Source of the DNA: Nitrospirae bacterium GWC2_57_13
GTDB taxonomy: Bacteria; Nitrospirota; UBA9217
NCBI GenBank assembly: GCA_001805055.1
Contig: MHDZ01000087.1
Location: forward strand, 1 to 41,782
Length of the DNA stretch: 41,782 nt
Direction of reading: 5' to 3'
Shown here: positions 1 to 41,782 of the stretch, in pieces
Numbering within the stretch: the first letter of the stretch is position 1
How the letters are laid out: every line of letters starts with the position of its first letter
Made by a program: the position numbers and the translations under genes
Notes under the pieces: model-generated
Told to the model about the DNA's origin: nothing
Database searches by the model: none
The model's input: only the letters and a program-made list of their open reading frames with translations

Positions 1-806
1 TGACGAGCGGCTCGATCATCATCCTCGATCCCGTCAATATGAATGTGATCAAGGACGGCATCTCCAAGGGCGTCAAGAACTATATCGGCGGCAACTGCAC
101 GGTGTCGCTCATGCTGATGGCGCTGGGAGGGCTCTACGAGAAGGGGCTTGTCGAATGGATGAGCGCCATGACCTACCAGGCTGCCTCGGGTGCGGGCGCG
201 AACAACATGCGCGAGCTGATCAAGCAGATGGGCTCGGTCCACGGCCATGTCAAGACGCTCCTTGACGACCCGGCGAGCGCCATCCTGGACATCGACAAGA
301 AGGTCTCGGACCATATCCGGTCCGACGCTTATCCCAAGGAATTCTTCGGCGCGCCGCTGGCAGGGTCCCTCATCCCCTGGATCGACAAGCAGCTCGAGAG
401 CGGCCAGAGCAAGGAAGAGTGGAAGGGTCAGGCCGAGACGAACAAGATCCTTGGCCGCGAGAAGAACCCGATCCCCATAGACGGCACCTGCGTGCGCATC
501 GGCGCCATGCGCTGCCACAGCCAGGCGCTCACGATCAAGATGACCAAGGACGTTCCGCTCGATGAGATCACGGACATGATTGGCAACCACAACAAGTGGG
601 TGAAGGTCGTCCCGAACGTGCGCGAGATCACGGTAATGGAACTGACGCCTGCGGCCATTACCGGTACGCTGACCGTGCCGATCGGAAGACTGCGCAAGAT
701 GAACATGGGGCCAACATTCCTGAATGCCTTTACCTGCGGAGACCAGCTCCTCTGGGGCGCGGCGGAGCCGCTCAGACGCATGCTGAGAATTGTCGTCGAG
801 AAGTAA
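1..806 (+). CDS. asd: Aspartate-semialdehyde dehydrogenase, 5'-truncated by the window edge
   Basis: Reduces aspartyl phosphate to aspartate semialdehyde with NADPH, the branch point to lysine/diaminopimelate, threonine and methionine. The reading frame is open from base 3, and the visible 267 codons match the C-terminal three quarters of the E. coli-type enzyme (usual length near 370). The catalytic cysteine lies in GGNCTVSL, followed by [21 protein letters not shown], the substrate-binding Arg/His region RCHSQ, and the family C-terminus [16 protein letters not shown]. About 100 N-terminal residues, including the NADP-binding GxVGxxG loop, lie outside the window. A second asd of a different subfamily follows at 941. 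Family assignment is very secure. Confidence 0.96.
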
Positions 807-827
807 AGGCGCAACACCCAAATACGT

Positions 828-915
828 GAACCGCGAGGGAGCCAAGACCGCGAAGGTTTAAGGATTTTAAACAGGAGTCATGTTTTCCTTTGCGTCCTTT
901 GCGCCATAGCGGTGA
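828..915. repeat. Imperfect dyad element with CGCAAAGG-like arms
   Basis: The asd-asd gap holds a left arm at 828-856 and a right arm at 887-915 that are imperfect reverse complements: CCGCGAGGGAGCCAAGACC on the left against CCTTTGCGTCCTTTGCGCC on the right. Related arms occur at 27478-27618 and 28204-28285. It looks like a non-coding extragenic palindromic repeat. It is seen directly; mobility is not shown. Confidence 0.55.
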
Positions 916-940
916 AAGTTTTTTCAGGTCTATAAAAAAA

Positions 941-1954
941 ATGCTTAAGAAAAAAAACAAATACGTCGTAGCCGTTGCAGGCGCCACCGGGATCGTCGGC
1001 AGGGAGCTGGTGGAGATCCTGGAGGAGCGTGATTTCCCGGTATCTGATCTGGTGCTGTTGGCATCAGAGCGTACTGAGGGCGAACGGCTCGATTTCCGGG
1101 GGAAAAAGTGGACGGTCAGGCGGCTTACTAAGGATTCCTTCAAAGGCGTGGACATCGCCCTGTTCTGCGCAGGCAGTGAGCGGAGCCTCGAATTCGCTCC
1201 GGCAGCGGCAGCCTCAGGCGCCGTGGTGATCGATAATTCCAGCGCCTTCCGCATGGACCCGAAGGTGCCCCTGGTCGTACCGGAAGTGAACGGTGATGCT
1301 GTTGAACAGCACAGTGGGATCATCGCCAATCCCAACTGTTCGACGATCGCCCTGGTCCTGGCGCTCAAGCCGATCCATGATGCGGCGAAGATCAAGCGCG
1401 TCGTGGTCACGACCTTTCAGTCCGTGTCCGGGACGGGCAAGAAGGCGATGGATGAACTGGCCGGCCAGACCGTGGCGCTGTTGAACTTCGCGGACGTGAA
1501 GACGGAGGTCTACCCGCACCAGATCGCCTTCAACTGTATTCCGCACATCGATTCCTTCCTGGAGAACGGATCTACAAAGGAAGAGATGAAGATGGCGAAC
1601 GAGACCAGGAAGATACTGGGAGACGATTCGATCGGCGTGACCGCCACGGCGGTGCGCGTGCCCGTGTTCCGCTGCCACGCTGAATCGGTCAATATTGAGA
1701 CGGAGAAAAAGCTTCCCGTGAACGAGGTCCGGGCGCTGCTTGCTGCTGCGCCGGGCGTCGTGGTCTTTGATGATCCGTCCAGGAACATCTATCCCCTGCA
1801 GATCGACATGACAGGGAAGGATGATATCTACGTGGGCAGGATACGGGAGGACGTGACGGTCTCGAACGGGATCAACCTGTGGCTGGTGTCGGACAATCTC
1901 CGCAAGGGAGCTGGCCTGAACGCCGTCCAGATCGCTGAACATCTGGTCCGGTAG
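941..1954 (+). CDS. asd: Aspartate-semialdehyde dehydrogenase, second subfamily
   Basis: Complete 337-residue Asd of the type common in Gram-positive and many anaerobic bacteria. Residues about 7-20 hold the NADP-binding loop (VAVAGATGIVGREL). The catalytic Cys is in IANPNCSTI, followed by TFQSVSGTGKKAM, and the substrate-binding region reads VRVPVFRCHAES. The start at 941 gives the usual distance to the nucleotide loop. An upstream GTG-type extension to 890 would read through the dyad element and was rejected. No strong ribosome-binding site is visible before 941. It lies 134 bp behind another asd of a different subfamily, an unusual tandem of non-orthologous isoenzymes. Confidence 0.95.
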   Translation: MLKKKNKYVVAVAGATGIVGRELVEILEERDFPVSDLVLLASERTEGERLDFRGKKWTVRRLTKDSFKGVDIALFCAGSERSLEFAPAAAASGAVVIDNSSAFRMDPKVPLVVPEVNGDAVEQHSGIIANPNCSTIALVLALKPIHDAAKIKRVVVTTFQSVSGTGKKAMDELAGQTVALLNFADVKTEVYPHQIAFNCIPHIDSFLENGSTKEEMKMANETRKILGDDSIGVTATAVRVPVFRCHAESVNIETEKKLPVNEVRALLAAAPGVVVFDDPSRNIYPLQIDMTGKDDIYVGRIREDVTVSNGINLWLVSDNLRKGAGLNAVQIAEHLVR

Positions 1955-1975
1955 CAGGGCGCAGCCATTTCAAGG

Positions 1976-2812
1976 ATGTATAAATTCATTTACAAGATAA
2001 TCGACCGCCTTGACCGGGGGCTCAGCCCGCGGGACAAGATGGTGATCGTCGCGATGATGCTCGTCATCTCCGTGCTCGGGATCGTGCTTGCTGTCCGCTA
2101 CTATGACTACATCCAGAAGAATCCGGACTTCTGCAGCAGTTGCCACTTGATGGAAGAGGCCCACAGGGCATGGAAGCTGAGCGGCCACAGTCATATTGTC
2201 TGCCAGGACTGCCATCAGCTCGGCCTGATAGAGCAGAACAGGCTGCTGGTGAAGTTCGTCTTCACTACGGACCGGAGAACACCTGAACCGCACGGTCTGG
2301 AAACGCCCTGGAAGCTCTGCACCAAGTGCCACTGGGACGAGGCTGCGCAGGGCTCGATCACGGTGAACAAGTCCATCGGGCATGCGCGGCATATTTTCAT
2401 GGAAAAGATGGCTTGTCTGGACTGTCACAGCCGGACCGTCCATGCCTTCCGGCCTGATGAGACGGCATGCATTCGCTGCCATGAGGGCTATAAGATCCAC
2501 GGGATAGGAAAGGAAGGGGCAACCTGTCTCGTATGCCATCCCTTTTCAGCCAATCAGGAAGGATTTATTCCGGACCGCGAGAAATGCCTCTCGTGCCACC
2601 GCAAATCAGCGCGGGCAGTCTTTTCAGAGAAGGCGCCGATGGCGCGACTGAACTGCTATGAGTGCCACACTCCCCATGATAAATGCGCAAAGCCCGGCAA
2701 TAAGGATTGCCTTCGCTGCCATACGCGGGAGGTACTATCCAGGAAGGCCGTGCATCAGAAGGAGGGGCGCTGCACCGGCTGTCATAAGGCCCATATCTGG
2801 ATCGGATCCTGA
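1976..2812 (+). CDS. Membrane-anchored decahaem c-type cytochrome (NapC/NrfH-like N-terminus)
   Basis: 278 residues with one N-terminal transmembrane helix (about 21-43) and ten CxxCH haem-binding motifs: CSSCH, CQDCH, CTKCH, CLDCH, CIRCH, CLVCH, CLSCH, CYECH, CLRCH and CTGCH. The anchor followed by CSSCH and many conserved histidines resembles NapC/NrfH quinol dehydrogenases extended with extra haems. It should sit on the periplasmic face of the inner membrane and carry electrons from quinol towards a reductase or outer-membrane conduit. No partner reductase is adjacent, so the terminal acceptor cannot be named. The start at 1976 directly precedes the anchor, and the gene lies 21 bp after asd. 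Confidence 0.9.
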   Translation: MYKFIYKIIDRLDRGLSPRDKMVIVAMMLVISVLGIVLAVRYYDYIQKNPDFCSSCHLMEEAHRAWKLSGHSHIVCQDCHQLGLIEQNRLLVKFVFTTDRRTPEPHGLETPWKLCTKCHWDEAAQGSITVNKSIGHARHIFMEKMACLDCHSRTVHAFRPDETACIRCHEGYKIHGIGKEGATCLVCHPFSANQEGFIPDREKCLSCHRKSARAVFSEKAPMARLNCYECHTPHDKCAKPGNKDCLRCHTREVLSRKAVHQKEGRCTGCHKAHIWIGS

Positions 2813-2836
2813 GCAGGGGAACGCCTTAGAACGGGA

Positions 2837-3076
2837 TCAGCTTCTTTTCTTCCGGCCGGAAAGCATGAGATCGTTGGGTTCGACGGAATAGATCCTGCAT
2901 AGCGAAAGGATCTTCTGCATGCTGGGGTTCGTCTCTTTGGCTGATTCAAGCCGCGAAATGTAGCCCTGCGTTATCCTTCCCCGTGGATCAGCGGAGAGCG
3001 TTGAAAGGCGCGCAACCTGGCTCATGGACATTTTGTTCTTTTCCCGCAATTGTTTGAGTTTTTTCGCTAGATTCAT
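2837..3076 (-). CDS. XRE-family transcriptional regulator
   Basis: 79-residue single-domain HTH protein of the Cro/C1 type: LAKKLKQLREKNKMSMSQVA, then a recognition helix region (ITQGYISRLES) and PSMQKILSLCRIYSVEPNDL. The start is placed at 3076 (MNLAKKL). A longer in-frame ORF to 3127 would overlap the gene's own promoter (TTGACA, 17-bp spacer, TATATA at 3086-3114). That promoter predicts transcription starting about 3 nt before the ATG, so the message is nearly leaderless, as for lambda cI. It is divergent from another small HTH gene at 3246 with a shared 169-bp intergenic region. Targets unknown. Confidence 0.85.
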   Translation of the reverse strand: MNLAKKLKQLREKNKMSMSQVARLSTLSADPRGRITQGYISRLESAKETNPSMQKILSLCRIYSVEPNDLMLSGRKKRS

Positions 3077-3085
3077 AATGAAAAC

Positions 3086-3114
3086 TATATACCCTTCTTT
3101 TAAGCATATGTCAA
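3086..3114 (-). promoter_or_regulatory. Sigma-70 promoter of the XRE gene
   Basis: On the minus strand, -35 TTGACA (3114-3109), a 17-bp spacer and -10 TATATA (3091-3086). Predicted start near 3079, only about 3 nt before the ATG at 3076. Confidence 0.7.
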
Positions 3115-3245
3115 CATAAAGTTGCAAAAAAAATATGGGGATTATCCTCCTCCTGTTAGTTTATGTGCTATACTTGATACTTATAATTATGGATTAACTC
3201 CATCTACGCAGATAGAAGCGCAGCTATGAAAAGGGAGGAAGTACC

Positions 3246-3452
3246 ATGAGCGACGCAAAGTCATCTTATCGAATTGATATTCTGGAGAAAAAAAGGCTGG
3301 AAAAGGGGCTGAGCTACACAGAGATAGCGCAGGATCTCGGCATGCACAAGGTGACGGTGTCGCGGACGCTGAAGGGCATCACGTTAAAGCCCAGGACCGT
3401 AAAACTGCTGGCTGATTATCTAGGAGTAGAGATGGGGCGGATCGTGCAGTAG
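3246..3452 (+). CDS. Small HTH DNA-binding protein
   Basis: 68 residues forming one helix-turn-helix domain. The core LSYTEIAQDLGMHKVTVSRT has the spacing of LacI/XRE-type recognition helices, and a second half (LKPRTVKLLADYLGVEM) completes a Cro-like fold. A strong ribosome-binding site (AGGGAGGA, about 7 nt before the ATG) fixes the start. It faces away from the XRE gene at 2837-3076, so the pair may cross-regulate through the AT-rich intergenic region. That is inference from arrangement only. A rho-independent terminator follows. Confidence 0.8.
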   Translation: MSDAKSSYRIDILEKKRLEKGLSYTEIAQDLGMHKVTVSRTLKGITLKPRTVKLLADYLGVEMGRIVQ

Positions 3453-3502
3453 CGTCAGGCAGCAGCGTCCGCTTGTCGGACGCAAAAAAAATGAGGCAGC
3501 AG

Positions 3503-3532
3503 AAGGGCAGGACTCAATGTTCTGCCCTTTTT
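3503..3532 (+). terminator. Rho-independent terminator after the small HTH gene
   Basis: Perfect 8-bp stem AAGGGCAG (3503-3510) and CTGCCCTT (3522-3529), 11-nt loop, followed by a run of Ts. A second hairpin at 3465-3483 (GCGTCCG/CGGACGC) precedes it but is followed by As, so it is not itself a forward terminator. Confidence 0.8.
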
Positions 3533-3608
3533 CTTTGCCCGGGACCAAGACCTGTGGTAACATTCCCTGCCGGTTTCTGAGTTCGGGCTTCGCTCTGCAG
3601 CGGATGAT

Positions 3609-3781
3609 CCTGAAAAAAGCATTTGGACGCGGATCAAGTCTGATAAAATCGGATCAAGGCTGATAAAAACATAAATTATCTCGGTAAAATCTTCGCCCTG
3701 ATGGTTTATCGTCTTTCAATAAAAAGTTCTGTTTTATCCGCGCTCATCCGCGAAAATCAGCGTCCAACTGCCGTTTTTAGG
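3609..3781. repeat. Inverted-repeat extragenic element, copy A (173 bp)
   Basis: Begins CCTGAAAAAAGCATTTGGACGC and ends with the imperfect reverse complement (GCGTCCAACTGCCGTTTTTAGG split here as GCGTCCAACTGCC then GTTTTTAGG). The interior has paired GCGGAT/ATCCGCG motifs. Copy B at 21689-22005 aligns along its whole length, including AAAATCTTC.CCCTGATGGT and ATCGTCTTTC.ATAA. No coding potential. It resembles a non-autonomous mobile or palindromic repeat and ends about 60 bp before the IMPase start. Confidence 0.8.
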
Positions 3782-3841
3782 ATGATACGCTGAGTCTGCA
3801 TCCATGTGAATGGCAGTAGATTAACAAAAGCAGGAGATTGC

Positions 3842-4615
3842 ATGAAGGATTTTATGGCAGCGGCTCGCGACGCTTCGATCAAGGCAGGCAGACTCCTGAA
3901 GGACAACCTGTCCGGCACCCGCGAGGTTTCGTACAAGGGGGAGATCAACCTGGTGACCGAGATGGACCGGCGTTCAGAGCAGGTGATCGTCGAGACCCTT
4001 CTCGCGGCCTTTCCCGACCACGGCATCATGGCGGAAGAGGATACGACGATCGAGAACGGCTCGGAATTTATCTGGATCATAGATCCCCTGGACGGCACGA
4101 CCAACTATACCCACGGCTATCCCTGCTTTTCCGTGTCGATCGCGCTGATGCGTTCTCAGGAGATCGTGCTGGGCGTTGTGTATGATCCGATGCGGGGCGA
4201 GCTGTTCAGCGCGGAAAAGGGCGCTGGCGCCTTCCTGAACGGGAAGGCGGTCAGGGTCTCACCCACGGACCGGCTGATAAGGAGCCTTCTTGCCACGGGA
4301 TTTCCCTATGACCGCGTTGTGAGCCGGGAAAACAATCTGAACCACTTCAATGCTCTGCTCATGGCGTCTCAGGAGGTGCGGCGGGACGGTTCTGCAGCGC
4401 TCGATCTGTGCTACGTGGCTTCAGGAAGGTTCGATGGCTTCTGGGAATTGAAGCTGAAGCCCTGGGACGTTGCAGCCGGGAGTCTCATCGTGCGTGAGGC
4501 CGGAGGCACCGTTTCGAATCTATCGGGCCGCGGGTTCAGCATCCATGACGCTGCGATCGTGTCCAGCAACGGAAAGATCCATGCTGCCATGCTGGAGCTC
4601 ATGAACGCTTCCTGA
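3842..4615 (+). CDS. suhB: Inositol monophosphatase family protein
   Basis: 257-residue Mg2+-dependent phosphatase of the IMPase/FBPase superfamily. The metal and phosphate motifs are complete: a Glu pair in MAEEDT, DPLDGTTNY (about residues 81-89), and WDVAAGSLIVREAGG near residue 213. Family members dephosphorylate myo-inositol-1-phosphate, and SuhB also acts in rRNA transcription. The precise substrate here cannot be told from sequence. Start 3842 follows AGGAG at good spacing; an upstream in-frame GTG at 3806 was rejected. It appears monocistronic and converges on the minus-strand gene ending at 4653. Confidence 0.88.
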   Translation: MKDFMAAARDASIKAGRLLKDNLSGTREVSYKGEINLVTEMDRRSEQVIVETLLAAFPDHGIMAEEDTTIENGSEFIWIIDPLDGTTNYTHGYPCFSVSIALMRSQEIVLGVVYDPMRGELFSAEKGAGAFLNGKAVRVSPTDRLIRSLLATGFPYDRVVSRENNLNHFNALLMASQEVRRDGSAALDLCYVASGRFDGFWELKLKPWDVAAGSLIVREAGGTVSNLSGRGFSIHDAAIVSSNGKIHAAMLELMNAS

Positions 4616-4652
4616 GCACGTTCAGCCCGGTGTCGGGTGCTGCCCGGGGCGA

Positions 4653-5498
4653 TCACTCGGCAATCCCTTCAGCGTTTTCTTCATCAGTGATCTCATAAAG
4701 TGTCTCTTCACCGAAGAGGGCTTCCTCGGGCTGTTCCCCCCTGCTCAGAAGCTCCTGGTGAAGATAGGGCCTGACCATGGTCGGCACCGAAGGATCGCCA
4801 AAGAGATTCCTGAGGTCTATGGTCCTGAGGTCAGGGAAAAAATCCACACAGCGGGCCAGCGGCGTGTGTGGGTTCCTTACGAGCGCCAGGCGCACGGTGT
4901 ACCGGCTCGACCAATTCGGGTGCCCGGCGATCTTTTGTATCGTGTCTGCGCGAGTGCTTTTTCGGCTGATGAGCTTATAGAGAAGGGCTTCAGTGAGGCG
5001 GGGGTTGGTCAGGCAGGCGGTGATGATGTCGCTGTCGTTCTCCTTCATCAGCGCCAGCAGTACGCCGCCGGAGACGGTCTTTGCCAGGGAACGTTTGAGG
5101 CCGAGGGCCACGGTCGGGATCTTCTCTGTCAGGACCGCTTCTATCTTATGACGGAAGACCATCGGGAGCAGCGGACTGCCTGCAAGCTCGGCCAGATCGA
5201 AGAGGCGCAGCCCCCGCGCGTTCGAGAGCGCTGCAATGAGAGGTGTCTTGGGATTCCGGGCAAGGGCAAGGCGAATGGGATAAATCTCGGACCATCGCTT
5301 GTCCCGGGCAAGCGCATCCAGGACGTCGCCGGGCAGGTTCTTTCTGCGCGCGATGATGAGCGCGTCCTGGTCGGTCAAACGGTTGTTGGCAAGCAGCGCT
5401 TTGATCACGGCAGGGGAAGGATCGTGCAGATATCGGCCGATCTCGTCCTCGTCCGCACCGGCAGCCTGCCGGATCCGATCTTCCTCCTCTTTCTGCAT
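4653..5498 (-). CDS. Hypothetical protein with HEAT/ARM-like helical repeats
   Basis: 281 residues, no signal peptide or membrane segment. It contains repeats of a helical unit with the consensus P-x-x-x-R-L-A-L-x-R-N-P-x-T-P-L (IRLALARNPKTPL near residue 80, VRLALVRNPHTPL near 215), plus related units such as ALLANNRLTDQDALIIARR. This is the look of a solenoid scaffold or protein-binding protein. The C-terminus is acidic (EITDEENAEGIAE). The start is set at the ATG 5498, because the longer TTG start (5534) falls on the -35 box of a good promoter. Function not recognised. Confidence 0.72.
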   Translation of the reverse strand: MQKEEEDRIRQAAGADEDEIGRYLHDPSPAVIKALLANNRLTDQDALIIARRKNLPGDVLDALARDKRWSEIYPIRLALARNPKTPLIAALSNARGLRLFDLAELAGSPLLPMVFRHKIEAVLTEKIPTVALGLKRSLAKTVSGGVLLALMKENDSDIITACLTNPRLTEALLYKLISRKSTRADTIQKIAGHPNWSSRYTVRLALVRNPHTPLARCVDFFPDLRTIDLRNLFGDPSVPTMVRPYLHQELLSRGEQPEEALFGEETLYEITDEENAEGIAE

Positions 5499-5505
5499 GG
5501 CATCC

Positions 5506-5534
5506 AGTATACCTGCTTTCGTCGCTATTGACAA
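5506..5534 (-). promoter_or_regulatory. Sigma-70 promoter giving a probably leaderless transcript
   Basis: Minus strand TTGTCA (5534-5529), 17-bp spacer, TATACT (5511-5506). The expected start base is 5499 or 5498, that is, at the ATG of the helical-repeat gene. Confidence 0.6.
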
Positions 5535-5772
5535 ATCCCAAAGTTTTATGTATTTTTATATTTACAAAATCAAAATTCTACTGGTTTTCTCGCCGCTTGG
5601 AGAGCCGTCTCGTTTCCCCGGCCTCAAGGGGATCGGATCCGGACGGGCCAGGTGGCGGAGATTGGGAATTTATTACAGCCTATTAAACACAGCCGGAAGC
5701 AACAAAATCGACACCTTGTGAGCAGACATTGATTCTCAACCGTTTGCTCATGAGGGGTGACGGGATCAAGGC

Positions 5773-6309
5773 ATGGACCGAACGCTTCTATTGAACGCAT
5801 CGTTTGAGCCTTTGAAGGTCATTTCCTGGCAGCGGGCGATCACATTGCTGACGCAGGGAAAGGTCGAAGTGATCGAGAGCTACGAGCGGGAGATCCGCGG
5901 CGTAACGATCACCTTCCGGCTTCCCTCTGTTCTGCGCCTGCTCAAGCTTGTCAAGATCAGACGGGCCAGCCCGGAAGTGCGGTTCTCCCGGGCCAACATC
6001 TATCAGCGGGATCAGTACACTTGTCAGTACTGCGGGGCCAGATATGCCGCTGAGGAGCTTACCTTTGATCATGTTATCCCCCTCGTCCAGGGCGGCGACA
6101 CATCCTGGGAGAACATCGTCACCGCCTGCCTTGCCTGCAACAACCGGAAAGGCGGGAGGACTCCCCGGCAGGCGGACCTGCGGCTGGTCCGAGCTCCCAT
6201 GAAACCGAAATGGATGCCTGTAGTGACCGTCACCATCGGGATCAAGAGCGCACCGCTGAGCTGGCGCGACTATCTGTACTGGAACATCGAGCTGGACAAG
6301 GACGGATGA
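5773..6309 (+). CDS. HNH endonuclease family protein
   Basis: 178 residues. An N-terminal domain (MDRTLLLNASFEPLKVISWQ) typical of this stand-alone family precedes an HNH nuclease core: CQYC (zinc Cys pair), FDHVIPLVQGG with the catalytic DH, ENIVTACLACNNRKGG with the second Cys pair and the Asn/Lys of the fold. Such proteins are widespread single genes in anaerobes and cyanobacteria with no established role. There is no neighbouring methylase or phage gene to suggest restriction or homing. The start has AAGG only a few bases upstream, so initiation strength is uncertain. Confidence 0.88.
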   Translation: MDRTLLLNASFEPLKVISWQRAITLLTQGKVEVIESYEREIRGVTITFRLPSVLRLLKLVKIRRASPEVRFSRANIYQRDQYTCQYCGARYAAEELTFDHVIPLVQGGDTSWENIVTACLACNNRKGGRTPRQADLRLVRAPMKPKWMPVVTVTIGIKSAPLSWRDYLYWNIELDKDG

Positions 6310-6406
6310 GTTTCCCGGTCCGGAGAGGCCTTTTTCTGTCCTCGCCGGCTTATCCCTTCAGAACGACCCCATCCCCACAGGCGCGCGCTGCGTCCCTCTT
6401 TTTTCC

Positions 6407-6435
6407 TTGTCAAAATAGCTGTTTGATGATATAGT
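6407..6435 (+). promoter_or_regulatory. Sigma-70 promoter of the outer-membrane protein gene
   Basis: TTGTCA (6407-6412), 17-bp spacer, TATAGT (6430-6435). Predicted start near 6442, about 50 nt before the ATG at 6494. Confidence 0.7.
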
Positions 6436-6493
6436 TGCCCGGATTTTGCGCCTGACGCGCACACATTCGTTCTGCAGGGAGGCTGTAATCCCC

Positions 6494-7132
6494 ATGAAAA
6501 AGATATCTCTGATACTTTGTGCAGTTTTTTTTACGGCCATGACCGCCGGCAGCGCAGCCGCATTTACCCAGAATGAGTTCACCACCGCCGAAAGTCTTGA
6601 AGCGGGCATGACCCAGACAGGGATACATTTTACCCTCGGCGAATTGTCCAATATGGACTACAAAAGCTATTATCCCGCTTTCCGGTATGGCATGGGTGCG
6701 TTCTTTGAAGTGGGGCTGAAGTTCGGTGCCACGAGCCTGGACATCGGATCTGAGGACAAGCTGGGAGCCCTGTTCGGCGTGGACATGAAATACCAGCTTA
6801 TCAAAGAGGACGACGGCATTCCCCTTGATATGGCCATAAGCCTCGGATTCGACAATACGCTCATCAGCGGCAGGAACGTGAGCGAAGTCACCTTTGCCAC
6901 CATCCTGAGCAAGGGATTTCCCCTGGCGGACCGCGGCTACAAGCTGACGCCCTACGGCGGGCTAGAGATGTCGTCCCTGAACGGGTCGTCCCCGTACGTG
7001 CCGCTGGACGACACGAATGTGTATATCTTCGGCGGTCTTGAGTGGAAGGTGAGTCAGAAGTTCATGATGGTCTTCGAGGTCAAGGCAGGCGAGGACACCC
7101 TGGGCGGCTTCGGCATCAAGTTCGAGTATTGA
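6494..7132 (+). CDS. Predicted outer-membrane beta-barrel protein
   Basis: 212 residues. A Sec signal peptide (MKKISLILCAVFFTAMTAG, cleavage likely after SAAA near residue 24) is followed by alternating polar/aromatic strands such as GAFFEVGLKFGATSLDIG and VYIFGGLEWKVSQKFMMVFEV. The last strand ends in Phe-Glu-Tyr (GFGIKFEY), an aromatic terminus typical of BAM-assembled barrels. The length suggests 8-10 strands. No specific porin family is recognised. Start 6494 follows AGGGAGG; the longer ORF from 6446 would bury the signal peptide. Confidence 0.75.
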   Translation: MKKISLILCAVFFTAMTAGSAAAFTQNEFTTAESLEAGMTQTGIHFTLGELSNMDYKSYYPAFRYGMGAFFEVGLKFGATSLDIGSEDKLGALFGVDMKYQLIKEDDGIPLDMAISLGFDNTLISGRNVSEVTFATILSKGFPLADRGYKLTPYGGLEMSSLNGSSPYVPLDDTNVYIFGGLEWKVSQKFMMVFEVKAGEDTLGGFGIKFEY

Positions 7133-7179
7133 TCGTTCCATTTCAGCACCAGCAGGCGGCCGGCAGGGTGTAACAGAGA

Positions 7180-7665
7180 ATGTCATTTCCCCCATCAGGC
7201 GACCTTCGTGATGCTCCGCTTCCGGAGCTGTTCGAGGGTCTGCATCGACAGCGGTTTACGGGCGTATTGTCCATCTCGGCCGGCGCCATCGAGAAATCCG
7301 TGTTCCTGAAGGACGGCGAGATCGTCTTTGCCCGGTCCACGGACGGCCAGGACCGGATCGGTGAGATCCTGATCAGGGACAAGAAACTCACCCGCGCTAA
7401 CCTGGAGACGGCTCTCCAACTCGTGCACCGGGCAGGAGGGTTCAAGAAGCTTGGGGCGGTTCTGGTCGAGAACGGTTTTGTGGTTCCGAAGGACCTTTTT
7501 ACAGGCCTCAAAACGCAGGTTAAGGAGATCATTTACAGCCTTTTTCTCCTGGAAGACGGCCGGTATCGCGTCGATCAGACGCTGCCCGTCGACATCATCC
7601 ACCTCCAGATAAATATCGAAGAGCTCATCCTCGAAATCATTCAGCGGATCAGGCAGGAAGCATAG
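7180..7665 (+). CDS. DUF4388 (PATAN-type) domain protein
   Basis: 161 residues. The N-terminal half (GDLRDAPLPELFEGLHRQRF, then TGVLSI and KSVFLKDGEIVFARS) is the DUF4388 signature found in response-regulator and gliding/polarity proteins of myxobacteria, cyanobacteria and related groups. The C-terminal half is helical (IGEILIRDKKLTRANLE, LGAVLVENGFV) like the PilB/GspE N-terminal module often fused to it. It probably acts as a cytoplasmic adaptor or scaffold in signalling. No receiver or GTPase partner is adjacent. Start chosen at 7180, the first ATG of the domain. Confidence 0.8.
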   Translation: MSFPPSGDLRDAPLPELFEGLHRQRFTGVLSISAGAIEKSVFLKDGEIVFARSTDGQDRIGEILIRDKKLTRANLETALQLVHRAGGFKKLGAVLVENGFVVPKDLFTGLKTQVKEIIYSLFLLEDGRYRVDQTLPVDIIHLQINIEELILEIIQRIRQEA

Positions 7666-7716
7666 GCCCGACAAGCCCTGTTCCGCTCCACTCCCGGGAA
7701 AAGGCCCCTTTTTTTC

Positions 7717-7745
7717 TTGTCCTGTGGCATAATTGCAGGTATAAT
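7717..7745 (+). promoter_or_regulatory. Sigma-70 promoter for the DUF3786-pyrF unit
   Basis: TTGTCC (7717-7722), 17-bp spacer, TATAAT (7740-7745). Predicted start near 7752. A weak hairpin with T-run (AAAAGG/CCTTTT followed by Ts near 7699-7715) just upstream may end the preceding transcript. Confidence 0.7.
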
Positions 7746-7778
7746 CCCGGCCCTAGAAAAACGGAAAGTGAGACGCCT

Positions 7779-8348
7779 GTGAAGGCCCTGGAGACCGCAT
7801 CCTTCCCGGAAATAGCAGACCGTGTCAGCGCCCTCTATAATGAGGAGGAGGACGCCATGATGCTCGGCATGCTTGGGAAGGACTACGTGATCAGGCATAG
7901 CGGCATATATCTCCACGGGCAGGCCGCGCCCGTGGGCCACGCCGCCGTGATCGTTGATTACCTGTTCTCGGCCGGCGATACCTTCATCGCTGCGCCCTGG
8001 AGGTCGATCGGGGACCTTTCAGGCGCGTCCGTGCCCGAGTTCAGGAAAAAGGTTGAACTGCCGCTGGCGCACTATGTTTCCGAGATCATTACCCGCGCCA
8101 GGACACTGCTGCCGCATCTCGACGCGAAACCTGCCGACAGCATGATCAGCAGCGACATGGCCATGAGGGTCAGGGCGCTTCCCAAGGTATCGCTGCACGT
8201 GGAAATGTCGCAGGAGACCCAGGACTTTCCTGCCGAAGTCTGGGTGCTCTATTCGAACAATGCCCTTGAGTTCCTGAAGCCTTCGAGCCTGCAGGAGCTG
8301 GGTGAGCTTTTTAAAGAGCGGCTCGTCAGCCTGCTCAGGATATATTGA
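7779..8348 (+). CDS. DUF3786 domain protein
   Basis: 189 residues, cytoplasmic, no membrane segment. The pattern MLGKDYVIRHSG, GHAAVIVDYLFSAG and WVLYSNNALEFLKPSS near the C-terminus matches the DUF3786 family of unknown function found mainly in Desulfobacterota, Nitrospirota and some clostridia. These are sometimes next to corrinoid or CO-metabolism genes, which are absent here. The start is a GTG at 7779 supported by a purine-rich GGAAAGTGAG upstream. Only 22 bp separate it from pyrF, so co-transcription is likely. Confidence 0.75.
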   Translation: MKALETASFPEIADRVSALYNEEEDAMMLGMLGKDYVIRHSGIYLHGQAAPVGHAAVIVDYLFSAGDTFIAAPWRSIGDLSGASVPEFRKKVELPLAHYVSEIITRARTLLPHLDAKPADSMISSDMAMRVRALPKVSLHVEMSQETQDFPAEVWVLYSNNALEFLKPSSLQELGELFKERLVSLLRIY

Positions 8349-8358
8349 ACCTCTACGT

Positions 8359-8386
8359 GCGGAATGCGGAATGCGGAATGCGGAAT
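8359..8386. repeat. Heptanucleotide tandem repeat (GCGGAAT)4 spanning the pyrF start
   Basis: Four perfect 7-bp units. They contain ATGs at 8364, 8371 and 8378, each in a different reading frame; only 8371 is in frame with pyrF. Confidence 0.9.
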
Positions 8387-9111
8387 TGAAGGCTGTTGAC
8401 CGCCTTATTGTCGCCCTCGACCTCGACAGCGACAAGGAGGCGCTCCGGGTCGTTTCCGAGCTCGGAAGTTCCGTCGGCATGTTCAAAGTCGGTCATCAGC
8501 TCTTTACCGCCTTTGGCCCGGACATTGTCCGGCGGATCATCGGCGAAGGCGGTCGGGTCTTTCTTGACCTTAAGTATCACGACATCCCCGCCACAGTCGC
8601 GAAGGCGTCGGCCGAAGCGGTAAAGCTCGGCGTCAGCATTTTTAACATGCATGCCCTCGGCGGTCTTGAGATGATGAAACGGGCTGCAGAGGCTGCCCGC
8701 GAAGCAGCTGCGCAGCGGAGCCTTCCCATGCCGGTGATGCTCGCCGTGTCTATCCTGACAAGCATGGACCAGAAGGCGCTGAAGAAGGAGCTGAAGATCA
8801 ACCGGTCCCTCAGGCGCGAAGTGGTCCATCTCGCAAGGCTGGCGAAGCGGGCGGGGTTGGACGGCGTCGTAGCCTCGCCGCAGGAGATCAAACCGCTCCG
8901 GCGGGCCATGGCGGAGGAATTCGTCATCCTTACGCCGGGGGTCAGGCCGATCTGGGCCGCGAAGGACGATCAGAAGCGGATCATGACGCCGGCCGAGGCG
9001 GTTGCAGCGGGAGCCGATTATATCGTGATTGGACGTCCCGTGTTGCGGGCGGCGGACCGGAAGGCGGCTGTGGTAAAGGTCCTGCAAGAGATAGAAGGAC
9101 GGCAATCCTGA
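8371..9111 (+). CDS. pyrF: Orotidine-5'-phosphate decarboxylase
   Basis: Last step of UMP synthesis: decarboxylates OMP to UMP. About 246 residues. RLIVALDLDS starts the TIM barrel, the catalytic Lys/Asp array is in FLDLKYHDIPAT, and the phosphate-binding loop is seen in TPGVRP and ADYIVIGRPVLRA. The translation start is ambiguous because it lies in a heptamer array: ATG 8371 is the only in-frame ATG, and TTG 8386 would also fit the usual short N-terminus. It lies downstream of the DUF3786 gene and 215 bp before pyrE, so two pyrimidine genes cluster here. Confidence 0.93.
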   Translation: MRNAELKAVDRLIVALDLDSDKEALRVVSELGSSVGMFKVGHQLFTAFGPDIVRRIIGEGGRVFLDLKYHDIPATVAKASAEAVKLGVSIFNMHALGGLEMMKRAAEAAREAAAQRSLPMPVMLAVSILTSMDQKALKKELKINRSLRREVVHLARLAKRAGLDGVVASPQEIKPLRRAMAEEFVILTPGVRPIWAAKDDQKRIMTPAEAVAAGADYIVIGRPVLRAADRKAAVVKVLQEIEGRQS

Positions 9112-9134
9112 CCCGCATAAAGCCATGCCTGCGG

Positions 9135-9185
9135 CTTGGCCGGCGGAATTGAAAATTGGAAATTGTATATTGGAAAGTCCAAATT
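9135..9185. repeat. AT-rich dispersed repeat between pyrF and pyrE
   Basis: The stretch GAATTGAAAATTGGAAATTG and its continuation resembles the AAATTGGAAAATGGAAATTG stretch upstream of trpA (about 38006-38035). Both lie beside GGCCGG-rich short palindromes. Non-coding; seen directly but short. Confidence 0.45.
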
Positions 9186-9326
9186 AGTTTTAAGAAAACG
9201 GCAGCTCGAAAACCGAAATATTGTCCTGTAAGTGTATTCGGTTCTTGTGACTTTCCAGGAAATGATCTACCCCAGGTTCGGCAGAGTTTGACACATAAGT
9301 GAATAAAAAGGAGTGGAAAGGGTTTG

Positions 9327-9902
9327 ATGACCTCGGAAGAAGTACTGGAAATCTATAAAAAGACAGGCGCGCTGCTGACCGGACATTTTTTACTCTCCTC
9401 AGGACTTCATAGCGAGCAGTATCTGCAGAGCGCTCTGGTGCTGCAGCAGCCGGAGGCGGCAACGAAGCTGTGTGCGGCGCTGGCCGATCGTTTTCTCGAC
9501 ATCAAGATCGATGCAGTGATAGCACCGGCGCTGGGGGGGATCCTGGTGGCGCATGAAACGGCGCGGGCGCTTGGAGTGCGTGGCATCTTTGCCGAGCGCC
9601 AGTCAGGCGAACTCATGCTCAGGCGGGGTTTCTCGCTCCGGGCCGGTGAGAGGGTTCTGGTGGTCGAGGACGTGATTACCACGGGAAAGTCAACAAAGGA
9701 GACAATGGAGGTCGTGAAGAAGGCGGGCGGACTCGTCGTGGCGGCGGGAGCACTTGTTGATCGTTCAGGAGGGAAGGCCGATTTCGGCGTGCCGGCACGT
9801 TTTCTGGTCATGCTTTCGGTGCCGACCTATGCAGCTGACGCATGCCCCTTGTGCAAGGCGGGGAGCGCTCCGGTAAAGCCTGGAAGCAGGGGGCTGGCGT
9901 AG
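9327..9902 (+). CDS. pyrE: Orotate phosphoribosyltransferase
   Basis: Transfers the phosphoribosyl group of PRPP to orotate to give OMP, the substrate of the PyrF encoded just upstream. 191 residues. GHFLLSSGLHSEQYL is the orotate-binding start, APALGGILVAHETARALG follows, and the PRPP-binding motif is VLVVEDVITTGKSTKE. The C-terminal Cys-containing segment DACPLCKAGSAPVKPGS is typical of the thermophile/anaerobe subgroup of OPRTs. ATG 9327 is preferred over the adjacent TTG 9324; AAAGGAG and AAAGGG lie upstream. Confidence 0.93.
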   Translation: MTSEEVLEIYKKTGALLTGHFLLSSGLHSEQYLQSALVLQQPEAATKLCAALADRFLDIKIDAVIAPALGGILVAHETARALGVRGIFAERQSGELMLRRGFSLRAGERVLVVEDVITTGKSTKETMEVVKKAGGLVVAAGALVDRSGGKADFGVPARFLVMLSVPTYAADACPLCKAGSAPVKPGSRGLA

Positions 9903-9933
9903 CCGAAGACGCAAGGGCGGGCAAGGCAGAGGG

Positions 9934-10878
9934 TCATGAGAAAAACTGGGTAATGTAGCGAAGCGCCACAAAGAGGATCATGCCTCCGAGCATGGTCTTG
10001 ATGGCGCTTTGAGGGAAGTATTTTTGCAGCCGGGCGCCGACGTACATGCCCGCAAACCCGCCGATGCCGAAGAGAAACCCCAGTGCCCAATCGGGCGCGG
10101 TGGACATGCCGTTCATTGTAGGCAGGACACTGTAAAAGATCACCCCGATAATCGATGTGAGGAAGGTTCCGAGCAGGGCAGCTCCTGCGACAATGTATAC
10201 GGGCATGTGGAACACGGCCACGCAGAACGGGGCTATGATGGCGCCTCCTCCGATCCCGTACGTTCCGCCAATGATCCCTACGGCAAGGGAAAGGGAGAAC
10301 ATGGCCGGGACGCTGAACCGGAACCGCTCACCCCAGAACTCGTACTCTACCCGTGACAGGCTGAACGAATGGGTCTTCACCACGGCGTCGGAAGGCAATG
10401 CCTCTTTTTTTCCGGGACTGCGGCTCCCGTTGCTCGGCATGGGTATGTCGGCGCGGCGTCGCCATATCCGGCTGATCACGTCGGCAATAAGTCTCCCCCC
10501 GACGTACAGGAGTACGACACCAACGAAGACCTTGAACAGGCGGGGTTCGGGGAGGTAAAGGATCCGAAGATAGTAGCCGAGGAAAACGCCGGGAAGCGTG
10601 CCTGCGATGACCACCCAGGCGAGGGGCCAGAACATGCGGCCTTCTCTGAAATAGCGGTATACACCGCTCGGGACGGCGACCACGTTATAGACGAAGTTCG
10701 TCGAACTGACGGCAGGGCTCGTGAAGCTGAGAAAGCTCATCTGGAAGGGCAGCAGGATAAAAGCGCCGGAAACGCCGGCCATGGCCGTGAATGATGATAT
10801 GATGAAGGAGACGAGCGGGGGGATGAATATCCAGGTTTCGACTCCCGAGACCGGAAAGACTGTATTGAACGAATCCAT
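9934..10878 (-). CDS. TauE/SafE family membrane permease
   Basis: 314 residues with about eight hydrophobic segments in two halves. The first half begins FIISSFTAMAGVSGAFILLPF and the second VGIIGGTYGIGGGAIIAPF; the Gly-rich GGxxGIGGG motif is the hallmark of the sulfite/sulfoacetate exporter family. A roughly 60-residue cytoplasmic loop rich in Arg, Ser and Lys separates the halves. Substrates in the family are mostly sulfur oxyanions or organic acids. No sulfur gene is adjacent to decide, although an APS-kinase-like gene lies 2 kb away. It converges on pyrE. Confidence 0.87.
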   Translation of the reverse strand: MDSFNTVFPVSGVETWIFIPPLVSFIISSFTAMAGVSGAFILLPFQMSFLSFTSPAVSSTNFVYNVVAVPSGVYRYFREGRMFWPLAWVVIAGTLPGVFLGYYLRILYLPEPRLFKVFVGVVLLYVGGRLIADVISRIWRRRADIPMPSNGSRSPGKKEALPSDAVVKTHSFSLSRVEYEFWGERFRFSVPAMFSLSLAVGIIGGTYGIGGGAIIAPFCVAVFHMPVYIVAGAALLGTFLTSIIGVIFYSVLPTMNGMSTAPDWALGFLFGIGGFAGMYVGARLQKYFPQSAIKTMLGGMILFVALRYITQFFS

Positions 10879-10996
10879 GACAATCTGCAGTATAGCATAG
10901 CTCGCAGCAAAGAGTAAAGAAAACAGGTAGTGCCCGGGGGGCAGAGGAAGTGGGCAGGCAGGGTCCGAGGATCCCTTGCCATTTTAAAATTACTGT

Positions 10997-11024
10997 TTGA
11001 CCCGCCGGGCGTTTTTGCTATAAT
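10997..11024 (+). promoter_or_regulatory. Strong sigma-70 promoter of the sigma-factor gene
   Basis: TTGACC (10997-11002), 16-bp spacer ending in an extended -10 TG, TATAAT (11019-11024). Predicted start near 11031, 16 nt before the ATG. Confidence 0.82.
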
Positions 11025-11046
11025 TAGATTAGAAAGGCAGGACAGT

Positions 11047-12399
11047 ATGGACAGGACGACCTTTACAGAGGAGAAAGCCTCTTCGCTGGAAGAGTTGCAG
11101 GACGATGTGATGAACGACGACGAAGACTATCAGGACGAGGAAGAGGCCGGTCCCAGTCAAGCTCAGGAGGCCGTTGAGGAGCCGACGAGCGCCGACCTGG
11201 TGGACACCTACCTGAAATCAGTCGGCAGATTTCCCATGCTTGTCATCGAGGAAGAGCACAAGTATGTCGGGATTCTCGAAGAGGGGAAGGCTGCGCTCAA
11301 AGAGGTCGCCCTCAGATCGCCGCTGGCCATACCTCGTATCATGAACCTGGGCGCCGGGATCAAGCAGGGACTCATTAAGGCCCAGGACGCTCTCCGCTAT
11401 CCCGGAGAGTGGAACGAGGTCTATGAAACGGATTTTATGCGGCTCTACAACCGTCTGAAGCGGCAGCTTGCCCGCGGAGACGACTCGCGAGTGGCGGCGA
11501 CGATCCGGGAGATGAGCCTTTCCTTCCGGGTCATCGAGAAGATCATCAAGCGGTTGGTCGTCACCGGCAAGCAGGTGGAGCGCGGTGTCCACGCAGAACG
11601 GATAAAGATCGGGATCGAGGAGGCTGAACTCCAGAAGCTGATCAGGGACATCGAGCGGGAGGATGAAAGTATCAAGTTGGCCAAGGATGAGCTGGTCAAG
11701 GCCAATTTACGGCTGGTGGTCTCGATCGCCAAGAAATATGTGAACCGGGGGCTGACGCTTCTGGACCTGATTCAGGAAGGCAATATCGGCCTGATGAAGG
11801 CTGCGGACCGCTACGAAACGGGCAAGGGGACCAAGTTCAGCACCTATTCCACCTGGTGGATCCGGCAGCGGATCACGCGTGCCATTCTGGACCAGGCGAG
11901 GACCATACGCCTGCCGGTGCATCTCATCGAGGAGAGCACGAGGATCAACAGGATCTATGCGAAGTTCATGCGCGAGAAGGGCCGGGAGCCGGCGCCTGAG
12001 GAGGTTGCGCGGCTGATGGGCCTTTCCGTCGTGCGGGTGACCGAGATTCTGCGCGCCATCCAGGAGCCGGTGTCGCTCGAAACGCCTATCCTCTCGGAGG
12101 AGAAGGAGCTGAAGGACGTAATTATCGACGAGAAAGCGGTCTCGCCCTTCAAGATGCTCGAAAATAACGAGGCGTCGATGCGCATCGAGGAGGTCTTGTC
12201 GTCATTGACGGAGCGGGAGGAAAAGATCATCAGGATGAGGTTCGGCATCGGCGGAGGGGGAGAGCACACGCTGGAGGAGGTGGGAAAGTTCTTCAGCCTC
12301 ACCCGGGAACGGATCAGGCAGATCGAGATCAAGGCGCTGAAGAAGCTGCGTCACCCCGCTCGCAGCAGGCTGCTTCGGGAATACGCGTCGAGCGGGTAG
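11047..12399 (+). CDS. RNA polymerase sigma factor, sigma-70 family, RpoD-like
   Basis: 450 residues. After an acidic, low-complexity N-terminus (about 1-50) come region 1.2 ([13 protein letters not shown]), a helical non-conserved stretch, then regions 2.1-2.4 with [28 protein letters not shown] and [18 protein letters not shown]. Region 3 follows ([11 protein letters not shown]), and region 4.2 is [20 protein letters not shown]. Regions 2.4 and 4.2 are close to primary sigma factors, but a full region 1.1 is not evident. It could be the housekeeping sigma or a RpoS/group-2 paralogue; dnaG and rpsU, usual rpoD neighbours, are absent. Start 11047 has AAAGGCAGG upstream. Confidence 0.92.
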
Positions 12400-12408
12400 G
12401 CGCTTCTG

Positions 12409-12840
12409 CTACAGAAACTCAATATCGGCGATGATGCGGGAAGCCTCGGTGAGAGCCGGGTCGTCCAGCTTCGGATCGCACACATAAGCCGCCATGAGCG
12501 AGCGCGTTTTGTCTACGAGGAACCAGATACGCCAGTGTATCGGCTCCTCTTTTTCTTTATAGGCGTAGTCGACCGACGCTATCCCCACGGTCCCGCTCGT
12601 CTCGACCTTGACCGCTTCACGCGGAAAGGGGATGTCGCGCTCCTCAAGCGTGTCCTCGAGCATGACCAGGGCGGCCTTGTCGGAAGGCGTAGTCGTTTCC
12701 TCCCGTTCAATGAAGGAGAGCTGGAGCATACCCGGCCAGTTCTCTTTTTCCAGGAAAATGAACCCCATTTCCTCCCGCTCGCTCCAGCCGTCAGGCAGAT
12801 AGAGGTTGATCCAACGTTCGTACGTAATTTTTTTTGCCAT
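12409..12840 (-). CDS. Conserved hypothetical protein (DcrB/PsbP-fold-like)
   Basis: 143 residues, no signal peptide. The opening WINLYLPDGWSEREEMG, followed by FIFLEKENWPGMLQLSFI and a later IHWRIWFLVDKTRSLMAAYVC, has the order of strands seen in small PsbP/DcrB-like or DUF3805-like proteins. This resemblance is by pattern only. Conserved tryptophans suggest a compact soluble domain. The gene ends 9 bp from the convergent sigma-factor gene and may be translated from its own start 72 bp upstream of the cysC-like gene's end. No function can be assigned. Confidence 0.7.
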   Translation of the reverse strand: MAKKITYERWINLYLPDGWSEREEMGFIFLEKENWPGMLQLSFIEREETTTPSDKAALVMLEDTLEERDIPFPREAVKVETSGTVGIASVDYAYKEKEEPIHWRIWFLVDKTRSLMAAYVCDPKLDDPALTEASRIIADIEFL

Positions 12841-12912
12841 AATGTGGCGATATTGTAACGGAGCGGGCCGGAGCAGTCAAATGAGTTTCCCAAATAGGAA
12901 CAAGAAAATTGT

Positions 12913-13440
12913 TTATATGTACTGCAACTCTTTGAGTATTTTGAGGATGGCCTGTGCGTTCTCGCCAGGCGAGATCTTGCAGTCAAGCAGGACCTCGGGC
13001 TCGGCCGGAGGCTCATAGGTTGTCTGTAGGCCGGGTACTGTGGCGGCTTTGCCGGCTGCAGCACGGGCGTAGATGCCCTTGGGGTCCCGGTCTCTGCAGA
13101 TTTCGATGGGGCATTTCACGTGCGCTTCCAGAAACCGGGGAATATGAGTCCTCGCCCTTTCTCTATAGGACCGCCTGTTGGCCGTGGCATCAAAGATCAC
13201 GTTCAGTCCCTGCCTTGTGATCAGCGTTCCCAGTTCGGCCACCTTGCGGTAAAACCCATCGCGCTCCGCGTCGCTGTACGATGGCTCGGGAGTCAGGATC
13301 AGGCGCAGCGCATCCGATTCCAGGACCGCTGCTGCAACGCCCTGTTCCTTCAGCATACGCACCAGTTCCCTGGTGATCGAGCTTTTGCCTGATGCAGGCA
13401 TGCCCGTGATCCAGATGGCGAAGCCCTGGCTGCTCTTCAT
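12913..13440 (-). CDS. cysC: Adenylylsulfate-kinase-like protein
   Basis: 175 residues. P-loop GMPASGKSS at residues 13-21. The C-terminal half carries the APS-kinase signature: CPIEICRDRDPKGIYARA, then YEPPAEPEVLLD. The usual LDGDxxR substrate motif is replaced by LESDALR, and the segment that follows is divergent, so APS may not be the substrate. A true APS kinase would make PAPS from APS and ATP. No ATP sulfurylase or PAPS reductase is nearby. Its start overlaps the 3' end of the APH-like kinase gene by 4 bp, so the two are translationally coupled. Confidence 0.82.
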   Translation of the reverse strand: MKSSQGFAIWITGMPASGKSSITRELVRMLKEQGVAAAVLESDALRLILTPEPSYSDAERDGFYRKVAELGTLITRQGLNVIFDATANRRSYRERARTHIPRFLEAHVKCPIEICRDRDPKGIYARAAAGKAATVPGLQTTYEPPAEPEVLLDCKISPGENAQAILKILKELQYI

Positions 13441-14522
13441 CGCAGATACTCCATCACCTGCCGCGGATCAAAGCGTTCAGACCTCAGTACATTCAGAATG
13501 AAGCGGAAGATGGTCTTGCGGACCTCAGTCGGAAGGGTAGGGTACCAGACTGGGCTTGCGATCACCAGCCCCCGCCATGCATAGAAGGGCGCGATCACTT
13601 CGAGCATCTCCCCGTCTCCTGTTCTCTCCAGATAGCGCTCCCAGAAAAGCGTGAACATCTCCCCGAGATCCCCCTCAAGCGTTGCCGACCGCTGGAGTGA
13701 AAAGAAGAGATAATTTATGGTCATGGTGGCGACATCATCCGCCGGCTCGCCCCATTCACCGCGCGAGCGGTCAAGGACCGAGAAGTCTGCGCCGCTCCGA
13801 AACAGGATGTTCCAGGGATGGAAATCGCCGTGCACGCGACAGAGGCGGTGGGACCGGGATTTGATGCGCCACCGCCATTCGAGGCATCCCTTCTCGACCT
13901 GCTTTAAAAGGTCCTGGTCGATGTGCTCGAATCGGTCAGGGTAATTGTCGATGAGCCCCATAATGCACTCCCCGTGGCCCAGCAGGTCGCGGATGCGGCG
14001 GGTATAGAGAGAAGGGGCCGCGTTTTTTTCAGCATGCATCTCGGCAAGATAGTCGGCAAGAGCGTGGACGCGGTCAAAGTCCCGCTCCGTTGCTGTTCCC
14101 TCGTCGCGGATCCGCTCCAGGTCCTTGAAATACCCCGAGCCCACGACGAATTCGGTCAGGAGAAAGAACTCCTCTGCATTGCCCGTGGATATGATCCGTC
14201 CGGAACTGAGAAAGGCGCCGCTGTCGAGGGAGCGCACGTGGCGTGGCAGCCGGTTGAAGGCCCCGTGCTCCCACAGAATGGCCTGGGCTCGGTCGGAGAA
14301 ATGGTCGTGCCCGTAAGCGGAGGGGGACATGGTCTCGAGGACGGCTTTTTTGCCCTGGCCGTCAACCTCGTATTCAATGAAGAGCGGGGAACCGTACCCA
14401 AAGCCCTTCAGGTCATCACCGGCCTCCTGTCTTCCTTCCTCGGTCATGGACAGGACGCGGACGGGTTTTTCATAGAGGGTTGAGAGGTAGTCCGTAATGG
14501 TCTGGAGCGTGATGTTCGGCAT
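13437..14522 (-). CDS. Aminoglycoside-phosphotransferase (APH) family kinase
   Basis: 361 residues with a kinase-like fold. The catalytic loop is RVHGDFHPWNILF (HGDxHxxN, near residue 230), followed by the metal-binding segment FSVLDRSRGEWGEPADDVA. An earlier stretch (FFLLTEFVVGSGYF) corresponds to the hinge. The APH superfamily phosphorylates small molecules such as choline, homoserine, sugars and antibiotics; nothing here specifies the substrate. It is the first gene of a two-gene unit whose second gene, the APS-kinase-like protein, overlaps it by 4 bp. Both products are therefore small-molecule kinases. Confidence 0.83.
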   Translation of the reverse strand: MPNITLQTITDYLSTLYEKPVRVLSMTEEGRQEAGDDLKGFGYGSPLFIEYEVDGQGKKAVLETMSPSAYGHDHFSDRAQAILWEHGAFNRLPRHVRSLDSGAFLSSGRIISTGNAEEFFLLTEFVVGSGYFKDLERIRDEGTATERDFDRVHALADYLAEMHAEKNAAPSLYTRRIRDLLGHGECIMGLIDNYPDRFEHIDQDLLKQVEKGCLEWRWRIKSRSHRLCRVHGDFHPWNILFRSGADFSVLDRSRGEWGEPADDVATMTINYLFFSLQRSATLEGDLGEMFTLFWERYLERTGDGEMLEVIAPFYAWRGLVIASPVWYPTLPTEVRKTIFRFILNVLRSERFDPRQVMEYLR

Positions 14523-14545
14523 GGCTCCCCCGATGGAAAAAACTT

Positions 14546-14626
14546 CTTTGACACTGATTTACGCTGATTGAGTTATGAAGAATCCTGATTTTCAGAGGTG
14601 CCAATCCGCCGCTATCCGTGTCAAAG
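14546..14626. repeat. Short inverted-repeat element related to copies A and B
   Basis: Arms CTTTGACACTGATTTACGC (14546-14564) and the reverse-complementary AATCCGCCGCTATCCGTGTC (14603-14622, continuing AAAG). It shares the GAC(A/G)C-GAT...ATCCG theme of the 175-bp elements. It sits in the gap between the APH gene start and the PP-loop gene end. Confidence 0.6.
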
Positions 14627-14686
14627 GCTTTGACTTTTTTGGTTCCCTGCACCCGCCTGCCTCGTCTTGAGTGAGACTTGTCCGCG

Positions 14687-15688
14687 TTAGGATGGGCCTG
14701 ATCCTACTTTGGTGAGCAGTTCTTCCTCCGCGCGCTCCGCAGACGAGGGGATGAAAACGTCCTTACCGCACCGGATTGCCCGCTGAAGCCCGGCAGGTGA
14801 TTTGCTGTATTTCAGGATCAGGCGACCAACAGCCTGTTTCGCTTCTTCCGTTGCATCGCCGGCGAGCAGCGCCACCGGGCCAGGGAACCCCGAGGGGGTG
14901 AAGAGATGGTATCCTGGTCCGCTCAGCGAGAGGATAAGGGTGTTTTCCTGTTTATCCCTGCCAAGCACCACCTTGGCGCCCGAGGAGAGCCGGTAATGCC
15001 GCCCCACGGTGATCAGCCTAATGTCCGTCGGTGTGACCAGCGACGAGTGGGAGAAAAGGTCGCGCAGTCGTTCGGCGAAATGTTCGTCCGTCAGCAGGCA
15101 CCCGCCGGCAGGAGCGGAGAAGCCGGTGATGCCGTAGCGATCGGCGAGCTGCATCTGGACGGTCCGCGACCTTCCGCTGATGTCGAGCAGCCGCTCCCGG
15201 TCGATGATGCCTTCTTCCTCGGCCCTGGTCGGTGGAAGATGTTTTGCCGACAGGGGGCGAAGGATGTAGCCCGAGAGGCCGGAGTCCCGCTCAATGACCC
15301 GCAGCGTGTCGCGGCGCTGCGACATGGGGCGCTGGCCGAGCACCTCTCCCGTAATGATGAAAGGGGCGCTCAGTTCCGCCATCACTGCCTTTGCCTTCGA
15401 GAGCATGAATATCTTGCAATCGATGCAGGGATTCACATTTCTGCCGTAGCCGTGCTTGGGATTCCGGATGAGATCAATATATTCCTGGCCCATGTCGATG
15501 ACGCGCAGTTCGATGCCGATGGACTTGGCCACAGAGGCAGCAGGCGTCGCTTCTTCTTTACCAAAGCTCTTCGAAACAGCGGAAGAGAAGTACAGGCCGA
15601 CCACCTCGAATCCCTGGTCCATGACGACCCGCGCCGCCAGCACGCTGTCGAGGCCGCCTGAAATGAGTGCAACTGTTTTTCTGGTCAC
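14687..15688 (-). CDS. PP-loop ATP pyrophosphatase, ThiI/MnmA-like tRNA sulfurtransferase relative
   Basis: 333 residues. An N-terminal adenylating PP-loop SGGLDS (about 10-15) is followed by a central pair of cysteines in NPCIDCKIFML, GEVLGQRPMSQRR, and a later conserved Cys in APAGGCLLTD. This architecture matches the short ThiI/MnmA-like proteins that thiolate tRNA uridines; the cysteines would carry or bind sulfur. The C-terminal third matches no domain I recognise. The start is GTG 15688: it has AGGAGG 7 nt upstream, whereas the longer TTG ORF (15865) would start on the -35 box of a good promoter. It is preceded by a structured leader of about 140 nt. Confidence 0.83.
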   Translation of the reverse strand: MTRKTVALISGGLDSVLAARVVMDQGFEVVGLYFSSAVSKSFGKEEATPAASVAKSIGIELRVIDMGQEYIDLIRNPKHGYGRNVNPCIDCKIFMLSKAKAVMAELSAPFIITGEVLGQRPMSQRRDTLRVIERDSGLSGYILRPLSAKHLPPTRAEEEGIIDRERLLDISGRSRTVQMQLADRYGITGFSAPAGGCLLTDEHFAERLRDLFSHSSLVTPTDIRLITVGRHYRLSSGAKVVLGRDKQENTLILSLSGPGYHLFTPSGFPGPVALLAGDATEEAKQAVGRLILKYSKSPAGLQRAIRCGKDVFIPSSAERAEEELLTKVGSGPS

Positions 15689-15830
15689 TTCAGGACCTCC
15701 TGATGCAACACTGCCGTCCGGCTCATCACGGAATTTGGTGAACGAGCCGGCATCCCCATCGCCTGGACGCCTGTCTGTGAGTGCGTCTTTGTTGACGCAC
15801 ATCCCGAAGGTTTGGGGAAATCCGGACTTG
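15689..15830 (-). promoter_or_regulatory. Structured 5' leader of the PP-loop gene
   Basis: The predicted untranslated leader holds two strong hairpins: GTGCGTC/GACGCAC (15780-15799) and CCGGCTC...GAGCCGG (about 15718-15750, with an inner GTTCAC/GTGAT pairing). The palindrome TCAGGAGGTCCTGA then contains the ribosome-binding site itself. It matches no riboswitch class I can recognise. Sequestration of the Shine-Dalgarno by the last palindrome is an inference. Confidence 0.4.
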
Positions 15831-15836
15831 CTGTAT

Positions 15837-15865
15837 ACTATAATCCGTCCCCTGCGCTTTGGCAA
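15837..15865 (-). promoter_or_regulatory. Sigma-70 promoter of the PP-loop gene
   Basis: Minus strand TTGCCA (15865-15860), 17-bp spacer, TATAGT (15842-15837). It decides against the long ORF start at 15865. Confidence 0.7.
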
Positions 15866-16084
15866 GAGAGAAGGGGCGACCCTGCGAAGGCCCGTCGAAA
15901 TGCCCGATAGAAAAGCGGGACATTGTCGCTGGAAATACTAGCCGTTGCTCCTGTTCCTTCACGCCGGGTCCATTATCTGCGCATAACGCTGTTTCTTGGC
16001 ATTCTTACTAATATTCAAGGCGAGTTCTCAATTCTGCAAAGGGCTTCACGCCCTCATTTCCTGTAAAAGCATGCTGTTACGTTT

Positions 16085-16100
16085 TGGCACGCTGCCTGCA
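16085..16100 (+). promoter_or_regulatory. Sigma-54 type -24/-12 promoter
   Basis: TGGCACGCTGCCTGCA: the -24 GG (16086-16087) and -12 GC (16098-16099) are 12 bp apart, and all but one specified base of the TGGCAC-N5-TTGCA consensus matches. Predicted start near 16111, 28 nt before the first small membrane-protein gene. An AGGGC/GCCCT inverted repeat lies upstream (about 16037-16054). No enhancer-binding-protein gene is in the window. Confidence 0.72.
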
Positions 16101-16138
16101 ATGTATAAGGGCAAGAACGCGCAAGGGAGGTGGCAAAG

Positions 16139-16453
16139 ATGAAAACCACAATCGCAAAAAAGGCTTCACTGATCGGAGCAGGCGCCGGAATGGTGACCTT
16201 CGCTCTCTTCGGACTTCTTCCGGGAAGCATTCTGGGAGGCGCAGCAGGCATCAATGTAGCGGGATGGCTTTTCGGTCTTCCGCTGGAGCCGGGCCTGATC
16301 TCGCGGGCGATAGTGTTCCTTTCCATGCTCGCCGGCGTACTGGTGTCGGGCGTGGCTATCGTGACGGCAGCCGCGTCAGCAGGCTGGATCGCAGGCAAGG
16401 CAGTTGAGACCGTGGTTCATGCCGCCGTATATTCCGAGAAGACGGCGAATTAA
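16139..16453 (+). CDS. Small membrane protein, tandem paralogue 1
   Basis: 104 residues with two hydrophobic, Gly/Ala-rich segments (IGAGAGMVTFALFGLLPGSI, about 12-31, and FLSMLAGVLVSGVAIVTAAA, about 59-78) and a short polar C-terminus. It shares layout with the next gene: a short basic N-terminus, the F-LFG-LPG motif, a second helix, then a Gly-rich AGWIAGKAV tail. Start 16139 is favoured over GTG 16130 because GGAGGTG then lies 6 nt upstream. Its sigma-54-type promoter points to stress, nitrogen or envelope control. Function unknown. Confidence 0.75.
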   Translation: MKTTIAKKASLIGAGAGMVTFALFGLLPGSILGGAAGINVAGWLFGLPLEPGLISRAIVFLSMLAGVLVSGVAIVTAAASAGWIAGKAVETVVHAAVYSEKTAN

Positions 16454-16487
16454 ATAAACTACTATCAGGAAACGAAAGGAGAACGTC

Positions 16488-16799
16488 ATGAAGAACGAAA
16501 CGGTAAAAGCAGGAACAAAGATAGGTGCAGCAATCGGGGGTCTCGTATTCCTGGTCTTCGGGATCGTCCCCGGGTTCTACTTCGGCAGCTACGGAACGCT
16601 GATCCTGCTCCAGAAATTGATGGGCGGCACGGTGGAGCCTACGCTCTTTGTTAGGGCCGCGGTGGTCATGGGCATCATGGTCGGCATCCTCTGCGTGGCA
16701 GCGGTGAGCATCGTGGTCGGCGGACTTGTCGGAACAGCTCTGGGCTATGCGGTGTCGGCCCCGGCAGCGCTTCGCGAAAAGAAGGCCGAGGCGGCCTAA
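16488..16799 (+). CDS. Small membrane protein, tandem paralogue 2
   Basis: 103 residues, two predicted helices (IGGLVFLVFGIVPGFYFG, about 15-32, and AAVVMGIMVGILCVAAVSIV, about 57-76), and a short charged end (REKKAEAA). It aligns with the upstream protein over its whole length: FG-xPG in helix one, a VEPTLFVRA linker against LEPGLISRA, and a final small-residue helix. Duplication is therefore likely. Ribosome-binding site AAAGGAG. A clear terminator follows, closing a two-gene transcript from the sigma-54-type promoter. No known family assigned. Confidence 0.78.
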   Translation: MKNETVKAGTKIGAAIGGLVFLVFGIVPGFYFGSYGTLILLQKLMGGTVEPTLFVRAAVVMGIMVGILCVAAVSIVVGGLVGTALGYAVSAPAALREKKAEAA

Positions 16800-16841
16800 C
16801 AGGCAGCATTCAACAGGAGCTGCAAACAGTCAGCATGGTCA

Positions 16842-16869
16842 GAGGCGGTGAGCAATCACCGCCTCTTTT
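16842..16869 (+). terminator. Rho-independent terminator after the small membrane-protein pair
   Basis: Perfect 10-bp stem GAGGCGGTGA (16842-16851) and TCACCGCCTC (16856-16865) with a GCAA tetraloop and TTTTG tail. Confidence 0.88.
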
Positions 16870-16870
16870 G

Positions 16871-18286
16871 TTATGCTTTTTGCCGCAGGGAAGGTGCAGA
16901 GGTCCCGCCCGCTCCCCGGAAGGTGTGGTGGAACAGAACAGCCGCGATCGCGATGGAGCAGGCAAGCAGCAAAAAGAGGTTGCTGTAGGGCCCCGCGATC
17001 TCCCCCGCGGCAAGGGGGTTGACAGGGGCATGGCCCTTCGTCACATCCAGTACACGGCCGATAAGGGCGGCGCTGAAAGCGCCGGACATGAAGAAGAAGA
17101 GGTTGTACATGCCCATGCCCACGCCCATCTGGTTCCGGGGCAGCGTGCCGGATACGGTGTGGGCGAGCGATGACTGCATGAAGGAGAATCCGACATAGCA
17201 GACGATCAGCGTCAGGGAGATGATCCATGGCGACCGGCCTGCGACAAGGGAGAGCAGGACAAAGCCTGTCCCGAGCAGGACCAATCCCGTGTAGACCAGA
17301 GGAATGCTTCCCTTTCGGTCCACAAGCTTTCCTCCAACCGTGCCGAAAAGCGCAGCGCTCATGGCGCCGGGGAACATGACCAGTCCGATCCTTTCTGTGC
17401 CAAGACCATTCAGCGCACGCAGCATGAGGGGCGTCATGAACATCATGCCGAAGATCGTGCCGACGACAAGAAATCCGGTGATGATCATGTTCCGGTAGTG
17501 GCGGTTCCGAAACAGGTCGGGGCTGACGAAGGGTGTTTCCCTTTGTCGGATATGAACGAGGAACCAGAGTGCGAAACCGGCCGCGACAGGCAGGACCCAC
17601 CACAGGCCCAGAGTGATGAAGAGGAGCAGCGAACTTATTGCTGCTGCCATGAGCAGTGCGCCTGCGACATCAAAACTGCCTCCCCGTGCTGTTTCGCTTG
17701 GCAGATGGCGGCGCAGGGACGGCAGTGTCAGCAGCGTTATAGTCGAGAGCATGAACAGAAATCGCCAGTGAAAGGTCCCGGTGATGTACCCGCCCAGGAC
17801 CGGACCGATACCGCCGCCGAAAGCCACGGTGGAGGCGATGATTCCGAGCACGCGGCCCTTTATCTCTGCGGGAAAATACCGCGTCGCGATGAGCATGGCA
17901 AGAGCGGGGATCGAACCGCTGCCAGCGGCCTGGATAATGCGGCCTGCGACCAGCATGGGATACCACTGGGAAAGGAAGCCGACGAGAGAGCCCGTGTTGA
18001 AAAGAACGAGGCCCAGGGCAATGAGGTTGCGAACAGGATAGCTATCCGCAAGCCGGCCGTAGGTCACGGAGCCGATGGCGAAGATGACGATGTATCCGCT
18101 CACCACCCAGCTCACCTGCGACGGCAGGAGGTGGAACTGCCGGGCAATGTCAGGAAGCGAAACGTTGAACATGGTGCCGTTCAGGACCGAGAAAAAAATA
18201 CAGACGGAAAGCAGAATGGTGAGCCTGCGCTGCGCCGTCGGGTCGGTTACGGTAGTCGCGTCCATTGCGTGATGAGTGTTGTTCAT
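16871..18286 (-). CDS. MFS multidrug exporter, DHA2 (14-helix) type
   Basis: 471 residues with about 14 transmembrane helices. Motif A-like GRLADSYPVRNLIALG follows helix 2, and the antiporter-specific motif C reads FGGGIGPVLGGYI in helix 5, as in QacA/EmrB proton-coupled drug exporters. The N-terminal VLNGTMFNVSLPDIARQF is the usual DHA2 opening. The substrate is unknown. It lies 10 bp downstream of the thioredoxin gene and most likely shares its promoter. The gene ends 2 bp past the forward terminator of the neighbouring transcript. Confidence 0.88.
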   Translation of the reverse strand: MNNTHHAMDATTVTDPTAQRRLTILLSVCIFFSVLNGTMFNVSLPDIARQFHLLPSQVSWVVSGYIVIFAIGSVTYGRLADSYPVRNLIALGLVLFNTGSLVGFLSQWYPMLVAGRIIQAAGSGSIPALAMLIATRYFPAEIKGRVLGIIASTVAFGGGIGPVLGGYITGTFHWRFLFMLSTITLLTLPSLRRHLPSETARGGSFDVAGALLMAAAISSLLLFITLGLWWVLPVAAGFALWFLVHIRQRETPFVSPDLFRNRHYRNMIITGFLVVGTIFGMMFMTPLMLRALNGLGTERIGLVMFPGAMSAALFGTVGGKLVDRKGSIPLVYTGLVLLGTGFVLLSLVAGRSPWIISLTLIVCYVGFSFMQSSLAHTVSGTLPRNQMGVGMGMYNLFFFMSGAFSAALIGRVLDVTKGHAPVNPLAAGEIAGPYSNLFLLLACSIAIAAVLFHHTFRGAGGTSAPSLRQKA

Positions 18287-18296
18287 GTTGTCCTTT

Positions 18297-18749
18297 TCAT
18301 GGTCGCGGCAGGTGATGGTCCACCCACTGGACGAGCTCGATCTTTTCCTTCGGGGCGCCGTCCATGCGGGCGACCTGATCGCCTTTCCGGAAAAGGATAA
18401 AGGTCGGCGTGGCGTGGACCTTGAATCGTTTTGCCAGTGCCGGTTCAGCGTCGATATCGATCCTGATGATCTTGAGCGTGCCGGCGCGCCAGTCCGCCAG
18501 TTCGTTCACCACGGGCTCGACCATGCGGCAATAGCCGCACCATTTTGCCCAGAATTCGACGAGCACGGCCTCGGGCCAGTCGCCAAACTCCCGGTCAAAG
18601 GTCGCTCCGGTCCCATCGACGGGCGCATGGGGGACGGAGAGGCCGGCCTTGCACTGGCCGCAGAGGGGTCGGGCCTTCAGCTTCTCTGCGGGTACGTTGT
18701 TCAGCGTTCTGCAGGCCGCACAGCGTACGATGATCTTATCCGAGGTCAT
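18297..18749 (-). CDS. trxC: Thioredoxin with N-terminal zinc ribbon (TrxC-like)
   Basis: 150 residues. The N-terminal CAAC...CGQC quartet (about 10-35) is the zinc-binding ribbon that distinguishes thioredoxin 2 from thioredoxin 1. The thioredoxin fold follows with LVEFWAKWCGYCRMVEP and the cis-proline segment HATPTFILF. The active site is WCGYC rather than the common WCGPC, which should shift the redox potential. No signal peptide, so cytoplasmic. Start 18749 follows AGAGGAAAG at good spacing; the upstream ATG 18767 was rejected. First gene of an operon with the MFS exporter. Confidence 0.88.
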   Translation of the reverse strand: MTSDKIIVRCAACRTLNNVPAEKLKARPLCGQCKAGLSVPHAPVDGTGATFDREFGDWPEAVLVEFWAKWCGYCRMVEPVVNELADWRAGTLKIIRIDIDAEPALAKRFKVHATPTFILFRKGDQVARMDGAPKEKIELVQWVDHHLPRP

Positions 18750-18812
18750 CCGGCTTTCCTCTGGCATGCCCTGCCAGTTTCCTGCTGGTCAGTTCTGCGG
18801 CCATGATATACA

Positions 18813-18841
18813 ATTATACGCATGGCGGCACTGTCTGGCAA
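18813..18841 (-). promoter_or_regulatory. Sigma-70 promoter of trxC-MFS
   Basis: Minus strand TTGCCA (18841-18836), 17-bp spacer, TATAAT (18818-18813). Predicted start near 18806. The rest of the 18750-19016 gap holds only an ORF without a credible start. Confidence 0.72.
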
Positions 18842-19016
18842 CAGGCTTGTTCGGATCGATAGTTTCACCAGCGAGATCACGAGCCACCTGCTTACGAACG
18901 TCCGGGTAGTGAAGCAATTTTTGGATGTGGGCATCGGGATCGAAGGGAATGAAGGGCGGGAAGGAACGATCACGTTCAGACCATGACAAGGGCAGGGCTC
19001 GCCCCGGAGAAAATAT

Positions 19017-19048
19017 CCGCAAGCCCTCTCATCGAAGAGGGCTTGCGG
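19017..19048 (-). terminator. Rho-independent terminator of the rhodanese gene
   Basis: Perfect 12-bp stem CCGCAAGCCCTC/GAGGGCTTGCGG around an 8-nt loop. On the minus strand it is followed by ATATTTTC. It begins 8 bp after the true stop at 19056, supporting readthrough of the internal UGA to that stop. Confidence 0.78.
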
Positions 19049-19055
19049 TCTTATG

Positions 19056-19466
19056 CTACTTCGGCTCCACAGGATAGCCTGCTTTAACCCATTCCTTCCA
19101 TCCGCCCTTCAGAGCCTGTACGTTCGTGAATCCATATTCGGTGATCAGTATCCGTGCCAGACCGGCACTGGTAGCTTCGTCCGTTCACTCGCAGTATAGA
19201 ACGAGCTGGCGGTCCTTCGGATATTTCGGCGCCCAGGCCAGGAACTGCCGGGGCTCCTCGCGGACAGCACCTTTGATCTTCTGGCGGCTGTCCGTCCAGT
19301 CCTGGTCCACCCGGACATCAAGAATGGTCACCTTTGGGTTGTCGATCAGCCTGGCCAGCTGCTCTTTCGTGATAAGAGGCATGTCAGAGAGCGGAACATA
19401 ATCGACGAAAGCGCAGGATGCGACCAGCAGGGCGATGACAGAGACGGCGATCATATTTCGTTTCAT
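19056..19466 (-). CDS. Rhodanese-domain lipoprotein, predicted selenoprotein with in-frame UGA (Sec94)
   Basis: 136 residues if UGA at 19187-19185 is decoded. A lipoprotein signal (lipobox LVASC, Cys18) leads into a rhodanese domain: TILDVRVDQDW, the active loop LVLYCE-U-TDEATSAGLARIL, then YGFTNVQALKGGW and KEWVKAGYPVEPK. Relatives have a C-x-C-P/T-x-EATSA loop, so UGA replaces the second Cys, giving C-x-U. The frame after UGA is intact to the natural rhodanese end. A SECIS-like hairpin starts 16 nt after UGA, and a terminator follows the final stop. Ribosome-binding site AAGGGGGG. Expected site: periplasmic side of a membrane. The alternative is a single nonsense mutation. Confidence 0.8.
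19150..19184 (-). promoter_or_regulatory. Candidate bacterial SECIS element
   Basis: Directly 3' of the UGA on the minus strand. Stem CC-(bulged A)-GUGCC with GGCAC-GG (19152-19171) encloses the loop GGUCU (19163-19159). The loop begins 21 nt after UGA, within the usual bacterial window, and its GGUCU matches the apical loop of the E. coli fdhF SECIS, including the leading Gs. Confidence 0.75.
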
Positions 19467-19638
19467 GCAGCCCCCCCCTTTTGCAGGTTCGTTAGTAAGG
19501 AATCCAGGTATTCTTGAAAACGCGAGCAGAGTATTTCTACCACAAAGAACAGGGATAGTCCCCTTTTTGGCTCACGGGGGCGGTCCTTTTTACGCGGCAC
19601 GATATTTTCAGTATACCAGAACAGGTGCCACCTTGCTA

Positions 19639-19668
19639 TTGCAATCCCTGTCCTGTATGATTTATAAT
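19639..19668 (+). promoter_or_regulatory. Sigma-70 promoter of the topoisomerase gene
   Basis: TTGCAA (19639-19644), 18-bp spacer, TATAAT (19663-19668). On the opposite strand an extended -10 (TGGTATACT near 19610-19618) could serve the divergent rhodanese gene. Confidence 0.65.
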
Positions 19669-19718
19669 CTGTGCGGCCAGGGGCCGCGGCCTGAATACTG
19701 CCGGCGGCAGGGCGGAGG

Positions 19719-21620
19719 ATGAGTGTGGCGAAGACCTATACGGCAAAAGACATCACAGTACTGGAGGGGCTGGAACCGGTCAGGAAGCGGCCGGCCATGT
19801 ACATCGGGTCAACCGATGTACGCGGGCTGCACCATCTTGCATGGGAAGTGCTGGACAACGCCGTGGACGAGGCGCTGAACGGCTTCTGCACCGATATCAA
19901 GATGGTGATCGAGAATGACGGCGGCATCACCGTTACGGACAATGGCCGGGGCATTCCTGTGGATATCCACCCCAAGACCAAGCGGCCGGCCATCGAAACG
20001 ATCCTGTGCACGCTGCATGCGGGAGGCAAGTTCGATCATGGGGCCTATAAATCCTCGGGAGGACTGCACGGCGTGGGCGCCTCAGTGGTAAACGCTCTGT
20101 CGGAGGTTTTCATCGCCACGGTCTGGCGCGACGGGTACGAGTGGGCCCAGGAGTTCTCCCGCGGCAAGCCGAAGGGAAATCTAAAAAAAGGAAAACCTTC
20201 GAAGGCCCATGGTACTGAAATATACTTTAAACCCGATTCTGCGATATTCTCAAAGACCCATTACAACTTCAAAACCATCGTCGGCGTTGCCGAGAGCAAG
20301 GCGTTTCTGAACAAGGGCCTGAAGATCACCGTAGCAGACAAGCTCGGAGATGAGAAGGCCGTCACCTTCAAGTACGAGAACGGCATCAAGGATTACATCG
20401 CCCGGATCGTCCAGGGCGTCAGCCTCGTGAACCCCGAGCCTTTTTATTTTGAAAAAGAGGACGAGTTTAAGGTCGAGTGCGCCATGCACTGGACCACTGC
20501 CACGGACACCGAGATACACTCATACGCGAACTCGATCAATACTACCGACGGCGGCACCCATGAACTCGCCGTCAGGTCCGGGCTTACGAAGGCCGTACGG
20601 GCATACGCCGAGCGGAAGAACCTCATCCCCAAGAACATCAAGGCCATCGCACCGGAAGACGTGTATGAAGGACTGTACGGCATCGTCAGTGTTCTGATCA
20701 AGAACCCCCAGTTCCAGGGCCAGACCAAGGAAAAATTGAACAATCCCGAGATATCCTCGCCCATTGAAAGCTCGGTCAAGAACGGCTGCGAAGCCTACCT
20801 TCTTGCGAATCCCACGATGGCTGATGCCGTGGTGAAACGCGTGTTGCTGGCCGCCGAAGCCCGGCTCGCGTCGCGGGCGGCCAAGGACAGCGTGACGCGG
20901 AAGCTCTCATCCCTTAAGCTGAACCTGCCGGGCAAGCTTGCCGACTGCTCGTCGAACAAGGTGGAGGACACCGAGCTCTTCATCGTGGAGGGGGACTCGG
21001 CAGGCGGTTCCGCCAAGATGGCCCGGGACCGGAAGACCCAAGCCGTGCTGTCGCTCCGCGGCAAGATCCTGAACGTGGAGCAGGTGGCTTCGCTCGAACG
21101 GATCCAGGCGAATAACGAGATCAAGAACCTTCTCGCCACCCTCGGCTGCGGCGTGGGCCAACACATGGACGTCAACAAGCTCCGCTACGGCCGTGTGATC
21201 CTCATGACCGACGCCGATGTTGACGGCGCCCACATCAGCGTGCTGCTGCTCACGTTTATCTACCGGTACATGCCCGAGCTTATCAATAAGGGCCATGTCT
21301 TCCTTGCCATGCCTCCTCTGTACCGCATCGAGGCGGGCAAAGAGGTGTTCTATGCCATGGATGAGATGGAGAAGGAGAAGATCCTTGCGAAGCTGAATGG
21401 GAGAAAGTACGATGTGGGCCGCTTCAAGGGACTGGGGGAAATGAACCCTGAGACATTGAAAGAGACCACCATGAATCCCAAGAGCCGCTCGCTCATGAAG
21501 GTGCAGGTGCTGGACCATAAGGCCACGAACGATGTCTTCGAACGGTTGATGGGCAAGGACCCCAAGCCGCGGTTCCTGTTCATCAAGGAGCGGGCGGAAT
21601 TCGCCGAGTTGGATATATGA
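19719..21620 (+). CDS. Type IIA DNA topoisomerase ATPase subunit (GyrB/ParE family)
   Basis: 633 residues. GHKL ATPase motifs: EVLDNAVDEAL, VTDNGRGIPVD and the lid GGLHGVGASVVNALS. The transducer domain follows, then TOPRIM with FIVEGDSAGGSA and MTDADVDGAHI, and the GyrB/ParE tail RFKGLGEMNPETL. With the A subunit it passes DNA duplexes at the cost of ATP. Length and QAVLSLRGKILNVE leave GyrB versus ParE open; no A subunit is adjacent. GGAGG abuts ATG 19719, while GTG 19725 sits 6 nt after it, so translation may really begin at 19725. Confidence 0.92.
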   Translation: MSVAKTYTAKDITVLEGLEPVRKRPAMYIGSTDVRGLHHLAWEVLDNAVDEALNGFCTDIKMVIENDGGITVTDNGRGIPVDIHPKTKRPAIETILCTLHAGGKFDHGAYKSSGGLHGVGASVVNALSEVFIATVWRDGYEWAQEFSRGKPKGNLKKGKPSKAHGTEIYFKPDSAIFSKTHYNFKTIVGVAESKAFLNKGLKITVADKLGDEKAVTFKYENGIKDYIARIVQGVSLVNPEPFYFEKEDEFKVECAMHWTTATDTEIHSYANSINTTDGGTHELAVRSGLTKAVRAYAERKNLIPKNIKAIAPEDVYEGLYGIVSVLIKNPQFQGQTKEKLNNPEISSPIESSVKNGCEAYLLANPTMADAVVKRVLLAAEARLASRAAKDSVTRKLSSLKLNLPGKLADCSSNKVEDTELFIVEGDSAGGSAKMARDRKTQAVLSLRGKILNVEQVASLERIQANNEIKNLLATLGCGVGQHMDVNKLRYGRVILMTDADVDGAHISVLLLTFIYRYMPELINKGHVFLAMPPLYRIEAGKEVFYAMDEMEKEKILAKLNGRKYDVGRFKGLGEMNPETLKETTMNPKSRSLMKVQVLDHKATNDVFERLMGKDPKPRFLFIKERAEFAELDI

Positions 21621-21688
21621 ATGAGGAGTGAGAACTGCGGAGTCCGGACGTTATGAGCAGATCACGTTTGGTTGTCATCCGTTTTTAT

Positions 21689-22005
21689 CCTGGAAAAGTA
21701 ACTGCTCAGGTCCCTCGATTCGTCGTCCCCGAGTGCCTCTATCGGGGACCCAGTGTTTTTAATGAACCCCTGGATTCCCGATAAAATCGTTCGGGAATGA
21801 CGGTTTTAAGCGAAACCACCTGAGCAGTTACCTGGAAAAAGCATTTGGATGCGGATACAATCTGGAACATCGGATCAAGGCCGGAAAAAATCCAAATTTC
21901 TAGCCATAAAATCTTCACCCTGATGGTGAATCGTCTTTCGATAATAAGCTTCTGTATTTGTCCGCGCTTATCCGCGCAAATCAGCGTCCAATTGTACTTT
22001 TCAGG
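21689..22005. repeat. Inverted-repeat extragenic element, copy B, interrupted by a MITE
   Basis: Same family as 3609-3781. The left end CCTGGAAAA at 21689-21697 is separated from the rest (21840-22005) by the inserted element. The right end GTCCAATTGTACTTTTCAGG mirrors the left end. It stops 1 bp from the tupC stop codon, filling the topoisomerase-tup gap. Confidence 0.78.
21698..21831. mobile_element. 134-bp MITE-like insertion with 14-bp terminal inverted repeats
   Basis: Perfect 14-bp inverted ends GTAACTGCTCAGGT (21698-21711) and ACCTGAGCAGTTAC (21818-21831), flanked by an 8-bp direct duplication CTGGAAAA (21690-21697 and 21832-21839). The interior contains two further palindromes (TCCCCGA...TCGGGGA and TTCCCGA...TCGGGAA) and no gene. 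The paralogous element at 3609 shows the uninterrupted site. Confidence 0.82.
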
Positions 22006-22006
22006 T

Positions 22007-22666
22007 TCATTCTTTTCCGAGCTCCTCGACTCTTCCATCCTTCATCATGAGAATCCGGTCCGCGAGCCTTTCAGCCTGGGCCCGGTCGTGCGTCGTCATA
22101 ATGATGGCGGGTCCCTTCTCCTGCTTCATCTTCAGGATGATACTCTCAACGATCAGCCGGTTTTCCTCGTCAACTGACGCTGTGGGCTCGTCCAGGAACA
22201 GCACCTCGGGCTCGATTGCCAGTGCCCGGGCTATGCCGAGCCGCTGGGTCTCACCGCTCGACAAGGTCAGGGCGTTCTGGTCCTTCCGGGCGGCCAGGTG
22301 GACGAAGTCCAGCATCATTTCGACCCGCGACCTGATCTTATCTTTCTCCATTCTCCGTATCATCAGGCCATAAGCCACGTTGCGAAATACGGTGGTGTTG
22401 AACACGCCTGTTTTGGGCAGCAGCAGGGTGATGCGGCGCATGAGCTCAGCGTCCTTTGGGAGAGCGCTCTCGGCTTCGCGATAGACGACCGCGCCTGCGT
22501 CGGGCGGTTCAAGCAGGGCGCAGATCCGGAGGAACGTAGACTTGCCGCTGCCGTTCGGTCCCATGAGCACATACACGCCCGCATCGAAGACATAGGAGCA
22601 GCCCTGGAGGACCGGTTTTTCGTTGTAGCGCTTGCCGATGCCAGATACGGTCAGGTTCAGCCCCAT
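22007..22666 (-). CDS. tupC: Tungstate ABC transporter, ATP-binding protein
   Basis: 219 residues, cytoplasmic ABC ATPase. Walker A GPNGSGKST (about 35-43), Q-loop region LLLPKTGVFN, signature LSSGETQR, Walker B VLFLDEPTAS and switch His in MTTHDR. Its start overlaps the permease 3' end by 10 bp, and the gene order binding protein-permease-ATPase matches the tup system. Without the adjacent TupA the anion could not be named from this subunit. Last gene of the operon; its stop codon touches the copy B repeat. Confidence 0.88.
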   Translation of the reverse strand: MGLNLTVSGIGKRYNEKPVLQGCSYVFDAGVYVLMGPNGSGKSTFLRICALLEPPDAGAVVYREAESALPKDAELMRRITLLLPKTGVFNTTVFRNVAYGLMIRRMEKDKIRSRVEMMLDFVHLAARKDQNALTLSSGETQRLGIARALAIEPEVLFLDEPTASVDEENRLIVESIILKMKQEKGPAIIMTTHDRAQAERLADRILMMKDGRVEELGKE

Positions 22667-23370
22667 TGCTTCACCCCCCGAATTCCTTTCCGCTGGAAGA
22701 CATGCAGTGCCGTGTTGATGCCGAAGGAGATGACGAGCAGGATGATCCCGAGCGCCAGGGCAAGTTCGAAGTTCCCCTTGTCCGTCTCGAGGGCAATGGT
22801 CGTGGTCATGACCCGCGTATAGCCTGCGATGTTGCCGCCCACGATCAGGATGGCGCCCACCTCTGCCATGACACGGCCGAAGGCGGCGATAACCGCCGAG
22901 AGGATGCCGTACCGGGCCTCCGCGATCACCGTGGCGGTAACCTGCAGCGGTGTCGCGCCCAGGGTCCGGGCGGCCTGACGGATGACGGGCTGGACGTCCA
23001 CGATGGCCGAGTGGCAGAGGGCCGCCACGATGGGAAGGGCCAGGATGGTCTGGGCGATCACCATGGCTGAAGGCGTGTAGAGTAAGCCCAGGAATCCCAT
23101 CGGTCCCTTGCGCGACAGGATCAGATAGACGAAGAGCCCTACGACCACGGGAGGCAGACCCATGAAGGTGTTCAGGCCGCTAATTACCAGCGACCTGCCC
23201 GGGAATTTTCTGAGCCCGATGAGAGAGCCGAAAGGGATGCCGAAAAGCGTTGCGGTCATGAGGGCGAGGCCCGAGACCTTCAGGGACAGGAGGATGATGC
23301 CGAACAGTTCAGCATCGAGATGGAGGATGAGCCTGAAGGCTTGTATGAATCCCTGAGCGATAGATTCCAT
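22657..23370 (-). CDS. tupB: Tungstate ABC transporter, permease
   Basis: 237 residues with five or six transmembrane helices. The coupling segment (EAA loop) reads AARTLGATPLQVTATVIAEAR, shortened here to the AARTLGATP core that docks on the ATPase. FMGLPPVVVGLFVYL and GNIAGYTRVMTTTIA are typical of TupB/ModB-like permeases. Start 23370 was chosen because the longer ORF (to 23469) overlaps the tupA coding end and begins with non-hydrophobic sequence. The 16-bp gap to tupA shows co-transcription. Confidence 0.88.
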   Translation of the reverse strand: MESIAQGFIQAFRLILHLDAELFGIILLSLKVSGLALMTATLFGIPFGSLIGLRKFPGRSLVISGLNTFMGLPPVVVGLFVYLILSRKGPMGFLGLLYTPSAMVIAQTILALPIVAALCHSAIVDVQPVIRQAARTLGATPLQVTATVIAEARYGILSAVIAAFGRVMAEVGAILIVGGNIAGYTRVMTTTIALETDKGNFELALALGIILLVISFGINTALHVFQRKGIRGVKQWG

Positions 23371-23386
23371 CAGTTCAGTATTGTGC

Positions 23387-24214
23387 TCACTTTGCGTTTG
23401 GCGTAAAGAGCCGATTTTCGAGTTTGTCCTTGAATGACGCGATAGTTTCCTGCCCCTCTTTCGAGACAAGCCAGTTCACGAACTCCATGGCCTCCCGGTA
23501 CTTCACATAGGGATGCTTCTCCGGGTTCACGGCCATAACGCCGTACTGATTGAACAGGGCGGGATCGCCCTCAAGCAGGACGGCCATATCCAGGTTGTCC
23601 TTCGTGGACAGCCAGGTGCCCCGGTCCGTGAGTGTATAGGCGCGCTTCTCGTCGGCGATCCGCTGGGTCTTTTCCATGCCCTGGCCCACCTCAAGATACC
23701 AGTCCTGTCCCGCCGGGACGATGTTCGCCGTCTTCCAGATGGCCAGTTCCTTTGTGTGTGTGCCTGACCTGTCGCCTCGGGACACAAAGGGCTGTGCTGT
23801 CTCGGAGATTTTCCGGAGTGCGCCGGAAGCCAGTTTAATTCCCCTGATCTTCGCAGGATCAACAGGAGGGCCGATGACCACGAAGTCGTTGTACATCACA
23901 TCGCGACGGTTCACGAAGAAACCTTCAGCCAGAGCCTTCAGTTCCTGCTCCTTTGCATGGACCAGGACAACATCTGCGTCGCCCCGCTTACCGATTTCTA
24001 TGGCTGCGCCGGTGCCCACAGCTACTACGTCCACCTTGATTCCGGTCCTTTTTTCGAAGATCGGAAGGATGTAGTCGAAGAGTCCCGAGTTCTGGGTGCT
24101 CGTTGTTGACGCGCAGCGGATGCGGGAGATTTCTCCGTCCGTCGCAGCAAGCGGAGCAATGGGTGCAATAAGAAGGATGAGGGCGGATGTGATGCTGACA
24201 GCAAGGGTTCTCAT
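23387..24214 (-). CDS. tupA: Tungstate-binding periplasmic protein
   Basis: 275 residues with a signal peptide (about 1-24, ALILLIAPIAPLAA). The ligand region is diagnostic of TupA-type binders: CASTTSTQNSGLFDYILP, then TGIKVDVVAVGTGAAIEIG and GDADVVLVHA, with SRGDRSGTH lower down. The TTSTxxSGL motif separates these from molybdate ModA. Tungsten supply suggests tungsto-enzymes such as formate dehydrogenase or aldehyde oxidoreductase elsewhere in the genome. Start 24214 follows GAGGTG and the promoter at 24238-24265. Confidence 0.9.
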   Translation of the reverse strand: MRTLAVSITSALILLIAPIAPLAATDGEISRIRCASTTSTQNSGLFDYILPIFEKRTGIKVDVVAVGTGAAIEIGKRGDADVVLVHAKEQELKALAEGFFVNRRDVMYNDFVVIGPPVDPAKIRGIKLASGALRKISETAQPFVSRGDRSGTHTKELAIWKTANIVPAGQDWYLEVGQGMEKTQRIADEKRAYTLTDRGTWLSTKDNLDMAVLLEGDPALFNQYGVMAVNPEKHPYVKYREAMEFVNWLVSKEGQETIASFKDKLENRLFTPNAK

Positions 24215-24237
24215 GCAAGCACCTCGGAATGAGGTAC

Positions 24238-24265
24238 AGTATAGCAGGGCCCGATATATTTTCAA
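24238..24265 (-). promoter_or_regulatory. Sigma-70 extended -10 promoter of tupABC
   Basis: Minus strand TTGAAA (24265-24260), 16-bp spacer ending TGC, TATACT (24243-24238). Predicted start near 24231, 17 nt before the tupA ATG. No molybdate/tungstate cofactor riboswitch is recognisable. Confidence 0.7.
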
Positions 24266-24640
24266 AGCCGGAAAGCATATTTATCTGTAAAATGTCAGCG
24301 GCGGGTCTCTTTATCTTTTTGCGGTTTCATCTAGCAGTGCGCGAGACGGCGTCCTGAAGGCATAGGCCGGGAACAGGTGCAGGCTTGCTTATCCCAAGGC
24401 AAGGAGGGCGTTCCGTCACTGCTTGTCACGTCGGCGCTGCCTGCTTCAGGGTTCCGCAAGCCGTCAGTCCGTGCAATCCTTCATCTGGAGCTAGTGTATA
24501 TTTGCAGAATTTTATTGGTGAAACTCATCCCGATTTATGGTATATTAAATTGTTTTTCGGCCTCATTCCGTTCCGGAAGGTCGAAGTTCACTGTGGCGGT
24601 CCGTAATAAACTATGGGCCAGGCAACACTGAGGAGGCGCG
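24266..24640. other. Intergenic region between tupA and the flavoenzyme gene
   Basis: 375 bp without a credible gene; the overlapping short ORFs have no ribosome-binding sites or family pattern. An extended -10 on the plus strand (TGGTATATT, about 24538-24546) in an AT-rich stretch is the best promoter candidate for the gene at 24641. Nothing else was recognised. Confidence 0.4.
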
Positions 24641-25753
24641 TTGAAATCAGCAGCTCTGAAACCGCTTGTTATCAAAGGTAAAAAAATTTCCGTGCCGATC
24701 ATACAGGGAGGCATGGGTGTGGGGGTCTCTCTGTATCCGCTTGCCGCAGCAGTGGCGCGGGAAGGCGGCGTAGGCGTCGTATCGAGCGCTGTTCTGGACC
24801 GGCTCGTATCGAAGCGGAGCGGGAAAAAGGTTAATTCCTACGAAGCAGCTTATGAAGAGGTCTCGCTTTCCAAGGAGGCTGGAGCAGGCGCAGGCGGCGG
24901 TGTCGGCATCAATATCATGATTGCCCTGGTGCGCGATTACGATGCCTCGGTCAGAGGCTCTCTCGACGCAGGGGTGGATTTCATCATCTCCGGCGCCGGG
25001 CTTCCGCTCGGACTTCCCGCGATCCAGCCGCCAAAGGACACGGCGCTCATCCCCATCGTCTCCTCAGCGCGGGCACTCGATATCATATGCAAAAAGTGGG
25101 AGAAGCTCGGGTACCGGCCTGATGCGGTGGTGCTCGAGGGCCCCCTTGCCGGCGGTCATTTGGGATTCAAATTCGATGAGATCGAAAGCGAGTCGAACAA
25201 GCTCGAGAACCTCCTTCCGCCGGTCAAGGACATGGCGAAAAAACACGGCGATTTTCCCGTGATCGTAGCGGGCGGTATATATCTTTACGAGGACATCGTT
25301 CGCTTCATGCAGATGGGAGCCGACGGCGTCCAGATGGGAACGCGCTTTCTGGCAACAGAGGAAAGCAGCGCCTCGGAAGCGTATAAGCAGGCGGTCGTCC
25401 TGGCGAAGGAAGAGGACATCATGGTCGCTTCCCGGCCGGGCTCTCCTTGCGGGCTTCCCTTCCGGATCATCAAACAGTCTCCCATGTTCGCCTCGACGCT
25501 CAAACAGCTCAGAACCCCCAAGTGCGACAAAGGCGCGGTGTTGCTGAAAGACAAGGACGGCAAGTTCAGCGTCTGCCCTGCGAAGGAAGACAACGAAAAT
25601 TATTTCTGCATCTGCAACGGCCTTTTGAGTTCCGGCGACTATAATCCTGGCGAGGAAGAGCCGCTGTACACCGTCGGCACCAATGCTTCCCGGGTCGACC
25701 GCATCGTTTCCGTCAAGACGCTTATGGATGAACTTGTCGGCAAAAAGAAGTGA
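24641..25753 (+). CDS. Nitronate monooxygenase / FMN enoyl-reductase-like protein
   Basis: 370 residues with an FMN-binding TIM barrel. PIIQGGMGVGVSLYPLAAAV opens the barrel, then GVGINIM, DFIISGAGLP, LEGPLAGGHLGF with the active-site His, IVAGGIYLYEDIV and ADGVQMGTRFLATEE. Such enzymes oxidise nitronates or, in the FabK branch, reduce enoyl-ACP; sequence alone does not separate them. A C-terminal extension of about 80 residues adds a Cys cluster (SPCGLP, TPKCDKG, VCPAK, YFCICNGLL) that may bind metal. Start is TTG 24641, fixed by GAGGAGG 4 nt upstream. Confidence 0.85.
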   Translation: MKSAALKPLVIKGKKISVPIIQGGMGVGVSLYPLAAAVAREGGVGVVSSAVLDRLVSKRSGKKVNSYEAAYEEVSLSKEAGAGAGGGVGINIMIALVRDYDASVRGSLDAGVDFIISGAGLPLGLPAIQPPKDTALIPIVSSARALDIICKKWEKLGYRPDAVVLEGPLAGGHLGFKFDEIESESNKLENLLPPVKDMAKKHGDFPVIVAGGIYLYEDIVRFMQMGADGVQMGTRFLATEESSASEAYKQAVVLAKEEDIMVASRPGSPCGLPFRIIKQSPMFASTLKQLRTPKCDKGAVLLKDKDGKFSVCPAKEDNENYFCICNGLLSSGDYNPGEEEPLYTVGTNASRVDRIVSVKTLMDELVGKKK

Positions 25754-25910
25754 TGAACAGGCGGGAATGGAGCGCGGCTTCGAGCAGCGTCCATTTCCTG
25801 CCCGTTGAGATCGCGCGAGATATTCTTTTGGCCATGTTGTGTGTTCCATTGATCGAGTGATGCTTCCCGCACCCCCCGGCGCTTCCGCTTCATCCCCAGG
25901 TTTTTTACAT

Positions 25911-25940
25911 TTGACACTTCTTTCGCCCATCTGGTATAGT
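25911..25940 (+). promoter_or_regulatory. Sigma-70 promoter of the trp operon
   Basis: TTGACA (25911-25916), 18-bp spacer, TATAGT (25935-25940). The leader to trpE is only about 23 nt, too short for a peptide-based attenuator, T-box or TRAP site. Confidence 0.78.
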
Positions 25941-25969
25941 AGCCAAACCCTCATTTTGCAAGGAGTTTT

Positions 25970-27454
25970 ATGTTCCGGCCCACGCTTGAAGAGTTCCGGG
26001 AAAAGGCGAAGCAGGGCAACCTGATCCCCGTCCATCGGGAGATCCTTGCCGACATGGAGACGCCTGTCTCGGCCTTCCGGAAGATCGACGACGGCCGAAA
26101 TGCTTTTCTGCTCGAGAGTATGGAAGGCGGGGAAAAGTGGGCACGATATTCTTTTCTCGGCAGCGCGCCCTCCATCGTGATTCGGAGCTTCGGTAGGAAG
26201 GCCGAGGTCGTCAGGAACGGCAAGGCCGAGTCCGTCTTGTTCACCAACGATCCCCTGGAGGTGGTCCGGCAGGTATTGTCCGAATACCGGCCTGTGCCCG
26301 ATGCGTCGCTGCCGCGCTTCAATGGCGGAGCTGTCGGGTTCCTTGGATATGATGTGGTCCGGTTCTTCGAGGAACTGCCTGACAAGCCGAAGGAACAGCT
26401 CGATATCCCCGACGTCTTCTTCATGGTCACCGACACCATCGTCATCTTCGACAATATCCGGCATATGATCAAGGTGGTGTCCAACGCCCATGTCAATGGC
26501 GGGTCTGTTGAATCGGCCTATGAAGAGGCAAAGGCAAAGATCGACGAGATCGTGAAGAAGCTGAAAGACAGGGTCAGGGGCCAGGGGTCAGGGGTCAGGG
26601 GAAAAAGGCCAAAGGACCAGCAACTTACGTCCAACTTCACGCAAGCGGCGTACGAGCAGGCAGTGCTGAAGGCGAAGGAGTACATCAAGGCAGGCGATAT
26701 CTTTCAGGTCGTGCCTTCCCAGCGGTTTCAGGCGCCGATCACTGCCGACCCATTTGAGATATACCGGGCCCTGCGGCTCATCAATCCTTCGCCCTATATG
26801 TATTTCCTGCGCTGCGGAGACACGGTCGTGGCGGGCGCATCGCCAGAGGTGATGGTGCGGCTCGAAGGCGGGAAGATCGACCTCCGGCCTATTGCTGGCA
26901 CGCGCCGGCGAGGTGCCTCGGAGGACGAGGACCGTGCCCTGGCAGCGGAGTTGCTGGCCGACCCCAAGGAGCGGGCCGAGCACATCATGCTCGTGGACCT
27001 GGGCCGGAACGATGTGGGCCGGGTGAGCCTTCCTGGCAGCGTGAACGTGAGCGAACTCATGGTCGTCGAGCGGTATTCCCATGTGATGCACATTGTCTCG
27101 AACGTGCGCGGTGACCTCTCGGACGGAAAGGACGCCTACGACGTTGTCCGGGCATGTTTTCCGGCGGGTACGGTCACGGGGGCGCCCAAGGTTCGGGCCA
27201 TGGCGATCATCGACGAACTGGAGCCCACGCGGCGCGGGCCCTATGCGGGGGCAGTGGGGTATTTCGGGTTCTCAGGATCCATGGACACCTGCATCACGAT
27301 CCGCACCCTGGTCATCAGGGACGGGACGGCATACATCCAGGCCGGCGGCGGTGTGGTCGCTGACAGCGATCCCGCGGCGGAATATCAGGAAACGGTGAAC
27401 AAGGCAAAGGCCATGATGCGCGCCGTGGAGATGGCGGAAGAGGGGCTGGACTAA
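25970..27454 (+). CDS. trpE: Anthranilate synthase component I
   Basis: 494 residues. Converts chorismate plus ammonia from TrpG to anthranilate, the first committed step to tryptophan. The feedback site LLESMEGGEKWARYSFLG (about 45-62) implies inhibition by tryptophan. The catalytic half has IFQVVPSQRF, RPIAGTRRRG, HIMLVDLGRND, FPAGTVTGAPK and GYFGFSGSMDT. Between the halves, residues about 201-211 (RVRGQGSGVRG) are encoded by a GGGGTCA heptamer array, an in-frame low-complexity linker. AAGGAG precedes the ATG. First gene of a trp operon with roughly 90-180 bp repeat-bearing gaps downstream. Confidence 0.96.
   Translation: MFRPTLEEFREKAKQGNLIPVHREILADMETPVSAFRKIDDGRNAFLLESMEGGEKWARYSFLGSAPSIVIRSFGRKAEVVRNGKAESVLFTNDPLEVVRQVLSEYRPVPDASLPRFNGGAVGFLGYDVVRFFEELPDKPKEQLDIPDVFFMVTDTIVIFDNIRHMIKVVSNAHVNGGSVESAYEEAKAKIDEIVKKLKDRVRGQGSGVRGKRPKDQQLTSNFTQAAYEQAVLKAKEYIKAGDIFQVVPSQRFQAPITADPFEIYRALRLINPSPYMYFLRCGDTVVAGASPEVMVRLEGGKIDLRPIAGTRRRGASEDEDRALAAELLADPKERAEHIMLVDLGRNDVGRVSLPGSVNVSELMVVERYSHVMHIVSNVRGDLSDGKDAYDVVRACFPAGTVTGAPKVRAMAIIDELEPTRRGPYAGAVGYFGFSGSMDTCITIRTLVIRDGTAYIQAGGGVVADSDPAAEYQETVNKAKAMMRAVEMAEEGLD
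26571..26601. repeat. GGGGTCA heptamer array inside trpE
   Basis: Four consecutive 7-bp units (one with CCA) plus GGGG, coding for the Arg/Gly-rich inter-domain linker of TrpE. Gain or loss of one unit would shift the frame. Confidence 0.85.
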
Positions 27455-27477
27455 ATACAAAAAAGCCAAGACGGTTT

Positions 27478-27618
27478 TCTCGCAAAGACGCAAAGGACGC
27501 AAAGAAAAGCAGGTCAAAAACGAGACAGGTAATTATTTGAAGATGAGGGCTTGAATAAAAATCCTCACGCCCTGGTTTTAGAGTTCTAAAGATTTCCTTT
27601 GCGCCTGCGAGAGACGAT
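27478..27618. repeat. Dyad element between trpE and trpG
   Basis: Left arm with CGCAAAGACGCAAAGGACGC (27481-27500). Right arm CCTTTGCGCCTGCGAGAGAC (27597-27616) is its imperfect reverse complement. The spacer is about 95 bp and includes GAGGGC/GCCCT (27545-27573). Confidence 0.55.
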
Positions 27619-27633
27619 TTTTAGGGGTACTGT

Positions 27634-28197
27634 ATGCTTTTAATGATCGACAATTACGATTCCTTCACCTACAACCTGGTCCAGTACTTCGGAGAGCTGG
27701 GGCAGGAGATGAAGGTCTTTCGGAACAACAAGATCGCGATCTCCGAGATCGAGGCGATGAAGCCTGAGCGGATCGTCGTATCGCCGGGCCCCTGCACGCC
27801 GAAAGAGGCGGGGATATCCATCGAGGTGATAAAGCACTTCGCAGGCAAAGTGCCGGTCCTGGGCGTCTGTCTGGGCCACCAGTCCATCGGCGAGGCCTTC
27901 GGCGGCGACGTGATCCGGGCTCCCTATCTGATGCACGGCAAGACCTCCATGATCCATCACGACAACCGGACCCTTTTTGCGGGTCTGCCGAACCCCTTCG
28001 AAGCCACCCGATACCATTCGCTCATCATCAAACGCGAGACCCTGCCTGATGCGCTCGAGATTTCGGCATGGACCGAGGACGGCATGATCATGGGCGTCCG
28101 GCACAAACAGTTCAAGGTCGAAGGTGTGCAGTTCCATCCTGAATCGATCCTCACCGGCGCGGGTAAGGACCTGCTCAGGAATTTTTTAAAGCTTTAA
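27634..28197 (+). CDS. trpG: Anthranilate synthase component II (glutamine amidotransferase)
   Basis: 187 residues. Releases ammonia from glutamine for TrpE. Class I amidotransferase motifs: [19 protein letters not shown] at the start, oxyanion [10 protein letters not shown], nucleophile [21 protein letters not shown] and the catalytic His/Glu in [10 protein letters not shown]. The same subunit can serve aminodeoxychorismate synthase (PabA), and no separate pabA is visible here. AGGGG lies about 8 nt before the ATG. It is 179 bp from trpE, an unusually loose spacing for this pair. Confidence 0.95.
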
Positions 28198-28203
28198 ACC
28201 AAT

Positions 28204-28285
28204 TACGGCCGCAAAGGCACAAAGGCATGAAGAAGTCTTACCTGGTTCGTTTTTCTTCGAGTCTTCGTGACTTCGTGGCGAGGGG
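28204..28285. repeat. Dyad element between trpG and trpD
   Basis: CCGCAAAGGCACAAAGGC on the left pairs imperfectly with CTTCGTGACTTCGTGGCG on the right. Same family as 828-915 and 27478-27618. Confidence 0.55.
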
Positions 28286-28292
28286 TGGGTTG

Positions 28293-29306
28293 ATGATCAA
28301 AGAAGCCATCACAAAGGTCGTTGCAGGCACGAGCCTGTCGGAACAGGAAGCCGAGGCGGTGATGCGGGAGATCATGCAGGGCGAGGCCACGGACGCCCAG
28401 ATCGCCTGCTACATCACCGCACTCCGGTTAAAGGGCGAGACGGTGGAAGAGATCACGGGCTCCGCGCGGCTCATGCGCGAGAAGGCGGTCCCCATCAGGC
28501 TTGACGCGCCCTTTCAGGTGGACACCTGCGGCACAGGCGGGGACATGGCCCATACCTTCAACATCTCGACCACTGCCGCTTTCGTTGCCGCCGGCGCAGG
28601 CGTGACCGTGGCAAAGCACGGCAACCGGTCCGTGTCCAGCAAGAGCGGCAGCGCCGACGTGCTTCAGGCCCTGGGCGTGAACCTGGAGATCCCGTCCCTT
28701 CGGGTGGAAGAATGCCTGCGCGAGGTGGGCATCGGCTTTCTTTTCGCGCCCATGATGCACCTGGCCATGAAGTACGCAATCGGGCCGCGGCGTGAGATCG
28801 GGATCCGTACGATCTTCAATCTTCTCGGTCCGCTTACGAACCCTGCCGGCGTGAAGTCCCAGATCATGGGCGTGTACTCCGCGGAACTTACCGGCATGCT
28901 GGCCCAGGCCCTTGGCAACCTGGGGCTTTCCCGGGCCTTCGTGGTTCATGGCATGGACGGCCTCGATGAGATCACGATCACGGACAAAACAAAGGTTTCG
29001 GAGTATCGGGACGGCCAAGTGAGGGATTTCTTCGTCCATCCTTCGGATTTCGGGCTCAAGACCGGGAAACGCGAGGACCTGAAGGGCGGCGACGCTACGG
29101 AGAACGCTAAGATCACCTTGGAAGTGCTGAAGGGCGAAAAAGGAGCGCGGCGGGACATTGTACTTTTGAATGCCTCTGCCGCGCTGACGGCCTCGGGAAA
29201 AGCAAAGGACTTCAAGGAGGGCATCGCGCTCGCAGTGCGATCCCTCGATTCGGGAGCGGCACTGAAAAAACTGGAAGAACTGAAAGACTTTACAAATAAA
29301 CCATAA
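28293..29306 (+). CDS. trpD: Anthranilate phosphoribosyltransferase
   Basis: 337 residues. Joins anthranilate to PRPP, the second tryptophan step. VDTCGTGGDMAHTFNIST carries the PRPP-binding GTGGD, followed by VAKHGNRSVSSKSGSADVL, a distal Arg in IGPRREIGIRTIFNLLGPLTN (given here as its IGIRTIFNLLGPLTN part) and VHGMDGLDEIT. Start 28293 follows GAGGGGTGGG. The in-frame ORF from 28227 reads through the dyad repeat and was rejected. Separate TrpG and TrpD proteins, not a fusion. Confidence 0.95.
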   Translation: MIKEAITKVVAGTSLSEQEAEAVMREIMQGEATDAQIACYITALRLKGETVEEITGSARLMREKAVPIRLDAPFQVDTCGTGGDMAHTFNISTTAAFVAAGAGVTVAKHGNRSVSSKSGSADVLQALGVNLEIPSLRVEECLREVGIGFLFAPMMHLAMKYAIGPRREIGIRTIFNLLGPLTNPAGVKSQIMGVYSAELTGMLAQALGNLGLSRAFVVHGMDGLDEITITDKTKVSEYRDGQVRDFFVHPSDFGLKTGKREDLKGGDATENAKITLEVLKGEKGARRDIVLLNASAALTASGKAKDFKEGIALAVRSLDSGAALKKLEELKDFTNKP

Positions 29307-29321
29307 TACCAATGAGCATTT

Positions 29322-29383
29322 CGGAATGCGGAATGCGGAATAAAGATTGGAGCCAAGGCTTTCTATCCGTGTTCATCCGTGGC
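29322..29383. repeat. Heptamer array plus half of an ATCCG-type element before trpC
   Basis: CGGAATG, CGGAATG, CGGAATA (29322-29342), then TATCCGTGTTCATCCGTGGC (29364-29383), which resembles one arm of the 175-bp elements. Confidence 0.55.
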
Positions 29384-29397
29384 AAAATAGTCATTCA

Positions 29398-30183
29398 ATG
29401 ATTTTAGACGATATCATCGCATACAAACGAACAGAGCTGGCAGAGACAAAACGGCGCGTCCCCTTGGCGGAGATCCGCTCTCGCGCAAAGGACGCCGGTG
29501 CCGTGCGGGGTTTTGAAAAGGCGCTCACAGGCAATGATATCCGGTTGATTGCCGAGGCAAAGAAAGCGTCGCCATCCAAGGGCGTGATCTGCGAGGATTT
29601 CGACCCCGTGAAGATCGCACAGTCCTATGAAGGGTCGGGCGCTGCGTGCATTTCCGTCCTTACGGAAACAAAGTACTTTCAGGGGAGCCTCGATTACCTC
29701 GGCTTGATCCGGAAGGCCGTGAAGATTCCGCTGCTCCGAAAGGACTTCATCATTGACGAGTACCAGATCTTCGAAGCGCGGGCAGCAGGGGCGGATGCAT
29801 TTCTGCTTATCTCTGCCTGTCTTGAGAAGGCGCAGATGACCGACTTCCTGGGAATCGCGGCTGAGCTGGATCTCGATGTCCTTGTGGAGTCGCATACCCA
29901 CAAAGAACTGGACAAGGCGCTTTCGGCGGGCGCGACACTCGTGGGCATCAACAACCGGGACCTCAGGACCTTCACGGTGAGCCTCGATACGACCCTTGCT
30001 ATGCTGAAGGACATCCCCGATGACCGCATTGTGGTGAGCGAAAGCGGTATTATCACGCGCGATGATGTGGAAAAACTTCACCGGGCCGGCGTGGATGCGA
30101 TTCTGGTGGGCGAGAGCCTGATGCGGGAGAAGGACATCGGGAAGAAGGTCAAAGAACTATTGGGGGCAAGCTCTAAATCCTAA
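29398..30183 (+). CDS. trpC: Indole-3-glycerol phosphate synthase
   Basis: 261 residues. Closes the indole ring from carboxyphenylamino-deoxyribulose phosphate. TIM-barrel motifs in order: LIAEAKKASPSKG (substrate Lys), SVLTETKYFQGS, PLLRKDFIIDEYQI, LISACL, VESHTHKELDKAL, GINNRDLRTF and VSESGI, then VDAILVGESLM. Monofunctional, not fused to TrpF as in E. coli. ATG 29398 was chosen because the longer ORF from 29347 is translated from a repeat; no clear ribosome-binding site is visible. Confidence 0.95.
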   Translation: MILDDIIAYKRTELAETKRRVPLAEIRSRAKDAGAVRGFEKALTGNDIRLIAEAKKASPSKGVICEDFDPVKIAQSYEGSGAACISVLTETKYFQGSLDYLGLIRKAVKIPLLRKDFIIDEYQIFEARAAGADAFLLISACLEKAQMTDFLGIAAELDLDVLVESHTHKELDKALSAGATLVGINNRDLRTFTVSLDTTLAMLKDIPDDRIVVSESGIITRDDVEKLHRAGVDAILVGESLMREKDIGKKVKELLGASSKS

Positions 30184-30290
30184 TATCGAAATTCTACACA
30201 ATATTGAATGACCAAATTTATAATTTTACCGTGGGAGATTTGAGATTGTTTAGAGTTTTGGATTTTGAATTTCCTATTTGAGGTTCCATT

Positions 30291-30911
30291 ATGATCAAAA
30301 TCAAGATCTGCGGCATAACGAACCGAGACGATGCGCTGGAAGCGTCGGATCTGGGCGCTGATGCCCTTGGATTCAACTTCTACACCGCGAGCCCCCGTTT
30401 CATCTCACCGGAAAAAGCAGCGGAGATCATCTTCCAACTGCCCCCCTTTGTCGTCCCCGTCGGCATTTTTGTGAACGAAACCGAGGAGCGCGTCCGCGAG
30501 ATCCAGGCGAAATCAGGAATCCAGGTCCTCCAGTTCCACGGCGATGAAAGCCCTGAGTTTTGCGAACGCTTTGAGAGCCGCGTCATCAAGGCCATCCGGG
30601 TGAAGGATTTGGAGAGCCTGCACAGCATCGTGCACTACAAGGTGACGGCCATGCTGCTCGACAGCCACGTAGACGGGCTGCAGGGCGGGACCGGTACTAC
30701 CTTCGATTGGGACCTTGCCAAGAATGCGGCCATCCTCCGGCGCATCATTCTGGCAGGCGGGCTGACGCCCGAGAACGTGGCGGCAGCGGTAAAGAAGGTG
30801 AAACCCTACGGCGTGGATGTGGCCGGCGGTGTCGAGAAGGAGAAGGGTCTCAAGGAGTTCACGAAAATGAAAAAGTTCATTACCGAGGTCCGGAAGGCGG
30901 CGAAGAAATGA
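30291..30911 (+). CDS. trpF: Phosphoribosylanthranilate isomerase
   Basis: 206 residues. Amadori rearrangement of phosphoribosylanthranilate, the step between TrpD and Trp[15 protein letters not shown] holds the catalytic Cys, followed by [45 protein letters not shown] with the catalytic Asp, FDWDLA and [14 protein letters not shown]. Its stop overlaps the trpB start (ATGA), so the two are translationally coupled. The AT-rich 107-bp gap upstream has no gene. Confidence 0.95.
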
Positions 30912-32101
30912 CAGCGATCCCCGACAAAAAAGGGCACTTCGGGATCTACGGCGGCAAGTTTGCTCCCGAGACCCTTATGCCCGCGCTCACCGAACTTGAG
31001 GCCGCTTATCTGGATGCAAAGAAGGACAAGGCCTTTCTGGCGGATATTGATTATTATTTCCGGGAGTTCATCGGGCGGCCTACGCCGCTCTATTTCGCAA
31101 AGCGGCTGACCGAGCACCAGAGCGGCGCGAAGATATATCTCAAGCGGGAAGACCTCTGCCACACAGGCGCCCATAAGATCAACAACTCTCTGGCCCAGGT
31201 GCTGCTCGCAAAGCGCATGGGCAAGACGCGGGTGGTGGCCGAGACCGGTGCGGGCCAGCACGGCGTGGCCACGGCCACGGCAGCGGCCATGTTCGGCCTG
31301 GATTGCGAGATCTATATGGGCACTGATGACGTGGCCCGCCAGTCCCTGAACGTCTTCCGCATGAAGCTGCTGGGCGCAACGGTCCGTCCAGTGGACATCG
31401 GGAGCAAGACCCTCAAGGACGCCATCAACGAGGCCATGCGCGACTGGATCACGAACGTGGGCCATACGCACTACGTTCTCGGCACGGTCTTCGGTCCCCA
31501 TCCCTTTCCCATGATGGTGCGTGATTTTCAGTCCGTTATCGGCCGTGAAGCAAGGAAGCAGATCATGAAGCTCGAAGGCCGGCTGCCTGACGCGCTCGTG
31601 GCTTGCGTGGGCGGCGGGTCGAACGCCATGGGCCTTTTTTACGAGTTTCTGAAAGAGGAATTCATCAAGATGTACGGCGTTGAGGCCGGCGGTCTGGGCA
31701 TCGAGCGCGGGAAGCACGCGGCACGGTTCGCGGGCGGATCGCTGGGCGTGCTGCAGGGCTCCAAGACCTACGTGCTCCAGGATGAGCAGGGCCAGATCGA
31801 GCTGACCCACTCCGTTTCCGCGGGATTGGACTATGCAGCTGTAGGTCCCGAGCATGCATTCTACCACGATACGGGCCGTATCGAGTATACTTATGCTATT
31901 GACGAAGAGGCCATGGAGGCATTTGATCTCCTGTCGCGCCTCGAAGGCATCATCCCGGCGCTCGAAAGCGCCCATGCGATCGCCTATTGCCTGAAGCTGG
32001 CGCCGACCCTGGGCAAGGAAAAGGTCATCATCGCGAACCTGTCAGGCAGGGGAGACAAGGACGTGATGCAGGTGGCGAAGATCAGGGGAGTGGAGCTGTA
32101 A
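30908..32101 (+). CDS. trpB: Tryptophan synthase beta chain
   Basis: 397 residues. Condenses indole with serine using [17 protein letters not shown] at the start marks the standard TrpB1 type. The PLP lysine is in [13 protein letters not shown], then [27 protein letters not shown], the phosphate loop [26 protein letters not shown] and LSGRGDKDV. Its last 47 coding bases (32054-32100) recur at 32823-32869. The partner trpA, usually immediately downstream, is 6 kb away behind the inserted block. Confidence 0.96.
32054..32100 (+). repeat. 47-bp direct repeat, copy 1 (3' end of trpB)
   Basis: Last coding bases of trpB. Identical at 43 of 47 positions to 32823-32869. Confidence 0.9.
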
Positions 32102-32146
32102 TGTGGAGCCAGCCGACCGTGTCGGCGTATTCGTATGGAGTGCGGA

Positions 32147-32638
32147 ATGATGCTGGATTATCTCGGAATATTCAAGAGATTCAATGAAGAGGGCATCCGC
32201 TACATCGTTGTCGGAGGCATGGCGGTCAACCTGCACGGCATTCCACGGATGACCTATGATATTGATCTATTGTTGGATATGGATGACCGGAATATCGAAT
32301 CGTTCATCCAGTTGCTTACAGGGTGGGGGTTCAAGCCAAAGGTGCCCGTGGACATTGCAGAGTTTGCCGATAGCGCAAAACGGAATGACTGGATAAAAAA
32401 CAAGAACATGAAAGCATTCAACCTGATGAATCCAGAATGGGCCATCAGGGAGATAGATATATTGATCGATGCTCCCGTTGATTTTGCGAAGGCGGATAGG
32501 GGCAAGAAGGTCGTTCTGATACAGAATGTTCAGGTCCCGGTAATAGGCATTGACGATCTTATCGTGATGAAGGAAAAAGCGGATCGGCAGCAGGATGCAG
32601 CAGATGTCAGAAGCCTGAAGGAACTTCGTGATGAGTGA
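32147..32638 (+). CDS. Nucleotidyltransferase-fold protein (toxin-antitoxin type)
   Basis: 163 residues from ATG 32147. Its core YIVVGGMAVNLHGI then MTYDIDLLLD is the GG...DxD arrangement of the DNA polymerase beta-like fold in AbiEii/DUF6036-type nucleotidyltransferases. A later EIDILID supplies a third acidic residue. GGAG at 32137-32140 favours starts at 32147 or 32150 over 32135. It overlaps the following small gene by 8 bp, the arrangement of two-component NTase modules that often act as toxin-antitoxin or phage-defence pairs. Toxicity is an inference. Confidence 0.8.
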   Translation: MMLDYLGIFKRFNEEGIRYIVVGGMAVNLHGIPRMTYDIDLLLDMDDRNIESFIQLLTGWGFKPKVPVDIAEFADSAKRNDWIKNKNMKAFNLMNPEWAIREIDILIDAPVDFAKADRGKKVVLIQNVQVPVIGIDDLIVMKEKADRQQDAADVRSLKELRDE

Positions 32639-32813
32639 GCATCAGCACAAAAAGGGTTTTGATTATTTCCTTGCAAAGGAGACGATCGAGGAATATGGCA
32701 GAATACCGCTTGAGCTGCGGCTCCAATGGTTGTATATGGGCAATCTCCTTCGTATGGGGTATGATAAGAAGACCATCGAGATCCAGGACCGGTTCCGGGA
32801 AGGGAAGAATTGA
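32631..32813 (+). CDS. Small partner protein of the nucleotidyltransferase
   Basis: 60 residues, charged and helical. The central PLELRLQWLYMGNLLRMG resembles short proteins found next to NTase-fold genes, with a consensus P-x-E-x-R-L-x-W-L. It overlaps the upstream stop by 8 bp, so expression is coupled. It may be the antitoxin or a specificity subunit; nothing in the sequence proves either. The duplicated trpB tail begins 10 bp after its stop codon. Confidence 0.7.
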   Translation: MSEHQHKKGFDYFLAKETIEEYGRIPLELRLQWLYMGNLLRMGYDKKTIEIQDRFREGKN

Positions 32814-32822
32814 GCCGGAAGG

Positions 32823-32869
32823 GACAAAGACGTGATGCAGGTAGCGAAGATATGGGGAGTGGAGCTGTA
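32823..32869 (+). repeat. 47-bp direct repeat, copy 2 (orphan trpB 3' end)
   Basis: Decodes in the trpB frame as [15 protein letters not shown], but the stop codon is lost (TAC). Of four differences from copy 1, three are synonymous and one changes Arg to Trp. Confidence 0.9.
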
Positions 32870-32974
32870 CAGGTGCGGAGGCGGGCTATGACTGGAAAAG
32901 AGCCCATAATGAAAGCGCAAAGCACTTTCAGCATCAACATCACGGTCCCGGCGTCAGGATGCGGAGGTATGAAA

Positions 32975-34270
32975 ATGAAGGGTAATTTAATTTCTTTAAC
33001 CGGTATGATCTTTATCCTGCTTGCAAGCATGGCGATGACAGGATGTGCAATTACTGGTACGCCCTTAGCGACAGCCGCGTACAAAGGACGGACCGATGTC
33101 GTCAAAGAGCTGCTGGATAAGGGTGCTGATGCGAATGAGAGAAGTGGCTGTGGACTTGGCTGGGATCCAAACGTGACTGCCTTGACGTGTGCGGCACATG
33201 GCGGCCACATGGAATCCGTAAAGGTCTTGGTTGGCAGGGGCGCTGATGTGAATGCACGTTCCCGCGACGGCTGGACACCTCTTATATCTGCTGCATATGC
33301 GGGTAATGCCGACATCGCGAAACTCCTTATTGAGAAGGGCGCTGACATAGATTCCGCTATGGCATTTCTTGAAAAGTGGGGTCTAGGTAAGGATGGTTTT
33401 AGGTTACTGGAGAAACTTGCAAAGAAGCAGCAGCCAGCAATGCAGCCTGAAACACTAGCTTCCAAACCCTTTCAAGAAGTATCTCCAGCCATCAAATCCG
33501 ATGTTAACGAACTTCCTGCGATAAAAGCAAAACCCGACAAAAACGCCTACGCCATTGTCGTCGGCATTGAGCAATACCGTCAGAAGCTTCCGAAGGCTGA
33601 CTTTGCCGTAGCTGATGCGAAGAGCGTGAGCGACTACCTCACCAGGGTCATGGGATATCCTGAGGAAAATGTCGTTACGCTGCTTAACGATCGCGCTGCA
33701 TTGGGCGATTTTGTTAAGTATTTTGAGAAGTGGCTGCCCAACAATGTAGAGAAAGACGGCACCGTTTTTGTTTACTATTCCGGCCATGGCGCTCCGGATT
33801 CCAAGACGGGAGGGGCTTACCTCGTTCCCTATGACGGCGATCCGACCTTCATCGCCGAGACCGGCTATTCTCTTAAGCGCATGTACGATGCTCTCGGCAA
33901 GCTTCCGGCGAAGGAAATTATCGTCGCCCTCGATTCCTGTTTCTCCGGTGCCGGGGGCAGGTCCGTCATCGCCAAGGGCGCACGGCCCCTGGTCATGAAC
34001 CTTCAGACAGCCATAGCTCCTGCTAAGAATATGACCGTGCTGGCCGCCTCCTCAGGCGAGCAGACCAGCTCGACGTATGATGAGAAGGGGCATGGGTTGT
34101 TCACCTACTTCATGCTGAATGGCATCAAGAACGAGGACATAGTGAAGCCGGACGGAAGTCTGGAAATCAGAGACCTCTATAACTACATAAAGCCCCAGGT
34201 GGAGAACATAGCCCGGAGGAAATACAATAACGAGCAGACGCCGCAGTTGATCGAGGGGAAGGGAAATTAG
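32975..34270 (+). CDS. Ankyrin-repeat, caspase-fold (peptidase C14) lipoprotein 1
   Basis: 431 residues. Lipoprotein signal with lipobox MTGC (Cys24), then three ankyrin repeats (about 29-125: TPLATAAYKGRTDVVKELL, ALTCAAHGGHMESVKVL, TPLISAAYAGNADIAKLL). A linker of about 60 residues follows, then a C14 caspase-like domain (about 188-425). Catalytic His271 is in VYYSGHGAP and Cys322 in VALDSCFSGAGG; LFTYFMLNGI and a conserved QTPQLIEGKG tail follow. It should face the periplasm. GGAGG 7 nt upstream selects ATG 32975 over 32969. Closest relatives are the next two genes. Substrate unknown. Confidence 0.88.
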   Translation: MKGNLISLTGMIFILLASMAMTGCAITGTPLATAAYKGRTDVVKELLDKGADANERSGCGLGWDPNVTALTCAAHGGHMESVKVLVGRGADVNARSRDGWTPLISAAYAGNADIAKLLIEKGADIDSAMAFLEKWGLGKDGFRLLEKLAKKQQPAMQPETLASKPFQEVSPAIKSDVNELPAIKAKPDKNAYAIVVGIEQYRQKLPKADFAVADAKSVSDYLTRVMGYPEENVVTLLNDRAALGDFVKYFEKWLPNNVEKDGTVFVYYSGHGAPDSKTGGAYLVPYDGDPTFIAETGYSLKRMYDALGKLPAKEIIVALDSCFSGAGGRSVIAKGARPLVMNLQTAIAPAKNMTVLAASSGEQTSSTYDEKGHGLFTYFMLNGIKNEDIVKPDGSLEIRDLYNYIKPQVENIARRKYNNEQTPQLIEGKGN

Positions 34271-34281
34271 TGCGCTATATC

Positions 34282-34318
34282 AAATGAAGGTCAGGTTTGA
34301 TGCTTAATGCCTTCATTT
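34282..34318. promoter_or_regulatory. Perfect 9-bp inverted repeat before the second caspase gene
   Basis: AAATGAAGG (34282-34290) and CCTTCATTT (34310-34318) with a 19-nt spacer, ending 14 nt before the ATG at 34333. There is no T-run, so an operator or RNA hairpin is more likely than a terminator. Confidence 0.45.
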
Positions 34319-34332
34319 AGGTGGGGTGGTGT

Positions 34333-35760
34333 ATGAAAAGAATATCAGTATTTGTTTCTATTTTCTTCCTGTGCATCGGACTTTCAGCCTGTGCAACAAC
34401 GGGCGGCCCCCTGCATATTGCTTCCGGGCAGGGCGATTTAACGGCAATAAAGAATGCATTGCATGCTGGAGCTGACCCCAATGAGCACAAGGGCAAGATG
34501 ACCAATATCGTCGATGGGTGGAGTCCTGCGGGGTGGGGTGGGCCTCCACTGCACCACGCAGCGTACTATTGTCGTGCAGAGGCGGCAAGAGTCCTTATAG
34601 AAAAGGGCGCCGATGTGAACGCGAAGGGCGGGATCGGGCTTACGGCCCTGCACAGGGCGGCAGTTAAAGACTGTGTGGAGGTCATAAAGATACTCCTTGA
34701 AAAAGGCGCGGACATTAATGCACGCGATACCGGGTTTCAATACTCGCCGCTTGAGTGGGCCGCTCTCTCCGGCTCCTCAAATGCCGTCAGGCTGTTGATC
34801 GAAAAGGGCGCAGACCCGGAAGAAGCGATGTTCAAGCTCCAAACAACGAATAAGGGCAAACTCCCTTCAACAATGAATCCTGAGGCAGGCGTACAGCTTT
34901 TAAGTGCTGTTGTCCGGCGGGATAAGAAGGCAGGGCAGCCTGCGGGTTTCAAAGACATGTTTGAAGGTGGCAGGCCTGAGGCCAGATCCGATGTGGATGA
35001 TATCCCTTCTGCAAAAGCAAAGCTGAACAAGAACGCCTATGCCATAGTTATCGGCATAGAGCAATACCGTCAGAAGCTTCCGAAGGCTGATTTTGCCGTT
35101 AGTGACGCGAAGATCATGGTCGAATATCTGACCAGGGTATTGGGCTATCCTGAAGAGAATGTTATAACATTGTTAAACGACCACGCATCAAACGTTGACC
35201 TAGTAAAATATTTCGAAAAGTGGCTCCCGAACAATGTCGAGCCCGGAGCATCGGTTTTCATATATTATTCCGGCCACGGCGCTCCGAACCCCAAGACCGG
35301 TGATGCCTATCTCGTTCCCTATGACGGCGATCCGTCCTTCATTGATGAGACCGGATATTCCTTGAAGCGCATGTACGCTGCACTCGGCAAACTTCCGGCG
35401 AAAAAAATTATCGTAGCGCTTGATTCGTGCTTCTCCGGCGCAGGCGGCAGCTCGGTTATCGCAAAAGGTTCAAGGCCGCTGGTAATGAATCTTCAGACGG
35501 CAACGGCTTTAGCGGCGAACATGACTGTCCTGTCCGCGTCGAGCGGTGAGCAGACGAGTTCGACGTATGATGAAAAAGGGCACGGGCTGTTCACCTACTT
35601 CATGCTCAAAGGCATCAAGGACGAAAATGTGGTCAAACCGGACGGCTCGATTGCGATCAGCGATCTGTTCGGCTATATTAAACCTCAGGTGGAGCGGATC
35701 GCCCGAAAGCAATACAACAATGAGCAGTCGCCTCAGTTGATTGGGGCGAAAAAGAATTGA
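34333..35760 (+). CDS. Ankyrin-repeat, caspase-fold (peptidase C14) lipoprotein 2
   Basis: 475 residues. Lipobox LSAC (Cys near 16-17), then four ankyrin-like units (GPLHIASGQGDLTAIKNAL, PPLHHAAYYCRAEAARVL, TALHRAAVKDCVEVIKIL, SPLEWAALSGSSNAVRLL) and a linker of about 75 residues. The C14 domain has His in IYYSGHGAPN and Cys in VALDSCFSGAGG. The protease part is nearly the same as in the flanking paralogues, while the ankyrin part has one more repeat and differs strongly. This suggests a conserved effector with a variable sensor. The ribosome-binding site is weak (GGTGGGGTGG). Confidence 0.88.
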   Translation: MKRISVFVSIFFLCIGLSACATTGGPLHIASGQGDLTAIKNALHAGADPNEHKGKMTNIVDGWSPAGWGGPPLHHAAYYCRAEAARVLIEKGADVNAKGGIGLTALHRAAVKDCVEVIKILLEKGADINARDTGFQYSPLEWAALSGSSNAVRLLIEKGADPEEAMFKLQTTNKGKLPSTMNPEAGVQLLSAVVRRDKKAGQPAGFKDMFEGGRPEARSDVDDIPSAKAKLNKNAYAIVIGIEQYRQKLPKADFAVSDAKIMVEYLTRVLGYPEENVITLLNDHASNVDLVKYFEKWLPNNVEPGASVFIYYSGHGAPNPKTGDAYLVPYDGDPSFIDETGYSLKRMYAALGKLPAKKIIVALDSCFSGAGGSSVIAKGSRPLVMNLQTATALAANMTVLSASSGEQTSSTYDEKGHGLFTYFMLKGIKDENVVKPDGSIAISDLFGYIKPQVERIARKQYNNEQSPQLIGAKKN

Positions 35761-35816
35761 TCAGTTGAAGGCGAAAAGCAAGCGACGCAAGAAGTTGTAA
35801 GGTGTATAGAGATAGA

Positions 35817-37133
35817 ATGATGTCATTATGGAATATGGATGGTAACGTGAAGAAATACACTGCACGTGTGATTTTGCTTTTGGTTATACTCAGCATGCTG
35901 CTTAGCGCCTGCGCGTCTGTGCCGGTGGCCTCGCCGGAAATGGACATGAAAATGAAGAGTATGGCACCACCGCCGGGCAAGGCACTGCTTTATGTTTATC
36001 GAAATGCTGTGTTTGCCGGTAGCAGCGTCCTCTTTAAAATTATTGTAGATGGGAACACCGCAGGCACGCTTGCAGAAAGAACGTATTTGGCGGTACTGCT
36101 AGAGCCGGGGAAACATCGCGTTCATGATGGAAATCCCCAAAACTTACTTCCCCTCAATATCGAGGCAGGCAAGACATACTATGTCAAAGTCTCGGCGGTT
36201 TCGAATCCGTCCAGTGTCCGCGAGGATAATGCCCGAAAAGCAATGGCCGATTACAAGCTGATTGATGAAAGCGAAGAACCCATACAGATAACGTCTGCAA
36301 GCGCAAAACCGACAAATGTTGCACGTGCGTCATCAATTGAACCAATGCCCGCTATGACGGTCCGGTCCGATATTGATGACCTGCCTTTGGCGAAGGTTAA
36401 GCAAAACAAAAACTCTTATGCCATTGTTATCGGCATTGAAAGCTATCGTCAGAAGCTGCCCGCAGCTGATTTCGCGGTACAGGATGCCAAACTGGTCACC
36501 GAGTACTTGACGAAGGTCATGGGCTATCCAGAGGAGAATATCGTCACCGTATTGAATGACCATGCAACCAAAGGTGATTTTGAAAAGTATTTTGAAAAGT
36601 GGCTGCCGAACAACGTGGAGAAGGACAGTACGGTATTTGTTTACTATTCCGGCCATGGTGCACCCAACCCGAAGAGCGGTAGCGCCTATCTCGTACCCTA
36701 TGACGGCGATCCGTCCTTCATTGATGAGACCGGATACTCTCTGAAGAGAATGTACGCAGCTCTTGGCAAACTGCCTGCCAAGGAGGTCATTGTCGCTCTC
36801 GATTCCTGTTTCTCCGGAGCCGGGGGGCGGTCCGTGCTCGCCAAGGGCGCCCGGCCGCTGGTGATGAACCTGAACACTGCGCCGCCGGCGAAGAACATGA
36901 CCGTGCTTGCGGCGTCCTCAGGCGAGCAGATCAGCTCCACCTATGATGAGAAGGGGCATGGCCTGTTCACGTACTTCATGCTGAAGGGCATCAGAAACGA
37001 AGATGTGGTCAAGCAGGACGGCTCGCTTGATATTCCTGCCCTGTTCGACTATGTCAAACCCCAGGTGCAGAGCATTGCCAGAAAGAAATACAACAACGAG
37101 CAGACGCCGCAGTTGATCGAGGGGAAGAGTTAG
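35817..37133 (+). CDS. DUF2846-caspase-fold (peptidase C14) lipoprotein 3
   Basis: About 438 residues. Lipobox LLSAC, then a DUF2846-like domain (PPPGKALLYVYRNAVFAGSS through KTYYVKVSA) in place of ankyrin repeats, a linker, and the same C14 domain with His in VYYSGHGAPN and Cys in VALDSCFSGAGG. DUF2846 is a small beta domain of lipoproteins. The start is uncertain: ATG 35817 or 35820, or GTG 35847 directly before the hydrophobic signal. The 3' 33 bases match the end of caspase gene 1 rather than gene 2. Eight bp later begins the DUF4384 gene. Confidence 0.86.
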   Translation: MMSLWNMDGNVKKYTARVILLLVILSMLLSACASVPVASPEMDMKMKSMAPPPGKALLYVYRNAVFAGSSVLFKIIVDGNTAGTLAERTYLAVLLEPGKHRVHDGNPQNLLPLNIEAGKTYYVKVSAVSNPSSVREDNARKAMADYKLIDESEEPIQITSASAKPTNVARASSIEPMPAMTVRSDIDDLPLAKVKQNKNSYAIVIGIESYRQKLPAADFAVQDAKLVTEYLTKVMGYPEENIVTVLNDHATKGDFEKYFEKWLPNNVEKDSTVFVYYSGHGAPNPKSGSAYLVPYDGDPSFIDETGYSLKRMYAALGKLPAKEVIVALDSCFSGAGGRSVLAKGARPLVMNLNTAPPAKNMTVLAASSGEQISSTYDEKGHGLFTYFMLKGIRNEDVVKQDGSLDIPALFDYVKPQVQSIARKKYNNEQTPQLIEGKS

Positions 37134-37140
37134 GGCAGCT

Positions 37141-37971
37141 ATGAAAAACCTTTTGAGAGCGGCGATGACAGCGGTAGTGTTGTTGGGCCTTGTTCCGTCC
37201 CTGGCGCAGGCAGCCGAAGAGCCGGTCTGGGTCGAAGCTGTCGGCGAAGCGCAGATGGGTGAGTATGACACGCAGAAGGAAGTGAAGGAGCGCGCCAAAC
37301 GGGATGCTCAACAGAAGGCCGTGGAGAAGGCCGTGGGGGCCTTCATCCGTTCTCATACGTTCGTGTCGAACAACCAGATTGCTGACGATCTCGTCTACGC
37401 TTCTGTGCGCGGGAAGGTCGAGAAGGCGGAGATCCTGTCCGAAGGATGGAACCAGAAGGACCGGAACCTCTACCGCGTTGCCCTGAAGGCCCTGGTGACT
37501 CCGGTCTATCCTGAGCGAGGCGAGGGTCTTTCGATCAAGGTATCGCTTTCCAGGACGCTTCTTAAAGAAGGGGAAGACGTCAGGATATTCTACCAGGCGA
37601 ACAGCGACTGCCATGTTTACCTCTTTTCCGTTGCAGCCGACGGATCGGTCACGCTCCTGCTTCCCAACGCCCAGGATCGGGACAATTTCGTCAAGGGCGG
37701 CACGGCCGTCGAATTTCCGTCCACGGGCAATCCGCTCCGGCTTGAGGCCCGCTTCCTGCCGGGTTTCATCGGCAAGAGCGCAGAGGAGCGGGTCAAGATC
37801 ATCGCCACGAAGAATAAGGAAGACATCATCGCCCTGGGGTTCCGCGAGGGGATGTTCGAGGCATTCGACGCCAAGTCCACGGGCATGATCAGCGACCTGG
37901 TACGGAGGCTCAATCAGCTTGAGCCTGCTGACTGGGCCGAGGCCACGGCTGTATATCAAATCAACCGGTGA
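37141..37971 (+). CDS. Exported DUF4384 domain protein
   Basis: 276 residues. Sec signal peptide (about 1-24, VVLLGLVPSLAQA). The N-terminal part (KERAKRDAQQKAVEKAVGAF) is like the LPP20/FlgT-type periplasmic domain. It is followed by a DUF4384 beta domain (about 125-215: IKVSLSRTLLKEGEDVRIFY, CHVYLFSVAADGSVTLLLPN). DUF4384 often occurs fused or next to caspase-like and trypsin-like proteases in bacteria. The 7-bp spacing to caspase gene 3 indicates one transcript. It may be a substrate, regulator or adaptor of the lipid-anchored proteases; that is inference. Confidence 0.82.
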   Translation: MKNLLRAAMTAVVLLGLVPSLAQAAEEPVWVEAVGEAQMGEYDTQKEVKERAKRDAQQKAVEKAVGAFIRSHTFVSNNQIADDLVYASVRGKVEKAEILSEGWNQKDRNLYRVALKALVTPVYPERGEGLSIKVSLSRTLLKEGEDVRIFYQANSDCHVYLFSVAADGSVTLLLPNAQDRDNFVKGGTAVEFPSTGNPLRLEARFLPGFIGKSAEERVKIIATKNKEDIIALGFREGMFEAFDAKSTGMISDLVRRLNQLEPADWAEATAVYQINR

Positions 37972-38100
37972 GATTCCGGCGCGGCCTGTGGTTGCGGCAA
38001 AGGCAAATTGGAAAATGGAAATTGTAAAATTGCGGCATGGCCGGAGGCCATGTGGTTTTAAACAGGCGCCCGACTTTGACCGGTTTCTAAGAGAAAGAGC

Positions 38101-38916
38101 ATGATAATGTCGAGAATAAAAACTACATTCAATCGTCTTAAAAAAAAGAACGAGAAGGCCCTCATCCCCTATATCATGGCAGGGGACCCGGACCTCGCCG
38201 TGACAAAGGACCTCATCTTTGAGATGGAGCAGGCGGGTTGTGATATAATTGAGCTTGGCGCGCCCTTCTCAGACCCCCTGGCCGACGGTCCTACGATCCA
38301 GCAGGCCGCGATCCGGTCATTGGCAAAGGGCACGACCGTTGCGTCGGTGCTCGGCCTGGTAGCCGATGTCCGGGCAAAAACGAAGATACCGCTCATTCTC
38401 ATGACCTACTATAATCTCATCTTCAAATATGGAGAGGAGCGGTTCGTTCATGATGCGGTCTCGGCAGGCCTCGACGGCATCATTCTTCCTGACCTGCCGC
38501 CTGACGAGGCGGGGACGCTCATACCCCTGGCCAAGAAGGCCGGTCTTGATACGATCTTTCTCCTGGCGCCGACGAGCACTGATGACCGCGTGAAGCTTGT
38601 GAGCAAGGTATCGCAGGGCTTTATCTATTATGTATCGCTTACGGGCGTGACCGGATCTGCGCCGGCGAACCAGCAGGGAATAACGGAGTCCATCAGGAAG
38701 ATCAAGGCGCAAACTGATAAACCCGTCTGTGTCGGCTTTGGAATCTCCACGCCCGATCAGGCAGCGCAAGTTGCTATGGGGGGCGCAGACGGTGTCATCG
38801 TGGGAAGCGCCATCGTGAAGCTGGTGGACCAGAATTCTGGCTCTTCCGATCTCGTTCAAACGTGCGGCAGCTTTGTGAAGGCGCTCAAAGAAGGAATACT
38901 GGCTGCGCAGCGCTGA
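38101..38916 (+). CDS. trpA: Tryptophan synthase alpha chain
   Basis: 271 residues. Cleaves indole-3-glycerol phosphate and channels indole to TrpB. PYIMAGDPD opens the barrel, and the catalytic Glu and Asp lie in IELGAPFSDPLADGPTIQ. MTYYNLIFKYG, LPDLPPDEA, LLAPTSTDDR, YYVSLTGVTG and GFGISTPDQA follow. All motifs are intact, so the gene appears functional despite being separated from trpB by the inserted block. The 129-bp upstream gap holds an AT-rich repeat and a GGCC-rich palindrome (GGCATGGCCGGAGGCCATG). The ribosome-binding site is weak (AGAGAAAGAG). Confidence 0.95.
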   Translation: MIMSRIKTTFNRLKKKNEKALIPYIMAGDPDLAVTKDLIFEMEQAGCDIIELGAPFSDPLADGPTIQQAAIRSLAKGTTVASVLGLVADVRAKTKIPLILMTYYNLIFKYGEERFVHDAVSAGLDGIILPDLPPDEAGTLIPLAKKAGLDTIFLLAPTSTDDRVKLVSKVSQGFIYYVSLTGVTGSAPANQQGITESIRKIKAQTDKPVCVGFGISTPDQAAQVAMGGADGVIVGSAIVKLVDQNSGSSDLVQTCGSFVKALKEGILAAQR

Positions 38917-39031
38917 TGACTGCGCGCCGGATGCGGCGAGGGACGGTATCGCTCAGCGAACAAAGAATACGACGAGGTCGGTCCGGCAACCAGGCACTTC
39001 TCCGGCCCGGACAGGACGCGGCAAAGCGCAC

Positions 39032-40660
39032 GTGGATGCGCTGCGTGCGGAATTGCAGGGGCTGAATAAATTTCTGCACCTTGAGAAGGCCAATCTCGAC
39101 ATTCTGCGCGGCAAGCAGGTAGGTCCCGCCGAGGTTGACGGGCTTCTTGCCTACTATCTTAAGACCATCCTCTCTCTCACCCATACGACCGTCGGTTCAA
39201 TTCTCATCCGCGACGGCGACCAGTTCGTCTTCAGGGCCGCCCGCGGGCCGGGAGCGCAAAAACTGATCGGAAAGCGCATTCCCGAGAGCGAAGGGATCAT
39301 TGGAGGGGTTGCCAAAAGCGGTAAGGCCCATCTCAGCGTCAATGTACGTGGGAACCGTCGCAGGAGCAGCATCAACGAGAGTACGGGCAATCGCCCCCGA
39401 AACATTCTCGCAGCGCCGATCCGGAATACGAACGGCGTGATCGGCGTGATCGAATTGATCAAAAAGTCCGACGGGAATCCCTTCACTGCTGGCGACAAGG
39501 CCATGATCGAATTCCTCGCAGGCCGCCTCTCTCTTGACATGGAGTATGCGGACCTTCTTGCGGGAAGTCAGCGGGAAGCCCGGCACCGCGTGATGCAGAT
39601 GAAGCTCTCAACGGTCCTGAACTCAACGCTCGACCAGCGCGAGGTTCGAAGGCGAGCCATGGAGGCTGCGACGGCGCTCATGGATGCCGACGTCGGATCG
39701 CTCCTGCTTGTCGATGAAAAGACCGGGGACCTCTTTTTCGAGGTGGCGCTGGGCGAGAAAGGGTCGCGGCTCAAGGAGATACGGCTTAAAATGGGCGAAG
39801 GCATTGCCGGGTGGGTTGCCGCAAAGGACCAGCCGGCCCTGGTGAACGACGTGGAGAACGACCGCCGTTATTTTCGACAAGCAGGCGTAATCACGAAGTT
39901 TGTTACCCGGAACATGGTATGCGTGCCTGTACGCTCCAAGGGTAAGGTGGTCGGCGTGCTCCAGGCCATCAATAAAAAAGGCGGCGGGGCCTTCACCGAA
40001 GAAGACCTGGAAAACTTTATGACCTTGTCCCACCAGGTGGCTGTTGCGCTCGAGAACGCGCATCTGTACGGAGAGTTGAAAGAGACCTTCGTGAATACCG
40101 CTGCAGCTCTCGCCGCTGCCGTGGAGAAGAAGGACCCTTATACGGGCGGGCACATCAAACGCGTGGTGGAGTACAGCAGTGCCATTGCCCGGTGTATCGA
40201 GGGAGACGCGGGAGACCTGGAGCAGCTCAGACTCGCTGCAGTGCTTCATGACATCGGCAAGATCGGCATCAGGGACAGCGTGCTGCTGAAGCAGGCGGGA
40301 TTCACCCCCGACGAGTTGGAGACTATGCGCTCCCATCCCCTTGTGGGCGCCGATATTCTTGCCCATATCGAGCAGATGGGCGAGGTGCGCAGGATCATGC
40401 GGTCGCACCACGAGAAGTGGAACGGCAGCGGTTATCCCGACGGGCTGGCCGGCGAAGCGATACCGCTTCACGCGCGGATCATTTCCGTGGCCGATGCCTT
40501 TGATGCCATCACGACCGACCGGCCGTACCGCAAGGCCGCAGGCCTCGATGCCGCGAAGGAGGAGATCCGGCGGCATGGGGGAACGGAGTTTGATCCCCTG
40601 GTTGTTGCGGCCTTTGTGGAGGCCTGTGAGACGGGGGATATACTTATCAGCAAGGAATGA
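39032..40660 (+). CDS. GAF-GAF-HD-GYP cyclic-di-GMP phosphodiesterase
   Basis: 542 residues, soluble. Two GAF sensor domains (about 25-170 and 185-345; the second has GEGIAGWVAAKDQPALVNDV) are followed by an HD-GYP domain (about 350-540). KKDPYTGGHIKRV, the metal pair VLHDIGKIGI, RSHHEKWNGSGYPDGL with the GYP motif, and SVADAFDAITTDRPYR are all present, so it should hydrolyse c-di-GMP. The GAF ligand is unknown. The start is a GTG at 39032 with a poor ribosome-binding site. A Crp/Fnr-type gene follows, which may respond to the same signal. Confidence 0.92.
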   Translation: MDALRAELQGLNKFLHLEKANLDILRGKQVGPAEVDGLLAYYLKTILSLTHTTVGSILIRDGDQFVFRAARGPGAQKLIGKRIPESEGIIGGVAKSGKAHLSVNVRGNRRRSSINESTGNRPRNILAAPIRNTNGVIGVIELIKKSDGNPFTAGDKAMIEFLAGRLSLDMEYADLLAGSQREARHRVMQMKLSTVLNSTLDQREVRRRAMEAATALMDADVGSLLLVDEKTGDLFFEVALGEKGSRLKEIRLKMGEGIAGWVAAKDQPALVNDVENDRRYFRQAGVITKFVTRNMVCVPVRSKGKVVGVLQAINKKGGGAFTEEDLENFMTLSHQVAVALENAHLYGELKETFVNTAAALAAAVEKKDPYTGGHIKRVVEYSSAIARCIEGDAGDLEQLRLAAVLHDIGKIGIRDSVLLKQAGFTPDELETMRSHPLVGADILAHIEQMGEVRRIMRSHHEKWNGSGYPDGLAGEAIPLHARIISVADAFDAITTDRPYRKAAGLDAAKEEIRRHGGTEFDPLVVAAFVEACETGDILISKE

Positions 40661-40765
40661 GGATGGGAAGGTAAGAAGTTGGGAGGATGAGAAACGGCAG
40701 GAACGGTTTTTCTCAACTTCTCAACCTCTCATGTTCCGAACTTCTTTTTCTAAGAGGAGGCATTC

Positions 40766-41413
40766 ATGGCGGCAGATGTGCAAACGCAGCTTTATTCCCG
40801 ATTCGGCAAGAAGTTCCCGGCTGGAACGACGCTATTTAACGAAGGAGATCGCGGCGAGGAGATGTTCATAATCCAGGCCGGGAAGGTAAAGATCAGCAAG
40901 AAGATCAGGGGCGTCGAAAAAACGCTTGCAACGCTCGACAAGGGCGAGTTCTTCGGCGAGATGGCCATTCTGAACGACAAGCCCCGTTCCGCATCGGCCG
41001 AGACGCTCGAGGAGAGCGAGATGCTGGTCATCGACCGGAAGACCTTCGAGGACATGCTCCGGGGTAACGTGGAGATAGCCATACGCTTCATCAAGCGGAT
41101 CGCCGAACGCCTGCGGGAGACGGACGAACAAATGGAGTCCCTTATGATCAGGGACAACACGAGCCGGCTCGTGAATATCCTTGCAAAGCAGGTGAAGGGG
41201 AGTAAAATGCCCGGCGGATATTCGATCAATATCGACGACCTTGCCGGGATGGCGGGCATCGAGAAGAACCTGGCGCACACGATCATCGGGAAGCTGGCGA
41301 ACGTGAAGATCGTCGAGGTGGCCGGCGATGTGCTGAGGATACTGAACCAGGAGCAGGTCGATCGGCTTGTGAAATATCTGGAAATGCGGGAGATCTTCGG
41401 GGAACTGCTGTAA
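40766..41413 (+). CDS. Crp/Fnr-family transcriptional regulator
   Basis: 215 residues. An N-terminal cyclic-nucleotide-binding-type beta roll (about 15-130: GTTLFNEGDRGEEMFIIQAG, LDKGEFFGEMAILNDKPRSA) and a dimer helix (RFIKRIAERLRETDEQMES) precede a C-terminal winged HTH (NIDDLAGMAGIEKNLAHTII). The Arg/Ser phosphate-cassette positions are kept (PRSASAET), so nucleotide binding is possible. No Fnr cysteines, so not an iron-sulfur sensor. The recognition helix departs from the usual R-E-T-V-SR pattern. AGAGGAGG fixes the start at 40766. Confidence 0.9.
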   Translation: MAADVQTQLYSRFGKKFPAGTTLFNEGDRGEEMFIIQAGKVKISKKIRGVEKTLATLDKGEFFGEMAILNDKPRSASAETLEESEMLVIDRKTFEDMLRGNVEIAIRFIKRIAERLRETDEQMESLMIRDNTSRLVNILAKQVKGSKMPGGYSINIDDLAGMAGIEKNLAHTIIGKLANVKIVEVAGDVLRILNQEQVDRLVKYLEMREIFGELL

Positions 41414-41455
41414 GAGCAGAGAGCAGAGAGCAGAGAGCAGAGAGCAGAGAGCAGA
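41414..41455. repeat. Heptamer tandem repeat (GAGCAGA)6
   Basis: Six perfect units immediately after the crp-like stop codon. Confidence 0.92.
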
Positions 41456-41469
41456 GAGATTCGAACCCT

Positions 41470-41504
41470 ATGCGCCATGCCCCATGCGCTATGCTCCATG
41501 CGGA
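41470..41504. repeat. Degenerate heptamer array (ATGCSCC)5 before the CHASE2 gene
   Basis: ATGCGCC, ATGCCCC, ATGCGCT, ATGCTCC, ATGCGGA. The ATGs at 41477 and 41498 are in frame with the downstream gene. Confidence 0.8.
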
Positions 41505-41512
41505 GTGTGAAG

Positions 41513-41782
41513 ATGAAAGTAAAGAACATAAAGAAGGTCGGGCTGTACATTTCTCTCGCAGTTGCGCTTGTGCTGTCCTTTATGCATATCACGAACGTCC
41601 GGTTGTTCGAAGTGCTGGAGGAAAAGTCCCTGGACCTCCGCTTCGCGGTCCGCGGCGTTGTGGCGCCTGGTCCCGAGACGGTGATCGTGGCCATAGATGA
41701 GAAGAGCATCAATAAGCTGGGACGCTGGCCCTGGCCCCGATCGGTATGGGGACGCGTGGTGGAGCGGCTGACCGAGGAGGGA
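41513..41782 (+). CDS. CHASE2-domain sensor protein, 3'-truncated by the window edge
   Basis: 90 codons are visible. A single N-terminal transmembrane helix (about 9-26, VGLYISLAVALVLSFM) precedes the start of an extracytoplasmic CHASE2 domain: EEKSLDLRFAVRG, then TVIVAIDEKSINKLGRWPW. CHASE2 proteins continue with further helices and an output such as adenylate/guanylate cyclase, histidine kinase or GGDEF, which lies outside the window. A cyclase would fit the neighbouring Crp-type protein, but this cannot be seen. GGAG 7 nt upstream favours ATG 41513; in-frame ATGs in the heptamer array are alternatives. Confidence 0.85.
   Translation, partial: MKVKNIKKVGLYISLAVALVLSFMHITNVRLFEVLEEKSLDLRFAVRGVVAPGPETVIVAIDEKSINKLGRWPWPRSVWGRVVERLTEEG

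Follow-up and report, generated by a model that had tools for sequence, protein, structure and literature searches.

What might a pair of very small membrane proteins do behind a sigma-54 promoter of their own, and which regulator would turn that promoter on? The question is raised by a stretch of 41,782 nucleotides, here called the window, which is contig C87 in the genome of Nitrospirae bacterium GWC2_57_13 (3.32 Mb, 105 contigs, 95.7% complete). An earlier note, made from the bare sequence, had pointed to a near-perfect -24/-12 element 28 nt before the ATG of two paralogous two-helix membrane proteins, with a textbook terminator behind them. It proposed that sigma-54 control of only these two peptides meant a dedicated stress or membrane-remodelling response. 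The two genes are called A and B here, and the features of the unit are collected in Table 1 together with those of a candidate regulatory pair encoded elsewhere in the genome.

Table 1. Positions of the A-B unit and its control elements in the window, and of the candidate regulator and kinase genes on contig C43.
Feature	Position	Strand	Basis or remark
Upstream activator element TTCTCAATTCTGCAAA	16025..16040	+	putative enhancer-binding protein site; position checked; core conserved
Degenerate IHF-type site AAGCATGCTGTTA	16067..16079	+	2 mismatches to WATCAANNNNTTR; chance level in window copy
-24/-12 sigma-54 promoter TGGCACGCTGCCTGCA	16085..16100	+	predicted; conserved among homologues; rpoN present
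Ribosome-binding site of A, GGGAGG	16125..16130	+	sequence
Gene A	16139..16453	+	104-aa glycine-rich two-helix membrane hairpin; homologues found
Ribosome-binding site of B, AAGGAG	16476..16481	+	sequence
Gene B	16488..16799	+	103-aa paralogue of A; two-helix membrane hairpin
Intrinsic terminator of A-B unit	16841..16866	+	11-pair stem, T-rich tail
Candidate response regulator/enhancer-binding protein	L163 4615-5967 (contig C43)		PF00072, PF00158, PF02954 over cut-off
Partner kinase	L163 6140-8368 (contig C43)		dCache sensor with CxxCH motif

The earlier description of the unit itself holds up well. BLASTP aligns A with B at 34% identity across 106 columns (E 7e-10 for the single pair), which bears out the paralogy. 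The AlphaFold2 models each consist of two long helices, residues 5-45 and 53-103 in A (mean pLDDT 88.5) and 2-45 and 53-102 in B (mean pLDDT 91.1), and the terminator has the stem and T-rich tail of a textbook example. Glycine occupies 7 of the 9 invariant columns in the alignment of A family members and 9 of the 13 in that of the B family, a pattern that would resemble glycine-zipper hairpins. The search for further copies that the note had recommended turns up two more A-B units, three in total for the genome. All three (the others are in L032 and L033) end in a similar GGCGG(T/C)GA...TCACCGCC hairpin, which fits duplication of the whole unit. In one relative, a hairpin of the A family is joined to a PilZ domain (L145 5290-5859; PF07238, over cut-off) and adjoins an ordinary A-B unit; the copy from the same genome is in L017. 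A c-di-GMP output is possible for that fusion.

The proteins were called unknown, and the databases agree. Neither window protein has a match over the cut-off in Pfam or NCBIfam or a significant one in PHROGs, and no PDB family or solved fold is significant for either; the best Foldseek E values, 4.1 for A and 4.8 for B, were discarded. Several names were considered and rejected. DoxX_3, DUF3611, Rick_17kDa_Anti and Romo1 are weak Pfam matches of window B that fall under the cut-off. Among 71 A members, 5 match Oleosin (best E 4.3e-5, in a scan that did not show cut-offs), and this was judged a match of hydrophobic hairpins, as were the single matches of a few relatives to other families. No treatment of the pair or its regulon was found in the open-licence literature, judged by titles and abstract openings. 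A is present in 17 of the 61 genomes compared. Scanning named genome contigs found 77 related loci, 74 with Nitrospirota-type names and 3 unclassified (L130, L152, L157); the scan used a single peptide pattern, from which absence outside these bacteria cannot be read. Together with the window and the genome's two other copies, these make 80 sequences holding 152 family genes, among which the pairing of A with B is conserved. A and B belong to an unnamed family of small membrane proteins, found in Nitrospirota bacteria.

The -24/-12 element differs from TGGCACN5TTGCW by one mismatch and has a gap of 10 bases between its GG and GC. The predicted start is at about 16111, 12 nt past the GC element, and the ATG at 16139 is a further 28 nt on, in agreement with the spacing first noted. 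The short word was rejected as evidence by itself: TGGCAYN6TGCA occurs 15 times in the genome versus 17 for the reversed control, and a scan of the window for -24/-12 elements with two mismatches finds 18 versus 20.2 expected. Since the word is at chance level, it is conservation among homologues, not the word, that makes the case for a promoter. The strict form TGGCAYN6TGCW is the best upstream site in 72 of 79 lead genes of the A/B family versus 2 of 68 inner genes (the 152 genes minus 2 without a start call and 3 with less than 60 nt upstream), and 71 of the lead-gene sites lie 40-95 nt before the start. Lead genes lacking the strict site have near matches instead in L118, L131, L154 and L156; the others are a second A gene (L113), the fusion of A with PilZ (L145) and the B of L149, which was counted as lead because the A of that locus had no start call. 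The genome has rpoN, on whose presence the sigma-54 proposal had been made to depend, and 23 strong matches to Sigma54_activat, the domain of enhancer-binding proteins. Judged by this conservation, predicted sigma-54 control of the A-B pair is well supported.

Two elements farther upstream had been overlooked. The first has the form TTTGCA/TTCTCA-N-TGCAAA, and the second is an IHF-type site between it and the promoter. Among 71 family promoters (strict sites with 75 nt upstream), the activator core is found in 66 versus a mean of 0.15 in shuffles, and an IHF-type site no more than one mismatch away from WATCAANNNNTTR in 43 versus 2.7, in both cases with the expression or region picked after inspecting the sequences, which are related and not independent. 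The strict promoter form, the 500-bit line for the regulator and both composite patterns used below were likewise fixed after the data had been seen. The genome has two IHF/HU-family genes, the family PF00216 also covering HU. PMC7962754 gives the order enhancer, IHF, promoter, and an E. coli IHF consensus, WATCARXXXXTTR, that is slightly looser than the form used here. In many relatives, the A/B control region would have this usual enhancer-IHF-sigma-54 layout.

Combining the activator and sigma-54 elements into one composite pattern allows the regulon to be searched for other members. There are 59 matches in the 61 genomes versus 3 for the reversed control; the window's family, with 14 genomes, accounts for 39 versus 1. 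Those 39 comprise 26 before A (with one promoter of G001 counted twice), 4 before an operon for a c7 cytochrome and a cytochrome b, 4 at unreadable contig ends, 4 elsewhere, and one at a contig end in G010 that is probably before the c7/cytochrome b operon. The G010 match was placed by its position after a gene that we take to be truA-like. Three unassigned matches among the 39, in G002, G007 and G012, have downstream genes outside the set that was read. A second set, of 46 A-bearing genomes reached through the named loci and sharing at least 4 genomes with the 61, gives 45 matches versus 4 for the control. These fall in 27 genomes, and 19 of the 46 have no match to the pattern as written. Of the 30 matches that were read, 24 are before an A or B gene, 1 is before a 7-haem gene and 5 are elsewhere. 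The idea that sigma-54 controls only two peptides here is not wholly accurate: the genome has three units, and in some relatives the cytochrome operon shares the promoter type or its genes come straight after A/B. Within this genome, a composite match also lies directly before lpxC (PF03331) at G000:C91:20002 (L227 3518). Two more TGGCAYN6TGCA sites, each preceded by CTGCAGTATT-like repeats, are at G000:C10:46593 and 48175 (L044, L045), near another enhancer-binding protein; the genes behind them start MKILV.YDG and are presumably universal stress proteins.

The note had also advised looking for the enhancer-binding protein, and one orthologous response regulator tracks the pair. It has a receiver, a Sigma54_activat domain and a Fis-type HTH, all over cut-off, in the NtrC-type layout. 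At a line of 500 bits (the next group scores at most 448), its orthologue is in 18 of the 61 genomes, being present in 16 of 17 A-positive versus 2 of 44 A-negative genomes (Fisher p 1.2e-11, not kinship-corrected). Because the window's family is nearly uniform, the counts outside it carry the weight, and there the orthologue is in 5 of 5 A-positive versus 0 of 42 A-negative genomes, the five belonging to five different families. In the second set, 37 of the 46 genomes give a single match at an E threshold of 1e-135 and 9 give none. At most 27 first-look candidates were scored per genome in the 61-genome set and 36 in the 46-genome set. The exceptions are G003 (74% complete), which has A and no regulator orthologue above the line, and G002 and G005, which have the regulator and the cytochrome operon and no A match. 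The distance between the regulator gene and A/B is about 0.5 to 3 kb in L101, L125, L156 and L157 and about 5 kb in G026. In this genome, the kinase-regulator operon has no such promoter site by the pattern used. On the evidence of these sequences, the C43 orthologue is likely to be the particular regulator of A/B, and we infer that it binds the element at 16025-16040.

Could sigma-54 be right and the regulator wrong, with another of the roughly 23 enhancer-binding proteins driving the pair and the C43 system sharing only its lineage history? The number of candidates in the genome leaves room for this. So do the two genomes that keep the C43 orthologue without A, and so do the neighbours of A/B: of the 9 full-length regulators that the 80 sequences have there, 4 are in the C43 group (L101, L125, L156, L157) and 5 are outside it, including those just upstream of A in L107 and L109, which are closest to L068 of this genome. 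Against it, one orthologous group recurs near A/B in those four loci and G026, and it co-occurs with A across five different families outside the window's own. We consider a different regulator rather unlikely.

The partner kinase next to the C43 regulator suggests what is being sensed. Its domains are dCache_1, HisKA and HATPase, with PAS in several of the kinases. All 7 of the full partner kinases examined have a CxxCH motif in the sensor, where it falls in the latter half of the Cache region. Of 6 kinases scanned, all match dCache_1 (PF02743) over cut-off, and PF11845 is absent from their tables (one scan to E 0.1, the other to E 0.01). PF11845 is sCache_heme, for a signalling member of which NO-sensor properties are reported in PMC12889525. 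By its motif, the A/B-linked sensor may bind haem and sense redox or NO. Beside the regulator or near A/B, L157 5521-5799, L125 9001-9285 and L101 3969-4268 each encode a small membrane protein, rich in glycine and about 93-100 aa long. The three are alike by eye, and those of L157 and L101 have no Pfam match.

The survey of homologue contexts, another check that had been recommended, finds the regulator and multihaem or cytochrome b genes near A/B in several relatives. The L125 locus has a 7-haem c gene whose start is 16 nt past B, and behind it come a cytochrome b561-type gene and a 6-haem gene. Outside the window's family, where several loci may come from one genome, genes with five or more CxxCH motifs lie close to A/B on either side: one starts within 700 nt downstream in 8 of 46 loci with room, and one ends within the same distance upstream in 13 of 50. 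At 200 bits or more, the related cytochrome b occurs in 13 of 17 A-positive versus 2 of 44 A-negative genomes, and the composite site precedes the c7/cytochrome b operon in 4 of the 10 window-family genomes with a readable c7 start. The window's own genome has the cytochrome operon without a composite site, and the operon was rejected as a direct target there. Since an adjacent multihaem gene is also found in 0 of 20 window-family sequences counted (the genome's two other copies excluded), the respiratory link rests on the relatives. A respiratory role for A/B is our best guess, and the stress or membrane-remodelling response first proposed finds no support: the CxxCH-bearing dCache kinase and the cytochrome genes point to respiration or redox.

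The nearest version of the stress proposal would make A and B general envelope-stress proteins of the phage-shock kind, with the cytochrome linkage incidental. The Psp system, under PspF and sigma-54, is indeed a case of small membrane proteins under sigma-54 control. Small glycine-rich hairpins under sigma-54 would fit this, and the missing multihaem neighbours in the window's family lean the same way. However, PspF is without a receiver domain and a partner kinase, whereas the regulator linked to A/B has both; scanning A and B against Pfam brings up no Psp family; and cytochrome genes share the promoter type or closely follow A/B in several genomes. We regard this explanation as improbable. 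That the conserved upstream block is some other regulatory sequence and no sigma-54 promoter is scarcely credible: taken alone, the -24/-12 word is no commoner in the genome than chance would have it, but its position before lead genes, its near absence before inner ones, the activator and IHF-type elements at the expected places and the presence of rpoN all argue against it.

We think it probable, then, that a C43-type two-component system and sigma-54 drive A-B and that the pair serves a respiratory chain. The window would hold one of three copies of a bicistronic unit with sigma-54-dependent transcription. The C43 kinase would read a periplasmic signal through its dCache domain bearing the c-type haem motif, and the phosphorylated regulator would bind the upstream element. 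The intervening DNA would bend, with the help of IHF in many relatives, and the AAA+ domain of the regulator would open the sigma-54 polymerase complex at the promoter. Made at the same time, A and B would pair up as glycine-zipper hairpins in the inner membrane. There they would serve the electron transport chain on its quinol side; the likeliest function, which we infer, is that of scaffold or accessory subunits in a complex of cytochrome b with multihaem c. The best reading is that respiratory membrane accessory proteins form a sigma-54 regulon under the control of a kinase that responds to redox or NO. A bolder form is doubtful, though conceivable: that in part of the Nitrospirota, a dCache kinase with covalently bound haem, which would seem to stand apart from the described sCache_heme family, senses redox state or NO in the periplasm and induces a new family of paired glycine-zipper hairpins, themselves structural subunits of a quinol:multihaem cytochrome c oxidoreductase not yet described.

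Circuits of this kind are known; this one has an unnamed protein family and an unusual sensor. Like other NtrC-type enhancer-IHF-sigma-54 regulons, it would have an upstream element, in many relatives an IHF-type site, a -24/-12 promoter, a receiver-AAA+-Fis HTH regulator and a linked kinase. Unlike them, its targets are an unnamed hairpin pair, its sensor is a dCache domain with CxxCH, and the GAFTGA loop that contacts sigma-54 is altered in the window's family, reading GAFTSA or GSFTSA in the 12 orthologues printed (loci L196-L208) and GAFTGA in those printed from outside the family. Geobacter has Cbc-type quinol:cytochrome c complexes under sigma-54 regulators, and there too cytochrome b and multihaem c genes are linked to a sigma-54 regulator; no A/B pair is known there. 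No paper on the Geobacter Cbc/sigma-54 link was found in the open-licence literature. PMC12889525 describes sCache_heme (DUF3365/Tll0287) as a periplasmic Cache-type sensor with CxxCH that is also fused to histidine kinases and is reported to be enriched in Nitrospirota among others; the A/B-linked motif differs in sitting in dCache_1, with PF11845 absent in the 6 kinases scanned.

Genetic work in Nitrospirota is scarce. What was a lone promoter guess is now a testable regulon with a named candidate regulator, its element, an IHF-type site, a promoter and targets. The combination of dCache_1 with CxxCH would be a possible second way for Cache sensors to carry a c-type haem motif, and an unnamed family of small membrane proteins gains a regulatory and, as our best guess, a respiratory context.
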